Part shown: piece by piece, positions 1-64,000 of the stretch | How the letters are laid out: every line of letters begins with the position of its first letter | Numbering within the stretch: position 1 is the stretch's first letter | Program-made: the position numbers and the translations under genes | Notes under the pieces: model-generated | What the model was told of the DNA's origin: nothing | The model's database searches: none | What the model saw: only the letters and a program-made list of their open reading frames with translations | Origin: Spirulina subsalsa PCC 9445 | GTDB lineage: Bacteria; Cyanobacteriota; Cyanobacteriia; Cyanobacteriales; Spirulinaceae | NCBI RefSeq assembly: GCF_000314005.1 | Contig: NZ_JH980292.1 | Coordinates: 2,373,725-2,437,724 of the forward strand | Direction of reading: 5' to 3' | DNA: 64,000 nt

Positions 1-1264
1 CAACAATGGTTTCATACAGGGCTAACAAATCTAACAGGTCTGTTGCATATTCTGTAGCAGGTGTCAAGTTGCTATAAATAAAACTAATCGGATTATTAAT
101 TTCATGGGCAATTCCGGCGACTAAATGCCCTAAACTGGTCATCTTTTCGTTTTGAATCAGTTGGGCTTGGGTTTGGCGGAGTTCTTGTAGGGTGACGGTG
201 AGGGAGTGGGCTTTTTCTTGCAGGTGGAGTTCTTTGCGTTGGAGTTCTTCGTTGGCTTGGGAGAGTGCGCGGGTACGTTCTAGAACGCGGGATTCTAGGT
301 GTTCGTTGGCTTGTTGGAGGGCGAGTATGGCATAGCGACGTTCTTCAATGACGGCCATGAGGACGAGGGTGGTCACAGAAATGACGCTGATGAAGGATTC
401 TAGGAGGAGGAGGGACTCGGTGAGATTGGGGCGCAGGAAAGAGCTTTTTTCAAGGAGAGTCCCGGTGATGGCCATAGCAGTGGCGAGGGCGATCGCCATG
501 GTGGTGATCCGTTTGGGGAAACGGAAGGCTGCCCAGACGGTGAGGGGAATCATTAAGTATTCCACCGGATAAGCCCGCCAGAAGGCCAACACCACGACAC
601 TACTAAACAGAAACAACCAACCACACAGTTCTGGCAGTAAACGGCGTAATCTTAGCAGTAAAGGATGGGGATTTTTTTTTCCGCCCGGAGTCGCCCAGGT
701 GAGAATCAGAGGGGTAATGATTAACACCCCCGTTACGTTGGAAATCCACCAAGTCATCCAGAGGGCGGGAAATAACGACCAGGGCACCCATCCCCCTAAA
801 CATAAGGCGCTCACGCCAATTGTGGCACTAATCCCTTGACTGAACACTGCCCCTAATAGGGCAAATTTAAACACTTCACTAGCTTTCTGGAAGGGGTAAC
901 GAGTGCCTGTGAAACGATAGATCAGGGCGGCCCCACAGAGGGGGGTTAAGGTGTTGCCAATGGAGGTTACAGCCCCAATGGCGAGACTCATGGGGGTGGG
1001 GTTAAATAAGACGGAAATGCCGAAAGATCCCAAGGTAATGGCCGGCCATATTTTCACCCCACCGAGGAGGACAGCCGCTAAACCAATACCAGCCGGAACC
1101 CAAATAGGAGTCACTTCTCCGGGTAGGGTGGCTAGATGTAAGCCTAATAGACCCAGACCACAATAGGAAATGGCGACTAGGGCGATCGCGCTTAAATCGT
1201 CCCAGCGCCAACGGGTTACAATTTCTTTCATCTTCAACCCCTCCCCTTGATAGATATAAGACAT
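1..1264 (-). CDS. MASE1-domain sensor histidine kinase (partial, 3' end beyond window)
   Basis: The reading frame is open from an ATG at 1264 to the left edge, so the C-terminus is missing. The first ~290 residues are a multi-pass membrane region of MASE1 type, with the early signature TPIWVPAGIGLAAVLLGG. A coiled coil (ESRVLERTRALSQANEELQ) follows, then a histidine-kinase dimerisation segment with the phospho-acceptor box GHLVAGIAHEINNP. The ATPase domain would lie outside the window. The start is supported by AAGGAG seven bases upstream; a second in-frame ATG at 1231 also has a purine-rich leader. MASE1 is a membrane sensory domain whose ligand is mostly unknown. The kinase call is firm; the signal sensed cannot be told. 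Confidence 0.88.
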   Translation of the reverse strand, partial: MSYIYQGEGLKMKEIVTRWRWDDLSAIALVAISYCGLGLLGLHLATLPGEVTPIWVPAGIGLAAVLLGGVKIWPAITLGSFGISVLFNPTPMSLAIGAVTSIGNTLTPLCGAALIYRFTGTRYPFQKASEVFKFALLGAVFSQGISATIGVSALCLGGWVPWSLFPALWMTWWISNVTGVLIITPLILTWATPGGKKNPHPLLLRLRRLLPELCGWLFLFSSVVVLAFWRAYPVEYLMIPLTVWAAFRFPKRITTMAIALATAMAITGTLLEKSSFLRPNLTESLLLLESFISVISVTTLVLMAVIEERRYAILALQQANEHLESRVLERTRALSQANEELQRKELHLQEKAHSLTVTLQELRQTQAQLIQNEKMTSLGHLVAGIAHEINNPISFIYSNLTPATEYATDLLDLLALYETIV

Positions 1265-1515
1265 TGACTTCTCCTTGCCCTTAATAAAGTTATTGATACA
1301 AGAGTTGAATCGCGAAATGTGGGGTTTCGACTTCTTCAACTATCCTAACGTTACAGGGCTAAAGAGGTATTAAAATCTAACCACAATATTTACTTATATC
1401 AGCCCCAAAATTTAGTTATATTAAGGATTCAGGTCGGGAATATTGAGTAAAAAAGGATAAAAAAAAAGGGTTCGCTAAAAAACTCCGGGAGTCGGCAATA
1501 GGGGGAGTTGATAAT

Positions 1516-1557
1516 TATTCCCTATTCCCTATTCCCTATTCCCTATTCCCTATTCCC
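1516..1557. repeat. TATTCCC heptamer array (6 copies)
   Basis: Six perfect tandem copies of TATTCCC lie between the kinase promoter region and the 3' end of the ATP-grasp gene. Short tandemly repeated heptamers of this kind are typical of filamentous cyanobacterial intergenic regions. Nothing else recognisable lies in 1265-1570 apart from A/T-rich promoter-like sequence. Confidence 0.9.
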
Positions 1558-1570
1558 CATTCGCTACTCC

Positions 1571-3175
1571 CTAATCCCCCACTTCCGACCAAGTAATGGG
1601 CAAAATGGGCGCAGAGAAAGAGGTTAAACCATGGGTATGGGTTTCTTGATCTAAAACCGTTTCTACGCGCTCATAAAGGGCTTCGGCCTCTTCAAAAGAA
1701 TTGCCCACACTGGTTAACCCCAACTTGCCAAACTCGGATAGGGCTCCCATTAAGTGAAACACAGTCCCGGTTTTAGTGCTACTGTCAAAATGCAGATGAT
1801 GGCGGGCAATAATATCCATCAAATCTCCCGGCAGTAAACCGCGATAACTCTCCTTTTGCAAGTTATCCGAGGCAATGTAATATTTCTCCTGACCGTGAGG
1901 ACTTAAAAACACCCCCCGATCGGTGTAATACTTCCCATTGGTGAGCAGTTTTAGCGCCATAAACGGATGAGTTGTCCCCCCCTTGCGCAGGTTAATTTCA
2001 ATGGCTTGGATGTCCCATTCTGGGGTTTTGCCCGGTTGATGAACGGCGATAAAATCTACCCCGAATCGTTCCATTGCCCCTTTTTGGGCTAGGACTTTGC
2101 CGATTTTTAGGCCATAGTCCTGTAGGGCTAAACAATAGGCCGGATCCGCCGGAAAACGACAGCCGAGATAGATTTGACCGTCGGGGCCGCCGAGAATTTG
2201 GTCATGGGTGGAGAGAATGTCCACCTCCCCTCGGGGGGAAATATACCCCTGAACACTGGGGGAACGTTTAACGCTCCCTTCGACAAACTGTTCTACAATT
2301 GCCCCTAATTCCGGGAGACGACTAGAAAAACTCGCCCAAGTTTCATCCTTAGCTTGAAAGCGGAGATGGGGGAGGCGATCGCGCAATATCTTAACCCGGA
2401 CTTCCCAATTCTCCAAATGGGGGGAATATTCACTCAGGGGACTTAAATCTAAAATGGCGTTGCCTTCCCCAGAAAACCCCTCATTGAGTTTAATCACCAT
2501 CCGTTGTAACTCCGGGTGTCTCTCCCACAACAGCGCGGCCGCTTCTATCACTTGTTCCTCATTCCACAAGGAGGCAGGACTCCCATCCGGGAAAGGGATC
2601 TCCGCTTGAGCAAAAATCGCCCGACTGCCACTTTTTGACCCCCAGTAGAGGAGATCGGGACGACAGGCCAACAGGGGGATTCCCAACTTAAGGGATAATT
2701 CCTGTTCTAAGACCGTGGCGTTAAAACAGACAATATAGGACTTTTTCGGCCGGAGGGCTTTACGAATGCGCTCAATGAGGCGAGGCCGTTCTAAAATCTT
2801 CTGGGAGAGGGGTTTAAGGGAAGCGTCATAGGTGGATAATAATAATAGGCGATCGCGGGCGTGGGAGAATGGAATCCCCGGCAACAACTGCAAATAATAG
2901 TCCACAATCGTATGAGAGAGCGGTTGAGACGTAACATAGATTAAGCGGGTGTGAGGATTGCGCAGGCGAATTAAGGAGAACAATAACCGTTCTTCATAGT
3001 GAAGAAAACCTGCAATTTTTTTTAGCTGGCTTTGGTCAATGCTAAAAGATGGGATAACGAGAATATCGAAATCATCCTGATCAAACAAATCCACACTCGG
3101 CGCACAATCCCGGAGTTGATTCTGTAGGTGTCGGAATTGCAGTCCGGCTTCAGAGGCGACGTTCAAGGTTGGCAT
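1571..3175 (-). CDS. ATP-grasp ligase, PGM1-related (peptide ligase / carboxylate-amine ligase type)
   Basis: A 534-residue protein. The N-terminal ~165 residues form an uncharacterised region. ATP-grasp features follow: a lysine-plus-glycine-rich loop (VIKLNEGFSGEGNAILD, ~residues 228-243) and a late metal/ATP-binding segment EINLRKGGTTHP (~393-404), where E and N are the expected magnesium ligands. This resembles proteins annotated as peptide ligase PGM1-related in cyanobacteria; family members join a carboxylate to an amine using ATP. The substrate is unknown. The ATG at 3175 is preferred over 3220 because the longer start would run into the divergent ribBA gene; 38 bp then separate the two starts, so they probably share a divergent promoter region. 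Confidence 0.72.
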   Translation of the reverse strand: MPTLNVASEAGLQFRHLQNQLRDCAPSVDLFDQDDFDILVIPSFSIDQSQLKKIAGFLHYEERLLFSLIRLRNPHTRLIYVTSQPLSHTIVDYYLQLLPGIPFSHARDRLLLLSTYDASLKPLSQKILERPRLIERIRKALRPKKSYIVCFNATVLEQELSLKLGIPLLACRPDLLYWGSKSGSRAIFAQAEIPFPDGSPASLWNEEQVIEAAALLWERHPELQRMVIKLNEGFSGEGNAILDLSPLSEYSPHLENWEVRVKILRDRLPHLRFQAKDETWASFSSRLPELGAIVEQFVEGSVKRSPSVQGYISPRGEVDILSTHDQILGGPDGQIYLGCRFPADPAYCLALQDYGLKIGKVLAQKGAMERFGVDFIAVHQPGKTPEWDIQAIEINLRKGGTTHPFMALKLLTNGKYYTDRGVFLSPHGQEKYYIASDNLQKESYRGLLPGDLMDIIARHHLHFDSSTKTGTVFHLMGALSEFGKLGLTSVGNSFEEAEALYERVETVLDQETHTHGLTSFSAPILPITWSEVGD

Positions 3176-3213
3176 CTTTTTCCCCCAGTTTTGATGAGCA
3201 ATATTTTGAGTCC

Positions 3214-4944
3214 ATGACACAGCAAACAGGCGATAATCGTCCAGACCAACGATTAAAAAAACAGCACAAATCCCTAGACCCTGAAGGTGAAGCCCTGACC
3301 TTTGAATTTGATTCCGTCGATGCTGCCTTAGCTGATTTTAAAGCAGGCCGCGCCATTGTGGTGGTGGATGACGAACACCGAGAAAACGAAGGTGATTTAA
3401 TTTGCGCAGCCCAATTTGCCACCCCCGACATGATCAATTTTATGGCCGTTGAAGCCCGAGGTCTAATTTGTTTGGCGATGACGGGGGAACGTTTGGATCA
3501 GTTGGATTTGCCCCTCATGGTGATGAAAAACACCGATCCTAATCAAACAGCCTTTACGGTGAGTATTGATGCCGGGCCTCATTTGGGGGTGACTACAGGG
3601 ATTTCGGCGGAGGATCGGGCAAAAACCATTCAGGTGGCAATTAATCCGGCGACCCGGGCGGAGGATTTGCGCCGTCCGGGGCATATTTTCCCCTTGCGGG
3701 CGAAGGAGGGGGGAGTATTAAAGCGGGCAGGTCATACGGAGGCGGCGGTGGATTTATCCCGTTTGGCGGGTCTGTATCCGGCCGGGGTGATTTGTGAGAT
3801 CCAAAATCCTGACGGGTCGATGGCGCGACTCCCCCAATTAGTGGACTATGCGAAAAAATATAATCTCAAGTTAATTACCATTGCGGATTTAATTAGTTAT
3901 CGTCTCGAACATGATCGTTTTGTCTATCGGGAGTCGGTGTGTAATTTTCCTAGTCAGTTTGGGGATTTTCAACTCTATGCCTACCGCAACAGTTTGGACA
4001 ATACGGAACATATTGCCATTGTTAAGGGGGATCCGGCACAGTTTGCCCAGCAGCCGATTTTAGTTCGGATGCACTCGGAATGTTTGACCGGGGATGCTTT
4101 GGGGTCCTTACGCTGTGATTGTCGGATGCAGTTGAAAACGGCGTTAAAGATGATTGAACACGCGGGCTTAGGGGTGGTGGTTTATTTGCGGCAGGAGGGG
4201 CGGGGGATTGGTTTGGTCAATAAGTTAAAGGCCTATTCATTGCAGGATTTGGGGCTGGATACGGTGGAGGCTAATGAGCGGTTAGGGTTTGCGCCGGATT
4301 TGCGGGATTATGGTATGGGGGCGCAAATGTTGAACGATTTGGGGGTGAAAAAAATCCGCCTGATTACCAATAATCCGCGCAAGATTGCGGGGTTAAAGGG
4401 TTATGGTTTGGAAATGGTGGATCGGGTGCCGTTGTTAATTGAGTCTACGGATTACAATACGGAGTATTTGGCGACCAAGGCGCAAAAGTTGGGGCATTTG
4501 CTGTTACAAACCTATCTGGTGATGGTGGGGATTCGTTGGGGGGCCGAGGTTCAAGGGCTGACGGAACGTTATGATTTGTTGGAGAAGTTGCGGGATCTCT
4601 GTCAGTCGGTGAATTTGGTGGTCCAGGAGGAGGCGCGACCCATGGCGATCGCTTTATTTACGACTCCTTCTTTAGTGGTGCATTTGGGGCTGGATCAAGC
4701 GGGGGTAGCGGCGTTGGATTGGTACAATAATGAGTCTCATCCCTATGTGGAGGCGATCGCCAAAATTCTGGATCATCTCGCTTGTTGGCCTCAAGTGGAG
4801 TCTCTAGAATTCCTCATTTCCACGGGGGAAGATCCCCTCAATCGTCTTCAAGTCCAGCTTTCTCGCCAGACTTGCCCCCCCGGAAAACCTCCCTCTAGTA
4901 TCTGTTCGAGTTGGCAACCTCAGACCATTTATCGGGTGGAGTAA
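3214..4944 (+). CDS. ribBA: bifunctional 3,4-dihydroxy-2-butanone-4-phosphate synthase / GTP cyclohydrolase II
   Basis: Makes both precursors of riboflavin: RibB converts ribulose 5-phosphate to the butanone phosphate, and RibA opens GTP. The N-terminal domain shows DDEHRENEGDL (~52-62), RPGHIFPLRA (~154-163) and the GHTEA motif. The C-terminal domain carries the zinc cluster C-x10-C-x-C (HSECLTGDALGSLRCDC, cysteines ~290, 301, 303) and YLRQEGRGIGLVNK. A ~130-residue tail follows the cyclohydrolase core, as in cyanobacterial members. The ATG at 3214 (MTQQTGDN) fits homologue length better than the upstream ATG at 3169, which would overlap the divergent ATP-grasp gene. Confidence 0.95.
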   Translation: MTQQTGDNRPDQRLKKQHKSLDPEGEALTFEFDSVDAALADFKAGRAIVVVDDEHRENEGDLICAAQFATPDMINFMAVEARGLICLAMTGERLDQLDLPLMVMKNTDPNQTAFTVSIDAGPHLGVTTGISAEDRAKTIQVAINPATRAEDLRRPGHIFPLRAKEGGVLKRAGHTEAAVDLSRLAGLYPAGVICEIQNPDGSMARLPQLVDYAKKYNLKLITIADLISYRLEHDRFVYRESVCNFPSQFGDFQLYAYRNSLDNTEHIAIVKGDPAQFAQQPILVRMHSECLTGDALGSLRCDCRMQLKTALKMIEHAGLGVVVYLRQEGRGIGLVNKLKAYSLQDLGLDTVEANERLGFAPDLRDYGMGAQMLNDLGVKKIRLITNNPRKIAGLKGYGLEMVDRVPLLIESTDYNTEYLATKAQKLGHLLLQTYLVMVGIRWGAEVQGLTERYDLLEKLRDLCQSVNLVVQEEARPMAIALFTTPSLVVHLGLDQAGVAALDWYNNESHPYVEAIAKILDHLACWPQVESLEFLISTGEDPLNRLQVQLSRQTCPPGKPPSSICSSWQPQTIYRVE

Positions 4945-4967
4945 ACGGGAGAAAATCTTGGATTCCT

Positions 4968-5071
4968 TCACAAAATTCTCACAATGTTTCGATATCTTGG
5001 GGTTAAAGCGAAAAAATCCCCTGGATAGAAACGGAAACGCCCTCCTCCCTGAACAGAGGAGGCTTTTTTTT
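4968..5071 (+). ncRNA. candidate small RNA, copy 1 (Yfr2/Cyano-1-like?) with own terminator
   Basis: A block beginning TCACAAAATT (4968) is followed ~30 bp later by GCGAAAAAATCCC, then ATCC-cct-GGAT, AGAAACGGAAACG, and a CCTCCTC/GAGGAGG hairpin with eight T (5041-5071). It has no open reading frame. The same block recurs 285 bp downstream with the same spacing. The GGAAAC loop next to a short hairpin recalls the cyanobacterial Yfr2 (Cyano-1) family; that naming is tentative. The conserved upstream decamer may belong to the promoter. The terminator would also stop ribBA transcripts. Confidence 0.5.
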
Positions 5072-5084
5072 GGGCTAGGGAACG

Positions 5085-5216
5085 GGGAATGGGTAATAGG
5101 GAATAGGGAATAGGTAACAGGGAATAGGTAATAGACATCTCCCCTGCTCCCCTGCTCCCCTGCTCCCCTGCTCCCCCTCTCCCCTGCCCCCCTGCTCCCC
5201 TGCTCCCCTGCTCCCT
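5085..5216. repeat. GGGAATA-type heptamers and CTCCCCTG octamer minisatellite
   Basis: From ~5085 the sequence is imperfect GGGAATA/GGTAATA repeats, passing at ~5139 into a CTCCCCTG octamer array with some imperfect units. It lies exactly between the two copies of the candidate small RNA and may have arisen with, or mediated, their duplication. Sequence 5355-5647 after copy 2 holds only the leader of the next gene. Confidence 0.85.
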
Positions 5217-5251
5217 AATCCAAAAAAAAAGTCACTTTGCGACCTTGGCTG

Positions 5252-5354
5252 TCACAAAATTTGCATAATCTTCCAGTAGTTTAAAAGCTGAAGCGAAAAA
5301 ATCCCTTGGATAGAAACGGAAATGCCCTCCTCTTTTAATGAGGAGGTTTTTTTT
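5252..5354 (+). ncRNA. candidate small RNA, copy 2
   Basis: Second copy of the unit at 4968-5071. The TCACAAAATT decamer is at 5252 and GCGAAAAAATCCC starts at 5293 (41 bp apart, against 40 in copy 1). Then come GGATAGAAACGGAAA and a CCTCCTC/GAGGAGG stem with a different loop (TTTTAAT) and eight T. Stem bases are conserved while the loop differs, as expected for a selected RNA hairpin. It lies ~290 bp upstream of the ethylene-receptor-like kinase. Confidence 0.5.
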
Positions 5355-5647
5355 AGGGAATAGGGGAGGGGAAACTCCAGAGAGTTAGTAGATACTGTCT
5401 CAAGGAATAATCACAGATGATTCAAACCCGCTACCGCTTCTTCTTGATCCGAGTCCGAGAATGTAGTGATTTTAACCCCTGTGTTCCTAGTTTTTCCGAT
5501 AGATCCCTGCAACCTTACTTAGTTTTCCCATCGAAACTTCCCTGTGGGATGGTCATTCTAACCATCAAGTGTCACTATGAAAAGATAACTAGATTTTTTA
5601 GTATCAGAAATATCCAACCCAAGCCGCTATTTCAGGAGTAGTACACT

Positions 5648-8600
5648 GTGTTGACTTCACTGATGACCTTGTTTAGCCCTCATGGAGACAAGCTGTTATA
5701 TATTCCCCATGGTCATTGCTTCCTCTGGCAACGATCTTTAGTCAGTCTTCATGTGGTGAGTGATGGCTTAATTGCCGTTGCTTATTTCTCCATTCCCACC
5801 ATGTTAATTTACTTTATTCACAAACGGCGGGATATTGCCTTTTCGAGTGTCTTCGCCATGTTTGGGGCATTTATTATCCTCTGTGGGGTGGGGCATTTAT
5901 TAGACATTTGGACTCTTTGGCATCCTGACTATTGGTTATCGGGGATAGAACGGGCTATTACTGCCCTTGTTTCCTGTTATACTGCCCTGCGTTTGGTGGA
6001 ATTACTGCCCCAATTTTTAGCCCTGCGGACTCCGGAACAACTAGAACAAGTTAATCAGGAATTAGAGCGACAAATTGCCCAACGTCAGAGGACTGAAGCC
6101 ACCCTCAAAACCGTTGTTTTCAGTACAGCAACCGCGATGGGAGAGGATTTTTTCTGGGCGCTAGCGGAAAATTTAGCCAAAGCGCTGAAGGTTCCCTATG
6201 TACTGATTTCTGAATGGGCAGATGAGCAACATAAAAACCTTGAAAGTATTGCCTTTTGGGCGATTGATCATGCTGTAACCAACTTTAACTATCCCATTGC
6301 AGATACACCTTGTGAACAAGTTTTACAACGGCAAGAAACCTGCTACTATCCTCAAGGCGTAGGGGAAATTTTTGCTCAAAGTCCTTTGATTCAAGAGATT
6401 GAGGCAGAGGCTTATTTTGGTCTGCCATTGTTTGATAGTGACCATCAAGTAATCGGCAATTTGGCTATTGTCAGCACAGACCTTTTAGGGCTAGATGAAA
6501 ACGAACAAGCTATTGTACAGATATTTGCCAATCGTGCGGCGACAGAACTACAACGCAAATGGGCGGAAGAGGAAAAGAACAAAGCTTATGAACAGTTGGA
6601 ATTGCGGGTACAAGAACGAACCGCAGAACTGGTGAAAGCGAATGCGGTGTTAGAAGTAGAAGTCCAAGAACGTCGCAGTGCAGAGAAAGCGATTCGCTTA
6701 ATTGCCCAACGGGAAAAAGCGATTAACTGGATTACCCTGCGAATGCGCCAGAGTTTGGACTTAAACGCCATTCTGGCAACCACAACCGCAGAACTGCGAG
6801 AGGCTTTAGAATGCGATCGCGTCCTCATTTATCGCTTCAATCCTGACTGGAGTGGAACCGTCCTTTGTGAGTCCGTCGCCTCCGGTTGGAAGTCTATCCA
6901 AGATCCGGAACTCAACCTCCCCCAACTCACCCAAACCGTCACCGGAAATCCCGATTGTGGGGCTACCCAGTTTGATTTTACCAACCTCACCCTAGAAGAT
7001 ACCTATTTACAAAGCCAAGCAGGGGGCAAATATCGCCAACGAGATACTTTCTGTTGTGTACCCGATATCTATCAAGCGGGATTCAATGATTGCTATTTGG
7101 AACTACTAGAAACGATTCAAGCCCGTTCCTATATCATATCTCCTATATTTTGTCAACAAGAACTCTGGGGATTAGTCGCCGTTTATGAAAACAAATCTCC
7201 TCGGGATTGGCAAAGGGCAGAAGAGCAAATTGTTACCCAAATTAGTAATAAACTAGGTATCACTGTCCATCAGGTTCAACTGTTCAGCCAAACGCAAAAA
7301 CAAGCCACTGAACTCAAAGAAGCTAAAGAAGCAGCTGAACAAGCTAACCGGGCGAAGAGTCAGTTTTTAGCCAATATGAGCCATGAACTGCGAACGCCCT
7401 TGAACGCTATTTTAGGCTTTACCCAACTGATGCAGCAAGAAGCCAAGTTTCAGGCAGGGGAATGCCGCCTTAGCCCTACTTATCAAGAATATGTACGCAT
7501 CATTAATCAAAGCGGAGAACATTTACTCCAACTGATCAATGATGTCTTAGAAATGTCCAAAATTGAAGCAGGACGGATCACCTTAGAAACGTCCGAGTTT
7601 AAACTGCATGAATTAATTTACAATCTAGAGTCTATGTTGCGACTCAAAGCCCATTCTAAAGGGCTTTCTTTTCATTTCGATATTGCCCCTAATGTTCCAA
7701 ACTTGGTACAAGGAGATGCGAACAAACTCCGTCAAGTATTGTTAAATTTATTAGGCAACGCCCTTAAATTTACCCAAGCGGGTGGCATTAGTTTACGAGT
7801 TTTCTTAGCGAACATCCCGGAAACAGCAACAGATCCTGAACAGCCTATGAACGTTGAGTTTCGCGTTGAGGATACTGGTCCAGGGATTGCCCCCGAGGAG
7901 TTAAATCACCTCTTCCAAGCCTTTTCCCAAACTCGCACCGGGAAACAGTCTCAAGAAGGGACAGGCTTAGGACTGCGCATTTCTCAGCAATTTGTGCAGT
8001 TGATGGGGGGGGAGATTACCGTGGAAAGTGTGGTGGGACAAGGCAGTTGTTTTGCCTTCTCTATTGCGGTGATTCCCTGCCCGGAAGCAACGACAACCTC
8101 CTCCACCTCCCAATTTACCCACGCCCTCCGTTTAGCCCCTAATCAGCCCTCTTACCGCTTGCTGGTGGTGGAAGATCATCCGGTGAATCGCTTACTCCTG
8201 ACTACCGTCCTCCTCAACTTGGGTTTTGAGGTGAAAGAGGCGGAAAATGGTCAGGATGCGATCGCCCTTTGGCAAACTTGGCACCCACATCTGATCTTTA
8301 TGGATATGTATATGCCAGAGTTAAATGGGTATGAAACCACTCGTTTTATTAAACAACAGCCCTCTCCTACTCTCCCGTTTATCGTGGCCATTACAGCCAG
8401 CGCCTTTGCAGAACAGCAACAGGAATGTTTACAAGCCGGGTGTGATAGTTTTGTGGGGAAACCCTTCCGTCGGGAAGAAATTCTAGAAGTTTTAGCGCAT
8501 CATTTAGGGGTGCAATATTCCTACCGAAATATTGACCCAAAACCCTTTACACCAGCTTCAGAAGCAACACTACCATCTCAGGGCGTCGATATTCAAGTGA

Positions 8601-8782
8601 TGCCCTCCTCGTGGCAAGAAGAACTTTATGCCGCCGCCGCCCAAGGGAATGATCATCTTTGTCTCGAATTACTCAATCAAATTCCTGAGCCTTATTTAGC
8701 GTTGCAAAACCATTTGAAGGAATTAGTAGAGGGCTATGAGTTTTACGAAATTGTGCTGTTAATTAAACCGGAAAAAGCCTAA
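5648..8782 (+). CDS. ethylene-receptor-like hybrid sensor histidine kinase
   Basis: 1044 residues. The N-terminus (to ~125) is an ETR1-type three-helix membrane domain: [13 protein letters not shown] is followed exactly 40 residues later by [11 protein letters not shown], placing D39, C79 and H83 where plant ETR1 has D25, C65 and H69 (C and H are the copper/ethylene ligands). A first GAF domain (~150-305), coiled coil, and a second phytochrome-like GAF (~365-560) follow. Then come HisKA with H579 (SHELRTP), HATPase with [10 protein letters not shown], and a receiver with D886 ([11 protein letters not shown]). A short helical tail may be Hpt-like. It starts at GTG 5648 with AGGAG nine bases upstream. 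The next gene, a cyclase with a receiver, follows after 13 bp, so the two probably form one operon. The family is known from Synechocystis Slr1212; ligand identity here is inferred from residues. Confidence 0.9.
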
Positions 8783-8795
8783 TTTTGAATAAACC

Positions 8796-10733
8796 ATGAT
8801 TGAAACTGTGCCAAACCCAGAGAAATTAGCGGATATCTTGATTGTGGATGATAAGGTAGAAAATATTCGCTTTTTGTCAGAGTTTTTAGCTACTAAAAAT
8901 TATCAAGTCCGAAAAGCAATTAATGGAAAATCAGCATTAACGGCTATTCGCTTTAATCCTCCTGATTTAGTTTTATTGGATATTAATATGCCAGAAATGG
9001 GAGGCTATGAGGTTTGTGAGACGTTAAAAAAAGACCCTCAATATTGTTCTATCCCCATTATTTTCTTAAGTGCAGGCAATAGTACAGAAGATAAAATTAA
9101 AGCCTTTGCTGTTGGGGGAGTTGATTATATTACTAAACCCTTTCAACTGGATGAAGTGCTAGCACGAGTCCAGTCTCAACTGATGATTCAAGGCCTCCAG
9201 AAGAATCTGGAAGATCGTAATGCAGCACTAGAATCTATCATTCTCGATTTACGCAAAACCCAAGAACGCCTAGAACAATCCGAACGAGAAAATCAGGCAT
9301 TGTTTAACGCCATGAATGAATTAGTAGTCATTTTAGACCGCCAAGGCAATTGTCAAAAAGTGGCTACCCCTAACAGCTATTTAATGGGGTTAAAAGAGGT
9401 GGCTCAAAACGGCAAAAATATTGTTGATATTTTACCCCCCTCCTTCCCTTGGTTAGAAACCTTAGAAAATGGCTTAAAAAATCAATCGAGTTGTGATGTA
9501 GAATGTGCTTTAATTCGCAACCAAATTAAACTAAATTTATGTGTTTCCTTTTCTCCCATTTCAACAGAAAAAGCCCTCTGTGTCATTCGAGATATTAGTG
9601 AACAAAAGAAACGGGAAGAAGCCTTGCACTTAATCGTTGAAGGAACAGCCGCTAAAACCGGAACTGAATTTTTCCAATCCTGTGTTCGTTACCTTGCTCA
9701 AATGCTGAAAGTGCGCTATGCCTTTATTACTAAATGTCTCGATGGAGAAAAAAACCGTGTGCAAACCTTAGCCTTTTGGCATCATGACAATTTTGGGGAA
9801 AATTTGGAGTATGACCTAGCCGGAACTCCCTGTCAAGAAGTCGTTCAACAAGGAAAATCCAACTGTTACCCCGATCATCTCATTGCTTGTTTTCCCGACG
9901 ATGAGGACTTAGCCACCCTTGAAGCGAGAAGTTATCAAGGTCTGCCATTAATTAATTCAATGGGGGAGGTTATTGGTCATCTGGCGGTATTAGATACTTA
10001 CCCCATGCAGGATGATCCTATTCGGGAGTTAGTCTTGCGGATTTTTGCCGCCAGAGCAGGAGCAGAACTAGAACGGCAGCTTACAGATGCGGCGTTAAAG
10101 GAGAGTCAAGAACAATCGGAACAGTTGTTATTAAATATCCTACCCAGTGCGATCGCCCAACAATTGAAAACCAATACAGGGGTAATCGCCCAATCCTACA
10201 ACGATGTGACCATTCTCTTTGCAGATTTAGTGGGTTTTACTGAGCTTGCTTGTCAAATGAAGCCCATCGAATTAGTAAATTTACTGAATGAACTTTTTTC
10301 GAGTTTCGACAGCCTCAGTGAACAATATGGCCTAGAGAAAATTAAGACCATTGGGGATGCTTATATGGTAGTCGGGGGACTTCCGACACCGCGACCCGAT
10401 CACGCCCAGGCGGTAGCTGAGATGGCGTTAGAGATGCAAAAGGCGATCGCCCAGATTTCCACCCCCTACGAATCCCTACAAATCCGTATCGGCATCAATA
10501 GCGGCCCCGTCGTTGCCGGAGTTATTGGCGTGAAAAAATTTATTTATGACCTGTGGGGAGATGCGGTTAATATTGCCTCCCGCATGGAGTCTTCTGGAGA
10601 ACCGGGTAAAATACAAGTCACAGACACCGTTTATGAACGCTTAAAACATCAATATCATTTTGAACAACGGGGAACCGTGGAAGTCAAAGGACGAGGAGAA
10701 ATGCTCACCTATTGGCTCAACAGTAAATCGTAA
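8796..10733 (+). CDS. response-regulator adenylate cyclase (REC-PAS-GAF-class III cyclase)
   Basis: 645 residues, soluble. Order: receiver with phospho-acceptor D62 (LLDINMPEMGG), coiled coil, PAS-like segment (~165-270), GAF (~280-430), S-helix-like linker, and a class III cyclase (~470-640). The cyclase has both metal aspartates (FADLVGF, D477; IGDAYM, D521), adenine-selecting K517 and D585 (YDLWG), and the transition-state N592/R596 (VNIASRM). This makes ATP the likely substrate and cAMP the product. Its GAF resembles the first GAF of the upstream kinase, sharing a TPC-x2-V segment and similar flanks. The receiver and the 13-bp spacing suggest the kinase phosphorylates it; that link is inference. 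Confidence 0.9.
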   Translation: MIETVPNPEKLADILIVDDKVENIRFLSEFLATKNYQVRKAINGKSALTAIRFNPPDLVLLDINMPEMGGYEVCETLKKDPQYCSIPIIFLSAGNSTEDKIKAFAVGGVDYITKPFQLDEVLARVQSQLMIQGLQKNLEDRNAALESIILDLRKTQERLEQSERENQALFNAMNELVVILDRQGNCQKVATPNSYLMGLKEVAQNGKNIVDILPPSFPWLETLENGLKNQSSCDVECALIRNQIKLNLCVSFSPISTEKALCVIRDISEQKKREEALHLIVEGTAAKTGTEFFQSCVRYLAQMLKVRYAFITKCLDGEKNRVQTLAFWHHDNFGENLEYDLAGTPCQEVVQQGKSNCYPDHLIACFPDDEDLATLEARSYQGLPLINSMGEVIGHLAVLDTYPMQDDPIRELVLRIFAARAGAELERQLTDAALKESQEQSEQLLLNILPSAIAQQLKTNTGVIAQSYNDVTILFADLVGFTELACQMKPIELVNLLNELFSSFDSLSEQYGLEKIKTIGDAYMVVGGLPTPRPDHAQAVAEMALEMQKAIAQISTPYESLQIRIGINSGPVVAGVIGVKKFIYDLWGDAVNIASRMESSGEPGKIQVTDTVYERLKHQYHFEQRGTVEVKGRGEMLTYWLNSKS

Positions 10734-10883
10734 CAAGCCAGTTCTAATTCCTTAGCTGTGATAGTTCTATCCCTCCCCTCCATCATCCCCCTGATTCGTT
10801 ACAAATTTCCTGACGCACCGTTTATCTAAAACCTGCCACAATATAATTATCCTGAACCTGTAGAATGTCAGTATTAACCAGTG

Positions 10884-11705
10884 TCAACCATCAGATTCAT
10901 TCGACACCGATAAAGCTAAACATTCCTTTCCTCCCGGTAAATTAGCGCCCACCACATAAAAATCTTGGGGATAAATCCAATGGGTATCTAACGGCCCATG
11001 AATCTGAATCCCCGTCATAACCGCATAGTTAAACACCGAACTATCCAAAGAATTTAACAGCAGTTCCACATCCTCAGAAATCAGCCGACTCGCTAACTTC
11101 GTCATTTCAATCAGATTCGGTTTGTCCCCATATTTCAAAGCAGAAATAATCTTTTGACGAATAATAGACTGCTCAATATCCTGCATATCTGTCATTAACT
11201 TAAGAGAGCCTAATTCTAACTCATGCACAATAGCCTCCAACGCTCCACAAGCATGGGAAGCCTTGTCAATTCCAGAACGATAAACCTTGCCAATTTCTCC
11301 ATTTTTAGAAATCGCAATATGGGGCATAGCATAAAATGTAAACCGTCGAATTCCATCAATAATGGGAGTATGATCTGTTGCCGCCGCTAATCCCGTTCTG
11401 CCCATCATAACAAAGCCCGCCAAACTGCAACAATTAAAGGTTTTTCCCCAATATCTAATCACTTCATCCATTAAAATATCGGTAATTTCATCTCGACAAA
11501 TAGAAACCATGCCGATGGTTTTTCCTGTATCAAAACCATATTTTTTGAGTTGATTATAGGTCGTTTTAATATAATCTTTCATGGGCAAACTACCCGGGAA
11601 ATGTTCCCGCATTGCTTCATGAAACCTTGGATTACTGTTGATATCATACCCATCGACCGCCTGTAAAATTTCATCTCGGAGACTGTCAAAATAATTAGGA
11701 TTCAT
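10884..11705 (-). CDS. LCIB/LCIC-like (theta-type) carbonic anhydrase candidate
   Basis: 273 residues, no signal peptide. The motif set matches the limiting-CO2-inducible B family: C70-x-D72-E (SICRDEI), R84, a glycine-rich NCCSLAGFVMMGRTG segment, H129 in MPHIAIS followed by NGEIGKVYR, and C153 in HACGAL. In LCIB-type enzymes two cysteines and a histidine bind zinc, with a nearby Asp/Arg pair. The expected role is interconversion of CO2 and bicarbonate, possibly within carbon concentration. It stands alone between the cyclase and trpD. The assignment rests on motif order recalled from the family; an alternative is a catalytically inactive paralogue. Confidence 0.72.
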   Translation of the reverse strand: MNPNYFDSLRDEILQAVDGYDINSNPRFHEAMREHFPGSLPMKDYIKTTYNQLKKYGFDTGKTIGMVSICRDEITDILMDEVIRYWGKTFNCCSLAGFVMMGRTGLAAATDHTPIIDGIRRFTFYAMPHIAISKNGEIGKVYRSGIDKASHACGALEAIVHELELGSLKLMTDMQDIEQSIIRQKIISALKYGDKPNLIEMTKLASRLISEDVELLLNSLDSSVFNYAVMTGIQIHGPLDTHWIYPQDFYVVGANLPGGKECLALSVSNESDG

Positions 11706-11940
11706 AATGATTGATGATTGTTTTTAGAACAGTTAATCCCTTGATATTTGCAAATTTCCCTGGATATCATCCCACCTGCGCTCCTCTACGGGCAAATGGA
11801 CAAACGCAATGACCTTGATAGATTGGTTGCAGCGACAGCAAAACCTAATAACTCACTGTAGCAAGATATTTCCCCAACATCTAGCCGAATCGAGAATTGA
11901 TTGTAGTAGGGTGGGAAAGGACATCTCAACAGAAACAACC

Positions 11941-12993
11941 ATGACATCCGAACAACTCTCATCCACCGACTGGTCAAATTTACTGCAACAACTCCTTGAT
12001 CGGCAATCTCTCAGCCAAAACCAAGCGGCTCAACTGATGACAGGATGGCTAGAGGAAGCCATTCCCCCTGTTCTCTCCGGGGCTATTTTAGCTGCTCTGC
12101 GAATGAAAGGGGTTTCTGGGTCAGAATTAGCCGGGATGGCCGAAGTTCTCAAGTGCCAATCTTTACAACAAGCCAGCTTAAACTATGAGACTCCTGTCAT
12201 TGATACCTGTGGCACGGGGGGGGATGGGGCGCAAACCTTTAATATTTCTACAGCCGTGGCTTTTGTCTGTGCGGCGGCTGGGGTGAAGGTGGCGAAACAT
12301 GGCAACCGTTCAGCTTCGAGTAAAGTAGGATCGGCAGATGTTCTCGAAGGCTTGGGCGTTCATCTCGGAGCCCATCCCGAAAAAGTGCAAGCGGCGCTGT
12401 CTGAGGTGGGGATTACGTTCTTGTTTGCCCCCGGTTGGCATCCGGCGATGAAGGCGGTTGTTCCCTTGCGGAAAACGCTCAAGGTGCGGACGGTGTTTAA
12501 TCTGTTGGGGCCGCTGGTGAATCCTTTACAGCCTACAGGCCAGGTGATTGGGGTATTTAGCAGCGAATTTATCACCACAATGGCAGAGGCGCTGAATCAG
12601 TTGGGTGTGGGACGGGCGATGGTGTTACATGGTCGGGAAAAACTAGATGAGGCGGGATTAGGAGATTTAACGGACATTGCGCTGTTACGGGATGGGGTGG
12701 TACAGACGACGAGTTTAAATCCCCATAGTTTGGGGTTAACTCACGCGCCTTTAAGTTGGCTCAGAGGGGGGGAATTGGCGGACAATACGGCGATTTTGAG
12801 TCAGTTACTCCAAGGGAAGGGAACCCAAGCGCAGCAGGATGTGGTGGCGTTAAATGCGTCTTTGGCTCTACAAGTGGGGGAGGTTGTGCCTTGGGAAGAT
12901 CATAGCCGAGGTGTTGAGATGGCTAAGGATATCCTACACAGTGGGGCGGCTTGGTCGAAGTTACAGGAGTTAGTGCGGTTTTTGGAAGGGTGA
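11941..12993 (+). CDS. trpD: anthranilate phosphoribosyltransferase
   Basis: Transfers phosphoribose from PRPP to anthranilate, the second step of tryptophan synthesis. Diagnostic motifs: [16 protein letters not shown] (PRPP loop), [21 protein letters not shown], and [18 protein letters not shown]. The frame opens upstream at 11809, but the first 44 residues are not part of the family; ATG 11941 gives 350 residues, the usual length. The gene stands alone, as trp genes often do in cyanobacteria. A MITE begins 33 bp after the stop codon. Confidence 0.95.
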
Positions 12994-13026
12994 ATCGGGG
13001 AATAGGGAACGGGGAGGTAATAGGTA

Positions 13027-13187
13027 GGACTTGCTGAATAAGTCCGAGAGTTGGGGAATCGGGAGTCGGGAGTCGGGAGTCGGGAGTCGGGAATAGGCAA
13101 TCGTGCCAGTTTTAGATGATCTGTTCCCTGTTAAGAGTTCCCTGTTCCCTTGTTGAGCCTAGCATAGGCGTGTTATTCAGCAGACCC
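13027..13187. mobile_element. MITE, copy 1 (TA-flanked)
   Basis: 161 bp bounded by TA on both sides (13025-13026, 13188-13189). The ends are inverted: GGACTTGCTGAATAA at the left and TTATTCAGCAGACCC at the right. The interior holds a GGGAGTC heptamer array and a conserved 3' half (GATCTGTTCCCTGTTAAGAG and on). It is nearly identical to the copy at 24841-25001. It carries no coding capacity. TA flanks and length suit an IS630/Tc1-mariner-type non-autonomous element; the source transposase is not in the window. Confidence 0.85.
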
Positions 13188-13243
13188 TAGGTAATAAGTC
13201 TTAATTCCTTGTCTCCCTCTCTCCCCCTCCCCCCGACTCCCTA

Positions 13244-13263
13244 GGGCGCAAGCATTGCGCCCC
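13244..13263. repeat. GGGCGCAA dispersed hairpin
   Basis: GGGCGCAA-gcat-TTGCGCCC, a perfect palindrome followed by CCTACA, is a familiar dispersed cyanobacterial motif. It sits between the MITE and the 3' end of the esterase gene and could also serve as that gene's terminator, but no T-run is seen. Confidence 0.6.
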
Positions 13264-13297
13264 TACACCGATTCCCGACTCCCGATTCCTATTCCTA

Positions 13298-13912
13298 TCA
13301 ATTTTCAATTTCCCGATCTAAAAATTGCTGAAGGGCTTGGATAACGGGGTGTTGGATTTCATGAGCCATGTTGAATTCATGGTAGTCCAGTTTAACACCG
13401 AGTTGGGTGAGGAGGGTGCGGGCTTGTTGGGCTTGTTGGATGGGGACGACTCGATCTAAACGACCATGAGCCATGAAGACGGGGGGGAGGGGTGGGGTGA
13501 CTTGTGGGGGGGCGTGGAGATAACCACTGAGGCTACAGAGGGCGGCACAGGGCAGGGCTAAACCGACATCTAAGGTCATGGCTCCTCCTTGGGAGAAGCC
13601 ACAAAGGACGATGCGGGAGGGGGGAATTTGGGTGGTTTGGCTGGTTTCCTGTAACCACTCTAGAAGCTGCTGACGGCTTTCTGGGAGTCCGGTGTAGTCT
13701 TCTGCTTCTAGGTCGTACCAAGACCGCCCAGAAGGGCTGTAAGGGTGGGCATAGGGGGCGTTTGGGAAGAACATCCCATAGTGGGGGAGATGGAGGAAGG
13801 CGGCGAGGGAAACGAGGTCATGGGCGTTGGCTCCCCAGCCATGAAGGGCGATGAGGAGATGAGTGGGGGGATTGCCACTGTTGGGGGGGAGATATAGGGC
13901 TTCTAAAGACAG
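13298..13912 (-). CDS. alpha/beta hydrolase, carboxylesterase/phospholipase family, probable CTG start
   Basis: A serine esterase of the YpfH/carboxylesterase group: LHGWGANAHDL near the N-terminus, nucleophile Ser in GFSQGGA, Asp in GRLDRVVP, His in MAHEI. The first ATG in frame (13774) would remove the strand bearing LHGWGAN and leave 158 residues. Translation upstream of it continues as clear family sequence (SLEALYLPP...THLLIALHGWGANAHDL). The frame is blocked by TAA two codons before GTT-CTC-AAT-CTG. The only plausible initiator is CTG at 13912, eight bases after AAGGAG, giving 204 residues, the normal length. A base error at the start codon is the alternative. Substrate unknown. Confidence 0.82.
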   Translation of the reverse strand: MSLEALYLPPNSGNPPTHLLIALHGWGANAHDLVSLAAFLHLPHYGMFFPNAPYAHPYSPSGRSWYDLEAEDYTGLPESRQQLLEWLQETSQTTQIPPSRIVLCGFSQGGAMTLDVGLALPCAALCSLSGYLHAPPQVTPPLPPVFMAHGRLDRVVPIQQAQQARTLLTQLGVKLDYHEFNMAHEIQHPVIQALQQFLDREIEN

Positions 13913-13970
13913 ATTGAGAACTCCTTAAGCGAAAGGGACAGGTTTCTTAAGGATAGTGTATGGCTTGAGC

Positions 13971-14600
13971 TTACAACAGGGCTTGATCGAAAAATTTGGG
14001 CTGGTGAATGACTAAGTGGCGATCGCGATTAAAACAGATTTGCCCTTCTTTTTGCAGTTTGCCCATGAGTCGCGTAATGGTGACGCGGGTAGTCCCCAGA
14101 GCATTGGCCATGTTTTGATGGGTTAAACGAATGGGTAGGGTAATCCCTTCAGGGGTGGTTTCTCCCAGTTCGTCTTTAAGCAGTTTGAGGAAATAGTAAA
14201 GACGTTCTTCTACCCGTTTTTGTCCGGCAATGGCTAATAAAGCCTCACTTTGGCGGATGCGATGGGTTAATTGCTTAAAGACTAATTGGGCAAGGTGGGG
14301 GGATTGCTCAAGTTCCGACAAGAAAAACCAGCGTAAATAGACATCGGATAAAGCCCGCGCTTCACAGACTTGGAGACGACTGAGGGATTGACCAAAAAAA
14401 CCGTTGGGTTGCACCCAGCCTAACATGACTTCCTCGCCACTCATTTGGGTGGCGCTGAGTTGGACATAACCCCGGTAGACCTGCCATAAACCTTGATTGT
14501 TTAGGATAATGCGATCGCCTCGATGATGGAGATGTAGCCGACGCTCTTCGGGGGAAATAATGTGAGGAGATTCGGAACGGGTGGATTGGACTAAATACAT
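13971..14600 (-). CDS. Crp/Fnr-family transcriptional regulator
   Basis: 209 residues. The N-terminal half is a shortened cyclic-nucleotide-binding-like barrel; the helix-turn-helix is near the C-terminus (LTHQNMANALGTTRVTITRLMGKLQKEG). The phosphate-binding cassette of cAMP receptors (FGELAL-type) is replaced by FFGQSL, so cAMP binding is doubtful. The recognition helix (TTRVTITRLMG) is NtcA-like, but the remainder does not match NtcA. It probably binds a TGT/GTA-type palindrome. It is divergent from nothing and lies downstream of the uracil permease with a 149-bp gap. Targets cannot be told from the sequence. Confidence 0.85.
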   Translation of the reverse strand: MYLVQSTRSESPHIISPEERRLHLHHRGDRIILNNQGLWQVYRGYVQLSATQMSGEEVMLGWVQPNGFFGQSLSRLQVCEARALSDVYLRWFFLSELEQSPHLAQLVFKQLTHRIRQSEALLAIAGQKRVEERLYYFLKLLKDELGETTPEGITLPIRLTHQNMANALGTTRVTITRLMGKLQKEGQICFNRDRHLVIHQPKFFDQALL

Positions 14601-14709
14601 AGGAAACCAAGGGAGAGGAGGACTGGATAAACCATTTCTCCTCTAGCCTAGGGGGTGGAGGTAAAGGCGCGGTAAACATTGGGTAAATAGTGAACAGTCA
14701 CGATGGCCC

Positions 14710-14735
14710 TAGGGGTAATTCATGAATCACCCCTA
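14710..14735. terminator. palindrome between uraA and the Crp/Fnr gene
   Basis: TAGGGGTAATTCATGAATCACCCCTA is almost fully self-complementary. It lies 15 bp beyond the stop codon of the permease and has no strong T-run, so it may be a dispersed repeat used as a terminator. Confidence 0.45.
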
Positions 14736-14749
14736 CACCCCAAACCCCC

Positions 14750-16021
14750 TTATTCCTCCGTCTGTCCTTCAGGAATCAATAAATTCAACACCACACCCAA
14801 CACGGCGGATAAACCAATCCCTTCTAAGCCGAAATTCCCGGTTTTCACGGCTAAACCCCCAACCCCTAAGACCAAAATCACCGCCATAATCACTACATTC
14901 CGGGACTTTAACAAATCTTGCCCTGACTGGGCTAGGGTATTAATCCCAATCACGACAATAGTTCCAAAAAGAATCACTACAATTCCTCCCATAACAGGGG
15001 TGGGAATGGTGCTTAAAAATGCTCCCAATTTGCCCACAAAGGCCAATAAAACCGAGCATAACGCCGCCCAGGTCATAATGGCCGGATTAAAGCTTTTGGT
15101 TAGGGCAACAGCCCCCGTCACTTCAGAATAGGTGGTATTGGGCGGCCCCCCGAAAAAGGCGGCCAAACTGGTGGCTAAACCATCTCCCAACAGGGTGCGA
15201 TGGACACCGGGATCTCGAAAATACTCTTTTTTCGCCACAGCCCCAATGGCCAAGATATCGCCAAAATGTTCAATCGCAGGTGCGATCGCCACAGGGACCA
15301 GAAACAAGATGGCCGGCCCATGCACCACGGGAAAAGTAAAATTAGGCATGGCAAACCAAGGCGCCTCGGCCAAGGGGCTAAAATCCACCATACCAAGGGG
15401 TAAGGCCACTAAATATCCGGTCAAAATCCCCACCAAAATGGGAACAAGATGTAGCCATCCTCGACTAAATAAGGCCGTGATCATGGTCGCTAACAACGAA
15501 GCGGCCGCCACTCCCAAGGCCATGGTTGCCGTATAGCGATCGCCCGCTTCCGAGGCCATATTCACCGCAATGGGAGCCAAAGATAGACCGATCACCATAA
15601 TCACAGGTCCGGTGACAATGGGAGGCAGTAAGCGCAATAAAAACCCTGGCCCTCGCCAAAAAATTAGCAAACTGAGGACTAAATACAACCCTCCAGCCGC
15701 CATTAATCCGGATAGAGTTTGGGGTAAGCCATATTGTTTAACCCCCAGTTGAATCGGTGCAATAAAGGCAAAGGACGAGGCTAAAAAAACGGGGACTTTT
15801 CCCCCCGTCACCAATTGAAACACTAAAGTCCCTAACCCGGCTGTAAAGAGAGCCACATTAGGATCCAATCCCGTAAGAATCGGCACTAAAACTAAAGCAC
15901 CAAAGGCCACAAACAGCATTTGTAGACCTAGGACAATATCCTGCCACCGCCATTGATAGGCTGTCGGATCAGGAGTGACAGCGAGATCCGTTTCTGGATC
16001 GAGATGGGGATCTTGAGTCAT
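14750..16021 (-). CDS. uraA: uracil/xanthine permease (NCS2 family)
   Basis: 423 residues with 12-14 hydrophobic segments, a proton-coupled nucleobase importer of the inner membrane. NCS2 signatures: the substrate-binding glutamate in AIEHFGD, and NTTYSEVTGAVALT carrying the second glutamate, followed by the late ALxxSVLLAFVGKLGAFLSTIP region. The N-terminus up to residue 25 is hydrophilic. The NTTYSE form points to a uracil-type rather than purine-type carrier, but specificity is inference. It is transcribed alone or with the Crp/Fnr gene downstream. Confidence 0.88.
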   Translation of the reverse strand: MTQDPHLDPETDLAVTPDPTAYQWRWQDIVLGLQMLFVAFGALVLVPILTGLDPNVALFTAGLGTLVFQLVTGGKVPVFLASSFAFIAPIQLGVKQYGLPQTLSGLMAAGGLYLVLSLLIFWRGPGFLLRLLPPIVTGPVIMVIGLSLAPIAVNMASEAGDRYTATMALGVAAASLLATMITALFSRGWLHLVPILVGILTGYLVALPLGMVDFSPLAEAPWFAMPNFTFPVVHGPAILFLVPVAIAPAIEHFGDILAIGAVAKKEYFRDPGVHRTLLGDGLATSLAAFFGGPPNTTYSEVTGAVALTKSFNPAIMTWAALCSVLLAFVGKLGAFLSTIPTPVMGGIVVILFGTIVVIGINTLAQSGQDLLKSRNVVIMAVILVLGVGGLAVKTGNFGLEGIGLSAVLGVVLNLLIPEGQTEE

Positions 16022-16194
16022 AGTTTTCTGTCTTGTTTTTGCATCATTGAGGCTAATTGACGGATTATTGCTTCCCAGTTAGTATGGGACAGCGTTAATA
16101 AACGAGATGAAAAAGTTCCTAGACTGTGCTAGTGAAACAATCCTAACTCGGTTCTTGCTGTGTTAATGATCTATAGGCTACATCCCATTCAAAA

Positions 16195-16845
16195 ATGAAA
16201 GATAATTATAAATGGTATACTCAAGTTGCAACCAATACCCCTTTAAGTTACCGTTTACAAAGAGGGCAGAACGCTGTCATCTCTCTTTACGGTGAAGAAA
16301 ACGGTAAAAAGTGGCTTCTAAAAACTCCAAGAGTAGGAGAAAATCCTAACATTATTGCTAATGAAATTGAGATTATTCGGCAATTACAAGATTCAAGTAT
16401 AGTCCCTGAACTGCATCCAGAGTATTTAGATGATAGTTGGGGAGAATCAGAAGAATACGCCATGTTGATGATTAACAATGCCGCTTCTCTTGGGGATTAT
16501 GCTGAAGCCGCTTTGGCTGGAGAAATTCCCCTAGAAACCTTGGGAGAAATATTAAAGGTCAGTTTGGAATCTATCGACCAGCTACATAGATATAACATCA
16601 TTCATAATGACCTACATGGAAATAACCTTGTTATTTCTATTAATACCCAAGGCGAATGGCAGGTTTACATCATTGACTTCGGATGGAGTTATACCCAGAA
16701 TGATCTACCGAACTGGATAGCCTATGAAAGAGCTTGGATTGCCCAAGAACCAGAAGATGATATGAACTATCTAGCCAACGACCTAGAAGGTCGCAGTCAA
16801 GACGAAGCATACATCTCGTTAATCGGTAAATTCTTAAGACCTTAA
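16195..16845 (+). CDS. small protein-kinase-like protein
   Basis: 216 residues, A/T-richer than its neighbours. It carries a eukaryotic-type kinase core: lysine in KKWLLKTP, catalytic loop IIHNDLHGNNLVI (HxDxxxxN), and IIDFGWS as the magnesium loop. It lacks the large C-lobe, so it is at the lower size limit and resembles RIO/lipopolysaccharide-kinase-type small kinases. Substrate unknown. It is preceded by a 173-bp gap with no visible element, and stands alone. Codon and base use suggest possible transfer. Confidence 0.6.
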   Translation: MKDNYKWYTQVATNTPLSYRLQRGQNAVISLYGEENGKKWLLKTPRVGENPNIIANEIEIIRQLQDSSIVPELHPEYLDDSWGESEEYAMLMINNAASLGDYAEAALAGEIPLETLGEILKVSLESIDQLHRYNIIHNDLHGNNLVISINTQGEWQVYIIDFGWSYTQNDLPNWIAYERAWIAQEPEDDMNYLANDLEGRSQDEAYISLIGKFLRP

Positions 16846-16915
16846 ATTATTCAGATGTCCTTCATGAAACTCTGCCGAAAGAAGGGGTTGCAGACTTAAA
16901 ATATTCCTGCGGACT

Positions 16916-19900
16916 TCAATTTTCCATGATCAATTCCCCCATCTGACCACGGCTGACACGTTGGAGATAAAACTGGACTAAACCATCCTCTGGATTAATC
17001 TCTGCAATGTCTTGTAACAAAGATTCTGCTTCCGTCAAATGGCCTTGATAGAACAAAACAACGGCTTGTTCAAACTGGGTTTTGGTTTGTTTCTTCAAGT
17101 TACGCTGGGGGGGATCATCCCCATTAAACACCTCAAACACAGCGACCGGGGCATTTTTCCCTTTCACCCGCACCCGATCAACAAAACGATAATCATATTG
17201 ACCAATATCCGTCAATTGACTAAAGACTGTCCCACTGATCAAAATACTGGCGTGATAGAGTTTGGTGAGTCCCTCCAAACGAGAGGCTAAATTAACGGCA
17301 TCGGCGATTACCGTGCTTTCCATCCGTTGCTTTTCCCCAATTGTCCCTAACATCAATGTCCCGGTATGGACACCGACACCGATAGTAATGGGGGGGTATC
17401 CGCGATCGCACTGTTCTTGATTAAATACCTTCACTCGTCCCTGTAAGGCGATCGCACCCTGCACCGCATCATTCACCGACTGGGTAAACAGTGCCATAAT
17501 TGCATCCCCAATATACTTATCAATAAACCCATTGTTATCCCGAATTGCTGGACTCACTAGACTCAAATAACGGTTAATAAAGTTAAAATTCTCCTCGGGA
17601 GACATCCCCTCAGAAAGGGTCGTAAAGGAACGAATATCCGTAAACAAAATACTCATTTCTTTTTGAATATGATCCCCTAATTTTACATCTATAATGCTTT
17701 CATACCCCAAAAAATGTAAGAAGTCATGGGGAACAAAACGACCATAAGCTGCCGTAATTTTGGCTAACTTAATATGGGTTTTAATCCGGGCGAGTAACTC
17801 ATTTTTAGAAAAGGGTTTAGTCAAATAATCATTAGCACCTGCCCCAAATCCTTCCACCAAATCCGTTACTTGATTTTTGGCTGTTAACATCACGATCGGT
17901 AACTCACTAGCAGAAAACTTTTCTCGTATCTTTTGACTGACTTCATATCCCGTCATACGCGGCATCATCACATCCAATAACATTAAATCCGGCACAAAGC
18001 CATTTTCAATAATTCTTAAAGCCTCTAAACCATCCGTTGCTTGAGTAATCGAGTAACTTTGCAAGGAAAGATTATTTTTTAAAACCTGTAAATTAACTGG
18101 CTCATCATCAACAATTAAAATTTTTAGTTCTTCCTCCATTTCTTCTCTTTCATTGGTCGTGATAGATTGAATTTCAGAAACTAATAAGGACAGTTCAGAG
18201 GCCGTAACTTCTGATGATTCATTTTCCGTCAACTTAGATAAAATATTTCCCTGAGTTTTGGAAAAATTTTCACCACTGGAAGACAGTTTTTGATCCAGCG
18301 CAATAGGTAAAGTAAAGGTGAACTTTGATCCCACATTGACTTGAGAAGTAACCGTAATTTTACCCCCATGTAATTCGACTAACTGTTGCGTCACTGCTAA
18401 CCCCAAACCCGTCCCCCCATAAGCCCGCGCTGTTGAACCATCCCCCTGTTCAAAGGCCTCAAAAATGCGCTCAACTTTATCCGTAGGAATACCAATCCCA
18501 GTATCAGAAATCGTAATCGCTAAACAAGAATCTGGCTGAATTAAATCAGCTAAATAGTCTTGATACTCAATGGCAATTGCTTCATCCGTCGTTAATACTT
18601 TTGCCGAAATACAGACCTCCCCTTTTTTAGTAAACTTAATAGCATTGCCGATTAAGTTATATAAAATCTGCTGTAATCGGTTCTCATCAGCCGCCGCTAA
18701 AGGCAAGTCATCTGTAATCTTATTTTGTAACTCAAGGGGCTTGCCTTGCACCAAAGGACGGGATAAATTCAAGACCATTTGAGCAATTGATTTAAGATTC
18801 ACCGACCTAACTTGTAACTCAAGGCGATGATGGCGTAACTTAGAAAAATCTAACAAATCATTAACTAAATTAGACAACCGTTGACCACTGGCTGAAATCA
18901 TCGCTAAATTGGTTTTAGTTTCCTCGGGTAACTCTCCCGTTGCCCCATCAATAAGGGATTCTGCCAAGCCAATAATTCCATTTAAAGGGGTGCGTAACTC
19001 ATGGGATGTATTGGCTAAAAATTCATCTTTTAAACGATTTAATTGTTGTAATTCTGTGTTCTTTTCTTCCAGGACATGAAACGATTCTTGCAGTTGATGC
19101 GCCATCCGATTAAAAGCGGCGGCCAATACCCCTAATTCATCAGTACGATCTAACTCTACCGTTGGGCTAAAATCTCCCTCCGAAAGACTCGAAGCCGCTT
19201 GTTTTAAGTCTAAAATCGGTTGAGTAATCCAACGAGTGGTAATAATGCCCAAAATGACCGCAACGATTAACGCCCCCAAAGAGAGTAAAATTGTGGTGCG
19301 TCGATTGGCATTAATTTCCGCCATAAAATCGGATTCTGGTACTACTACCACAATAATCCAATTAATTCCCCGAGGATCAGAAAAGGGGACGACTTGGATA
19401 TATTGGGTTTCTTGGTTTAAGGTAAAATCCAGATTTTGACTAGCTTTGATATAGCGAAGATTGCCAAAGTATTGGCTTAAAAATTCACTGGTTTTCTGGG
19501 TAACTAAATCTTGGCTTGCTTTGGCATCAAGACGTTGTGGATTTTGTTGTTCATCAATCAAAAAAGGCAATTCCTCTGTAGAAGTGGCTACTAACTCTCC
19601 CGAGGTTTCTAGGATAAAGGTTTTTCCCGATGGGGTAAGGGTTAAACTTCGTAAAAAATCACTAATATCCGCGAGGACTAAATCTGCCCCTAAAACCCCT
19701 TTTAATTCCCCTTCTGGGTTGAAATAAGGACGATTGGCACTAATGGTTAGTTTTGGCTCGGAATAATAGGCATAAATTTCACTCCAGCGCGATTGTCCGG
19801 TACTACGAGGAACTGTATACCAAGGTCGCTTTCTGGGGTCATAACTAGGGGTAATTTTAACTAATTCTTGTCGGTTTCCTTGTTCATCTGCTAGGTAAGT

Positions 19901-20353
19901 GTAGCCATCCCTGTTGGTGTTTTCGTCGGTCACTTCTACGCGAAAAACGCCGTCCTCCCAGCGTTCAATGCCGATATATTCCCCTTGTTCATTGCCGAAA
20001 TAAATATAACTAATCTGGTCAAACTTCTGCATTTGTCGCCAAAAATGCAGTTGAAGCCCTGTTAAGTCGTTAACTTCTAATAAACCCAGATCCAAAATAT
20101 CTTGATTCAGGTGATTAATGGTGTGGGGAAGTTCTAAATAATGGGTTAAGGTTTGGGCAATTTGACCACTAATTTGATTACGCAGTTGATCGGCTAAACT
20201 GGTGACAGCACTTTGTCCGTTGCGATAGGACAACCAGCCAATTAAGCCCACCGTACCAAAAATTTGGACGGTGAAGGGGACAATCAAGATCACTCGTAGG
20301 GGAATGCGACCTAGGAGGTGAGTCAGCCAACGAACGGATAACTTAACTGACAT
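16916..20353 (-). CDS. cyaC: CyaC-like Cache-HAMP-kinase-receiver-adenylate cyclase
   Basis: 1145 residues. Order: membrane helix (~18-40), large periplasmic double-Cache region (~45-335), second helix (~345-368), HAMP (WITQPILDLKQAASSLSEGDF), coiled coil, HisKA with H451 (SHELRTP), HATPase (GGTGLGLAVTQ), receiver with D794 (LLDVMMPRMTG), class III cyclase (~870-1055) and a short TPR-like tail. Cyclase residues: FTDIRSF and YIGDAIM supply metal aspartates, K before IGDA and T in ESTV select adenine, and NLASR supplies the transition-state pair; VIADAVN has A where G is usual. The layout resembles cyanobacterial CyaC (Anabaena, Arthrospira). An extracellular small molecule is the likely input, cAMP the output. 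Confidence 0.9.
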   Translation of the reverse strand: MSVKLSVRWLTHLLGRIPLRVILIVPFTVQIFGTVGLIGWLSYRNGQSAVTSLADQLRNQISGQIAQTLTHYLELPHTINHLNQDILDLGLLEVNDLTGLQLHFWRQMQKFDQISYIYFGNEQGEYIGIERWEDGVFRVEVTDENTNRDGYTYLADEQGNRQELVKITPSYDPRKRPWYTVPRSTGQSRWSEIYAYYSEPKLTISANRPYFNPEGELKGVLGADLVLADISDFLRSLTLTPSGKTFILETSGELVATSTEELPFLIDEQQNPQRLDAKASQDLVTQKTSEFLSQYFGNLRYIKASQNLDFTLNQETQYIQVVPFSDPRGINWIIVVVVPESDFMAEINANRRTTILLSLGALIVAVILGIITTRWITQPILDLKQAASSLSEGDFSPTVELDRTDELGVLAAAFNRMAHQLQESFHVLEEKNTELQQLNRLKDEFLANTSHELRTPLNGIIGLAESLIDGATGELPEETKTNLAMISASGQRLSNLVNDLLDFSKLRHHRLELQVRSVNLKSIAQMVLNLSRPLVQGKPLELQNKITDDLPLAAADENRLQQILYNLIGNAIKFTKKGEVCISAKVLTTDEAIAIEYQDYLADLIQPDSCLAITISDTGIGIPTDKVERIFEAFEQGDGSTARAYGGTGLGLAVTQQLVELHGGKITVTSQVNVGSKFTFTLPIALDQKLSSSGENFSKTQGNILSKLTENESSEVTASELSLLVSEIQSITTNEREEMEEELKILIVDDEPVNLQVLKNNLSLQSYSITQATDGLEALRIIENGFVPDLMLLDVMMPRMTGYEVSQKIREKFSASELPIVMLTAKNQVTDLVEGFGAGANDYLTKPFSKNELLARIKTHIKLAKITAAYGRFVPHDFLHFLGYESIIDVKLGDHIQKEMSILFTDIRSFTTLSEGMSPEENFNFINRYLSLVSPAIRDNNGFIDKYIGDAIMALFTQSVNDAVQGAIALQGRVKVFNQEQCDRGYPPITIGVGVHTGTLMLGTIGEKQRMESTVIADAVNLASRLEGLTKLYHASILISGTVFSQLTDIGQYDYRFVDRVRVKGKNAPVAVFEVFNGDDPPQRNLKKQTKTQFEQAVVLFYQGHLTEAESLLQDIAEINPEDGLVQFYLQRVSRGQMGELIMEN

Positions 20354-20420
20354 ATATTTTGGGAGTCAAAGTAGAGGAGGATATTAAGGGACTGCTAATC
20401 CAGATTAACCGCTAACCACG

Positions 20421-20452
20421 AAAAAGGACACCTGTCAAGCAGATGCCCTTTT
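20421..20452 (-). terminator. psbK terminator
   Basis: Read on the minus strand: AAAAGGGCATCTG-cttga-CAGGTGTCCTTTTT, a stem with two mismatches ending in five T, 27 bp after the psbK stop. Confidence 0.75.
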
Positions 20453-20478
20453 GCTTATTTGGTTTTTCAGGGTGGAGT

Positions 20479-20616
20479 TTATTTGAAACCCACGGCAGCC
20501 TGCCACACAAAGGCGAGTAACAGGAAAAACAAGGGAATCAGGGGGAGAACATCCACGAGGGGGTCGAAAATCCGGTAAGCTTCGGGTAGTTCAGCCAACA
20601 GCATTGCTATGTTCAT
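20479..20616 (-). CDS. psbK: photosystem II reaction-centre protein K
   Basis: A 45-codon gene. The product carries [16 protein letters not shown] followed by a single membrane helix ending [10 protein letters not shown], the well-conserved PsbK sequence. The first nine residues (MNIAMLLAE) are the cleaved leader; the mature chain begins near LPEAY. It is a small subunit at the periphery of the photosystem II core, near CP43 and PsbZ. ATG 20616. It is monocistronic with its own terminator at 20421-20452. The recognition is certain because almost every residue of the helix matches. Confidence 0.96.
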
Positions 20617-20773
20617 TGATTAATTGACCTTTCCAATACAGCGTTTTCAGAATTGACAAGAATTTTAACATAACTCGTGATCCGTCTTGGCAATCCCAAA
20701 AGAGAGATAGGGTTGTGCGGGAAGGATACGTGATAATAATTGTCTATTCGCGACGGCCTATCTCCTATTCCCC

Positions 20774-21250
20774 ATGTCTAAACGAAAACCTGATATTGCC
20801 TACATTCCCACCCCCTATGATGCGCTGGAAGTTATGCTAGAACTGGCTCAACTGAGGGGGGAAGATGTGGTTTATGATTTGGGCTGTGGGGATGGGCGCT
20901 TTTTGATTACGGCTGCCCAGCGCTATGGTTGTTCTGGGGTGGGAATTGATCTAGATGGCGATCGCATTGCCCAAGCCCAAACCCGCGCAAACCAAGCCGG
21001 AGTAGGGAATCGCGTCACTTTTATTCAACAGGATTTATTCGAGACAGATTTTCGCCAGGCCACTGTTGTAATTCTCTATTTACTCCCCCACCTCAACCTA
21101 AAACTCCGCCCCCAACTGTTCCAACAATTACAAAAAGGCGATCGCATCCTCTCCCATCAATTCGACATGGACGACTGGCCCCCCGATCAAGTGATCCATC
21201 TCCCCCACTCCGAAGAAGAATCTACTGTTTATCTCTGGGTTATCACTTAA
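20774..21250 (+). CDS. class I SAM-dependent methyltransferase-like protein
   Basis: 158 residues, a compact Rossmann fold. Motif I is VVYDLGCGDGRFLI (~31-44), the acidic ribose-binding residue is in GVGIDLDGDR, and a QQDLF segment precedes the fourth strand (VVILYLLPHLN). It resembles small Met-10-like or histone-type N-methyltransferases; the substrate is unknown. Alone, on the opposite strand to psbK. Confidence 0.75.
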   Translation: MSKRKPDIAYIPTPYDALEVMLELAQLRGEDVVYDLGCGDGRFLITAAQRYGCSGVGIDLDGDRIAQAQTRANQAGVGNRVTFIQQDLFETDFRQATVVILYLLPHLNLKLRPQLFQQLQKGDRILSHQFDMDDWPPDQVIHLPHSEEESTVYLWVIT

Positions 21251-21319
21251 CCCCCACACCCTCCGCCCAATTCGGTACAATTGTTTTAAGCTAGTGAGAG
21301 AACAATAGCGCTTTCGTCT

Positions 21320-22171
21320 ATGGATACCACCCGCGAAATCAGTTCACCCCCAGAAACCCTTGAATTCAAAGAATCTGAGGCTTGGAGTCCTCCCCCTCCC
21401 CCCACTGATTTAATTTTTGACGACGGAGAACCCTTGGAAAGTAATCGCCATCGCATCGCCATGAACGTCCTGATTGAAGCCGTTCACCAAGCTTATCGAG
21501 GACGAGAGGATTATTTTGTCGGTGGGAATATGTTCGTTTACTACAGTAGCGAACAAGCCCGCAACCGAGACTTTAAAGGCCCTGATTTTTTTGTCACCTT
21601 AAATGTAGACAGTACCCGAGAACGTCAAGGCTGGGTCGTTTGGGAAGAAGCGGGACGTTATCCTGATGTGATTGTTGAGTTAATGTCTCCCTCCACAGCA
21701 CGCCAAGACAGAGGGGAGAAAAAACAACTCTACGAACAAACCTTTAGAACGTCTGATTATTTCATTTATGACCCTTTCACCCCCCAATCCTTGCAAGGTT
21801 GGCATTTAGGAGAAGATGGCAGCTATCACGACATTTTACCCAACCCACAAGGCCATCTGTGGTGTGCCAGATTAGGGTTATGGTTAGGACTCTGGCAGGG
21901 AAAGATTTTAAAGGAAACAGCCCCCTGGTTACGCTTTTATGATGCACAGGGTCATTTAATCCTGTTAGGGGAGGAATTAGCGCAACAAGAGCGAGAACGT
22001 GCCGAACAGGAACGGGAACGGGCCGAACAGGAACGGGAACGTGCCGAACAGGAGCGAGAACGGGCCGAACAAGAGCGAGAACGGGCCGAACAGGCCGAAC
22101 GGGCATTACAGCAACTGCAAGCCCGTTTACAAGCCCTTGGGATTGACCCAGAGCAACTCTCCCCAGATTAG
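21320..22171 (+). CDS. Uma2-family endonuclease with repetitive coiled-coil tail
   Basis: 283 residues. The core (~15-215) is a Uma2 (DUF820) PD-(D/E)XK-like domain: GPDFFVTL, PDVIVELMSPST and KKQLYEQTFRTSDYFIYDP. The tail repeats the heptad QERERAE about five times, then AERALQQLQARLQALGI, a charged coiled coil. Uma2 proteins are very abundant in cyanobacteria and their function is unsettled; a nuclease role is inferred from the fold. A second Uma2 gene follows 33 bp downstream and is probably cotranscribed. Confidence 0.8.
   Translation: MDTTREISSPPETLEFKESEAWSPPPPPTDLIFDDGEPLESNRHRIAMNVLIEAVHQAYRGREDYFVGGNMFVYYSSEQARNRDFKGPDFFVTLNVDSTRERQGWVVWEEAGRYPDVIVELMSPSTARQDRGEKKQLYEQTFRTSDYFIYDPFTPQSLQGWHLGEDGSYHDILPNPQGHLWCARLGLWLGLWQGKILKETAPWLRFYDAQGHLILLGEELAQQERERAEQERERAEQERERAEQERERAEQERERAEQAERALQQLQARLQALGIDPEQLSPD
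21986..22090 (+). repeat. 21-bp in-frame repeat encoding QERERAE
   Basis: Five imperfect copies of a 21-bp unit (such as GAGCGAGAACGTGCCGAACA) encode the heptad tail of the Uma2 protein. Because the unit is a multiple of three, copy-number change would lengthen or shorten the coiled coil without frameshift. Confidence 0.85.
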
Positions 22172-22204
22172 GGCTTTTTGCCCTACCACTCACCCTTAAA
22201 GAGT

Positions 22205-22756
22205 ATGATTGCAACCCCCTATAAATGGACTCTAGACCACTATCATCAAGCCGTTACCGCCGGAATCTTCAACAACCAGCCCCTTGAACTGTTAAAAGGT
22301 GAACTGATCGTTATGTCGCCAGAACGTGAACCCCATGCCTACGTTAACAGCGAGATAGGGGATTTCCTGCGTCGTTGTTTAGGAGATCAGGCCAAAATCA
22401 GAGAAGCACATCCCATCACCCTCCCTAACGATTCTGAACCTATTCCCGATCTGGCTATTGTACGCCCCTTGGGGAGAACCTACTCCTCCCGCCATCCCTA
22501 CCCCTCGGATATTTTCTGGCTGATTGAAATTACCTATAGCAGCCTGAATCAAGACCTGACCACAAAAGCCGCTATTTACGCCGAGGCAGGCATTGGAGAA
22601 TATTGGGTAGTGGATCTCAACAGTCTGCAACTCATTGTGATGCAGCAGCCTGTAAACGGACAATACAGCCAGCCAGCAACTTATACTAAGGGAACAATCT
22701 CCCCTCTGACCTTCCCACATCTCGAAATTCCTGTTTCACAACTGCTCATCCTGTAA
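22205..22756 (+). CDS. Uma2-family endonuclease
   Basis: 183 residues. Typical Uma2 landmarks: ELLKGELIVMSPEREPHAYVN near the start, IPDLAIVRP (first acidic residue), WLIEITYSSLNQDLTTKAAIYAEAGIGEYWVVD (second acidic residue, lysine and the invariant EYW). The ATG at 22205 matches the family better than the one at 22178. It shares little sequence with the upstream Uma2, so the pair is not a recent duplication. Confidence 0.8.
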   Translation: MIATPYKWTLDHYHQAVTAGIFNNQPLELLKGELIVMSPEREPHAYVNSEIGDFLRRCLGDQAKIREAHPITLPNDSEPIPDLAIVRPLGRTYSSRHPYPSDIFWLIEITYSSLNQDLTTKAAIYAEAGIGEYWVVDLNSLQLIVMQQPVNGQYSQPATYTKGTISPLTFPHLEIPVSQLLIL

Positions 22757-22850
22757 TGGGGGTTAGGAGAGCAGGGGAGGATGTCAGTATAAGACGGGGG
22801 CAGAGATTCTAAAATAGTCCTGAATGCTTGTTCACCTTTGTTCTAAATCC

Positions 22851-23264
22851 ATGACCTTAAAAAACATTGGGGTAAAGTTGCCAGAGGACTGGCTGGCGGA
22901 AGTGGATGATTTTGCCCAACGCCACGGACTCACCCGGAATGATGTGATGAAAATGGCGATCGCGCAGTTTTTGGGCAAAACTAAAAAATCATCCACCGAC
23001 GAGAAACTGGAAAAACTAGCGAGGGCCCTCACTAAACTCAATGGTAAAATCACCTCCCTTAACGACAAAGTGAACGATTTAGAGCAACAAACCGTTGTTC
23101 ATGTCCTCCCCCCGGAACCCATCTCCCCCCCCAAACAAATCCCCCCAGCCTCCAATCGTCGCCTTCCCTCCATCCCCCTAGATGCCCGGGCGCAACAAAT
23201 CGGTTTAAGTCCCCAAGAGTTATTAGAACTCTGTCCTTGGTTGTCACCTTGGGAGGATCGTTAA
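22851..23264 (+). CDS. ribbon-helix-helix DNA-binding protein
   Basis: 137 residues. The first ~45 (NIGVKLPEDWLAEVDDFAQ then GLTRNDVMKMAIAQFLG) form a CopG/Arc-like beta-helix-helix. A coiled coil follows (KLEKLARALTKLNGKITSLNDKV) and a proline-rich linker, ending in LSPQELLELCPWLSPWEDR. It is probably a dimeric or tetrameric DNA binder; targets are unknown. The stop overlaps the start of lnt (TAATG), implying coupled translation. ATG 22851 is chosen over 22824 because the motif begins at once after it. Confidence 0.7.
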   Translation: MTLKNIGVKLPEDWLAEVDDFAQRHGLTRNDVMKMAIAQFLGKTKKSSTDEKLEKLARALTKLNGKITSLNDKVNDLEQQTVVHVLPPEPISPPKQIPPASNRRLPSIPLDARAQQIGLSPQELLELCPWLSPWEDR

Positions 23265-24841
23265 TGGGGCGCAAAAGATTTACCCGATGGGGACAAGCGT
23301 TAAAAGGCGATTTAGGCTGGGTTCTCTGTGGGGGCTTATTAATGGGCTTCACCCCCGCCCCCCTCGAAGCCTTTCCCTTCGCTTGGATTGCCCTTGCTCC
23401 CCTGTGGTGGGCGGTGGTGCGAGGAACCCCCCGACAAGCCCTCCTTTATGGTCTGGTTTGGGGCTGTGGTTATCACGGTTTAGCCCTATTTTGGATCACC
23501 GGAATCCACCCCATGACTTGGATGGGAGTCCCTTGGTTGGCCAGTTTGCTCATTGCCCTGTTTTGTTGGCTGTTTATCACCGCTTGGGGGGCTGCCCTTG
23601 TGGGGAGTTGGGCTTTCGGGATGGCGTGGTTAGACCGGGTGCATCCCTCCCCCAAAATGAGCCGATTTGCCGCAATTTTGCCCCGTTTAGCCTCGTTTAG
23701 CCGTATTTTGACCGGAATTGCCCTCTGGTGTGGTTTAGAGGCGCTCTGGCGTTCCGGGGATTTGTGGTGGTCGTCCTTAGCCTATACCCAAAGCCCCCAT
23801 AATCTATTGATCCTGCATCTGGGGCAACTGTCGGGATCGGGCATGGTGACGGCGGCCATTGTTTTAGTGAATGGAATCCTCGGCGAGGGTTTACTCTCTC
23901 GTCGTTGGCAAGCCTTGGGCTGGGCGCTCAGTGCTTGTCTGTTGCTGCATGGGGTAGGATTGACGCTTTACAGTCGCCCTCTGAATAACCAAAATCCGCT
24001 CACCCTTGGCATTATTCAGGGCAATGTTCCCAACGAGATTAAACTCTATCCGGCGGGCTGGCAAAAGGCCATTGAAGGCTACACCCAAGGCTATTTAGAT
24101 TTAACTCGTCAGGGGGTGGACGCGGTGTTAACCCCAGAAACGGCCTTACCCTTTATTTGGAATGAGTCCTTTCGCCAGACTCGTTCCTTTTATCAAGCGG
24201 TCTTAAACCAAGGGGTGTTAGTGTGGATGGGGGGATTTGGTCAAAACGGCGATCGCCTCACCAACAGCCTATTCACCCTCAGCGGCACAGGAGAAATCTT
24301 ACACCGCTACGACAAAGTGAAATTAGTCCCCCTGGGTGAATATATCCCCTTTGAGTCCCTCTTAAGTCCCTTTATCAACCGTCTTTCCCCCCTCGACGCT
24401 CATTTAGCCTTTGGGGAACCCGATCAAATTGTCCAGACTCCTTTCGGTCAAGCCATTGTCGGTATTTGCTACGAATCCGCCTTTGCTGACCATTTCCGCC
24501 GCCAAACGCGACAAGGGGGAGAATTCATCCTCACCGCCTCCAACAACGCCCATTACAGCGAAGTCATGCCCGCCCAGCACCACGCCCAGGACGTAATGCG
24601 CGCCATTGAGAATGATCGTTGGGCAGCCCGTGCCACCAATACGGGATATTCCGCTTGGGTTGATCCCCACGGCCGCACCCTCTGGATTTCCGGCATTAAC
24701 CGCTATGAAACCTACATCGGCACCTTATACCGTCGGCAAACTCAAACCCTTTATGTCCGTTGGGGGGATTGGTTAACTCCAGTGTTATTAGTTTTGATGG
24801 TTGCGTTTCAAGGGGGAAGATGGGGAATAGGGAATAGGTAG
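23264..24841 (+). CDS. lnt: apolipoprotein N-acyltransferase
   Basis: 525 residues. Attaches the third acyl chain to the N-terminal cysteine of lipoproteins at the inner membrane. The N-terminal half has about six membrane helices. The nitrilase-type domain carries the triad: E in LTPETALPF, K in YDKVKLVPLGEYIPF, C in GICYESAF. ATG 23264 overlaps the previous stop. The last few codons (WGIGNR) are written in GGGAATA-type heptamers, and the TAG stop is formed at the edge of a MITE, so the C-terminus was reshaped by repeat DNA. The domain is complete. Confidence 0.93.
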   Translation: MGRKRFTRWGQALKGDLGWVLCGGLLMGFTPAPLEAFPFAWIALAPLWWAVVRGTPRQALLYGLVWGCGYHGLALFWITGIHPMTWMGVPWLASLLIALFCWLFITAWGAALVGSWAFGMAWLDRVHPSPKMSRFAAILPRLASFSRILTGIALWCGLEALWRSGDLWWSSLAYTQSPHNLLILHLGQLSGSGMVTAAIVLVNGILGEGLLSRRWQALGWALSACLLLHGVGLTLYSRPLNNQNPLTLGIIQGNVPNEIKLYPAGWQKAIEGYTQGYLDLTRQGVDAVLTPETALPFIWNESFRQTRSFYQAVLNQGVLVWMGGFGQNGDRLTNSLFTLSGTGEILHRYDKVKLVPLGEYIPFESLLSPFINRLSPLDAHLAFGEPDQIVQTPFGQAIVGICYESAFADHFRRQTRQGGEFILTASNNAHYSEVMPAQHHAQDVMRAIENDRWAARATNTGYSAWVDPHGRTLWISGINRYETYIGTLYRRQTQTLYVRWGDWLTPVLLVLMVAFQGGRWGIGNR

Positions 24842-25001
24842 GGCTTGCTGAATAAGTCCGAGAGTTGGGGAATCGGGAGTCGGGAGTCGGGAGTCGGGAG
24901 TCGGGAATAGGCAATTGTGCCAGTTTTAGATGATCTGTTCCCTGTTAAGAGTTCCCTGTTCCCTTGTTGAGCCTAGCATAGGCGTGTTATTCAGCAGACC
25001 C
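24841..25001. mobile_element. MITE, copy 2 (TA-flanked)
   Basis: 161 bp, flanked by TA at 24839-24840 and 25002-25003. Left end GGGCTTGCTGAATAA, right end TTATTCAGCAGACCC. It is nearly identical to copy 1, in the same orientation, including the GGGAGTC array. It immediately follows lnt; the left TA is part of the lnt stop codon. The following 25004-25232 holds a little octamer repeat (CTCCCCTG) and a possible TTGACA box near 25153. Confidence 0.87.
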
Positions 25002-25232
25002 TAGGTAATAGGGAATAATTCTCCCCTGCTCCCCTGCTCCCCGTTCCCCAACAAGCCCGAGGGAATAGTGACACAGATCGCCTAAAACCCTAATCTAGAT
25101 CGCAGAAATCCCCAAACCTGCATCACTCCTGACGTTGATCAAGTTTACAAACCTTGACAGAAGCATATCACTGGAGAAACCGGGAAAAAAAGAGATAGTA
25201 GGAACATAGCAAACCAAGACCTCCTAAAAACA

Positions 25233-25433
25233 ATGTTTCCCCAACTTCAACTTATCCCCGGTGCCATCTCTGAAATCCTCGCCGCTAGTGCAGAAACCAA
25301 AACTTTAACATTAGGCGATCGCTACGGCCTCCTCGCCGCCGTCACTAACGAAGAACTCGACGAAGAAGAAAGACGCGCCGTAGACCGCCTCCTGAGAGCC
25401 TACCAACGCGGACGAATTCACCTCGCCGCCTAA
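25233..25433 (+). CDS. small conserved protein of unknown function
   Basis: 66 residues: MFPQLQLIPGAISEILAASAE, then a segment ending EEERRAVDRLLRAYQRGRI. Acidic-helical, no membrane segment. It resembles a small protein seen in many cyanobacteria with a DRYGLLAA core. It ends before a strong terminator. Coding is supported by codon use and the intact frame in a place with no competing ORF. Function unknown. Confidence 0.65.
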   Translation: MFPQLQLIPGAISEILAASAETKTLTLGDRYGLLAAVTNEELDEEERRAVDRLLRAYQRGRIHLAA

Positions 25434-25516
25434 CCCCCCCTCTTCCTTGCTCGACACATTTTAGGAGGACAAGCAAGGTTAACTTAGTTCTGAAGTTATG
25501 AAAACATATTGCTAGT

Positions 25517-25546
25517 AAAACAAGGGATAAAACGCCCTTGTTTTTT
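25517..25546 (+). terminator. intrinsic terminator
   Basis: AAAACAAGGG-ataaaacg-CCCTTGTTTTTT, a perfect stem with six T, ~85 bp after the small protein gene. A second weak inverted repeat (CCTTGCT/AGCAAGG) lies just before it. Confidence 0.85.
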
Positions 25547-25582
25547 CTTTAGCCCTTAAATTTTCTAATTATATAAAATCCC

Positions 25583-25598
25583 TGTGATTCTTATCACA
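25583..25598. promoter_or_regulatory. CRP/SYCRP1-type palindrome TGTGA-N6-TCACA
   Basis: TGTGATTCTTATCACA is a perfect match to the TGTGA-N6-TCACA core bound by cAMP receptor proteins, including cyanobacterial SYCRP1. It is followed within 155-195 bp by a free-standing terminator, and ~290 bp by the isochorismatase-like gene. Region 25599-25752 has no open reading frame of note. Confidence 0.6.
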
Positions 25599-25752
25599 GC
25601 TTAATTCTATTTCAGGTCACAACAAAACTGTGTGTTAATTCACGCCTCAATAGAGATAGAGATCAATGTAAAACCCGATTATTTTTAGCATCATATTTAT
25701 AGAACAAGACGATAACTCCCGACAGAGTTTCAACATCATTAAGACCTCTTTA

Positions 25753-25778
25753 CCTCAGTTGACCCACTGAGGTTTTTT
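25753..25778 (+). terminator. free-standing intrinsic terminator
   Basis: CCTCAGT-tgaccc-ACTGAGG followed by six T. No protein gene ends upstream after the terminator at 25517, so it probably ends a short non-coding transcript starting downstream of the CRP-type site. Confidence 0.75.
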
Positions 25779-25885
25779 ATTGGCTTGGTTGACAGTCCCC
25801 GCGAAGTAAACTCCCCCAAGGGATGGGGAATTCTCGACAATCTTGTTAAAATTTAGGGCAATTTCCACACCAACCCTGAGCCACC

Positions 25886-26923
25886 ATGCCAGAATATCCC
25901 ATCCCCTCCTTCTTCAACCCCCAAACAGTGGGCGAAGTGTGGCGCGTCCCTTACCAACAACGCGCCCTTGAAGCCCAACAGTGGGCGAAAGCCCATCAAA
26001 TCACCCCCGCTCACACCGATCAAACCCGCATTTGTTTACTAATCATTGATGCACAAAATACCTTCTGTTTACCCGATTTTGAACTATTTGTCGGAGGGGC
26101 TTCCGGTCGAGGGGCGATTGAAGATAATACCCGCCTCTCTGCCTTTATTTATCGCAATTTAGGCATCATTACCAACATTACCCCCACCTTAGACACCCAT
26201 AGCGCCATGCAGATTTTTCACCCTGTATTCTGGGTGAATCAGCAGGGGGAACACCCCACACCCGCCGCCACTCAGATCACCCCCTCAGACCTAGAACAAG
26301 GGATCTGGCAAGTCAACCCCGCCATTGCCCCCAGTCTGGGGTACAATCTCCTAGACTTAGAACGCTATGCCCGCCACTACGTCCAACAACTCACCGCCGA
26401 TGGCAAATATCCCCTCACCATTTGGCCCTATCACTCCATGTTAGGGGGCATTGGTCACGCCCTCGTTGCCGCCATTGAAGAGGCCTGTTTTTTCCACAAT
26501 ATCGCCCGCCAGAGTCAGACCCATTTTGAACTGAAAGGGGGAAATCCCCTCACGGAAAATTACTCAGTCTTACGGCCGGAAGTCCTAACGGGAGCCGACG
26601 GTCAACCTATCGCCGAGAAAAACAAGGCGTTAATGCAAAGACTACTTGAATTCGATGCCGTGATTATTGCCGGACAAGCTAAGAGTCACTGTGTCGCTTG
26701 GACGATTGATGACCTATTGACGGAAATTCAAGCCCAAGACCCGAAACTTGCTCAAAAGGTCTATTTATTGGAAGACTGTACCTCTCCCGTCGTGGTGCCG
26801 GGGGTGGTAGACTTCACCGAGGCCGCGAATCAAGCCTTTAATCGGTTTGCAGGGGCTGGGATGCACCTAGTCCAATCCACTACCCCCTTGGAGACTTGGC
26901 CGGGAATTCTCTATTTGTTTTAG
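25886..26923 (+). CDS. isochorismatase/nicotinamidase-superfamily cysteine hydrolase
   Basis: 345 residues, longer than the usual ~200. The catalytic triad of the superfamily can be placed: Asp in [10 protein letters not shown], a lysine in the central insert, and Cys in [16 protein letters not shown], followed by the late [11 protein letters not shown] strand. The extra length is a central insert (FWVNQQGE...) and an N-terminal extension. It probably hydrolyses an amide or an isochorismate-like ether, perhaps in nicotinamide salvage; the substrate is not fixed. The gene is alone, with the ATG in CCACCATGCC. Confidence 0.75.
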
Positions 26924-26957
26924 AAATACCTGTAGCCATTTTCTGACCTCACGGTTG

Positions 26958-26987
26958 AAACCGGGTTTCTGTCGAGGAAACCCGGTT
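26958..26987. terminator. AACCGGGTTTC hairpin between converging genes
   Basis: AAACCGGGTTTC-tgtcga-GGAAACCCGGTT: a strong stem-loop between the stop codons of the cysteine hydrolase and ugd. This is a dispersed cyanobacterial repeat motif and can serve both strands. Confidence 0.6.
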
Positions 26988-27019
26988 ATTGACATCCAAA
27001 ACCGTGGAACATTCAGGAC

Positions 27020-28405
27020 TTAATGACCAATCCCGACATAGCGGAAACCAGCCGCTTCTGCGGCCTCGCGGTCTAAATAATTCCGACCGTCGATGATGAT
27101 TTTAGTGTTGACTAAACTGGCTAATTTCCCATAGTCGAGATGGGCGAATTGTTTCCAATCTGTCACCAAGACTAGCGCATCACAACCATCAGCCAAGCGT
27201 TCGGGGTCAGTTTCTACAATTACATGGGATAACCCGCTACTCATGCCAGATTGAGACACAATGGGGTCGTAGGCCTTCACTTTCGCCCCCAAACGGTTCA
27301 ACTGTTCAATTAAGTCTAAAGCGGGTGCGTCGCGCATATCGTCGGTGTCGGGTTTAAAGGTTAACCCCAAGAGTCCTACGACTTTTCCTTTGAGGATTTT
27401 TAACTCATGTTGCAGTTTCTCAATGATAATCAGCCGTTGCCGTTGGTTCACACTCACGGCCGCTTTGAGTAATTCGGCATCATAACCGTAGTCGTCGGCC
27501 GTATGAATGAGGGCGGAAACGTCTTTGGGGAAACAAGATCCCCCCCAACCTAACCCCGCTTGGAGGAATTTTGTCCCAATGCGGGAGTCTAAACCAATGC
27601 CTTGGGCAACTTGGGTTACATCGGCACCGACGCGATCGCAAATATTGGCAATCTCATTGACAAAACTAATCTTAGTCGCCAGGAAGGAATTCGCCGCGTA
27701 CTTAATCATCTCGGCTGAATTCAAATCCGTTAACACCACCGGAACCGGGGGTAAACTCTTATCCTCAGCAAAGCTGCGGTCTACCAAAGGCTGATAGAGT
27801 TCCTGCATCATTTCTAGGGCTTTTTGGCTATTACTGCCCAAAACAATGCGGTCGGGGTTAAATGTATCATAAACCGCCGAACCTTCCCGCAGGAATTCCG
27901 GGTTACTCACCACATCAAACTGGGCTGTAATTTCCGTGGTTTCATCCCCACCTCCCCCAGCGCCAACAAGGGTTTTCTGGCGTTCAGCCACCCCATCTAA
28001 AACAATCATCCGCACCCAGTCCCCCGACCCAATGGGAACCGTGGACTTGTTGACAATCACCTTATAACCGTCGTTGAGATGGGTTCCAATGCCCCGCGCT
28101 ACCGCTTCCACATAGCGGGTGTCACTTTCCCCATTCGGTAAAGCGGGAGTTCCCACAGCGATAAAGAGAATATCGCTATTTTGTACCCCACGCTCTAAAT
28201 CTACAGTAAATTCCAAACGACCCGCCGCCATACAGGACTGCATTAACTCCGAAAGTCCGGGTTCATAGATGGGGGTTTGCCCCGCTTTCATGAGTTTGAC
28301 TTTATCTTCATTGTTATCTATACAAATCACATTATGGCCAATTTGAGAGAGACAGACTCCCGTCACTAAACCGACATAGCCCGTACCGATGACACAAACG
28401 CGCAT
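27020..28405 (-). CDS. ugd: UDP-glucose 6-dehydrogenase
   Basis: 461 residues. Oxidises UDP-glucose to UDP-glucuronate with two NAD+. Landmarks: N-terminal Rossmann GTGYVGLVTG, SNPEFLREGSAV, the catalytic cysteine in GWGGSCFPKDV, and LTFKPDTDDMRDAP. The ATG at 28405 (MRVCVIGTGYVG) is preferred, with GAGG about ten bases upstream; an ATG 15 bases further out is less like the family. It is the second gene after uxs on the same strand, 77 bp apart, so the pair converts UDP-glucose to UDP-xylose. Confidence 0.95.
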   Translation of the reverse strand: MRVCVIGTGYVGLVTGVCLSQIGHNVICIDNNEDKVKLMKAGQTPIYEPGLSELMQSCMAAGRLEFTVDLERGVQNSDILFIAVGTPALPNGESDTRYVEAVARGIGTHLNDGYKVIVNKSTVPIGSGDWVRMIVLDGVAERQKTLVGAGGGGDETTEITAQFDVVSNPEFLREGSAVYDTFNPDRIVLGSNSQKALEMMQELYQPLVDRSFAEDKSLPPVPVVLTDLNSAEMIKYAANSFLATKISFVNEIANICDRVGADVTQVAQGIGLDSRIGTKFLQAGLGWGGSCFPKDVSALIHTADDYGYDAELLKAAVSVNQRQRLIIIEKLQHELKILKGKVVGLLGLTFKPDTDDMRDAPALDLIEQLNRLGAKVKAYDPIVSQSGMSSGLSHVIVETDPERLADGCDALVLVTDWKQFAHLDYGKLASLVNTKIIIDGRNYLDREAAEAAGFRYVGIGH

Positions 28406-28482
28406 AAGATTAATCCTCAAAAAAAGTGGGTAGATTTGTAAGGTTGAGTCCCCTAGAAGTGGGGCGAAAGCTCGTTTTTGGG

Positions 28483-29418
28483 TTAAAGGTCTTGGTTTAG
28501 GCGATCGCGGAAATAATCAATCGTCTGTTTTAAGCCCTCTTGTAGATGCACCGTCGGCTCCCAGCCCAATAAATTTTTAGCACGAGTAATATCCGGCTGA
28601 CGTTGTTTAGGATCATCTTGGGGCAACGGTTCATAAATCAATTCCGCCTCCGGATTAATCATGCCCTGAATCGCTTGGGCTAACTCCAAAATGGTATACT
28701 CCCCCGGATTACCGATATTCACCGGATCCGTATAATCACTATTCATCAGTCGGATAAACCCTTCAATCAAATCCGACACATAACAAAAACTGCGAGTTTG
28801 GGAACCATCCCCATACACCGTCAGAGGTTTACCCTGTAGCGCCTGCACAATAAAATTACTCACCACCCGCCCATCATTGGGCAACATTCGCGGGCCATAG
28901 GTGTTGAAAATCCGCACCACCCGCACATCTACCCCATTTTGCCGATGATAGTCATAGGTCAGGGTTTCCGCTACCCGTTTCCCCTCATCATAACAAGCCC
29001 GGATTCCGTTACAGTTCACATTCCCCCGATAGTCCTCCGTTTGGGGGTGGACTGTGGGATCTCCGTACACTTCCGAAGTTGAAGCCAAGAAAAAGCGCGC
29101 TTTCACCCGTTTAGCCAGTCCCAACATATTCAAAGTCCCCATGACATTGGTTTTAATCGTCTTGACGGGGTTGTATTGATAATGGACTGGAGAGGCCGGA
29201 CAAGCTAAGTGGTAAATCTGATCTACCTCTAACCGAATCGGTTCTGTAATATCATGGCGCACCAACTCAAAATAGGGATTGTCTAGCCAGTGCAAGATAT
29301 TCCGTTTCCGCCCGGTGTAAAAATTGTCCAAGCAAATGACTTCATGACCTGCTGCCATCAGACGGTCAATGAGGTGGGATCCTAAAAAGCCAGCACCACC
29401 TGTAACAAGGATTCTCAT
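28483..29418 (-). CDS. uxs: UDP-glucuronate decarboxylase (UDP-xylose synthase)
   Basis: 311 residues, short-chain dehydrogenase fold. The NAD-binding [10 protein letters not shown] is at the N-terminus, with the catalytic YDEGK (Tyr-x3-Lys) and the preceding STSEVYGDP. It turns UDP-glucuronate to UDP-xylose for exopolysaccharide. No membrane anchor, matching the soluble bacterial form. It is transcribed ahead of ugd, and the product of ugd is its substrate. Confidence 0.93.
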
Positions 29419-29576
29419 AAGGTTGATTTTTGGGACTTTGAGTTTAATCTTAAGGCAATTTTGCCCCGGTCTACTATTTAGATTCTCTACAACGATGTAA
29501 AGTTTTTGTTAAGAATGGATGAGAAATCTAAGAAGCAGTCCTCAAGGGTCAAGACTCCAAGATAATTGATGAAGAG

Positions 29577-29600
29577 CTAAGGCAAGGGGAAAAGCCTTAG
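29577..29600. terminator. CTAAGGC hairpin after arsS
   Basis: CTAAGGC-aaggggaaaa-GCCTTAG lies 28 bp beyond the arsS stop codon. No T-run on the minus strand; weak terminator candidate. Confidence 0.4.
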
Positions 29601-29627
29601 CCCTTGATTGATGATTGATTCTTCGCC

Positions 29628-30620
29628 CTACAATAACGCCCCCCCACAACTGGAACCAGATCCGGCTGTACAACCATAACAATAGGCGGCGGTTTGAATC
29701 GTTTTAATTAGGTCTAGGTTGTTCAATTCGAGAAGCTTTTGAACCGTTAATTTTTGACCGTTGCTATCCCGTGCAGGTAAATTTTCCATCTGATTAAAGT
29801 CACAGTCATAAATATTGCCCAAATAATCGATCGACAATTCATTCCGACACATCAAATTGCTAACAGTGTCTGGGTTATAATTATCCTCTAAGAATTGCAC
29901 ATAATCGGGGGCTAATTTACGCCGTTCTAAATATTGCTTTGTGCGACCAATCGGCAAGTTGGTAATAGTCAAAAGCTGATTAAAGTCAATAGCAAAATGT
30001 TCCTTTAAATAGGCTTTGTAATCCCGTTCTAACTTTTTTTGTTCTGGGGGTAATGTAAAGTGATTTGATTTGGGTAGGGGAGGATTATAGACTAAATCAA
30101 GGATCAGATTGGGATGAGTGCCATAGCCTTGTTCATTCAAGCGTTTTAGTGCCTCAATCGACTTTTGATAAACCCCTGCTCCCCTTTGCCCGTCTACATT
30201 GGCTTCTAAATAACAAGGCAGAGAAGCCACCACTCGCACCTGATTCTCCGCAAAATATTCTGGCAGGTCTGTAAATTCCGGTTCAAAGAAAATTGTTAAA
30301 TTCGACCGTACAATAATTTCTTTCTCATATCGTCTTGCTTGTTCCACTAGAGGGCGAAAACCATAGTTCATTTCCGGTGCGCCCCCGGTTAAATCAACGG
30401 TTTGAATTTGGGGGAAGCGGGCAATGAGTTCTAGGAGTTGTTGACAAATTTCTGGGCTAAGTTCTTCTGTGCGTTGAGGCCCTGCTTCCACATGGCAATG
30501 AGTACAGGCTAAATTGCAGCGTTTGCCGAGGTTAATTTGTAAAACGGTGATGGTAGATTTTGTCAGGGGCGAGCAGAGTTTTTGCTGAAAGGGGGTAAGG
30601 GTTTTGAGAGATTGAATCAT
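29628..30620 (-). CDS. arsS: arsenosugar biosynthesis radical SAM protein
   Basis: 330 residues. The radical SAM cluster motif is CNLACTHCHV (Cys-x3-Cys-x2-Cys), then VDLTGGAPEMN (SAM-binding GGE-like). The C-terminal SPASM-like segment has MCRNELSIDYLGNIYDCDFNQ and ends CYGCTAGSGSSCGGALL. This pattern is the ArsS family, which transfers a 5'-deoxyadenosyl group onto dimethylarsinous acid in arsenosugar synthesis. The partner arsM methyltransferase is not adjacent, so it must act from elsewhere. Confidence 0.88.
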   Translation of the reverse strand: MIQSLKTLTPFQQKLCSPLTKSTITVLQINLGKRCNLACTHCHVEAGPQRTEELSPEICQQLLELIARFPQIQTVDLTGGAPEMNYGFRPLVEQARRYEKEIIVRSNLTIFFEPEFTDLPEYFAENQVRVVASLPCYLEANVDGQRGAGVYQKSIEALKRLNEQGYGTHPNLILDLVYNPPLPKSNHFTLPPEQKKLERDYKAYLKEHFAIDFNQLLTITNLPIGRTKQYLERRKLAPDYVQFLEDNYNPDTVSNLMCRNELSIDYLGNIYDCDFNQMENLPARDSNGQKLTVQKLLELNNLDLIKTIQTAAYCYGCTAGSGSSCGGALL

Positions 30621-30730
30621 GGAGGTTTCGGTCTGTAATTTCTGGATTAGAAACGGTGATAACTTATTTTAACAAACCCAAAATATCTGAATTTTTTCTG
30701 AGTGAAAAGTAAACTGTTCCTGAACTCACT

Positions 30731-31633
30731 CTAGCGTAGTGCTAGACGGCGGAGGGCGAGATAACTACTGATTAAGCCAATTCCGCCCCCTAAGCTTAAC
30801 AAAATGAGGGGGAGGATGGACATTTGTAGGGAGGTCAGGGTGAGTTGTTCGGTGAGAAACCGTAAAAATTCTTGGTCTGTAAAGAGAAATTGAGCGATTA
30901 ATGTTCTTAAGGTTGTGATAAGGATGAGAGATAGAGTCCCCCCGGCTAATCCGAATAAAATACCTTGACAAATAAAGGGGATTATGATCCAAACTTTGGT
31001 CGCTCCAACCAGTTGCATAATTTCTAGTTCATTGCGTCGAGCAACGGCGATGAGGTGGAGGGTGGTGGTGACAACGGCGATCGCCGTAATTGATAAAATA
31101 CTAATCAAAGACAGGCTGACCCAGCTTAGACCCGCTTGTAATTGTTCAAACTGTTCTCGCGCTTCATTGACATAGACACAATAATCCACTTGAGGTAATG
31201 TCGTTAAGCGTTCGACGAGATTCGGCACGGCTTGGGGGGAAAAGGCCATCACTTTTAATTCATCCACTAAGGGATTTCCTTCTAATTGTTGGGTGGCCTG
31301 TTCTGGGTCTGAGACGCGCAATTCGTAGAGTAGAGACTGCCAAGCTTCCTCCTTCGACACCACACGCACCTGTTGCACCGTGGGAAGAGCTTGGACTTGT
31401 TCTAGCACATCTTGACCGGATACATCGGGCTGAAGATAGACCGAAATCTCTAACTGACTGCCAAAATGGGCTAGGAGGGCATCCAGTTGCCAACTGGTTT
31501 GGAGGGAAAGACCAAACAGGAATAACGAGACGGTGACGGTACTAATGGCCGCCCAATTCATCCATCCCCCTCGTTTTAGACCCGAGAGGGTTTCTCGGCA
31601 AAGATAACGGAGTTTCGTGAGAAGTTGCAACAT
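30731..31633 (-). CDS. ftsX: cell-division ABC transporter permease FtsX
   Basis: 300 residues. Short cytoplasmic N-terminus, first helix (ISTVTVSLFLFGLSL), a ~130-residue periplasmic domain (ISVYLQPDV...), then three helices near the C-terminus, the FtsX layout. NELEIMQLVGATKVWIIIPFICQG is the coupling loop that meets FtsE. Together with FtsE it activates peptidoglycan hydrolases at division. No ftsE is adjacent. ATG 31633 (MLQLLTKLRYL) is the family-like start. Confidence 0.9.
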   Translation of the reverse strand: MLQLLTKLRYLCRETLSGLKRGGWMNWAAISTVTVSLFLFGLSLQTSWQLDALLAHFGSQLEISVYLQPDVSGQDVLEQVQALPTVQQVRVVSKEEAWQSLLYELRVSDPEQATQQLEGNPLVDELKVMAFSPQAVPNLVERLTTLPQVDYCVYVNEAREQFEQLQAGLSWVSLSLISILSITAIAVVTTTLHLIAVARRNELEIMQLVGATKVWIIIPFICQGILFGLAGGTLSLILITTLRTLIAQFLFTDQEFLRFLTEQLTLTSLQMSILPLILLSLGGGIGLISSYLALRRLALR

Positions 31634-31785
31634 GAATGGTGGAACGCGATGGGCTAATCGTACAAGACAAGGGCGAGAAATGACCAAAATTTTAGGCCAA
31701 TTGCTCCCACTGAACCGACCTCTCTCGCGAAGTAGCTGTTAAGATCGGAGAAGTTCTTAAAATACTGTCCCTGTCTGATAATTCT

Positions 31786-32346
31786 ATGACTTCTGCTGTT
31801 CTGGTTGAAAAGAAAAAGTTAAAAAAACCCCCTTTAGAGATTCACTATCTTGGCGATCGCGTTTTACGTCAACCCGCCAAACGCATTAATCGGGTCGATG
31901 AAACAATACGACAAACGGCGCGGGAAATGCTGCAAACCATGTATAGTTCCGATGGCATTGGTTTAGCGGCCCCCCAAGTGGCGATTCACAAACAGTTAAT
32001 TGTCATTGACTGTGAACCTGACAATGCCGCCACCCCTCCCCTCGTTCTCATTAATCCCCAAATTGTCGGCGCTAGTCCAGAACTCTGTACGGCGGAAGAA
32101 GGGTGTTTGAGTATTCCGGGGGTGTATTTAGAAGTGGTGCGGCCTCAAGTGATTGAAGTGAGTTATAAAGATCAACAAGGTCGCCCCCAACGGATGAAGG
32201 CCAAGGGATTGCTCTCTCGGGCGATTCAACACGAAATGGATCACCTAACAGGGGTTTTGTTCGTGGATCGAGTCCAAAATGGGTTAGTCTTAGCAGAAGC
32301 ATTGAACAAGCACCATTTTTCAATGCAAGCTGTTCGTCCCATTTAG
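31786..32346 (+). CDS. def: peptide deformylase
   Basis: 186 residues. The three signature motifs are intact: GIGLAAPQ, EGCLSIPG (metal-binding Cys) and QHEMDHL (two metal-binding His and catalytic Glu). It removes the formyl group from nascent N-terminal methionine. The N-terminus has a lysine-rich stretch (EKKKLKKPPL). A small membrane protein gene follows 20 bp downstream. Confidence 0.96.
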   Translation: MTSAVLVEKKKLKKPPLEIHYLGDRVLRQPAKRINRVDETIRQTAREMLQTMYSSDGIGLAAPQVAIHKQLIVIDCEPDNAATPPLVLINPQIVGASPELCTAEEGCLSIPGVYLEVVRPQVIEVSYKDQQGRPQRMKAKGLLSRAIQHEMDHLTGVLFVDRVQNGLVLAEALNKHHFSMQAVRPI

Positions 32347-32366
32347 TGAGGGGAAGAGAAATTAAC

Positions 32367-32573
32367 ATGGGCATGACACCGAAAAGCGGCGTTTTTTTGA
32401 TGGGGTCTTGTATTTGTGCGATCGCCGCCGTAGGTTCTATCTTTGAACTAGCCTACGGACACCCCACCTATGGCGTGGCCGCCACCACCGCCATTTTAAT
32501 CGCCAGCATTCCCCTAACCGCACTCTTTTTCTGGGTCGCGGTACAAGACACCAAAGCCAATCAAAATCAATAA
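32367..32573 (+). CDS. small two-helix membrane protein
   Basis: 68 residues from ATG 32367 (MGMTPKSGVF). Two hydrophobic segments (LMGSCICAIAAVGSIFEL and TAILIASIPLTALFFWVAV) flank a short polar turn (YGHPTYG). It is preceded by a purine-rich GAGGGGAAGAG. A GTG within the deformylase stop (32346) is an alternative start. It is probably cotranscribed with def. Conserved-looking in cyanobacteria, function unknown. Confidence 0.65.
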   Translation: MGMTPKSGVFLMGSCICAIAAVGSIFELAYGHPTYGVAATTAILIASIPLTALFFWVAVQDTKANQNQ

Positions 32574-32654
32574 TCAGCCTTGTTGTTCACTCTCCAATCA
32601 AAAGTGAGTCGTTAGATTGCGCTGGCACTGCACCCAACCGACAGATAACAATAG

Positions 32655-32685
32655 AAAGGGGTAAGGTTGAACCTTACCCCTTTTT
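32655..32685. terminator. bidirectional terminator between the def unit and glgB
   Basis: AAAGGGGTAAGGTT-g-AACCTTACCCCTTTTT: perfect 13-14 bp stem with A-run and T-run on the two sides, suitable for both converging genes. Confidence 0.88.
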
Positions 32686-32706
32686 CTACTCAACTAAATC
32701 TAGAAC

Positions 32707-34980
32707 CTATTCAACCGAGTCTAACTTTTTCTCCCGGTCTAACTTCAGGACTAACACACCCAAAGGAGGCAGACATAAATCCAGAGAATAAGGACGGTTA
32801 TGGAAAGACCAATCCTCCGACCATTTACCGCCTAAATTCCCCATATTACTGCCGCCAAATTCTCCCGAGTCACTGTTGAATAACTCCGCGTAGAAACCGG
32901 GTTCCGGGACTCCAACGCGATAGTGGCTGTGGGGTTGGGGCGTGAAGTTACAAACAGTGATTAACCAGTCACTGTCATCCTTACTGCGACGCATAAAGGA
33001 CACCACACTATGGCGGTTATCGCTACAGTCAATCCACTCAAACCCAGACTCTTCATAGTCTTTTTCGTATAAAGCAGGCTGGCTCTTATACAAGGCATTT
33101 AAGGACGAGAAGAAGTGTTTCAACTGTTGGTGAGCGTCATATTGCAGTAAATGCCATTCTAAATCCGCCCAGACGTTCCATTCATTCCACTGACCAATTT
33201 CCATGCTCATGAACATGGTTTTCTTGCCGGGGTGACAGAACATATAGGTAAAGAGGGCGCGGACATTGGCATATTTTTGCCACTCGTCACCGGGCATTTT
33301 ACCCAACATACTGCTCTTACAGTGAACCACTTCATCATGAGACAACGCCAACATATAGTTTTCGCTGTGGTTGTACCACATACTAAAGGTGACGTTGTTT
33401 TGATGGAACTGCCGGAACCAGGGGTCCATGTGGAAATAGTCCAGCATATCGTGCATCCAGCCCATGTTCCATTTCAGGTTAAAGCCTAACCCGCCTACAT
33501 AGGTCGGCCAGGATACCATCGGCCAGTCGGTAGACTCTTCAGCAATGGAAAGGATACCCGGATAGTAGCTAAACAGAACACTGTTCACCTGACAGATAAA
33601 ATCACGGGCGGCGAGGTGTTCCCGGCCGCCGTATTCGTTGGGAAGCCATTCTTCCCGGAAATAGTCGAGGTAGAGCATGGAGGCCACCGCGTCCACGCGC
33701 ATTCCGTCGATGTGGTATTTATCAAACCAGAACAGGGCGTTGGCTACGAGGAAGTTCCGAACTTCGTTCCGGGCATAGTTAAAGACGAGGGTTCCCCATT
33801 CTTTGTGTTCTCCAATGCGCGGGTCGGCGTATTCGTAAAGATGGCTGCCATCAAAGAAGGCGAGGCCGTGACCATCTTTGGGGAAGTGACCGGGTACCCA
33901 GTCAATTAAAACACCAATGCCGTTCTGGTGACATTGGTCTACAAAATACATGAAGTCTTCGGGGGAACCGAAACGGGAGGTTGGGGCGTAGTACCCTGTG
34001 ACTTGATAGCCCCAAGAGCCATCAAAGGGGTGTTCGGCGACAGGCAAGAGTTCAATGTGGGTGTAGCCGAGTTCTTTAACGTAGGGAATCAGTTCTTCTG
34101 CCAGTTCGTAGTAGGTCAGGAAACGCGCACCGGGTCGCAGTTCTGCGACTTGTACGGGGTCGCCTTCTCCCCGTAGATAACGGGCGGGTTCTTCATAGGC
34201 ACGATGAAGCCAAGAGCCAAGATGCACCTCGTAGACGGAGATGGGTTCTTTGAGGGTTTCGGTCATGCGCCGTTTTTCCATCCAGGCTTCATCGTTCCAT
34301 TGGTAGGAGTCGAGGTCAGCGACGATGGAGGCGGTTTGGGGACGGACTTCATGCTGGAAACCGTAGGGATCGGCTTTTTCGTAGATATGTCCTTCCCAGT
34401 TTTTGACTTCGTATTTATAGATGGTGCCGGGTTTGACTTCCGGGATAAAGAGTTCCCAGGTGCCGTTTTCCCGTTTGCGCATTTGGTGCTGACGACCATC
34501 CCAATCGTTAAATTGTCCAATGACGGAAACGTTGCGGGCATTGGGAGCCCAAACGGCGAAGTAAACCCCTTGAACGCCGTTCATTTCCATGGGGTGGGCG
34601 CCCATTTTCTCATAGATCCGATGGTGGTTGCCTTCGGAGAAGAGATGGAGGTCAAAATCAGTCAGGACGGGGGAACGGAAGGCGTAGGGGTCATACATGA
34701 CGCGATCATGCCCTTCTCCTCGAATGCGCAGTTGATAGTTGGCGAGTTCATCGACCTCAATTTTGCACTCGAAGAAGTTGGGATGATGCACGGATTGCAT
34801 GGGGTATTCTTTCCGGTTGGTGGGACAGATTACCCAAGCTTTTTCCGCTTGAGGCAGGTAAGCGCGAACAATCCAACTTTTGACTTTACCATTTTCCTCT
34901 AAAGGGTGGGGGCCTAGCACTTCAAAGGGGTCATGGTGCTGATTCCAAACGATTTTGTTAACTTGTTCAGGGGCTATCAT
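32707..34980 (-). CDS. glgB: 1,4-alpha-glucan branching enzyme
   Basis: 757 residues, GH13. The N-terminus has a CBM48-type region ([11 protein letters not shown], ~15-110) and a second one ([21 protein letters not shown]). The (beta/alpha)8 core follows, with [23 protein letters not shown]-type segment, nucleophile Asp in [15 protein letters not shown], acid/base Glu in SIAEEST, and ALSHDEV carrying the third Asp. It introduces alpha-1,6 branches in glycogen. ATG 34980 is used; the upstream ATG at 35019 adds non-family residues. It stands alone with its terminator at 32655-32685. Confidence 0.96.
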
Positions 34981-35209
34981 CGTTGACTTCACTCTATAAG
35001 CTGTGCCTATTCCAACCAACTAACGACTGGCATATTTTGTTAGTCTCATTGGTAATGCCATATATTTTGACATACTCCCTCCTTTACACAACGTAACGGG
35101 CGGAAATAACTGGGATTTATTGTTTTTGGGCGCGTAGTTCCTCTACTGTGCAACGGCCTAGGACATCGGAAGACCAGGCTGTACCAACGGTTAGCGCTGG
35201 CTAGTTCGC
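34981..35209. other. intergenic, glgB 5' region and tail of the DUF6816-like gene
   Basis: 229 bp. The glgB side is A/T-rich with GGCATATTTTG and GCCATATATTTTG boxes that may contain its promoter. On the minus strand the frame of the downstream secreted protein continues past TAG-GCG-AAC-TAG for ~25 more codons that read like protein, but with no start codon. No other feature. Confidence 0.4.
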
Positions 35210-36031
35210 CTACTGTTTAGCGTCTTGGGTGGGCAGGGGTTCTAGGTGCAGGTCATAACGATAGAGGGCGACGGGACGGCCTAGGGCTTCAAAGTAGTTG
35301 GGATCTTGGGGGGAGAGGTAGATGGCGGTGATTTGGGTGGCGAGGATGTCTCCGGTGGGTTGGAGGCTGTAGGCGGTGGTGGTTTCTACGTCGTTGATAT
35401 AGACTTGGGAGTTGGTGCGGAAGACTTGATTGGTGAGTTCTGTGGTGACGAATTCTTGGGAGGAGGGGTGTTCGGTTGTGCGTCCGGTGACGGTGGAAAT
35501 GAGTTCTCGTTCTCCTCGCAGTTGGGTAATTTGGCGGTTGGGGTTGTCGGGATCAATGTGAACGGCGAGGACGGCGCGATCGCCTAAATAAGCCTTGGCA
35601 ATCTCCCAACCATTAAAGGCACGGTCGGCAATAATATTAGGAGAGGCTTGGGTGGAGAGGGGAAGGGGAGGACGGGTGAGATTGAGGGCGACGGGAATTT
35701 TGGGGGTTTGGGGAATAAAACGCACGCGGAAATAAATCGGTTCGTTGAGATATTTGCGATTGCCTTCAAATCCGGGGGTGACGATTTCGGGGGAGAGGGG
35801 GGCGACTAAATCAGTGAGGGGACTATTAACTTGCCAGAGTCCGGCCATCCAGTCGGGATAAATTAAGTCTCCTTGGGCGGTTTGGACGGGGGGTTTTCCT
35901 AACCAATTGGGATATTGGTTGATGCGATCGCGCAGCGTTCCGTGAGAACCGCGCCATTCTCCCGCTACGGCACGATCTCCCCAGCACAACCACAATAAAA
36001 TCAACAAACCAACACAAAGGCAAATTTTCAC
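35210..36031 (-). CDS. secreted DUF6816-like protein
   Basis: About 273 residues. An N-terminal signal peptide (LCVGLLILLWLCWG then AVAGEW) points to export to the thylakoid lumen or periplasm. The body has RVRFIPQTPKIPVALNL and LGDRAVLAVHIDPDNP, matching a plant/cyanobacterial family of unknown function. The start is GTG 36031, overlapping the ferredoxin stop as GTGA, so translation is coupled; the reading frame is open further upstream to 36160 but that part overlaps the ferredoxin gene. The unit order is ferredoxin then this protein. Function unknown; a thylakoid role is inference. Confidence 0.65.
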   Translation of the reverse strand: MKICLCVGLLILLWLCWGDRAVAGEWRGSHGTLRDRINQYPNWLGKPPVQTAQGDLIYPDWMAGLWQVNSPLTDLVAPLSPEIVTPGFEGNRKYLNEPIYFRVRFIPQTPKIPVALNLTRPPLPLSTQASPNIIADRAFNGWEIAKAYLGDRAVLAVHIDPDNPNRQITQLRGERELISTVTGRTTEHPSSQEFVTTELTNQVFRTNSQVYINDVETTTAYSLQPTGDILATQITAIYLSPQDPNYFEALGRPVALYRYDLHLEPLPTQDAKQ

Positions 36032-36267
36032 CACGCCGGATCTGAGTAAAGATTGATCTTCAGGTGTTTTTGACCCGCCGGAATCGATGTGATACAAGCA
36101 CAAATGGGAGTCCCATCTTCTAACTCCACCTCGCAGGCATGACACGACCCCATTAAACACCCTGTCGGTATAGTAATTCCCGCCCGCTTGGCTACTTGCA
36201 GCATCGGTTCTCCAACTGCTGCTTCTACTGTAACACCGTTGGGCAAAAACTCGACTTGTACACTCAT
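36028..36267 (-). CDS. 2Fe-2S ferredoxin-like protein
   Basis: 79 residues from ATG 36267 (MSVQVEFLPNG). It carries the plant-type cluster motif CLMGSCHAC (Cys-x4-Cys-x2-Cys) and the fourth Cys in ICACITS. The protein is small, like bacterial-type ferredoxins used by a dedicated partner rather than PetF. An apparent upstream extension to 36357 is an artefact of a pyrimidine-rich repeat. The stop overlaps the start of the secreted protein. Confidence 0.82.
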   Translation of the reverse strand: MSVQVEFLPNGVTVEAAVGEPMLQVAKRAGITIPTGCLMGSCHACEVELEDGTPICACITSIPAGQKHLKINLYSDPAW

Positions 36268-36300
36268 ATTGCTCAATTGAAAATTAGGGAACGGGGAACG

Positions 36301-36466
36301 GAGAGGGGGGGAGGGGGAGAGGGGGAGAGGGGGGGAGGGGGGGAGGGGGAGAGGCAATCTCCTGACTCCTGACTAGATTGCTTCGTACCTCGCAATGACA
36401 TTACTTCCGATTCCCGACTCCCGACTCCCGACTCCCGACTCCCGATTCCCGACTCCCGACTCCCGA
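36301..36466. repeat. polypurine tract and CGACTCC heptamer array
   Basis: 36301-36353 is a ~53-base run of only G and A (GGGGGAGAG-like). 36408-36466 is CGACTCC repeated about seven times with CGATTCC variants. They separate dusA from the ferredoxin gene. A polypurine run of this length could form triplex or slip. Confidence 0.88.
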
Positions 36467-36485
36467 TGCTTTGACTTCTAACTTG

Positions 36486-37478
36486 TTAAGGTTGGACTTT
36501 GGCTAGGGCGGCCTCTACCACATCCACCCCAGCGCCGGGGAGGTGGGCATTTTCGCTTAAATGACGTTTCCAAGCTTTGGTTCCCGGTTGTCCGGCAAAG
36601 AGTTGTAACATGGGACGGATTAGGCTATTTAATTTAACCCCTTGTCTGACCCAAGTTGCCAAATAGGGTAACATCCTTTGCACGATTTCCGAACGGGAGG
36701 GGAAAGGGTCTAGTTGTCCATAAAACATCTGATCTACTTTAGCAAATAAATAGGGGGTGTCGTAGGCGGCGCGTCCAATCATTACACCATCTACGGCTTG
36801 CAGTTGGCTTTGAACTTCGGCTAGGGTTTTGATGCCTCCGTTAATTTCAATAAACAGGTGGGGGAATTCTTGTTTTAAACGGTGAACGGTTTCGTATTGT
36901 AGGGGGGGGACTTCCCGGTTTTCTTTGGGGCTTAAACCTTGTAACCAAGCTTTGCGAGCATGGACGCTAAACTGTTGACATCCAGCCTCGGAGACGATTT
37001 GCACAAAGCGGCGGAGGTCTTGGTAGCGATCGCACTCATCCACCCCAATCCGATGTTTCACAGACACCGGAATCTGTACGGCTTCAATCATGGCCGCTAC
37101 AGCGCGGGCGACTTTTTCCGGTTGCAACATCAAACAGGCCCCAAAATTGCCATCTTGCACCCGACTACTGGGACATCCCACATTGAGATTCACGCCATCA
37201 TAGCCCCAATCTTGGGCAATTTGGGCGCAGGTGGCGAGGTCTTGGGGATGATCCCCCCCTAACTGCAACACGAGGGGATGTTCTTCCGGCGAGAAATCTA
37301 ACAGTTTCCCCTTGTCCCCGTGCAGAATCGCCTGGGTGGTGATCATTTCCGTATAGAGCAAGGTATGGCGCGTAATTTGGCGCATAAAATAACGGAAATG
37401 GCGGTCAGTGCGTTCCATCATGGGAGCAACACTGACCGGGTGTTCTAGGCGCGTTTGGGGGACTGGGGAAAGCAACAT
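36486..37478 (-). CDS. dusA: tRNA-dihydrouridine synthase A
   Basis: 330 residues. Reduces uridine 20/20a in tRNA using FMN. APMMERTDRHFR at the N-terminus, NLNVGCPSSRVQDGNFGACLM (catalytic Cys in GCPS), SVKHRIGVDE, and EINGGI and DGVMIGRAAYDTPYLF (phosphate-binding) are DusA rather than DusB signatures. The C-terminal helix domain is complete. It lies 9 bp after hemH, in one probable operon. Confidence 0.93.
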   Translation of the reverse strand: MLLSPVPQTRLEHPVSVAPMMERTDRHFRYFMRQITRHTLLYTEMITTQAILHGDKGKLLDFSPEEHPLVLQLGGDHPQDLATCAQIAQDWGYDGVNLNVGCPSSRVQDGNFGACLMLQPEKVARAVAAMIEAVQIPVSVKHRIGVDECDRYQDLRRFVQIVSEAGCQQFSVHARKAWLQGLSPKENREVPPLQYETVHRLKQEFPHLFIEINGGIKTLAEVQSQLQAVDGVMIGRAAYDTPYLFAKVDQMFYGQLDPFPSRSEIVQRMLPYLATWVRQGVKLNSLIRPMLQLFAGQPGTKAWKRHLSENAHLPGAGVDVVEAALAKVQP

Positions 37479-37487
37479 GGGCTAGGT

Positions 37488-38651
37488 TTAAAGTAAACCA
37501 ACGAAATGTAACGGACCATTGCCACTAATTAATTCTAACAACAGGGCTAAAAAGCCCAACATGGCCAAGCGTCCGTTCCAGACTTCGGCGGTGGTGGTGA
37601 GGCCCCATTCCCAACGTTCTTGGGGGTACATTTTGACCCCTTTTTCTAGGTGCGTGACTTCGGCGAACTGTTTTGGGGTGCTGTGTAAACTTTCAATGAC
37701 TAACTCTTTCAAAGACTGAATAAAGAGGGGATGGGTATTGAGGGCTGGAACTCGTCCAAAGTGGTGGATTCCCGCTTCCTCGGCAATTTCTCGATATTCA
37801 ATATCAATTTCTTGTAGGGTTTCGATGTGTTCGGAGACAAAACTAATGGGAACGACGACAATTTCCTGTATCCCTTGCTGTCCGAGTTCCTGTAAAGCGT
37901 CCTCAGTATAGGGTTTGAGCCACTCCACCGGACCGACACGGCTTTGATAGGCGAGGGTGTGGGGATTGGGACGGTTTAAGGTGCGCATAATTAAGCGGGT
38001 ACAGTCTTCTATTTCCCGTTGGTAGGGGTCCCCGGCTTCGGCGACGTAGCTTAAGGGTACGCCGTGGGCGCTGAAGAAGACATGAACTTGATCGGGATGT
38101 TCAAATTTATCTAATTCCCCCGCAATTAAATCCGCCATAGCGCGGAGATAGTTGGGGTGTTGGTACCAGGAGGGAATAACGGTATATTGTAGGTTTTCTA
38201 GGCTTGGGTCTTGTTGCCAGAGACGTTCTAGGAGACGGAAGGAGGAGCCACTGGTACTAATGGAAAATTGGGGATACAGGGGGAGAATAACCAATTTTTC
38301 CACGCCATCTTGTTTGATGCGGGCGATCGCTTCTTCGGTGAAGGGGTGCCAATAACGCATCCCCACATAGACGGAGACTTGATCGAGTTCCTTCTGAAGT
38401 GCTGTTTCGAGGACTTCCGCTTGCGCTTCGGTAATCTGACGCAGAGGAGAACCTCCCCCAATTTGGCGGTAATTGTTTTGGGATGTTTTAGCGCGGCGGG
38501 TGGAAATCAGCCAAGCTAAAGGCTTTTGCAGCCAAGGGAAGGGAATACGAATAATTTCGGGATCAGCAAAAAGATTAAATAAAAAAGGACGAACATCCTC
38601 TAGGCTGTCTGGTCCCCCCAGATTGAGTAATAATACTCCTACGCGACCCAT
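37488..38651 (-). CDS. hemH: ferrochelatase with C-terminal chlorophyll-binding-like helix
   Basis: 387 residues. Inserts iron into protoporphyrin IX. Core motifs: [21 protein letters not shown] at the start, [18 protein letters not shown] (catalytic His), [21 protein letters not shown] linker of ~50 residues leads to [20 protein letters not shown], the HLIP/CAB-type chlorophyll-binding helix that is typical of cyanobacterial and plant ferrochelatases and absent in other bacteria. dusA follows. Confidence 0.96.
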
Positions 38652-38728
38652 AGTGCTTTAATAGTTTCTAAATTGTTCAGATTCTTTAACTTAGTTTAAC
38701 AATTAATTCGGTTAAAACAACGGGGGTT

Positions 38729-39358
38729 TTGCTAGTGGCTACAATTCTCAGGGACTGGAGTTATCGCTATCAGTGGCTTTATGACAGTATTTCATGGCTG
38801 GCTGCGATCGCCGTGGGGGGAGAAACTCGCTTTCGACAGTTGGCGCTCCAAGGTTTAACCCTAGAGAAGAATACAAAAGTATTGGATCTCTGTTGTGGGG
38901 CGGGGCCGGTGACGGAATATTTAGTGCGTTTTTCCGATCAGGTGACGGGATTGGATGCTTCCCCCAATGCAATTAAACGGGCGAGTCAACGAGTTCCCCA
39001 AGCGCAGTATGTGGAAGCCTTTGCGGAACGGATGCCTTTTGAGGATCAGACCTTTGATGTGGTACATACTAGCGCCGCCCTCCATGAGATGAAACCGGAG
39101 CAATTGCGGGCGATTTTAGGGGAAGTGTACCGCGTTCTGAAGCCTAACGGGGTGTTTACGTTGGTAGATTTTCACCAACCGACAAATCCGTTATTTTTCC
39201 CCGGTGTGGCGTTGTTTTTGGGCTTATTTGAAACGGAAACGGCTTGGCAATTGCTGAAAACGGACTTGGTAGGGGAGTTAAAGCAGGTGGGATTTCGTAA
39301 ATGCGATCGCACGCTACACGCTGGGGGGAGTTTACAAGTCATTCAGAGTTATGTTTAG
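38729..39358 (+). CDS. class I SAM-dependent methyltransferase (UbiE-like)
   Basis: 209 residues. Motif I is KVLDLCCGAGPVTEYLV (~49-65), the acidic residue in VTGLDASPNAIK, and the post-I region ERMPFEDQTFDVVHTSAALHEMKPEQLRAILGEVYRVLKPNG is UbiE/MenG-like. A hydrophobic stretch (FFPGVALFLGLF) lies near the C-terminus. It starts at TTG 38729 or GTG 38735. It may act on a quinone or lipid; the substrate is not certain. Divergent from hemH across 77 bp. Confidence 0.75.
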   Translation: MLVATILRDWSYRYQWLYDSISWLAAIAVGGETRFRQLALQGLTLEKNTKVLDLCCGAGPVTEYLVRFSDQVTGLDASPNAIKRASQRVPQAQYVEAFAERMPFEDQTFDVVHTSAALHEMKPEQLRAILGEVYRVLKPNGVFTLVDFHQPTNPLFFPGVALFLGLFETETAWQLLKTDLVGELKQVGFRKCDRTLHAGGSLQVIQSYV

Positions 39359-39366
39359 GGTGAATT

Positions 39367-39722
39367 GTTGGGTTGCGCTGTCGCTTCACCCAACCTACAG
39401 CTAGCGTTCTTTTTTGTGGTTTAATTCTCCAACGGTAAAAGTCCTGCACTTCATCAAGTTGGACATTGTTCGGGGTCGCAGCACACTATCATCTTCAATA
39501 ATATTCGTCATCTTGCTCCTGTCTTGTTGAGGCTCTAGATCAAGTGGAAAACGATCTGATTCCGGTTTACTGATCCTTTTCGATTCTAAGGGTTTTTGGG
39601 TCTAGAATCCCCACAGGAGCCATCCAGACACCGGGTTTTCGGGCGTGTTGGGTTGCGCTTTTCCTATGCCTAACCTACGGGGGGTTGGTTTGTAGGTTGG
39701 GTGGAACGAAGTGTAACCCAAC
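39367..39722. repeat. dispersed GTTGGGTT hairpin repeats (three)
   Basis: Three imperfect copies of a familiar cyanobacterial dispersed motif lie between the methyltransferase and leuA: 39367-39394 (GTTGGGTTgcgc...ACCCAAC), 39647-39678 and 39692-39722 (GTAGGTTGGGTggaa...AACCCAAC). Each can fold as a stem with a short loop. They are part of a 635-bp gap that otherwise holds the leuA leader. Confidence 0.75.
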
Positions 39723-39769
39723 ATTGGGAGGATGTAGGTAACTAAACTCCTGCTTTTTCTCGCTTTTGC

Positions 39770-39775
39770 TACAAT
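39770..39775 (+). promoter_or_regulatory. probable -10 box of leuA
   Basis: TACAAT in TTTTGCTACAATATAGG gives a start near 39783 and a leader of about 210 nt before the leuA ATG. No good -35 box is visible. Confidence 0.35.
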
Positions 39776-39852
39776 ATAGGCTAGTCGCCGGAAGGCATGA
39801 GGAGACTTTAAGTGACGTGAAGGCATTGTAAGACGGCTTAGGGGGAATCTAC

Positions 39853-39897
39853 CTAGGAATCAAGACCCTAGGAATTAAGACTCTAGGGGTTAATGGT
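39853..39897. repeat. three 15-bp repeats in the leuA leader
   Basis: CTAGGAATCAAGACC, CTAGGAATTAAGACT and CTAGGGGTTAATGGT are consecutive 15-bp units. They lie ~100-140 bp before the leuA ATG and could bind a protein or fold in the leader RNA. No leucine-rich leader peptide was seen. Confidence 0.6.
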
Positions 39898-39993
39898 GCA
39901 GCGTCAAAACGTCCTCACACCCTGAAGACGAGCAAAACAGTTAATCGAACAACAGACACAACTTTTCCGTTTATTCATTTTGATTGATGGCCT

Positions 39994-41601
39994 ATGAATA
40001 CCGAGCAAGACCGCATCATAATTTTTGACACCACGCTGCGTGATGGGGAACAGTCCCCCGGTGCTACCCTGAATGTCGATGAAAAACTGACCATTGCTCG
40101 TTCCCTAGCTAAACTGGGTGTCGATGTTATTGAAGCGGGTTTTCCTCGGGCCAGCGCCGGGGATTTTGAAGCGGTGCAAAAAATCGCGGCGACTGTGGGC
40201 ACCGAAGAGGGGCCCGTGATTTGTGGTTTAGCCCGTGCAACGCACGAAGACATCCGCCAAGCGGCCGAAGCGCTCAAACCTGCGGCGAAATGGCGCATTC
40301 ACACTTTTATTGCGACTTCGGATATTCACCTAGAGTATAAGCTGAAAAAAAGCCGTAAAGAGGTGTTGGAGATTATTCCGGAGATGGTGGGATATGCCAA
40401 ATCCCTCACCCCGGATGTGGAGTTTTCCCCGGAAGATGCCGGACGCAGTGACCCGGAATTTTTGTATGAGGTGTTACAAACGGCGATCGCAGCCGGAGCT
40501 ACAACGGTTAATATTCCCGACACCGTGGGCTATACAACCCCCCGAGAATTCGGCGCTTTGATTCGCGGCATTAAAGAAAATGTCCCCAATATTGACCAGG
40601 CCATTATTTCGGTTCATGGTCACAATGATTTAGGGTTGGCTGTGGCGAACTTCCTCGAAGCGGTTCAAAATGGGGCAAGACAGTTAGAATGTACCATTAA
40701 CGGCATTGGAGAACGGGCTGGAAATGCGGCGCTGGAAGAATTGGTGATGGCGCTTTATGTCCGTCGTCAATACTACAATCCCTTCCTTGGTCGTCCTCGG
40801 GAGTCTGATGCGCCTTTGTGCAATATTGACACCACCCAAATCTATAAAACCTCCCGCTTGGTGTCTAATCTCACAGGGATGATGGTACAACCCAATAAAG
40901 CCATTGTGGGAACCAATGCTTTTGCTCATGAATCGGGGATTCATCAGGATGGGGTGTTAAAACATCGCCTGACCTATGAAATCATGGATGCGCAGTCTAT
41001 TGGATTGACCAAAAACCAGATTATTCTAGGGAAACACTCCGGCCGTCATGCGTTTCGCGATCGCCTGCAAACGTTGGGTTATGATTTATCCGAAACTGAG
41101 TTAAATAAAGCCTTCTTGCGCTTTAAAGAAGTCGCCGACAAGAAAAAAGTAATCAGCGACTTAGACTTAGAGGCCATCGTTAACGACGAAATGCAGCAAG
41201 TCCCCGAACTCTTCCACTTAGAATTAGTTCAAGTGTCCTGTGGAGATCATGCCCGTCCCACGGCTACGGTGGTGTTGCGCACTCCCGACGGCACCGAATT
41301 AACCGACGCGGCCATTGGTACCGGTCCAGTGGATGCGGTCTATAAGGCGATTAACCGGGTGGTGAATATTCCCAACGAACTCATCGAATATTCCGTTAAA
41401 TCGGTGACAGAAGGCATTGATGCCATGGGAGAGGTAACAATTCGCTTACGTCATGAAGGGAAAACCTATTCCGGTCATGCGGCCAATACCGATATCATTG
41501 TGGCTTCCACTCGTGCCTATGTGAGCGCCTTAAATCGTCTGTATGCGGCGTTAGAACAGGGGAAACGGGTGCATCCTCAGCAAACGGTAGCTACCCATTA
41601 A
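39994..41601 (+). CDS. leuA: 2-isopropylmalate synthase
   Basis: 535 residues. First committed step of leucine synthesis, condensing acetyl-CoA with 2-oxoisovalerate. The TIM barrel has [14 protein letters not shown] at the N-terminus, [12 protein letters not shown], and metal-binding [12 protein letters not shown]; the [10 protein letters not shown] motif follows. The C-terminal allosteric domain (~375-505) is intact, so leucine feedback is likely. The protein ends with a ~15-residue tail. Monocistronic. Confidence 0.96.
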
Positions 41602-41643
41602 ATGGGGAATTGACCATTAATTATTGGTTGATTATTAGCAAGT

Positions 41644-41666
41644 AGGGGCGAAAAGTTTTCGCCCCT
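41644..41666. terminator. GGGGCGAAAA hairpin after leuA
   Basis: AGGGGCGAAAA-g-TTTTCGCCCCT is a perfect 11-bp stem. It has no T-run and is also a dispersed cyanobacterial repeat. It may end leuA transcription. Confidence 0.5.
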
Positions 41667-41760
41667 ATCTGTTACAATACCTTTGGCTTAGTAATAGGTT
41701 ATAGTTGTTTTCTGCCCGTTTGAGCAAAATTTCAGCTTGCTACTCTTTGATGAAAGAGAA

Positions 41761-42639
41761 ATGTCAAAATACCAAAAAGATGACCATACCATTTATCATG
41801 GTGATGCGCTTGAAATATTGCGGAAGGAAATATCAGATGAATCTATAGATTTGGTATTTGTTGACCCTCCTTACAACATTGGTAAGAAGTTCGGAGATTT
41901 TCATGATAAGTGGTCATCAGATCAGGAATACGCCCAATGGTCTTATCAGTGGATTGATGAGTGCATACGAGTCCTAAAACCTACAGGGACATTGTATTTA
42001 ATGAGTAGCACTCAAGCCATGCCCTACCTTGATTTGTATGTACGAGAAAGACTGGAGATTCTAAGTCGTATTATCTGGTCATACGATAGCTCAGGTGTTC
42101 AGGCTAAAAAACATTTTGGTTCAAGATATGAGCCGATTTTATATTGTGTGAAAGACGCTAAAGCCTATTGTTTTAATGCAGAAGATATTTTAGTTGAGGC
42201 TAAGACGGGCGCACAACGAAAATTAATTGACTATAGGGGCAAAGTTCCTAAGCCTTATAATACGCAAAAAGTGCCGGGAAATGTTTGGGAATTTCCGAGA
42301 GTTCGATATCGCATGAATGAGTATGAAAACCATCCATCGCAAAAGCCAGAAGCTTTGTTAGAGCGGATTATTCGTGCCAGCAGTAATGAAGGGGATATAA
42401 TACTAGATCCTTTCTCAGGAACATTTACAACGGCAGCAGTGGCTAGGAATACAAAGCGGAAAAGTATTAGTATTGAGTCACAATTGGAGTATGTCAAAAT
42501 TGGATTACGTCGCGTGTTAAACATGAGGGAATATTTAGGAGAAACGTTAGAAGTTATCCCTAAAAATACCAAAATCAAAAATGGTCGCGGTGTAAAGCAG
42601 AAAAATAATGTAGGAGATCGTAGTATTGTCAATTCTTAA
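41761..42639 (+). CDS. DNA adenine methyltransferase, YhdJ-like (beta class)
   Basis: 292 residues from ATG 41761; the open frame also begins at TTG 41737. Order is that of beta-class N6-adenine enzymes: catalytic DLVFVDPPYNIGKKF (~35), then SAM-binding DPFSGTFTTAAV near the C-terminus. The middle (SRIIWSYDSSGVQAKKHFGS, then VPGNVWEFPRVRYRMNEYENHP) is very close to E. coli YhdJ, which methylates ATGCAT; the site here is inferred. The coding region is visibly more A/T-rich than leuA, suggesting transfer. The next gene overlaps its end by 14 bp and looks like a broken restriction gene. Confidence 0.85.
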   Translation: MSKYQKDDHTIYHGDALEILRKEISDESIDLVFVDPPYNIGKKFGDFHDKWSSDQEYAQWSYQWIDECIRVLKPTGTLYLMSSTQAMPYLDLYVRERLEILSRIIWSYDSSGVQAKKHFGSRYEPILYCVKDAKAYCFNAEDILVEAKTGAQRKLIDYRGKVPKPYNTQKVPGNVWEFPRVRYRMNEYENHPSQKPEALLERIIRASSNEGDIILDPFSGTFTTAAVARNTKRKSISIESQLEYVKIGLRRVLNMREYLGETLEVIPKNTKIKNGRGVKQKNNVGDRSIVNS

Positions 42640-43176
42640 GCATGATTTTACTGCTGAAATTATTGCTATCCTTGATCGCAATACTAATGGTCAGGGAGAA
42701 GTCCTGCTGAATACCAATGAGATTCTTCAATAGCTGACCAAAGGATATATTGGGGTTGGTCGCCTGAAGAGATTATTGAGGAGTCATTAGTTCTTTATAA
42801 AACTGGTAAAACGAATGCTAATGATGGTGGGATTGATTTTGTGATGAAACCCCTTGGGCGTTTTTTTCAAGTTACGGAAACAGTGGATGCTACGAAATAT
42901 TTTCTAGATATTGAAAAAGTGCAGAGATACCCCATTACATTTGTGGTAAAAACGAATAAATCCAGCGAAGAGATACTGCATGAAATTGAACGTCAGGCTG
43001 AGGCAAAGTATCCGATTAAATCGATTGCTAATAAATATCTGGAGTCTGTAGAAGAAGTGATCAATATTCCCAGACTGCTGGAGATTTTTGAGCAAGTCCT
43101 ATTATCGGGAAAAGCTGGGTCTGTGATTGAAGAAATTGTGCTGCAAAGTCGGGTTGAATTTAATGTGGAAGAATAA
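42626..43176 (+). pseudogene. decayed restriction endonuclease partner
   Basis: A TTG at 42626, with GGAG nine bases upstream, opens a 35-residue frame (MSILKHDFTAEIIAILDRN...) that ends at TAG 42731. The -1 frame then runs without stop from about 42724 to 43176: ADQRIYWGWSPEEIIEESL, NANDGGIDFVMKPLGRFFQVTETVDATKY, ending SRVEFNVEE. The DGGIDF...FFQVTE part resembles a PD-(D/E)XK core. The total (~185 residues) is short for a type II enzyme, so an internal deletion with frameshift is likely. It overlaps the methyltransferase end, as restriction-modification pairs often do. Confidence 0.6.
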
Positions 43177-43298
43177 CAGCACTAGGACAAATCGCCTAAC
43201 TGGTCAGTAATGCCTATTCCCTGTCCCTACCCCCAGCCATTTTTCACCATTCCCTCATCTGGATTTCAGTCCAACGCAGTACCGTGACATCCTACCGA

Positions 43299-43330
43299 CA
43301 CCGACCCTACGGGTACGGTGCGGGCTTCCC
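43299..43330 (-). ncRNA. omega-RNA scaffold-like hairpin at the tnpB 3' end
   Basis: Directly after the tnpB stop (minus strand) lies GGGAAGCCCG, then a stem CACCG-TA-CCC-gta-GGG-T-CGGTG, then TCGGTAGGATGTCAC. This is the right-end layout of IS200/IS605 elements, where the tnpB mRNA 3' region becomes the guide scaffold and the bases outside the element the guide. Exact boundary not determinable here. Confidence 0.5.
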
Positions 43331-43337
43331 CATATCA

Positions 43338-44573
43338 CTATGAGGCTTTCCTGCTTCTACGGGAGGCTCTAGATGTCTTTTTAGGGACATCCCTGATAAC
43401 CTCTTCCTCTACAGGCAGCTTGACCCCCAGTCCAAGGGCTGCAAGTCCACGTTGCTCAACAACCATCGCCGCAGCAACGTCCCTATCCGTTACAAACCCA
43501 CAATGAGAACATTTATGCACTCGTTGAGACAAGTCTTTCTTACCAGTCACTACACCACAATTCGGACAAATTTGGCTAGTGAAATTAGCATCAACTTTCT
43601 CAAAATAAACATCTCGTTTCCAAGCCACGTGCTTTAATACCTCTAGAAAACCCCCAAAGCCAGCATCAAGGGTAGGTTTACACAACATTCCCCTAGACAT
43701 GGCTTTGACGTTTAAATCTTCGGCAAAAATGATATTGGCTTGGTCACAAAGATGATGAGCGACTTGATAATGAAAGTTCTTGCGAGTGTTATAAATGTGT
43801 TCATGAAGTTTAGCTACTTTTTCCCGAGCTTTATGCCAGTTTTTTGACCCTTTCTGTTTCTTCGACAATCTCCTTTGTAGCCATTTAAGCTGACTTTGAA
43901 GTTCCAAGAAAAACTTAGGTCTAGCTATTAATTCCCCCTGAGATGTTGCCATAAACTTCTCAAGTCCCAAATCAATCCCTAGAGATTTTCCTTGAGGTTT
44001 TGGAGAAGGAATATTAACATCTGATTGAATACAGATAACAGCATACCAACCCGAAGCTTTTTTAACGATCTGAACTTGTTTAACTACAAATCCATCAGGT
44101 ATAGGTCTGTGTAGATTAATGACCACAGAGCCTAGCTTAGGGAGTCTCAATTGATATCCAGTTACGGGGTTTTCCCTGAATTGAGGAAAGTTAATCGACC
44201 GAAACTGACCATATTTCTTAAACCGGGGAAAACCAAAACTTCTTTTCCAGAAAAAGTTAAACGCTTTGTCTAAACGCCCCATAACCTCTTGCAAGACCTG
44301 AGACTGAACTCGTTTTAGTTCTGGGTATTGCTGTTTGGCTTGAGTTAAAGCTTTTTTCTGTTTATAGTAGTCGGGAAAAGGTTGATCCGCAGGTATAATG
44401 TACTCAGAATGAAGGCGACAAGCGTTAACCTGACACTTGCGAGAATTTATCCACTCTTTTCGTTCTGCCAAGGCATAATTATATACCCCTCGACAGATTT
44501 CTAGCCAGTCAAGTAATTCTTTTTCTTGACTGGCATCTGGATAAATTCTGTAGCAATAGTTGAGGTTTAACAC
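43338..44573 (-). CDS. tnpB: TnpB, RNA-guided endonuclease of an IS200/IS605-type element
   Basis: 411 residues, full length. N-terminal helix-turn-helix part, then the RuvC-like nuclease: D201 (SLGIDLGLEKF), E285 (IIFAEDLNVKAMS) and the TDRDVAAA aspartate(s) at ~363-365, split by the zinc ribbon C336-x2-C339 and C355-x2-C358. All catalytic residues are present, so it is probably active. A lysine/arginine-rich tail (KKTSRASRRSRKAS) follows. No tnpA lies nearby, so it depends on one elsewhere or is stranded. It could be an autonomous guided nuclease. Confidence 0.92.
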   Translation of the reverse strand: MLNLNYCYRIYPDASQEKELLDWLEICRGVYNYALAERKEWINSRKCQVNACRLHSEYIIPADQPFPDYYKQKKALTQAKQQYPELKRVQSQVLQEVMGRLDKAFNFFWKRSFGFPRFKKYGQFRSINFPQFRENPVTGYQLRLPKLGSVVINLHRPIPDGFVVKQVQIVKKASGWYAVICIQSDVNIPSPKPQGKSLGIDLGLEKFMATSQGELIARPKFFLELQSQLKWLQRRLSKKQKGSKNWHKAREKVAKLHEHIYNTRKNFHYQVAHHLCDQANIIFAEDLNVKAMSRGMLCKPTLDAGFGGFLEVLKHVAWKRDVYFEKVDANFTSQICPNCGVVTGKKDLSQRVHKCSHCGFVTDRDVAAAMVVEQRGLAALGLGVKLPVEEEVIRDVPKKTSRASRRSRKAS

Positions 44574-44599
44574 GAATAGTAGCTTATTGACATGAACCG

Positions 44600-44605
44600 A
44601 TTATA
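44600..44605 (-). promoter_or_regulatory. possible -10 box of tnpB
   Basis: Minus-strand TATAAT (in TTGTATAATCGG) 27 bp before the tnpB ATG. The upstream -35 is weak. Confidence 0.35.
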
Positions 44606-44648
44606 CAATATCTAGGGATAAATCGTCACTCGCTAGTAAATGATTGTT

Positions 44649-44745
44649 GGTTAATTTTCGGGGCATCGAACCCCTCAATTAACCGTCTTTCCTCCCGACA
44701 CTGACATTTGCTACGCAACGCTTTGCGTACAGTGCGGGGCTTCCC
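44649..44745. repeat. hairpin pair upstream of tnpB, second scaffold-like copy
   Basis: 44649-44684 is GGTTAATT-ttc-GGGG-catcgaa-CCCC-tc-AATTAACC. 44699-44734 is CACTG-acatttgc-TACGCAA-cgc-TTTGCGTA-CAGTG followed by CGGGGCTTCCC. The second matches, in position and orientation, the hairpin plus CGGGCTTCCC at 43299-43330. It may be a remnant right end of another IS605-type copy or a stand-alone guide scaffold. Confidence 0.5.
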
Positions 44746-44786
44746 GACGATGAGCTAACAAGAAAGATGCAATAGGAGTTAGGACA

Positions 44787-46223
44787 ATGGCTGTAGAATA
44801 TGACCTCGTGATTATTGGGGGAGGCTCCGGGGGGTTAGTGGTAGCCAGTGCGGCCGCCCAACTGAAAGCGAAAGTAGCCCTTGTGGAAAAAGACAAACTA
44901 GGCGGAGATTGTCTCTGGTATGGGTGTGTTCCGAGTAAATCTTTCATTCATGCCTCTAGAATCGCCTATGAGGTCAAGCACAGTTCACGTTTTGGGGTCT
45001 ATACCCCCCCACCCCAGATCCACTTTTCCGAGGCGATGGGTCATGTGGAACGTGCGATCGCCGCCATTGAACCCCACGACTCACCGGAACGATTTCGCCG
45101 CCTCGGAGTAGAGGTCATATTCGGTTCAGGACAATTCACCAATCCCCGCACCTTCACCGTCAACGGTCGCCATCTAACCGCCCGGGCTTTTGTCATTTCC
45201 ACCGGCTCCCGCCCCGCCATCCCCCCCATCCCCGGCCTCCGAGAAGCAGGTTTTCTCACCAACGAGCAGGTTTTCTCCCTGACGAAACAACCCCCATCTC
45301 TTGCCATTATCGGAGCCGGCCCCATTGGTTGTGAACTCGGCCAAGCCTTCCACCGTTTAGGAACCAATGTCACGATTTTGGCCAGTCGGGAGCATATTTT
45401 ACCCAAAGAAGACCCAGAGGCGGCCGAAGTGGTGGAACAGCAATTCGAGTCTGAGGGGATTCGCATTTTAAAGAAAACTCGGGCGGAACGAGTAGAAGTG
45501 GTGGGGGGGAAAAAATGCCTCTGGTTTGGGGAAGATAAAATCATAACCGATGAAATTCTAGTTTCTGCCGGACGACAGCCCAATGTGGACAGCCTAAATC
45601 TAGAAGCGGCAGGGGTGGTCTATGATGCCAAAGGGGTCAAAGTCGATGCCAGCTTACGCACCACAAACCCCCGCATCTATGCCTGTGGGGATGTGATTGG
45701 CGGATACCAATTCACCCACGTTGCGGGCTATGAGGCCGTTTATGTCCTCACCAATGCCCTGTTTTCCCCCATTAAGCGCTTTTTCCCCAGTAAGGTGGAT
45801 TATCGCGTGATTCCTTGGGCAACTTTCACAGATCCGGAATTGGCACGGGTCGGATTAACGGAGGAACAAGCCAGAAAACACTACGGGGAGGAGGTTTATG
45901 TGTTGAAACAACCTTTTGCCGGGGTAGATCGCGCCCAAGCTGAAGGCACTACGGCAGGTTTCGGCAAAATTATCACCCGCAAAAATGGACAGATTTTAGG
46001 GGCGCATTTGGTGGGGCCTCATGCTGGGGAGTTAATCCATGAGGTGGTGTTAGCGATGAATCATCACCTGCCTGTGTCTAAACTAACGGGGATTCATATT
46101 TATCCCACGTTGGCGGAGGTGAATAGTAAGGCGGGGTTATTGTTGAGTAAGCAGAAATACGCTAAAAATCAGCGTCTACAGGGCTTTCTGGGTCAGTTTT
46201 TCCGGTGGTTGCGGTCTTGGTGA
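44787..46223 (+). CDS. FAD-dependent disulfide oxidoreductase (mercuric reductase/dihydrolipoyl dehydrogenase type)
   Basis: 478 residues. FAD-binding GGGSGGLVVASAAA at the N-terminus, redox-active GGDCLWYGCVPSKS (Cys-x4-Cys), NAD(P)-binding IIGAGPIGCELGQAF, the second FAD site IYACGDVIGG, and a dimerisation domain ending in the active-site histidine region (IHIYPTLAEVNSKAG). No N-terminal heavy-metal domain and no C-terminal CC pair are visible, so mercuric reductase proper is unlikely; the substrate is unknown. Its stop codon abuts that of the next, convergent gene. Confidence 0.85.
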   Translation: MAVEYDLVIIGGGSGGLVVASAAAQLKAKVALVEKDKLGGDCLWYGCVPSKSFIHASRIAYEVKHSSRFGVYTPPPQIHFSEAMGHVERAIAAIEPHDSPERFRRLGVEVIFGSGQFTNPRTFTVNGRHLTARAFVISTGSRPAIPPIPGLREAGFLTNEQVFSLTKQPPSLAIIGAGPIGCELGQAFHRLGTNVTILASREHILPKEDPEAAEVVEQQFESEGIRILKKTRAERVEVVGGKKCLWFGEDKIITDEILVSAGRQPNVDSLNLEAAGVVYDAKGVKVDASLRTTNPRIYACGDVIGGYQFTHVAGYEAVYVLTNALFSPIKRFFPSKVDYRVIPWATFTDPELARVGLTEEQARKHYGEEVYVLKQPFAGVDRAQAEGTTAGFGKIITRKNGQILGAHLVGPHAGELIHEVVLAMNHHLPVSKLTGIHIYPTLAEVNSKAGLLLSKQKYAKNQRLQGFLGQFFRWLRSW

Positions 46224-46613
46224 TTACCGCTGTTCTGCACTGTACAGAATAAAATACTGTAACACCCCAATGGTGGCGAACTCATAGGTGGGTAAGTCAC
46301 TATGGATGGCTAAGTTGGTGCGATAGACACTAAAAAATAAGTAGTTTTCCCGTTCGGTCTGTTCTCCGATTAGTTCTTGCAGTTGTGGCCGCCCGATATC
46401 CACTAAAACCCCCCCCAGAAACTGACATTGACTAGCGAATTGCTGGAATTGGGCGGGCAATTGATTACACATATTTTCTTTGAGGTATTCGCTGAGGCGT
46501 AGTGTGGCGTAGCGTTCATAGTCTATCGGGGAAGGATTGGTGACCAACATTGCCCCCCCTAATAAGCTTGCTGCGATCGCACTCCCTCCTACCACTTGTT
46601 GCCAGATTTTCAT
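46224..46613 (-). CDS. DUF4359-like membrane-anchored/secreted protein
   Basis: 129 residues. One N-terminal hydrophobic segment (VVGGSAIAASLLGGAMLV) followed by NPSPIDYERYATLRLSEYLKENMCNQLP and a small body with two or three cysteines. It matches cyanobacterial DUF4359 proteins as far as recalled. Convergent with the oxidoreductase with no spacer. Function unknown. Confidence 0.62.
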   Translation of the reverse strand: MKIWQQVVGGSAIAASLLGGAMLVTNPSPIDYERYATLRLSEYLKENMCNQLPAQFQQFASQCQFLGGVLVDIGRPQLQELIGEQTERENYLFFSVYRTNLAIHSDLPTYEFATIGVLQYFILYSAEQR

Positions 46614-46671
46614 TGCTAATTGAAATAAGAATAAAGATTATTTTTTTTTATTGGACTAAGACATTTTCTGC

Positions 46672-46701
46672 TGGATCAATTCCTGATTACAATGCTATAA
46701 T
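46672..46701 (+). promoter_or_regulatory. promoter of tRNA-His
   Basis: TGGATC-N18-TATAAT, with a consensus -10 at 46696-46701; the predicted start is about 6 bases before the tRNA. Confidence 0.6.
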
Positions 46702-46713
46702 AACCAAGGACAA

Positions 46714-46787
46714 GGCGGGCGTAGCCAAGTGGTTAAGGCAGTGGATTGTGGTTCCACCATTCGTGGGTTCAAGTCCCATCGTTCGCC
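46714..46787 (+). tRNA. tRNA-His (anticodon GTG)
   Basis: Folds as a full cloverleaf: acceptor GCGGGCG/CGTTCGC, D-arm with GCCAAGTGGTTAAGGC, anticodon stem GTGGA/TCCAC around TTGTGGT, T-arm GTGGG-TTCAAGT-CCCAT. The extra G at 46714 opposes discriminator C73 at 46787, the identity pair unique to tRNA-His. CCA is not encoded. Followed by six T. Confidence 0.96.
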
Positions 46788-46928
46788 CTTTTTTCTGTAA
46801 ATAAAGAAGCTGATCTTCTATTGCTTGCAATCCGTATCGGGTGATTGCTTTATGTTATCGGCTTCTTAGCGCAACCCTGACCACACACAGGTTTAAGTTA
46901 TCAGGGTTGGGCCTAGGGGTATTAATCA

Positions 46929-46992
46929 GGGCTGGCTGAATAACTCGGAGAGTCGGGAATCAGGAATTGGTCTGGTGTTGTTCAGCAGACCC
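46929..46992. mobile_element. short MITE relative A (64 bp)
   Basis: GGGCTGGCTGAATAA at the left and TTGTTCAGCAGACCC at the right, with a 34-bp interior containing GTCGGGAATC. TA follows at the right, CA precedes at the left. It is an internally deleted relative of the larger MITE. It lies next to element B with only TAATTA between. Confidence 0.65.
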
Positions 46993-46998
46993 TAATTA

Positions 46999-47170
46999 GG
47001 GTCTGCTGAATATCCCTCTAATCACTTTTAATAGGGCTTTCGATTGGGAGCGAAAAACTGCAAGGTTTTAGTGATAAAGAATCAAAAAGGCTTGCCTTTT
47101 TCCGACTCCCCCTGTTCCCAGATCCGGTGTTCCCCGTTTCCCACTCGGAGCAAAGTTATTCAGCAAGCCC
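46999..47170. mobile_element. MITE variant B (172 bp, TA-flanked)
   Basis: GGGTCTGCTGAATAT at the left and GTTATTCAGCAAGCCC at the right, flanked by TA on both sides (46997, 47171). The interior differs from copies 1-3 (TTTTAATAGGGCTTTCGA..., GGCTTGCCTTTTTCC), so it belongs to the same end family with a different body. It ends 26 bp before the stop codon of the NACHT gene. The rest of 46788-47197 shows nothing more. Confidence 0.75.
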
Positions 47171-47197
47171 TAATTCGTTGGTCTGCCAGAATTTTGG

Positions 47198-50100
47198 TCA
47201 ATCCACATCGGCTAAGGTAGCATCATAATCTTGATCATCCATATCGTTCATGGAGGCTGCCCAAGTTTCATCATCACTACTGATAGGAGGACGACCGAGA
47301 GGGGCAGGGAGAGTGGCATCATTGGAGGGGGGGGCAGCGATAGTTTCATTATCACTGCTAGCCGCCGGAGCATAAACTTCTAAATCCGGAGAGTAGACAT
47401 CTTGGGACGTGTACCAAGCATCGGGCATGAACGGTTCTCCTTCGGCAATTTCGATTTGAATTTCCCCGTCGAAGAAATCACTATCTACTAAGTCCCCTAG
47501 CTGCATTTTCGGTGCTAACGATTGACTATAATCTTGGAACTCTTCCCAAGTAAAGAACGCCCCACTAGAACGGGCTTTTTGTTCATTGTCTGGGTCAAGT
47601 TTAGCCTCAAATAAACAGGCATTATGGAGATTAGCACTGCTTAAATTAACCCCCACTAAGTTGGCACGGGAGAGGTCAGCCCCTTCTAAATTGGCTTGAT
47701 TCAAATTGCTATTGACTAAATTAGCACTAGCTAAAGTCGCCCAAGATAAATTAACCCCAGTGAGATTAGCCCCCACTAAGTTGGCTCGACTTAATTCGGC
47801 GATCGCCAAATTGGTCCCCTCTAGATTGGCATTGGTCAACATCGCCCGACTCAAACAAGCTCCCGGCAATTGTAAATGATGCAAACTGTGACGCGCCCGA
47901 ACAAAAAAACTGGTCGGCGATAATACCGTTGTCCGGGACATCAAAATTAAGAACCGATCGGCATCAAAATCTTGAGGTTGATTAGGATCTCCACAGGGAT
48001 AAAACGGAATATTCGCCCGTTGGGAAATCCCACAGAGTAGGAGAAACACATTTAACCCCACCGCCCCATCAACTTGTAGGGCATTGAGGGGATTTTTTAA
48101 CTGTTGAAGTTGAGCATGAGCTTGATGGGTTAACCCTTCATCAAACCACCGTCCTTGACAGTAGGAGCGATAAAACTTGTAGAGGCGTTTAAATAAAAGG
48201 GGAAAAGAAAACTGATGGGGGTTGCGTTCTTCGGCTTGTTGGAGATTTTCCATCAAAAATTCCTCCATCTCCAACGACAAAAATCCATAGCCCAAAAAAG
48301 AATAGAGATGCTGGGCTACTGCCCAATCTGAGGCCACCCTAAAACTCATATCCCCATAACGATCATGGACTTGCTGGGTTAAGAGTTGCAATTGTTTCGA
48401 GATTTCCGTAGCCGCTAGATAAGACCCTAAATTAGGGTGAGAAAAGGTTAACTGTTCCAACCCATTTTTCTGAGCCACTTGTAGGGTAGAGAGGGAAGAA
48501 CAGAGTACAGGAGACGGCACAGAGAAAAAGAGGGCGGCCGTGCGAATTTGCCGATTAAAGTGTTGTTGCCAGGGGTTGAGTAGCTCAGGAGTCGGTTCTG
48601 AGGCGGGGGAATTCTCCGGGGGAGGGGTTGGTTGAGGGGGATTCGTGCCGCGCTCTGTACGGCTGAGAGCCTCCCAAGGGGGCGTTTTCAAGACCCAGCT
48701 TCCCGTTTGAAAGACCCGCAGGGCGATTTCCTGCATAAAACGGCGAGGTTCTTGGGGGGCTTGTCCGGCTAATAAATTGGCGATCGCCTCCGTGGAACGA
48801 CTGGCATGAGCCATGCCCTCCTTAACCATTTCCGGCAAATGGGAATAGCCTTGATGTTCCCCCAATAACCAGCGCGTCATCCGTTCGTAAATCTCATAAC
48901 GGGCTTGGGGGGATTCCAGTTGAAATAAACCCCGATCTACTAGGCCATCCCGGTGGAGAATCCCCAATAAATACAACATCAAGGGCTGATGAACCAAATC
49001 CGCCACCGGGAGATGGCGCTTGCGGGTAAATAACCCCTCCTCCTTGAGGAACGTAAAGTAACGGTAAGAGATATTTTTCGATTGCAGTTTTCCCCACTGT
49101 TTGAACCATTGGCGCAGGGAGTCCTGATCCATCGGTTGCAAGCGGATTTGTTTCATTTGGGTTTGTAGGGGGAAAATACTGCCCACCCGATAGGTGCGGA
49201 TCACCCCTTCAAACATTCCCTGACGACAGGTTAAAACAATTTTGTGACGGTGGGCTTTTTTGCGACTGAGTTGTTGGGCGTGAAACTGCATCACTTGGTC
49301 GAGAAAGGCTCGAATGTGACGTAATTTATAGGGCGATCGCGGCAACTCGTCCAAACCATCCAAAATCAACAAAGACGGCGGCGCATTATGAGATAACCAA
49401 CCATCGGCATCACTAAACCGTCCCAGAGGGAAAGCACTATCTAAAGTTTCCTCTAAATTTTGTCCTAAATGGGCATCCCGTAGACGAATCCAAATCGGCA
49501 TCCAAGTCGGATATACTCTCCGGGCAATCTGAGCCGCCCACATTTGACAAAAACTGGTTTTCCCGAAACCCGCCTCACCTTCAATCACACTAATACTGGT
49601 CCAATCGTCCAACTGCCCGGCCGCCCAAGTCGCCAAATCCACCGACTGCTCCGCAGAAGTGTTCATGGGGGGGTGGGGGTTCGACTCATGATTAGGCATG
49701 GGTCGAATATTCGCATCGGAAATGGGAACCCCCCGAGGCGGCACATAAATATCTTGTAGGGAAAAGGTTTCCCCAAAAATTGGCTCACCCAAGGTTTTTA
49801 ATAACTGCGCCCGGTAATGTTCCCGCCCCAAATCAATCACATAATCATTTTCAATTTCCGTCACCGTGCCACTGGTGCCTTCTGTGAGTGTTGTCGAGCG
49901 TGCGGTGAGGCCGCCTAAACGGACAAATTTCTGTAATTGGGCTAAGGGCAGGGCATTATCAACAATTACCTCTAATAAATGTCCCGGCAGGCCATTCACC
50001 AAGCGTTGAATGAGTAACCCAGCCTCCGTTTCCTCCGCCCCATTGGCCACTAACCAGGCTAAGGCCAGATTGTTCATCTGTTGGACTAAGAGGGACTCCC

Positions 50101-50587
50101 CAACCAAAGTTAGGGCTTGTTCGGCTTGGGAATCACTTAATTTTCCCGGTCGTAGGGTGCGCAGAAAGCCATGAAGACGAGCATCCACAATGCCTTCCTG
50201 TACCATTTCTCCTACTGGAACCATCGCCCGATTAATCCAAGGGCGACGCAGTTCTAGTTCTTGGTCTAAAACCGTTTCGAGGGCTTTGAGGTAGGCAATT
50301 TGAAACGTTAACCAAGTCCCCTCGGCTCGTTTGAGGGGCTTTTTGCGACTGAGGAGACGCAGGAGAGCCGTGGTCAATTGGGCAATGGGTTTAGCCACTT
50401 GCCGACTGGCCACTAAGGGCGACTCTAGGACATCTGCTAAGGAACAGACATCAAAGGGGGTAAGGCTCTTAACCTCCATATCTTGGGCGAGTCGAAAGGC
50501 CACACCGGACACTTCCGCTCCCAAGGTCTGAAGTTGTTCAAGCTCAATTTTTCGTTCTATCAGCCACTGCCGGATGCTCAGGCTCAT
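47198..50587 (-). CDS. NACHT/STAND NTPase with pentapeptide repeats
   Basis: 1129 residues. The first ~315 are an alpha-helical region with no recognised motif. Then the NTPase: P-loop EGEAGFGKTSFC (K343) and Walker B LLILDGLDELP (~405-415), followed by CRQGMFEG and a helical lid. A long helical sensor region (~500-890) follows, then about 16 pentapeptide repeats (~905-990, A-N-L-x-x), and an acidic, Ser/Asp-rich tail of ~130 residues. STAND proteins detect a signal and oligomerise; bacterial NACHT proteins can be antiviral. A regulatory role instead is possible because no effector domain is visible. Alone, next to MITEs. Confidence 0.8.
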   Translation of the reverse strand: MSLSIRQWLIERKIELEQLQTLGAEVSGVAFRLAQDMEVKSLTPFDVCSLADVLESPLVASRQVAKPIAQLTTALLRLLSRKKPLKRAEGTWLTFQIAYLKALETVLDQELELRRPWINRAMVPVGEMVQEGIVDARLHGFLRTLRPGKLSDSQAEQALTLVGESLLVQQMNNLALAWLVANGAEETEAGLLIQRLVNGLPGHLLEVIVDNALPLAQLQKFVRLGGLTARSTTLTEGTSGTVTEIENDYVIDLGREHYRAQLLKTLGEPIFGETFSLQDIYVPPRGVPISDANIRPMPNHESNPHPPMNTSAEQSVDLATWAAGQLDDWTSISVIEGEAGFGKTSFCQMWAAQIARRVYPTWMPIWIRLRDAHLGQNLEETLDSAFPLGRFSDADGWLSHNAPPSLLILDGLDELPRSPYKLRHIRAFLDQVMQFHAQQLSRKKAHRHKIVLTCRQGMFEGVIRTYRVGSIFPLQTQMKQIRLQPMDQDSLRQWFKQWGKLQSKNISYRYFTFLKEEGLFTRKRHLPVADLVHQPLMLYLLGILHRDGLVDRGLFQLESPQARYEIYERMTRWLLGEHQGYSHLPEMVKEGMAHASRSTEAIANLLAGQAPQEPRRFMQEIALRVFQTGSWVLKTPPWEALSRTERGTNPPQPTPPPENSPASEPTPELLNPWQQHFNRQIRTAALFFSVPSPVLCSSLSTLQVAQKNGLEQLTFSHPNLGSYLAATEISKQLQLLTQQVHDRYGDMSFRVASDWAVAQHLYSFLGYGFLSLEMEEFLMENLQQAEERNPHQFSFPLLFKRLYKFYRSYCQGRWFDEGLTHQAHAQLQQLKNPLNALQVDGAVGLNVFLLLCGISQRANIPFYPCGDPNQPQDFDADRFLILMSRTTVLSPTSFFVRARHSLHHLQLPGACLSRAMLTNANLEGTNLAIAELSRANLVGANLTGVNLSWATLASANLVNSNLNQANLEGADLSRANLVGVNLSSANLHNACLFEAKLDPDNEQKARSSGAFFTWEEFQDYSQSLAPKMQLGDLVDSDFFDGEIQIEIAEGEPFMPDAWYTSQDVYSPDLEVYAPAASSDNETIAAPPSNDATLPAPLGRPPISSDDETWAASMNDMDDQDYDATLADVD

Positions 50588-50696
50588 TTGGGATTTATCT
50601 TAAGGTCGCACTGCTCTTTTCTACCAATGGTTTGCTACTCTTAGGGGGTATCTATCAAGTCTAACAACCACTGGAAAACTCGATTGCCAGTTGGAC

Positions 50697-51806
50697 ATGA
50701 CAATGGGTCTTAATACTATTTTCCCAGAAATTGCTAGAGAATCAGGGGTAAACTCACAATTGGTTAAGCGATTAGACTACAAAACAGCTATTCTAACGAA
50801 GCCCCCGCGGGATCGGCAAATTATCCGCCTTAGCACTCCCCCCGGATTTTCTAGAGCTAAGGTTTCGGTCAATCGCCAAGGGGGATGGCGTTTGGGGGTC
50901 TTTTGGCTGATTATGGCGGTGACGCTGTTGGGCGGGGCCGGGATTAGTGGGCTGTGGTTGGTGCAGCGTGTGCCGGAGCGGACTTGTGATGAGCTAACTC
51001 CCATGACTCCGGCTAGTGAGCGGTTATGGTGTGGGCAAGTGGCGGCTCAAACGGGGGATTTTGAGGGGGTATTTCAGGCGATCGCAGAAATTAATCAATG
51101 GCCTGAAGATCATCCTTTATATACCGATGCTCAGGAACTTATTGAGGACTGGACTCGTCTGGTTTTGACAACCGCCGCCCAACAACTAGACCAAGGGGAC
51201 TTAGGGGGCGCTCTCGAACTCGCTCGGCAATTACCCCATTCCGCCTCTGTGGCTCGACTCACTCAAAAAACCCTAACGGACTGGGAAAGCCAATGGCAAG
51301 AAGGAGAAGAACTCGCAGAACAGTTTGAAATGGCCATCCAACAACAGGCTTGGTCAAAAGCCGAACAGGTGAACTTGTCCCTAGCACAACACCCCCTAGA
51401 CTACTGGCGCGTGGAACGTCGGGGGGAATTTCAAGCCCGTTTACAGGAAGAACGAAGGGGGGCGCAGTTGCTCGTCCAAGCGCAACAATTAGCGGAAGAG
51501 GGAACGGTGCAGTCTTTAGATCAGGCGATTCAGTTGGTTAACCAAATTGAGGGAAGGACTTACATCAAGGGACAAGCCCAGGTGCAACAGTCCTTTTGGA
51601 GTCGTTGGTTTTTAGAACAGGCCTTATTGTATTTGCAACAGGGGGGGGTGGCTGAGGCGATCGCCCTAGTGGAACGAATTCCCCCGGAAAGTCTGGTCTA
51701 TCCCCAAGCTCAAGATTGTTTAAACGGGATTCGCGCTCTGCAAAGTAGCCTCGGGAGAGGCAGAAGCTTGCCACCGACTTTACTCCAATTGTGTCAAGGG
51801 CGCTAA
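50697..51806 (+). CDS. membrane protein with TPR-like domain
   Basis: 369 residues. A basic N-terminal region (~65), one membrane helix (LGVFWLIMAVTLLGGAGISGLWLV, ~68-92), then an extracytoplasmic helical domain with repeats of the form AAQQLDQGDLGGALELARQLP and ALLYLQQGGVAEAIALVERIP, as in TPR or TPR-like solenoids. Two Cys (TCDEL, LWCGQ) follow the helix. It resembles a conserved cyanobacterial protein of unknown function. The start at 50691 (TTG), 50697 or 50703 is not certain. It is divergent from the NACHT gene across 109 bp. Confidence 0.65.
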   Translation: MTMGLNTIFPEIARESGVNSQLVKRLDYKTAILTKPPRDRQIIRLSTPPGFSRAKVSVNRQGGWRLGVFWLIMAVTLLGGAGISGLWLVQRVPERTCDELTPMTPASERLWCGQVAAQTGDFEGVFQAIAEINQWPEDHPLYTDAQELIEDWTRLVLTTAAQQLDQGDLGGALELARQLPHSASVARLTQKTLTDWESQWQEGEELAEQFEMAIQQQAWSKAEQVNLSLAQHPLDYWRVERRGEFQARLQEERRGAQLLVQAQQLAEEGTVQSLDQAIQLVNQIEGRTYIKGQAQVQQSFWSRWFLEQALLYLQQGGVAEAIALVERIPPESLVYPQAQDCLNGIRALQSSLGRGRSLPPTLLQLCQGR

Positions 51807-51823
51807 ATGGAGTAAAAGCTAGA

Positions 51824-51847
51824 TACAACAAAGGTTGTAGGGTTTTT
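51824..51847 (+). terminator. terminator of the TPR-like gene
   Basis: TACAAC-aaag-GTTGTA-GGGTTTTTATT, 17 bp after the stop codon. Confidence 0.75.
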
Positions 51848-51920
51848 ATTGCGTTTTTTTCCTTAACAAGAGCTTTAATCTCCGTCGTGAGTGTAAAGAT
51901 AAGAACAAGAATGAGCCACT

Positions 51921-51936
51921 TGTGATCTCGATCTCT
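51921..51936. promoter_or_regulatory. near-match CRP-type site upstream of PEP-CTERM 1
   Basis: TGTGATCTCGATCTCT matches TGTGATCTAGATCACA at 13 of 16 positions, 112 bp before the start codon. The equivalent place upstream of the paralogue is also a near match. Confidence 0.4.
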
Positions 51937-52032
51937 TGGCATTTCCAGAATATGCGACACAATGGCAAGTATAGAGTGAGTCAGCCGAAGAATCGAACTT
52001 AAAAACTTGTCTAGCTGTTGAGGTAATCTACC

Positions 52033-52785
52033 ATGAAACTTAATTCTACCGCCCTGATTTCTAGTCTTGCTGCTGCTGGTGCGATCGCCGCTACTGGAAT
52101 GCCCGCCCAAGCCGCCTCGTTTACCGCCAGTGACGCTGCTGGTTGTGCTGGATTAACTAGCTGTGTCGTGAACGACTTCTTCACCCTCACCGCAGGCGAC
52201 GGAAAATATTTGACCTACAAAGAATTTGCCTTAGTTGATGGCGTTGGGGTTTCTGCGACCGAAGATATTAAAAAAGACCCCAGTTGGGGAGAAATCGACA
52301 GCAACGGAGAACGCTTAATCGTAGACTTTGCCAAAGCCACCGCTCTCAGATCCATTGACTTAAGCTTCCTCTATAAAGACGGTGTTAACAGTGACCGTGT
52401 GAATGAAGTGGCTAAAGTGACCGCCACCCTGTTGGATGGTTCTTTGGTGACTCATACCCTCTCGGTTTTAGGGGATACCCTCGCCGGATGGTCTGGTAAC
52501 TATGACGGGACTGCGGTTAAAAATATGTCTCCTTCCATTGCCTTTGATGGAGTGAACCATGCAGGCGGTTGGTACAGCATCCTCAATCCTTTTGGTGATT
52601 TAGAAGTCGCATCCTTAGAATTCACGGCCGTCCGCCTGAATGACAGTTTAGCCCGCCAAAGCTGGGATTCTGACTATGCGCTCAAAGGGATTAAAACCGT
52701 TCCCGAACCCGCTACCGTTCTGGGTTTAATGGGTGTGGCAACCTTAGCCGGATTCACGGCTCGTCGTCGCCGCGTGGACAGCTAA
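52033..52785 (+). CDS. PEP-CTERM sorting-domain protein 1
   Basis: 250 residues. A signal peptide (MKLNSTALISSLAAAGAIA...AQA) precedes SFTASDAAGC and a beta-rich body. The C-terminus is VPEPATVLGLMGVATLAGFTARRRR, the PEP-CTERM signal: a VPEPAT motif, a membrane helix and a basic end, recognised by an exosortase and leading to surface export. The central part (DSNGERLIVDFAKATALRSIDLSFLYKDGVNSDRVNEV) is shared with the next gene. Function probably surface or matrix; no exosortase here. Confidence 0.9.
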   Translation: MKLNSTALISSLAAAGAIAATGMPAQAASFTASDAAGCAGLTSCVVNDFFTLTAGDGKYLTYKEFALVDGVGVSATEDIKKDPSWGEIDSNGERLIVDFAKATALRSIDLSFLYKDGVNSDRVNEVAKVTATLLDGSLVTHTLSVLGDTLAGWSGNYDGTAVKNMSPSIAFDGVNHAGGWYSILNPFGDLEVASLEFTAVRLNDSLARQSWDSDYALKGIKTVPEPATVLGLMGVATLAGFTARRRRVDS

Positions 52786-52839
52786 TAAGTCCAACACCAC
52801 AGAGCCCTAACAAGATCACCGAATCTTCATAAACAACTC

Positions 52840-52876
52840 AAGCCAAGGGACTACAGTGAATGTGGTCTTTTGGCTT
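52840..52876. terminator. hairpin between the PEP-CTERM genes
   Basis: AAGCCAA-gggactaca-gtgaa-tgtggtctt-TTGGCTT, stem of 15 pairs including wobbles, 55 bp after the first stop. No T-run, weak terminator. Confidence 0.4.
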
Positions 52877-52934
52877 AATAATTGTGCCGTAAGTTGCTTA
52901 ATAAATGTAAAGATTAGAACAAGTATCAGCCAAT

Positions 52935-52950
52935 TGTGATCTTGATCCCT
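52935..52950. promoter_or_regulatory. near-match CRP-type site upstream of PEP-CTERM 2
   Basis: TGTGATCTTGATCCCT, 13 of 16 to the SYCRP1 consensus, 113 bp before ATG 53048; the same position as in copy 1. Two segments shared by both leaders, 17 identical bases (51970-51986 and 52984-53000) and 28 identical bases (52001-52028 and 53014-53041), show that the promoter region was duplicated with the gene. Confidence 0.4.
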
Positions 52951-53047
52951 GCGCTTTGGCTGATTCTGCCACATAATAAGAACTATAGAGTGAGTCAGCC
53001 AAAGAAATAATTCAAAAACTTGTCTAGCTGTTGAGGTAATCAAAATT

Positions 53048-53797
53048 ATGAAACTTAATCCTACTGCTTTAATCTCTGGTCTTGCTGCTGCTGGTGCGAT
53101 CGCTGCTAGTGGAATGACTGCCCAAGCCGCATCTTTTACCGCTCGTGACGCTGAAGCAGCTGCTTGTGCCAATCAACAAGTCTGTGTCGTGAACGACTTC
53201 TTCACCCTGACGGCCGGGAATGATATGTACTTAACCCATAAATCTTTTGAGGGGTTCTATGGACTAGGTATTGCAGAAAATCCCGATCCAAATCTGCAAT
53301 GGAAAGATGACCCCAGTTGGGGTGAAATTGACAGCAATGGCGAATTCTTGCGGGTTGATTTAGCTGTGACTAAAGCCCTAAGATCCATTGATTTAAACTT
53401 CCTCTATCAACCCGGTGTTAACTCTGACCGCGTGTTTGAAGTGGCAGAAATAACCGCCACCTTACTGGATGGTTCTTTCCTCACCCATACCTTAACCGTA
53501 ACGGGTGATACCAGTGCTTCCTGGAGTGGTACCGGTTCTGTGGTGAATGTTTCTCCCTCCACTGCCGGGGGTGGTGGATGGTACAGCATCCTCAATCCCT
53601 TTGGTGATTTAGAAGTGGCTTCTTTATCCTTCGCCGCCGTTCGGGTTAATGATAGTTTAACTCGCCAAAGCTGGGATTCTGACTATACTCTGAAAGGGAT
53701 TGCCACAGTTCCCGAACCTGCCACCGTTCTCGGTTTAGTGGGTGTGGCGGCTTTAGCGGGCTTCGGTGTACGCCGTCGTCAAAACAGCGAACAATAA
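53048..53797 (+). CDS. PEP-CTERM sorting-domain protein 2 (paralogue of 1)
   Basis: 249 residues. The signal peptide differs by few residues (MKLNPTALISGLAAAGAIA). The body is clearly homologous: VNDFFTLTAG, DDPSWGEIDSNGEFLRVDLA, SDRVFEVAEITATLLDGSF, WYSILNPFGDLEVASL. The C-terminus VPEPATVLGLVGVAALAGFGVRRRQ is again PEP-CTERM. It is a tandem duplication with the promoter. The middle loop (GLGIAENPDPNLQW) is longer than in copy 1 and the part after AGDT is shorter. Confidence 0.9.
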   Translation: MKLNPTALISGLAAAGAIAASGMTAQAASFTARDAEAAACANQQVCVVNDFFTLTAGNDMYLTHKSFEGFYGLGIAENPDPNLQWKDDPSWGEIDSNGEFLRVDLAVTKALRSIDLNFLYQPGVNSDRVFEVAEITATLLDGSFLTHTLTVTGDTSASWSGTGSVVNVSPSTAGGGGWYSILNPFGDLEVASLSFAAVRVNDSLTRQSWDSDYTLKGIATVPEPATVLGLVGVAALAGFGVRRRQNSEQ

Positions 53798-53886
53798 AAC
53801 CCTGAAAACTCAAGCAGTGAAGCGTCAAACACAGAAAACACGAGTTTAGACTGTAAGTTTACTCGCTTTGCTGCCTAAACTCAGCA

Positions 53887-53916
53887 AAAAGGGCTACATT
53901 TGAATGTAGCCCTTTT
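53887..53916 (+). terminator. terminator after PEP-CTERM 2
   Basis: AAAAGGGCTACATT-tg-AATGTAGCCCTTTT, a perfect 14-bp stem, ends the pair. Confidence 0.88.
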
Positions 53917-53954
53917 GATTATCATGGGGATAAGTCTTTCAATGCCGATCAGCC

Positions 53955-55079
53955 ATGAAGCAACCGCAGCATTTAGCTTGTTTATTACCCAATTTAGCGG
54001 GAGGGGGACAAGAACGAGTCACCCTGAACTTATTGCGCGGCCTGAGTGGTAAGGGGATGCAATTAGATTTAGTGGTTGCTCAGGCCAAAGGGCCTTATTT
54101 GGATCAAATTCCCCCCGAGGTGCATCTAGTGGATTTAGGGGTGTCGATGGAGGATCGCCTGCAAAGTGCCGTTAAGCTGATTCTGCCCCTTGCCCAGTAT
54201 TTACGCCAAGCTAAACCGGATGTTTTACTGTCTCACTTAGTCTGGACGAATGAAATTGCGGTGATTGCCTATTGGTTCGCCCGCACACCTTTACAATTAG
54301 TCCTCTGGGAACAGATGCCCGCATCTCTACAACCCAGTCATCCTTTGATGCAACGGGTGAAGTTGTGGTTAATGCGATCGCTCTACCCAAAAGCCAGCGC
54401 CATTGTTGCCCCTTCCCAAGGAGTCGCCCAAGCGTTTGAACAATCCTTAAAACTCAAAGCCAATTCCGTGCAGGTGGTTTATAACGCCGTTGTGGATGAT
54501 ACCTTACTGCAAAAAGCCCAAGCGCCCTTAAATCATCCTTGGTTTTTTGCCTATCAACCCCCGGTTATTGTAGCCATTGGGCGACTGAGTGAGCAGAAAG
54601 ATTTTCCAACCCTGATTAAGGCCTTTGCCCAAGTGCGAAAAAACCGCCTCTTACGCTTAATTATTTTAGGGGAAGGGGGATTACGTCGTTCTCTGGAAAA
54701 CTTGGTGCGAGAATTGGGGGTGGGGGAAGATGTCCAGTTACCGGGTTTTGTGCCGAATCCTTACGCTTATCTCAGTCGGGCGGCCATGTTTGTCTTATCG
54801 TCTAAGTTTGAAGGATTGCCCACGGTGGTGATTGAGGCCTTAGCTTGTGGGTGTCCGGTGGTATCGACGGATTGCCCTTATGGTCCGCGAGAAATCTTGG
54901 CCGATGGGCAGTATGGGCGATTGGTGGCCGTGGGGGATGTGCTGGGGTTAGTCCGGGGGATTTATGAGACGTTAAACGCTCCTATCTCGCGGGATTTGTT
55001 AAAAGTGCGATCGCAAGCCTTTACAGTACAAGAGGCCACGCAAAGTTATTTAAAGTTATTATCAAATTCAGTTGAATAA
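53955..55079 (+). CDS. glycosyltransferase family 4
   Basis: 374 residues, GT-B fold. The N-terminal domain has the GGGQERVTLNLLRGL segment; the C-terminal nucleotide-sugar domain shows VAIGRLSEQKDFPTLIKAF, LIILGEGGLRRSL, and FEGLPTVVIEALACGCPVVSTD (E-x7-E). Likely a retaining hexosyltransferase for lipid- or surface-polysaccharide synthesis. It is separate from the PEP-CTERM genes by a terminator. The donor and acceptor are unknown. Confidence 0.88.
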   Translation: MKQPQHLACLLPNLAGGGQERVTLNLLRGLSGKGMQLDLVVAQAKGPYLDQIPPEVHLVDLGVSMEDRLQSAVKLILPLAQYLRQAKPDVLLSHLVWTNEIAVIAYWFARTPLQLVLWEQMPASLQPSHPLMQRVKLWLMRSLYPKASAIVAPSQGVAQAFEQSLKLKANSVQVVYNAVVDDTLLQKAQAPLNHPWFFAYQPPVIVAIGRLSEQKDFPTLIKAFAQVRKNRLLRLIILGEGGLRRSLENLVRELGVGEDVQLPGFVPNPYAYLSRAAMFVLSSKFEGLPTVVIEALACGCPVVSTDCPYGPREILADGQYGRLVAVGDVLGLVRGIYETLNAPISRDLLKVRSQAFTVQEATQSYLKLLSNSVE

Positions 55080-55102
55080 CGGCTTGTTTGTTTCCCAGTG
55101 TT

Positions 55103-55222
55103 TCATCTGTGATTGCCCTCAGTCTGGGTTAAGTTTAATAAGGCTTCAACTTTTTCTAAATGGGGAATACGAGAGGATAAAGTTCTAAAGATTTGTTCTA
55201 AACGCTGGGGATGTTGTTCTTG
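55103..55222 (-). pseudogene. C-terminal remnant of a gene, possibly AAA ATPase
   Basis: A minus-strand frame of ~39 codons ends at TGA 55103: QEQHPQRLEQIFRTLSSRIP, HLEKVEALLNLTQTEGNHR. It has good codon use but no start, and stops abruptly at 55222 where an IS605-type end begins. The sequence recalls the C-terminal part of cyanobacterial AAA-family ATPases (RIPxxEKVE pattern), but this is uncertain. Confidence 0.45.
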
Positions 55223-55275
55223 TGAACTACCCCACCCTGCCTAGGCGCGAGGATGGAGCTTCCTGATTCAATGGG
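55221..55275. mobile_element. TnpB-type right-end hairpin, third copy
   Basis: TGTGAACTACCCCACCCT-gcctaggcgcg-AGGATGGAGCTTCC, then TGATTCAATGGG. The stem CCACCCT/AGGATGG is followed by the GCTTCC seen at tnpB's right end. This TGAACTACCCC form is a common IS605-type terminus. No transposase gene adjoins; non-autonomous element or scar. Confidence 0.5.
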
Positions 55276-55420
55276 AAGTGCTTTCTATACCGAAATATAG
55301 CCAGTCTTATCTTCCCTCCCCAGGCAGAAGTCCTAGTTCCTAAGACCCAAATTTTCTCTTGCAACACAGCCCTTTTTAGCTTGGTTTTCGCTTTGGGAGT
55401 TAGTGGTCAAGATATATTTA

Positions 55421-55573
55421 GGGTCTGCTGAATAACACCAGATGCTAGGCTCAACAAGGGAACAGGGAACTCTTAACAGGAAACAGATCATCTAAAACTG
55501 GCACGATTGCCTATTCCCGACTCCCGACTCCCGACTCCCGATTCCCCAACTCTCGGACTTATTCAGCAAGCCC
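55421..55573. mobile_element. MITE, copy 3 (inverted orientation)
   Basis: 153 bp, flanked by TA at 55419-55420 and 55574-55575. GGGTCTGCTGAATAA to TTATTCAGCAAGCCC; the interior is the reverse complement of copies 1 and 2, with one heptamer fewer. Between 55276-55420 and 55574-55701 nothing else is recognised. Confidence 0.87.
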
Positions 55574-55701
55574 TATTTATCTTAGCATGGATTCGCTAAT
55601 GTTTTTGGGTCTATAGCCAACCTACCTGAGTCGTGCAAAAAAGACTCGCCTGCAATCGAGATAGGACAATAGCCCTTCACGTCTCATGAGGACTAGCTAT
55701 C

Positions 55702-56682
55702 TTATTTTTGGGAACTCTCTCCATAAATTGCCCCTTGACTCCATAAATAAAAAGGACTCATTAAACTACTGCGTAGCCATTCCCATTGACAAGTTGTGAC
55801 TAAATCTTGATGAATTTGACTAGAATTTTTTAGCCAAAAGAGCAATAGACAGCGCAAATCATTGCAGAAATATATTAAAAAAGCTAAAGGGCGTTGCCAA
55901 GGGGTGAGGCGAGTCATTCGGATATGATGACGGGCTAAACCAGTGCCTCGGATTAGGGTGAGTAAATAATCCAGTTGTAAGCGACTTTCGGGGATTTTGT
56001 GGGAAATTTCCATTTGGGGATTATGCCAAATTTCCCATCCTTTTTGTTGAATCAAGGAAACAGCCTCTAAGTCTTCACTGGCTAACTTAACTTCACCAAT
56101 ACGCCCCTTTAAGAATAGTTGCTTTGGGACACTCGACAGCCAAGCGTCTTTCCGCACGACTAAACCCGCCCCCGGCGGTAATAGTCCGGTTTTGAGTTGA
56201 TACTGAAAGGCGACGTTGCCCCGTTCCACAATGGCTAAAAAGGACTGAATGCGCTCAATGCCGGGGGGCGGAGTGTCTTCAAAGGCGGCTTTGACTAATC
56301 CACCAAAGGCTCCGGCTTGGGGGTATTCTCGTCCAAATTCGTAGGCGCTGACAATCCAGTTTTCAGTGGGTAGGTTGTCGTCATCGAGAAAGCCAATCCA
56401 TTCCCCTTGGGCTTGTTCTACAGCGCATTGTCGGGCAAAAGCTAAACCCTGTTGGGCTTCAAAGTGGGTATAGATTGGCACATCTGGGGTCCACTGGGTT
56501 TGATACTGCTCGATGACTTGCTGGGTTTCATCGGTGCTGTTGTTGTTGATGATACGAATTTCCCAAGTCAGGGTAGGGTGCGATCGCCTTCCTGACTCGA
56601 TACAGGCTTTTAACTTATCTAACACATCCGGTAAGCGTTTTGCCCCGTTATAGGTACAAATTGCCACTGTAAAATCAACCAT
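55702..56682 (-). CDS. hpsE: glycosyltransferase family 2, HpsE-like
   Basis: 326 residues. GT2 motifs: VDFTVAICTYNGAKRLPDVL at the start, FLDDDNLP (DxD) near 100, ASEDLEAV further on. The C-terminal part (GWEIWHNPQMEISHKIPESRL, GTGLARHHIRM, PWQRPLAFLIYFCNDLRCLLL) is characteristic of HpsE, a glycosyltransferase of hormogonium polysaccharide synthesis in filamentous cyanobacteria. Hydrophobic stretches near the end suggest membrane association. The rest of the hps locus is not visible. Confidence 0.75.
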   Translation of the reverse strand: MVDFTVAICTYNGAKRLPDVLDKLKACIESGRRSHPTLTWEIRIINNNSTDETQQVIEQYQTQWTPDVPIYTHFEAQQGLAFARQCAVEQAQGEWIGFLDDDNLPTENWIVSAYEFGREYPQAGAFGGLVKAAFEDTPPPGIERIQSFLAIVERGNVAFQYQLKTGLLPPGAGLVVRKDAWLSSVPKQLFLKGRIGEVKLASEDLEAVSLIQQKGWEIWHNPQMEISHKIPESRLQLDYLLTLIRGTGLARHHIRMTRLTPWQRPLAFLIYFCNDLRCLLLFWLKNSSQIHQDLVTTCQWEWLRSSLMSPFYLWSQGAIYGESSQK

Positions 56683-56807
56683 AGTGGGAAAACCAGTGAT
56701 CTGTTATTGACACTCCCCCTTCAATTTTGCCTCAAGAATCATCCTTTCTACTCCAATCTGTTAATCAATACTTATGTACTACAAAATACATCCCCATGCA
56801 ATGGGAA

Positions 56808-57620
56808 CTACACTCCTAGGCGCTGATCACTGTATTGTTTCACCGGAATATTGGTCAGAGTGGCAATTTGAGAGGCGATCGCACTTAAAATTTCTGGCGG
56901 CACACATTTCAACCGTTGCACCGGATAGCCACAATCCTCTAAACGTTGATTTCCTCGACCTTCGAGTTGGCGCTGTTGGGGTTTCGGACGGGTTGGGGTA
57001 TTCAGTTGAATCTCATCGGGACAAAGTGCCTTCATCCATTGACTATACTCCTCAATCATACTCGCCGACCAAGGCATTAAGACCATCGTTTGAACGCCCA
57101 ATTTCCCCCGATACACCTCCCGAAACCCCTGTAAATTGGTTACAAAATCCTGAAACTTAAACCCAGCCACCGGACGATTCACCCGTTGGATAGCTTCATC
57201 AGTCAGACCATCCACTTTAACCGAAACCTGATCCGCTTGGCCCAACGCCTCACAAACCTCCGGATCTCCCAATAAAGTCCCATTAGTTAAAACCAGTGTT
57301 GGACAATGAGTTAAAGCCTTAATTCCTCCTAAAATATCCCCCAAATTGCTCGCTAAGGTGGGTTCTCCACTGCCACTTAAGGTAATCACATCCACTGACC
57401 AAGGGGCATAATGTTCTAAATCGGCTAGAATTTCCCTCGTCGGCACATAAACCCCTCGTTGTACCGTGTGATTTTCAATTTCTCCCAACTGACAATAGAC
57501 ACAATTAAACGAACAGGTAGACTGTAAACCAATGGGATCAATCCCCAAAGAAGTCCCGTAACGCCATGAAGTCACGGGTCCGTAAACTGGACTAAAAGGG
57601 TGCATCGTTTGACTTGGCAT
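56808..57620 (-). CDS. radical SAM protein, TYW1-like small family
   Basis: 270 residues. Cluster motif CSFNCVYCQLG (Cys-x3-Cys-x2-Cys) preceded by YGTSLGIDP, then TLSGSGEPTLASNLG (GGE-like SAM motif) and VTNGTLL-type strands. The C-terminal half ends with a proline/glutamine-rich loop (RPKPQQRQ). It resembles a family related to TYW1 or to MoaA-like proteins, with unknown substrate. Start at ATG 57620 or 57605. Confidence 0.75.
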   Translation of the reverse strand: MPSQTMHPFSPVYGPVTSWRYGTSLGIDPIGLQSTCSFNCVYCQLGEIENHTVQRGVYVPTREILADLEHYAPWSVDVITLSGSGEPTLASNLGDILGGIKALTHCPTLVLTNGTLLGDPEVCEALGQADQVSVKVDGLTDEAIQRVNRPVAGFKFQDFVTNLQGFREVYRGKLGVQTMVLMPWSASMIEEYSQWMKALCPDEIQLNTPTRPKPQQRQLEGRGNQRLEDCGYPVQRLKCVPPEILSAIASQIATLTNIPVKQYSDQRLGV

Positions 57621-57801
57621 AAGTCCCTCCCAAACCGAAACAAATTCACTTTTTTAGTCTAGGGTTTTTCCGGAGTGATCCCCCATTTCACCCCTGTAGA
57701 TTTTACATTTCCCCAGAGAAATATCGACCTAGGAAAATTCCCCCCCATCTTCCTAGAACAGTGTTAGATTGAGAACAAAATTTCCCTGTCCCCTAAACCT
57801 G

Positions 57802-58881
57802 ATGACTCGGCAATTCGTCCCCATTTTAACGGCCATTGTGGCGATCGCAACCGCTTGTACCAATTCCGCCCCCCTTGCCCCCAACAATACCGAGTTAAGC
57901 ACCATAACCGAATCAGAATCCCCCACCCCCCCCAGTGTTCTAAACGCCGTTCAAGAACGAGGGTTTCTCATCTGTGGGGTAGATGGGGGGATTCCGGGGT
58001 TTAGTTTTGTGGATGAGACAGGTCAATACTCCGGATTAGATGTAGATATTTGTAAAGCGATCGCCGCCGCCGTGTTAGGCAACCCCGAAGCCGTAGAATA
58101 TCAGCAACTTGACCCCATCTTACGCTTCATTGCCGTCTCCGAGAGAGAAGTAGATATCCTCTCCCGCAGCACCACCTGGACCCTGAGCCGAGATACCCAA
58201 CTTGGTGTAGAATTTGCCCCCACCACCTTCTACGACACACAAGGGATGATGGTTCGTGCTGATAGTGGCATTACCTCCCTAGAAGACTTTCAGGACAAAT
58301 CCGTTTGCGTCGAAGCCGGAACCACCACCGAGTTAAACCTCATGGACAGCATGAGAAAAGCCGGAGTCGCCTTTGAAACCCTCACCTTTGAACAACCCGA
58401 TCCCGCCTATGGAGCCTATGCTCAGGGGTTTTGTCAAGGCATCACCTCAGACCACTTCATCTTAGAAGCCCGTCGGCAGAGTCTACCCAATCCCGAAGAA
58501 CATATTCTCTTAGAGATAACCCTCTCCAAAGAACCCTTAGCGCCAGCCACCGTTCAGAATGACCCCGCTTGGTTTGATGTGGTCAAATGGGTCACATTTG
58601 GCTTAATGGAGGCCGAAGAATTAGGCATTACTCAAGCCAATATTGAGGAAAAACTACAATCCCCCGACCCCAGAATCCGGCTTTTTCTCGGCATTGAAGG
58701 CAATCTCGGCGAAGACATGGGCTTAAGCCATGATTTTATGGTCAATGTTGTTAAAGCCGTCGGCAACTACGGAGAAATTTATGAGCGCAACCTCGGCCGG
58801 GATTCCCCCTTTAACTTACCTCGGGGCTACAATGCCCTGTGGAAAGACGGCGGCTTGATGTACTCCCCCCCCTTCCGATAA
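57802..58881 (+). CDS. amino-acid ABC transporter substrate-binding lipoprotein 1
   Basis: 359 residues, BztA/AapJ/NatF type. The lipobox is VAIATAC near residue 20, so it is a lipoprotein. Motifs: RGFLICGVDGGIPGFSFVDETG, SGLDVDICKAIAAAVLG, LSRSTTWTLSRDTQLGVEFAPTTFYD, and the terminal PRGYNALWKDGGLMYSPPFR. First of three tandem paralogues. ATG 57802 (MTRQFVPIL) fits signal-peptide length. It has S-T where the other two have N-T in SRNTTW, and Q-Y-Q where they have Y-R-N, so the ligand may differ. Confidence 0.88.
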   Translation: MTRQFVPILTAIVAIATACTNSAPLAPNNTELSTITESESPTPPSVLNAVQERGFLICGVDGGIPGFSFVDETGQYSGLDVDICKAIAAAVLGNPEAVEYQQLDPILRFIAVSEREVDILSRSTTWTLSRDTQLGVEFAPTTFYDTQGMMVRADSGITSLEDFQDKSVCVEAGTTTELNLMDSMRKAGVAFETLTFEQPDPAYGAYAQGFCQGITSDHFILEARRQSLPNPEEHILLEITLSKEPLAPATVQNDPAWFDVVKWVTFGLMEAEELGITQANIEEKLQSPDPRIRLFLGIEGNLGEDMGLSHDFMVNVVKAVGNYGEIYERNLGRDSPFNLPRGYNALWKDGGLMYSPPFR

Positions 58882-58963
58882 ATTTTGCTAAACTCCTTCC
58901 AGAATCGCCACAAAAAAGCTGGTAGACCTAAAAGAGAAACTCTATTACCCTTCCACAATCATC

Positions 58964-60034
58964 ATGCGCACATGGCAATCCCTTTTCGTTTCTACAACCC
59001 TGCTCACCCTCATGGCGGGCTGTGGAAACCCTCCTGCCCCCACCAACACCACTTTAAGCCCGAACTCCACCTCAGCCGCGAATACCAGTCGTCTAGATAT
59101 GGTTAAGGAACGAGGATATCTGATTTGTGGTGTTGATGGGGGGGTATTGGGCTTTAGTTTTGTCGATGATGCCGGAGAATATTCCGGGTTAGATGTAGAT
59201 GTGTGTAAAGCGATCGCCGCCGCCGTGTTAGGAGATCCCAATCAAGTGGAATATCGTAACCTAGACTCCGCCGAACGCTTCCCCGCCCTCGTTGCAGGCG
59301 AAATTGATGTACTCTCCCGCAATACCACCTGGACTATTAGCCGGGATACAGAACTGGGTGTAGAATTTGCCCCCACCACCTTTTATGATGGGCAAGGGAT
59401 CATGGTACGCGCCGATAGTGGTATTACTTCCCTCCAGGATTTTCAGGGAAAATCTATTTGTGTCGAAGCCGCCACCACCACCGAGTTAAACCTCATGGAC
59501 ACCATGAGGAAAGTTGGCGTATCCTTTGAAACCGTCACCTTTGAACAGGCCGATCCCGCCTATGCCGCCTATGCTGAAAACCGTTGTCAGGGCATTACCT
59601 CCGACAAATCCCAACTGATCGCCCGTCGTGATACACTCCCCAATCCCAACGAGCATATTTTGTTAGATGTCACCCTCTCCAAAGAACCTTTAGGGCCAGC
59701 CACATTGAATAATGATTCGGCTTGGTTTGATGTGGTGAAATGGGTCACATTTGGTTTAATTGAAGCCGAAGAATTGGGCATTACTCAAAGCAATGTGACG
59801 GAAAAATTACAGGCTACAGATCCCAACACTCGCCGCTTTTTAGGCGTAGAAGGAAATCTAGGAGAAGGAATGGGCTTGAGTAATGATTTTATGGTGAATG
59901 TCATTCAAGCTGTGGGAAATTATGGGGAAATTTACGAAGAGAATCTAGGCGCACAATCCCGTTTCAACCTGCCTCGCGGCCAAAATGCTCTATGGCAAGA
60001 TGGGGGGTTAATGTACTCCCCTCCCTTTCGCTAA
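58964..60034 (+). CDS. amino-acid ABC transporter substrate-binding lipoprotein 2
   Basis: 356 residues. Lipobox LTLMAGC, ideal. The body repeats the family: RGYLICGVDGGVLGFSF, SGLDVDVCKAIAAAVLGDP, LSRNTTWTISRDTELGVEF, and PRGQNALWQDGGLMYSPPFR. It lies 82 bp after paralogue 1. EYRNLDSAERFPAL is closer to paralogue 3 than to 1. Probably the same importer with overlapping or shifted specificity. Confidence 0.9.
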   Translation: MRTWQSLFVSTTLLTLMAGCGNPPAPTNTTLSPNSTSAANTSRLDMVKERGYLICGVDGGVLGFSFVDDAGEYSGLDVDVCKAIAAAVLGDPNQVEYRNLDSAERFPALVAGEIDVLSRNTTWTISRDTELGVEFAPTTFYDGQGIMVRADSGITSLQDFQGKSICVEAATTTELNLMDTMRKVGVSFETVTFEQADPAYAAYAENRCQGITSDKSQLIARRDTLPNPNEHILLDVTLSKEPLGPATLNNDSAWFDVVKWVTFGLIEAEELGITQSNVTEKLQATDPNTRRFLGVEGNLGEGMGLSNDFMVNVIQAVGNYGEIYEENLGAQSRFNLPRGQNALWQDGGLMYSPPFR

Positions 60035-60191
60035 ATTTTCCTTACCATATTATTCTTTTTTTGTCAAATAACATAATCAAGACTCATTAAAAGTCAAGAT
60101 TTCGTTACATTTTGTATCGCCTTACACCCCATCGGGAAAGGGAGTGGCTAAATATTAAGCAGGAAATTTAGCGATGGTGTGTGAATTAGTG

Positions 60192-61262
60192 ATGCGTAAA
60201 TGGCAATCTTTGGTTTTATCTGCGGCAGTGTTAGCTGTGACAGCAGCTTGTGCCACTCCCCCAGAACAAACCACTGGGGGTACAGGTCAAACCGGAACAA
60301 CTGCCGCAGGCAGAAGTCGCCTTGATGTCGTCAAAGAACGGGGAATGCTCATCTGTGGTGTGGATGGCGGGATTCCGGGTTTTAGTTTTGTCGATGAATC
60401 TGGGGAATATTCCGGTTTAGATGTGGATGTTTGTAAAGCTGTGGCGGCCGCTGTTTTAGGCGACCCGGAGAAAGTGGAATATCGGAACTTAGACTCCACA
60501 GAACGCTTTACGGCTTTATCCGGAGGAGAGGTAGATATGCTCTCTCGGAACACCACTTGGACGATTAGCCGGGATACGTCCGTTGGCTTAGAATTTGCCC
60601 CGACGACCTTTTATGATGGTCAAGGGATGATGGTTCGTGCTGATAGTGGAATTACATCCCTAGCAGATTTCCAAGGTAAAGCTGTGTGTGTGGAAGCGGG
60701 GACTACGACCGAATTAAACCTGACAGACAATATGCGCAAGGCTGGGGTAGAGTTTGAAACGGTGACATTCCAGCAAGCAGACCCGGCCTATGCGGCCTAT
60801 GCAGAAGGCCGTTGTGAGGGGATGACTTCTGATAAGTCTCAGTTAATTGCTCGGCGTAGCACGTTACCGAACCCGGATGATCATATTCTGTTAGATGTTA
60901 CGATGTCTAAAGAACCTTTGGGGCCTGTCACCATTAACAATGATTCAGCGTGGTTTGATGTGGTTAAATGGGTGACATTTGGCTTATTTGAAGCGGAAGA
61001 AATGGGCATTACTCAAGCCAATATTGAGGAACAGTTAGAGAGCGAAGATCCCAATATTCGCCGTTTCTTAGGTGTGGAAGGCGATTTAGGCCAAGGAATG
61101 GGTTTGAGCAATGATTTCATGGTGAATGTGATCAAAGCGGTGGGGAACTATGGCGAGGTTTACGACCGCAATTTAGGGGCTGGTTCTGAATTTAATCTGC
61201 CTCGTGGTCAGAATGCGCTCTGGACTGAGGGCGGTTTACTATATTCTCCCCCATTCCGTTAA
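60192..61262 (+). CDS. amino-acid ABC transporter substrate-binding lipoprotein 3 (NatF/BztA type)
   Basis: 356 residues from ATG 60192. Signal MRKWQSLVLSAAVLAVTAAC with lipobox VTAAC. Motifs as in 1 and 2: MLICGVDGGIPGFSFVD, SRNTTWTISRDTSVGLEF, and PRGQNALWTEGGLLYSPPFR. It lies closest to the permease genes and is separated from them by a large RNA hairpin (61277-61412). Binds polar or acidic amino acids in related systems (N-II importer of Anabaena); the ligand here is inferred. Confidence 0.9.
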   Translation: MRKWQSLVLSAAVLAVTAACATPPEQTTGGTGQTGTTAAGRSRLDVVKERGMLICGVDGGIPGFSFVDESGEYSGLDVDVCKAVAAAVLGDPEKVEYRNLDSTERFTALSGGEVDMLSRNTTWTISRDTSVGLEFAPTTFYDGQGMMVRADSGITSLADFQGKAVCVEAGTTTELNLTDNMRKAGVEFETVTFQQADPAYAAYAEGRCEGMTSDKSQLIARRSTLPNPDDHILLDVTMSKEPLGPVTINNDSAWFDVVKWVTFGLFEAEEMGITQANIEEQLESEDPNIRRFLGVEGDLGQGMGLSNDFMVNVIKAVGNYGEVYDRNLGAGSEFNLPRGQNALWTEGGLLYSPPFR

Positions 61263-61276
61263 ACCCAGTTGACCTG

Positions 61277-61412
61277 AAAAATGCTCCGTTTTTAGGGATT
61301 TTGGGGTGGATTGTGATTCAGATCAATAAGTGGATCAAAATCAGTTAATCAAAGTTCGATTTTAGGATGATTTAAAACAGTTTTTTCTCCAGTTCCCTAG
61401 CGGAGCATTTTT
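61277..61412 (+). promoter_or_regulatory. long-range hairpin between binding protein and permeases
   Basis: AAAAATGCTCCG (61277-61288) is perfectly complementary to CGGAGCATTTTT (61401-61412); just inside, TAGGGA pairs with TCCCTA, giving ~18 pairs, with ~90 nt between. The loop has its own small stem (GATCA/GATC near 61319-61337). The 3' arm ends in five T. It could end most transcripts after the binding proteins, or protect the upstream mRNA. Confidence 0.6.
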
Positions 61413-61601
61413 CCAAAGATTTAAGCAAGAGATCCTCCCCAGAATTCTGTTTTCTACTTCATGTTAGTTTTGTAAATTGTCATGGCGGGGAATGTTCTAA
61501 CATGATTGGGGGGTGAGAGTTGCTACTACACAAATTCTCTTTTTTAGCCTAGCCAAAGAGGGCTAAAATAAAGATTTTAGAACCAAATATTTTAAACATT
61601 C

Positions 61602-62777
61602 ATGACCACGGAAAACGAGGCAAAAATTCCAATTTGGCGAGATGAGCGTTTCTGGAAGATTGCCGTCCAATTAATTGTTTTAGCAGTTGTGGTGGTAATC
61701 GGTTCCGTGCTTGTCCATAACGTTAGCGTGAATATGCAACGGTCTGGCGTTGTGTTTGGATTCCGCTTTTTAGATAGTCAAGCGTCTTTTGCCATTGGTG
61801 AAAGTATTATTCCCTATAATCCGGCTGTAGATAGTTACCGTCAGGTGATGTTGGCGGGGTTAGTGAATACGCTGCGGGTGATTGTAGTGGGGATTGTTCT
61901 CACCACGCTACTGGGGATTCTGGCGGGAGTCGCCAGTTTTTCGGAAAACTGGCTTCTGCGCAAGGGGAGCCAGGTTTATGTGGAGGTGATTCGCAATACC
62001 CCCCTGTTGTTGCAATTATATTTTTGGTATCGTGCGGTTTTTACCAAGTTGCCGCGGCCGGCGGATCGTTTGGAGTTTTTGAATCGTGTTTATTTGAGTA
62101 ATCGGGGGGTGTTTCTCCCGTGGCCGACGGTGAGTTGGAATCTGGCGATTTGGGCGGGGGGGGTGGTTGCGATCGCCATTGGAGCCTTTTTCCTCTGGCG
62201 TTGGCGAACTTACTTGATTGTAGAGCGCGGCCAATCGGGTCAAAATCAACTCTATATCCTCTGGGGTTTAGGCATTATCGCCTTATTAATTATTATCTTC
62301 CCCTTTAACTGGCAAGTTCCCCAAGAAGTAGACCCCGGCACGGGTAGCATTCAGGGAGGATTGCGTTTAACCATTGAATACAGCGCCCTGGTAACGGGTT
62401 TAGTCGTTTATACCGGAGCCTATATCTCCGAAATTGTGCGCGCTGGTATTCAATCGGTGGCAAAAGGTCAATGGGAAGCCGCCCGCGCTTTAGGGATTCA
62501 TTCCGGCTTAACCATGCGTTTAGTCGTCTTTCCCCAAGCCTTACGGGTGATGATTCCCCCCTTAAACAGTCAGTACATGAACTTGGCGAAAAACTCCAGT
62601 TTAGCCATTGCCATTGGTTATGCAGACATCTACTCTGTGGCCAATACAACCTATAACCAAACAGGTCGCCCGGTGGAAGTGATGATCATTATCATGGTCA
62701 CTTACTTAATCATCAACCTGTTAATTTCTGTGGTGATGAACCAATTTAACCGCCTTGCTCAACTACGGGAAAGATAA
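61602..62777 (+). CDS. natG: amino-acid ABC transporter permease 1 (NatG/BztB/AapQ type)
   Basis: 391 residues. One helix near residue 22-40, a periplasmic segment, then the HisMQ-type core split by an insert (~185-230 with helices) typical of AapQ/BztB. TLRVIVVGIVLTTLLG is the TM1 of the core. The EAA loop is EAARALGIHSGLTMRLVVFPQALRVMIPP, where it meets the ATPase. The next permease starts 5 bp after its stop, so the two are translated together. Confidence 0.9.
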   Translation: MTTENEAKIPIWRDERFWKIAVQLIVLAVVVVIGSVLVHNVSVNMQRSGVVFGFRFLDSQASFAIGESIIPYNPAVDSYRQVMLAGLVNTLRVIVVGIVLTTLLGILAGVASFSENWLLRKGSQVYVEVIRNTPLLLQLYFWYRAVFTKLPRPADRLEFLNRVYLSNRGVFLPWPTVSWNLAIWAGGVVAIAIGAFFLWRWRTYLIVERGQSGQNQLYILWGLGIIALLIIIFPFNWQVPQEVDPGTGSIQGGLRLTIEYSALVTGLVVYTGAYISEIVRAGIQSVAKGQWEAARALGIHSGLTMRLVVFPQALRVMIPPLNSQYMNLAKNSSLAIAIGYADIYSVANTTYNQTGRPVEVMIIIMVTYLIINLLISVVMNQFNRLAQLRER

Positions 62778-62782
62778 GACCC

Positions 62783-64000
62783 ATGACCACTTTAAGTTCT
62801 CCTCCGGGGGATTTAGCCCCCCCTCCTGAGATGCGGGACACTCCCGCCAATTGGATTAAAAATAATCTATTTACGCCTTGGTATAACGGTTTAATTACCG
62901 TCATCATTGCCTTGATTTTGGGGTACTTTGCCTATACCTTCCTGAGTTGGTCATTCACCGAGGCGCAATGGGATGTCATTCCCCGCAATATTCAACTGTT
63001 TAATGTGGGACGGTATCCGCGATCGCAATATTGGCGCTTGTGGGTTCTCTTCGGTCTAATTTGTACCCTCTCCGGTTTATCTTGGGGAGCCATTGCCCGC
63101 AATGTAGCGAAACTCTATAGTCGCAATATCTTAATCGGCATTGGCGGCGCCGTTGTCGTCTGTCTCCTCTTCCCGGTCCCCCTCCCCAATCGTCTCCTTT
63201 TAGTCGGGATGACCGGATTAGTCGTGGGATTTAGTTGGGTGGGACAACAAGCGGGACGAAAAAACCCAAAATTCGGGATTTGGGTATCGTCCACCTGGCT
63301 TTTGTTGTTTTTTGTCGCCCTCTGGTTAATTGGCGGCGGTTTATTCCTCCGTCCCGTCTCCAGCAACGAATGGCAAGGCCTCATGTTAACGGTTTTAACC
63401 GCCGTCGTGAGTATTGTCATCTGTTTCCCCTTGGGGGTACTTTTAGCCCTAGGCCGTCGGAGTCCTCTCCCGGTGTTTCAGGGTCTATCCATTGCCTACA
63501 TTGAACTGGTGCGCGGAGTTCCCCTGATTACCCTGTTGTTTATGGGACAGGTGATGATTCCCCTCTTCCTTCCCGATGGAATGCGACCGGATCGGGTGAT
63601 TCGCGCTATTGTGGGGTTAACTTTATTTAGTGCGGCCTACCTCGCGGAAAATGTGCGAGGGGGTCTACAAGCGGTTCCCCGAGGACAATCAGAAGCGGCC
63701 AGCGCCTTGGGACTCAGTACCCCTTTAGTGGTCATTCTCATTGTGTTGCCCCAAGCGTTAAAAGCGGTCATTCCCGCTATTGTGGGTCAGTTTATTAGTT
63801 TGTTCCAAGACACAACGTTATTAGCCATTGTGGGTCTAGTGGAATTATTAGGAATTAGTAATTCTGTTCTGGCAAACCCCCTATTTCTAGGACGTTTTTC
63901 CGAAGTGTATTTATACAACGGTTTGCTGTTTTGGGTTTTTTGTTACGCCATGTCTGCCAGCAGTCGGTGGGTGGAAAAGAAAGTCAATACTGAACATTAG
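62783..64000 (+). CDS. natH: amino-acid ABC transporter permease 2 (NatH/BztC/AapM type)
   Basis: 405 residues; the stop TAG is exactly at the right edge, so the gene is complete. Several N-terminal helices precede the core of HisMQ type, with LVRGVPLITLLFM and the EAA loop EAASALGLSTPLVVILIVLPQALKAVIPAIV. It pairs with the preceding permease in one importer. An ATP-binding protein (BgtA/AapP type) would be expected next or elsewhere. Confidence 0.9.
   Translation: MTTLSSPPGDLAPPPEMRDTPANWIKNNLFTPWYNGLITVIIALILGYFAYTFLSWSFTEAQWDVIPRNIQLFNVGRYPRSQYWRLWVLFGLICTLSGLSWGAIARNVAKLYSRNILIGIGGAVVVCLLFPVPLPNRLLLVGMTGLVVGFSWVGQQAGRKNPKFGIWVSSTWLLLFFVALWLIGGGLFLRPVSSNEWQGLMLTVLTAVVSIVICFPLGVLLALGRRSPLPVFQGLSIAYIELVRGVPLITLLFMGQVMIPLFLPDGMRPDRVIRAIVGLTLFSAAYLAENVRGGLQAVPRGQSEAASALGLSTPLVVILIVLPQALKAVIPAIVGQFISLFQDTTLLAIVGLVELLGISNSVLANPLFLGRFSEVYLYNGLLFWVFCYAMSASSRWVEKKVNTEH

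Follow-up and report, generated by a model that had tools for sequence, protein, structure and literature searches.

A candidate small RNA gene in a conserved noncoding block near a CRP-type palindrome of Spirulina subsalsa

Introduction

An intergenic region of Spirulina subsalsa carries a perfect CRP-type palindrome, with an intrinsic terminator downstream of it on the plus strand. Does this region specify a small RNA (sRNA), and would such an RNA be controlled by cAMP and CRP? A first-pass annotation of the window, the 64,000-nt stretch of DNA analyzed here, had proposed a cAMP-regulated small RNA. The small RNA half of that proposal finds support in a sharply bounded conserved block which ends with the terminator. 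The cAMP-CRP half has proved weak, its basis being the site itself, and this input was overstated.

Results and discussion

The locus and its surroundings

The window belongs to a genome of 5.32 Mb in two contigs (G000), which was the reference for the comparison with S. subsalsa FACHB-351 (G001; contig C49, NZ_JAIHOM010000223.1), the sole other genome of the genus retrieved. The intergenic region under study (25434-25885) lies between two plus-strand ORFs, one of 66 aa upstream (25233-25433) and one of 345 aa downstream (25886-26923). A terminator-like hairpin with 10 pairs on the plus strand (25517-25544) separates the upstream gene from the rest of the region and is kept in the alignment with FACHB-351; the separate terminator annotated just upstream of the palindrome is thus present. 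No plus-strand ORF of at least 40 aa was found within 25434-25778, where the plus-frame translations of 25599-25751 were also checked. This agrees with the earlier statement that no ORF separates palindrome and terminator, which had passed over a 30-aa ORF on the minus strand (see below).

The 66-aa ORF, for which a Pfam search gave no match, represents a multi-copy small-protein family that occurs in 34 of 59 genomes, with 6 copies here and 18 in genome G002. The 345-aa protein matches no Pfam family at E values up to 0.001, and we take it to be isochorismatase-like. It is present in 47 of the 59 relatives and also in a few records titled Planctomycetota, Parcubacteria, Anaerolineae, and Poribacteria. 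Further upstream, between a 534-aa ORF and the 66-aa ORF, short tandem-like repeats were seen by eye: GGAGTCG units at 24868-24905 and CTCCCCTG units at 25020-25050. There is one tRNA in the window, at 46715. The "two adenylate cyclases" previously assigned to the window correspond to two proteins with a class III cyclase domain (PF00211), at 8796-10733 (plus strand) and 16916-20353 (minus strand), which may make cAMP or cGMP.

A bounded conserved block

The intergenic regions of the two strains can be aligned end to end. Within the alignment, a noncoding block at 25616-25786 (plus strand), presumed to comprise a promoter and a small RNA gene, agrees in 168 of its 171 positions, compared with 209/263 in the intergenic flanks and 1123/1239 in the adjoining coding DNA. 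Over ungapped columns, the individual values are 191/201 for the 66-aa coding sequence, 146/180 for 25434-25615, 63/83 for 25787-25885 (plus 25 gap columns), and 932/1038 for the 345-aa coding sequence. Only one of the 133 positions of the core (25654-25786) differs, and the 94 identical bases at 25693-25786 are the longest such run in the aligned stretch. Binomial figures for the conservation of the block (1e-13 against the flanks, 5e-5 against the coding DNA) are overstated, because the block edges were picked after the alignment had been seen, and the comparison is one of two genomes only. The 3' edge of the block lies 8 bases beyond the poly-T of the terminator. Noncoding DNA that is better kept than coding DNA and that ends so close to a poly-T is the pattern that an sRNA gene and its promoter would be expected to leave.

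A DNA search of 59 genomes returned two carriers of the block, the two S. subsalsa strains. With a covariance model, the same two were obtained among 13 genomes of the family at E values of about 1e-34, all other matches up to E 10 being at 0.18 or above. When the search was extended to the order, matches at E up to 0.05 were obtained in 6 of 243 genomes. Four of these lie outside the genus, with E values from 8.4e-4 to 0.03. The match at 8.4e-4 (G092) is below the usual cut-off for a single genome, and a further one (L147) is weaker than all four. We rejected the four as chance matches: they align poorly, the terminator stem is broken or missing in three, and the remaining one (L164) matches mostly via the terminator. 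Among the genomes searched, the block was thus not found convincingly outside the genus Spirulina.

The terminator and the predicted RNA

The block contains an intrinsic terminator on the plus strand (25752-25778) with an 8-bp stem, a 6-nt loop, and six T. Its stem-loop, ACCTCAGT-TGACCC-ACTGAGGT, occupies 25752-25773 and the T run ends at 25778, so that the free-standing terminator described within 200 bp of the palindrome could be confirmed. The candidate small RNA is placed at 25698-25778 on the plus strand; transcription would start anywhere within about 25660-25700 and end at this terminator.

When folded, the 81 nt from 25699 are predicted to form a small hairpin, AACTC-CCGACA-GAGTT (25714-25729, with two outer pairs besides), followed by a single-stranded linker of 20 nt (25732-25751) ending in GACCTCTTT and then by the 8-bp terminator hairpin. 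Because GAGG-type ribosome sites are complementary to the linker end GACCUCUUU, this end may pair with them. The RNA would most likely be trans-acting, with the linker binding the ribosome-binding sites of mRNAs. Presumptive targets were sought with a sequence complementary to part of the linker region. With up to three mismatches, there were 8 sites in the window's genome and 5 in FACHB-351 (the locus itself excluded), and the reversed sequence, used as control, had 13 and 14. The plus-strand fold of 25699-25779 was matched in stability by 3 of 200 shuffled sequences and, in another set, by 12 of 500. This signal rests on the terminator: after its removal, 61 of 200 shuffles were equally stable for 25699-25752, as were 338 of 500 for 25647-25751.

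No good sigma-70 promoter for the block was found on the plus strand, where the candidates are two weak boxes of the form TAN3T. TAGCAT at 25686-25691 (4/6) may serve as -10 box, in which case the start would fall near 25698; TATTTT at 25680-25685 is the alternative. A half-site on the minus strand near 25665-25672, TTTACATT, may be RpaB-like, as judged by eye against the RpaB motif.

The region thus has an intrinsic terminator of its own, is separated from the flanking genes, shows no coding sequence on the strand that would be transcribed, and is conserved above its surroundings in two genomes. We consider it a likely, good sRNA candidate. The locus appears to be best explained by a small RNA gene that stands free on the plus strand within 25434-25885 and is specific to this lineage, and we hold this to be reasonably probable.

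The palindrome and its possible role

If there is such an RNA, cAMP-CRP may modulate its promoter, and this is where the palindrome has to be weighed. At 25583-25598, the exact TGTGAN6TCACA that had been annotated is present as TGTGATTCTTATCACA, the sole perfect instance in the window. It also has the fuller form TGTGATN4ATCACA, shared by 3 of the 9 perfect sites of the genome. When up to one mismatch is allowed, the window has 3 sites compared to a shuffle mean of 1.31; by itself, the palindrome is only mildly unusual, because 12 of 100 shuffles also reach 3.

The conservation that had been called for among close relatives holds for the block and only in part for this site, which lies outside it. 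In FACHB-351 the palindrome reads TGTGATCCTCATCATA; it is identical at 13 of 16 positions and, with one core base lost, retains 9 of 10 core bases. Moreover, no TAN3T box occurs on the plus strand in the 60 bases downstream, as opposed to the spacing of about 22 bp described for genes activated by cyanobacterial CRP (passages of PMC2633013).

Inside the block, a degenerate CRP-like site, TGTGTGTTAATTCACG (25629-25644; 8/10), is unchanged in FACHB-351. With TAGCAT as -10 box, its center would fall at -61.5, the class I position. We treat this site as a lead only, because its quality is reached in 385 of 5000 shuffled blocks.

Two elements point in the minus direction. The promoter-like pair GTGATA-18-TATAAT (25568-25597) overlaps the palindrome, and its TATAAT is changed in FACHB-351 at 25570 and 25572. 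TAGAAT, a TAN3T box at a distance of 19 bp to the degenerate site, is also changed (25608).

CRP-type proteins and operators in the genome

The genome encodes a CRP-type protein (G000:C2:4951583) which is related to E. coli CRP chains (E 2e-17) and has the Crp-family regulator 4ev0 as its best match. Its recognition helix carries RETVTR, residues which we take to match the recognition of TGTGAN6TCACA operators. Three further HTH_Crp proteins (L165, L167, L168) have TRVTVTR or TRVTITR and are presumably readers of NtcA-type sites. The Crp-family protein encoded in the window (13971-14600, minus strand) is of this kind; it has HTH_Crp_2 and Crp matches and the helix TTRVTITR, and its Pfam list does not include a cyclic-nucleotide-binding domain. 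Since we assume TTRVTITR to be NtcA-like, this protein is not the expected reader of the palindrome.

Perfect TGTGAN6TCACA sites number 9 in the window's genome (reversed-pattern control: 4) and 10 in FACHB-351 (control: 0). With ORFs called at 100 aa or more, two of the nine (L001, L175) lie inside long ORFs and seven are intergenic. Five intergenic sites are also perfect in FACHB-351 (L003, L004, L171, L173, and L174, corresponding to L181, L185, L184, L183, and L179), near genes which we take to be those for an aminotransferase, queG, an RNase III/PEP-CTERM pair, pepP, and a pyrophosphatase. At L003/L181 the core is kept while the surroundings have diverged (67/136 identical), and at L173/L183 divergence is seen on one flank. 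The seventh intergenic site (L172) has no counterpart among the FACHB-351 loci examined. Five such operators shared in perfect form by the two strains make it probable that the CRP regulon is active.

In genes activated by cyanobacterial CRP, the -10 box is usually about 22 bp from the site, and a range of 19-31 bp has been scanned, as passages of PMC2633013 report. At all five conserved sites but L003/L181, which is without one at 19-31 bp, a TAN3T box lies at 20-24 bp in both genomes. Its presence at four of the five is only moderate evidence, because such a box occurs at 19-31 bp in either direction at 5859 of 20,000 random window positions. The spacing test is also soft as applied to the palindrome, because a TAN3T box at 19-31 bp is likewise missing from L003 and L172, two of the remaining six intergenic sites.

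If CRP controls the small RNA, activation of its promoter would come from CRP at 25583-25598, perhaps in combination with the degenerate site at 25629-25644. Such control is a special case of the small RNA gene proposed above. It draws on the perfect palindrome in its fuller form, the RETVTR protein, the placement and invariance of the degenerate site, and the five conserved sites elsewhere; the base lost from a palindrome outside the block, the absent -10 box, and the ease with which shuffling yields a degenerate site of this quality count against it. On balance we regard such control as possible and rather doubtful. Marginally more doubtful is the full circuit, in which the two sites would act jointly and a cAMP-CRP-switched sRNA, arisen within the S. 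subsalsa lineage, would convert the cAMP level into repression of mRNAs at their ribosome-binding sites, as an independently evolved CyaR-like circuit.

Alternative explanations

The block could be the leader of the 345-aa gene, with the terminator acting as a conditional attenuator. It is on the same strand, and the terminator lies 107 bases ahead of the ATG. The stretch from terminator to gene is poorly conserved, however, with its 63/83 identities and 25 gap columns, and the gene has a possible -10 box of its own, TAAAAT (25847-25852, plus strand), within a stretch, CAATCTTGTTAAAATT, that is identical in FACHB-351; both features speak against a leader. By eye, no competing antiterminator was seen, nor was the block seen ahead of the 345-aa gene at 10 loci of other genomes (700 bases each, two being the same stretch). 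We consider a leader improbable.

Alternatively, the product could be the 30-aa peptide encoded on the minus strand inside the block (25736-25647, stop included; 30 codons at genome positions 2399374-2399463). The plus-strand RNA might then be its antisense regulator, an arrangement like that of type I toxin-antitoxin pairs. Ahead of the ORF stands AAAGAGGTCTTA, which resembles a ribosome site and is paired with the end of the ORF in the minus-strand fold. For 25647-25779, that fold was matched in stability by 2 of 500 shuffles (0 of 200 in another run), and its z value of -3.85, compared with -1.29 for the plus strand, counts against the small RNA. The strains differ within the ORF only at two third codon positions (25653, 25692), with a silent change and a replacement of Met by Ile, and the two versions of the peptide are 97% identical; by chance, however, two third-position changes are expected in 1 of 9 cases. 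Conservation also runs past the ORF on both sides, the terminator stands on the plus strand, and the sequence beyond 25786 is poorly kept, so that conservation points to no minus-strand promoter there. Outside the genus, a relative of the peptide was not found with confidence: there were matches at E up to 1 in 12 of 99 genomes, all except the two S. subsalsa strains at 0.024 or above, and the best of these has internal stops. A Pfam search of 25647-25739 gave no match. The peptide thus strikes us as a very unlikely product of the locus.

Least credible of all is a divergent PsrR1 (RF02701), the light-controlled cyanobacterial sRNA: it is the best Rfam match of the region and spans model positions 1-79 of 79, but we rejected membership, as the score of 22.7 bits is below the gathering score of 42 and the search at E up to 10 also matches 12 of 14 control genomes, and the alignment, carried mostly by the terminator, has a 10-base gap in mid-model, with matches above the cut-off in 5 of 59 relatives and none in this family.

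Relation to known systems and implications

No Rfam family reaches its gathering score in the region, and the CyaR model is not among the four matches obtained up to E 5. CyaR is a CRP-dependent sRNA of enterobacteria, described in passages of PMC11795201 as pairing in trans at Shine-Dalgarno sequences, and the small RNA proposed here would share this mode of action along with the CRP input. It differs from CyaR in having no match to the Rfam model, in that its CRP input is putative, and in belonging to another phylum. PsrR1 acts at ribosome-binding regions according to parts of a review of sRNAs (PMC6202907), and resembles the candidate in a C/U-containing single strand ahead of a short terminator hairpin with a similar ACCTC stem; the middle of the PsrR1 model is absent from the candidate. 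With the SYCRP1-type regulon, as outlined in passages of PMC2633013, the locus has the identical operator TGTGAN6TCACA in common, and it differs in the -10 box that is missing downstream of 25583-25598.

A cyanobacterial sRNA controlled by CRP or cAMP was not encountered in titles and opening lines of abstracts, nor in passages of PMC5946031, PMC3516471, and PMC5924778, and the main text of the review PMC6202907 has no word starting with "CRP" or "cAMP".

If the block is transcribed, a filamentous cyanobacterium that has been little studied would gain an sRNA specific to its lineage. If the RNA is also controlled by CRP, it would join cAMP signaling to post-transcriptional control in cyanobacteria. 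The comparison further provides five CRP-type operators that are kept perfect in two Spirulina species, each of which can be tested.
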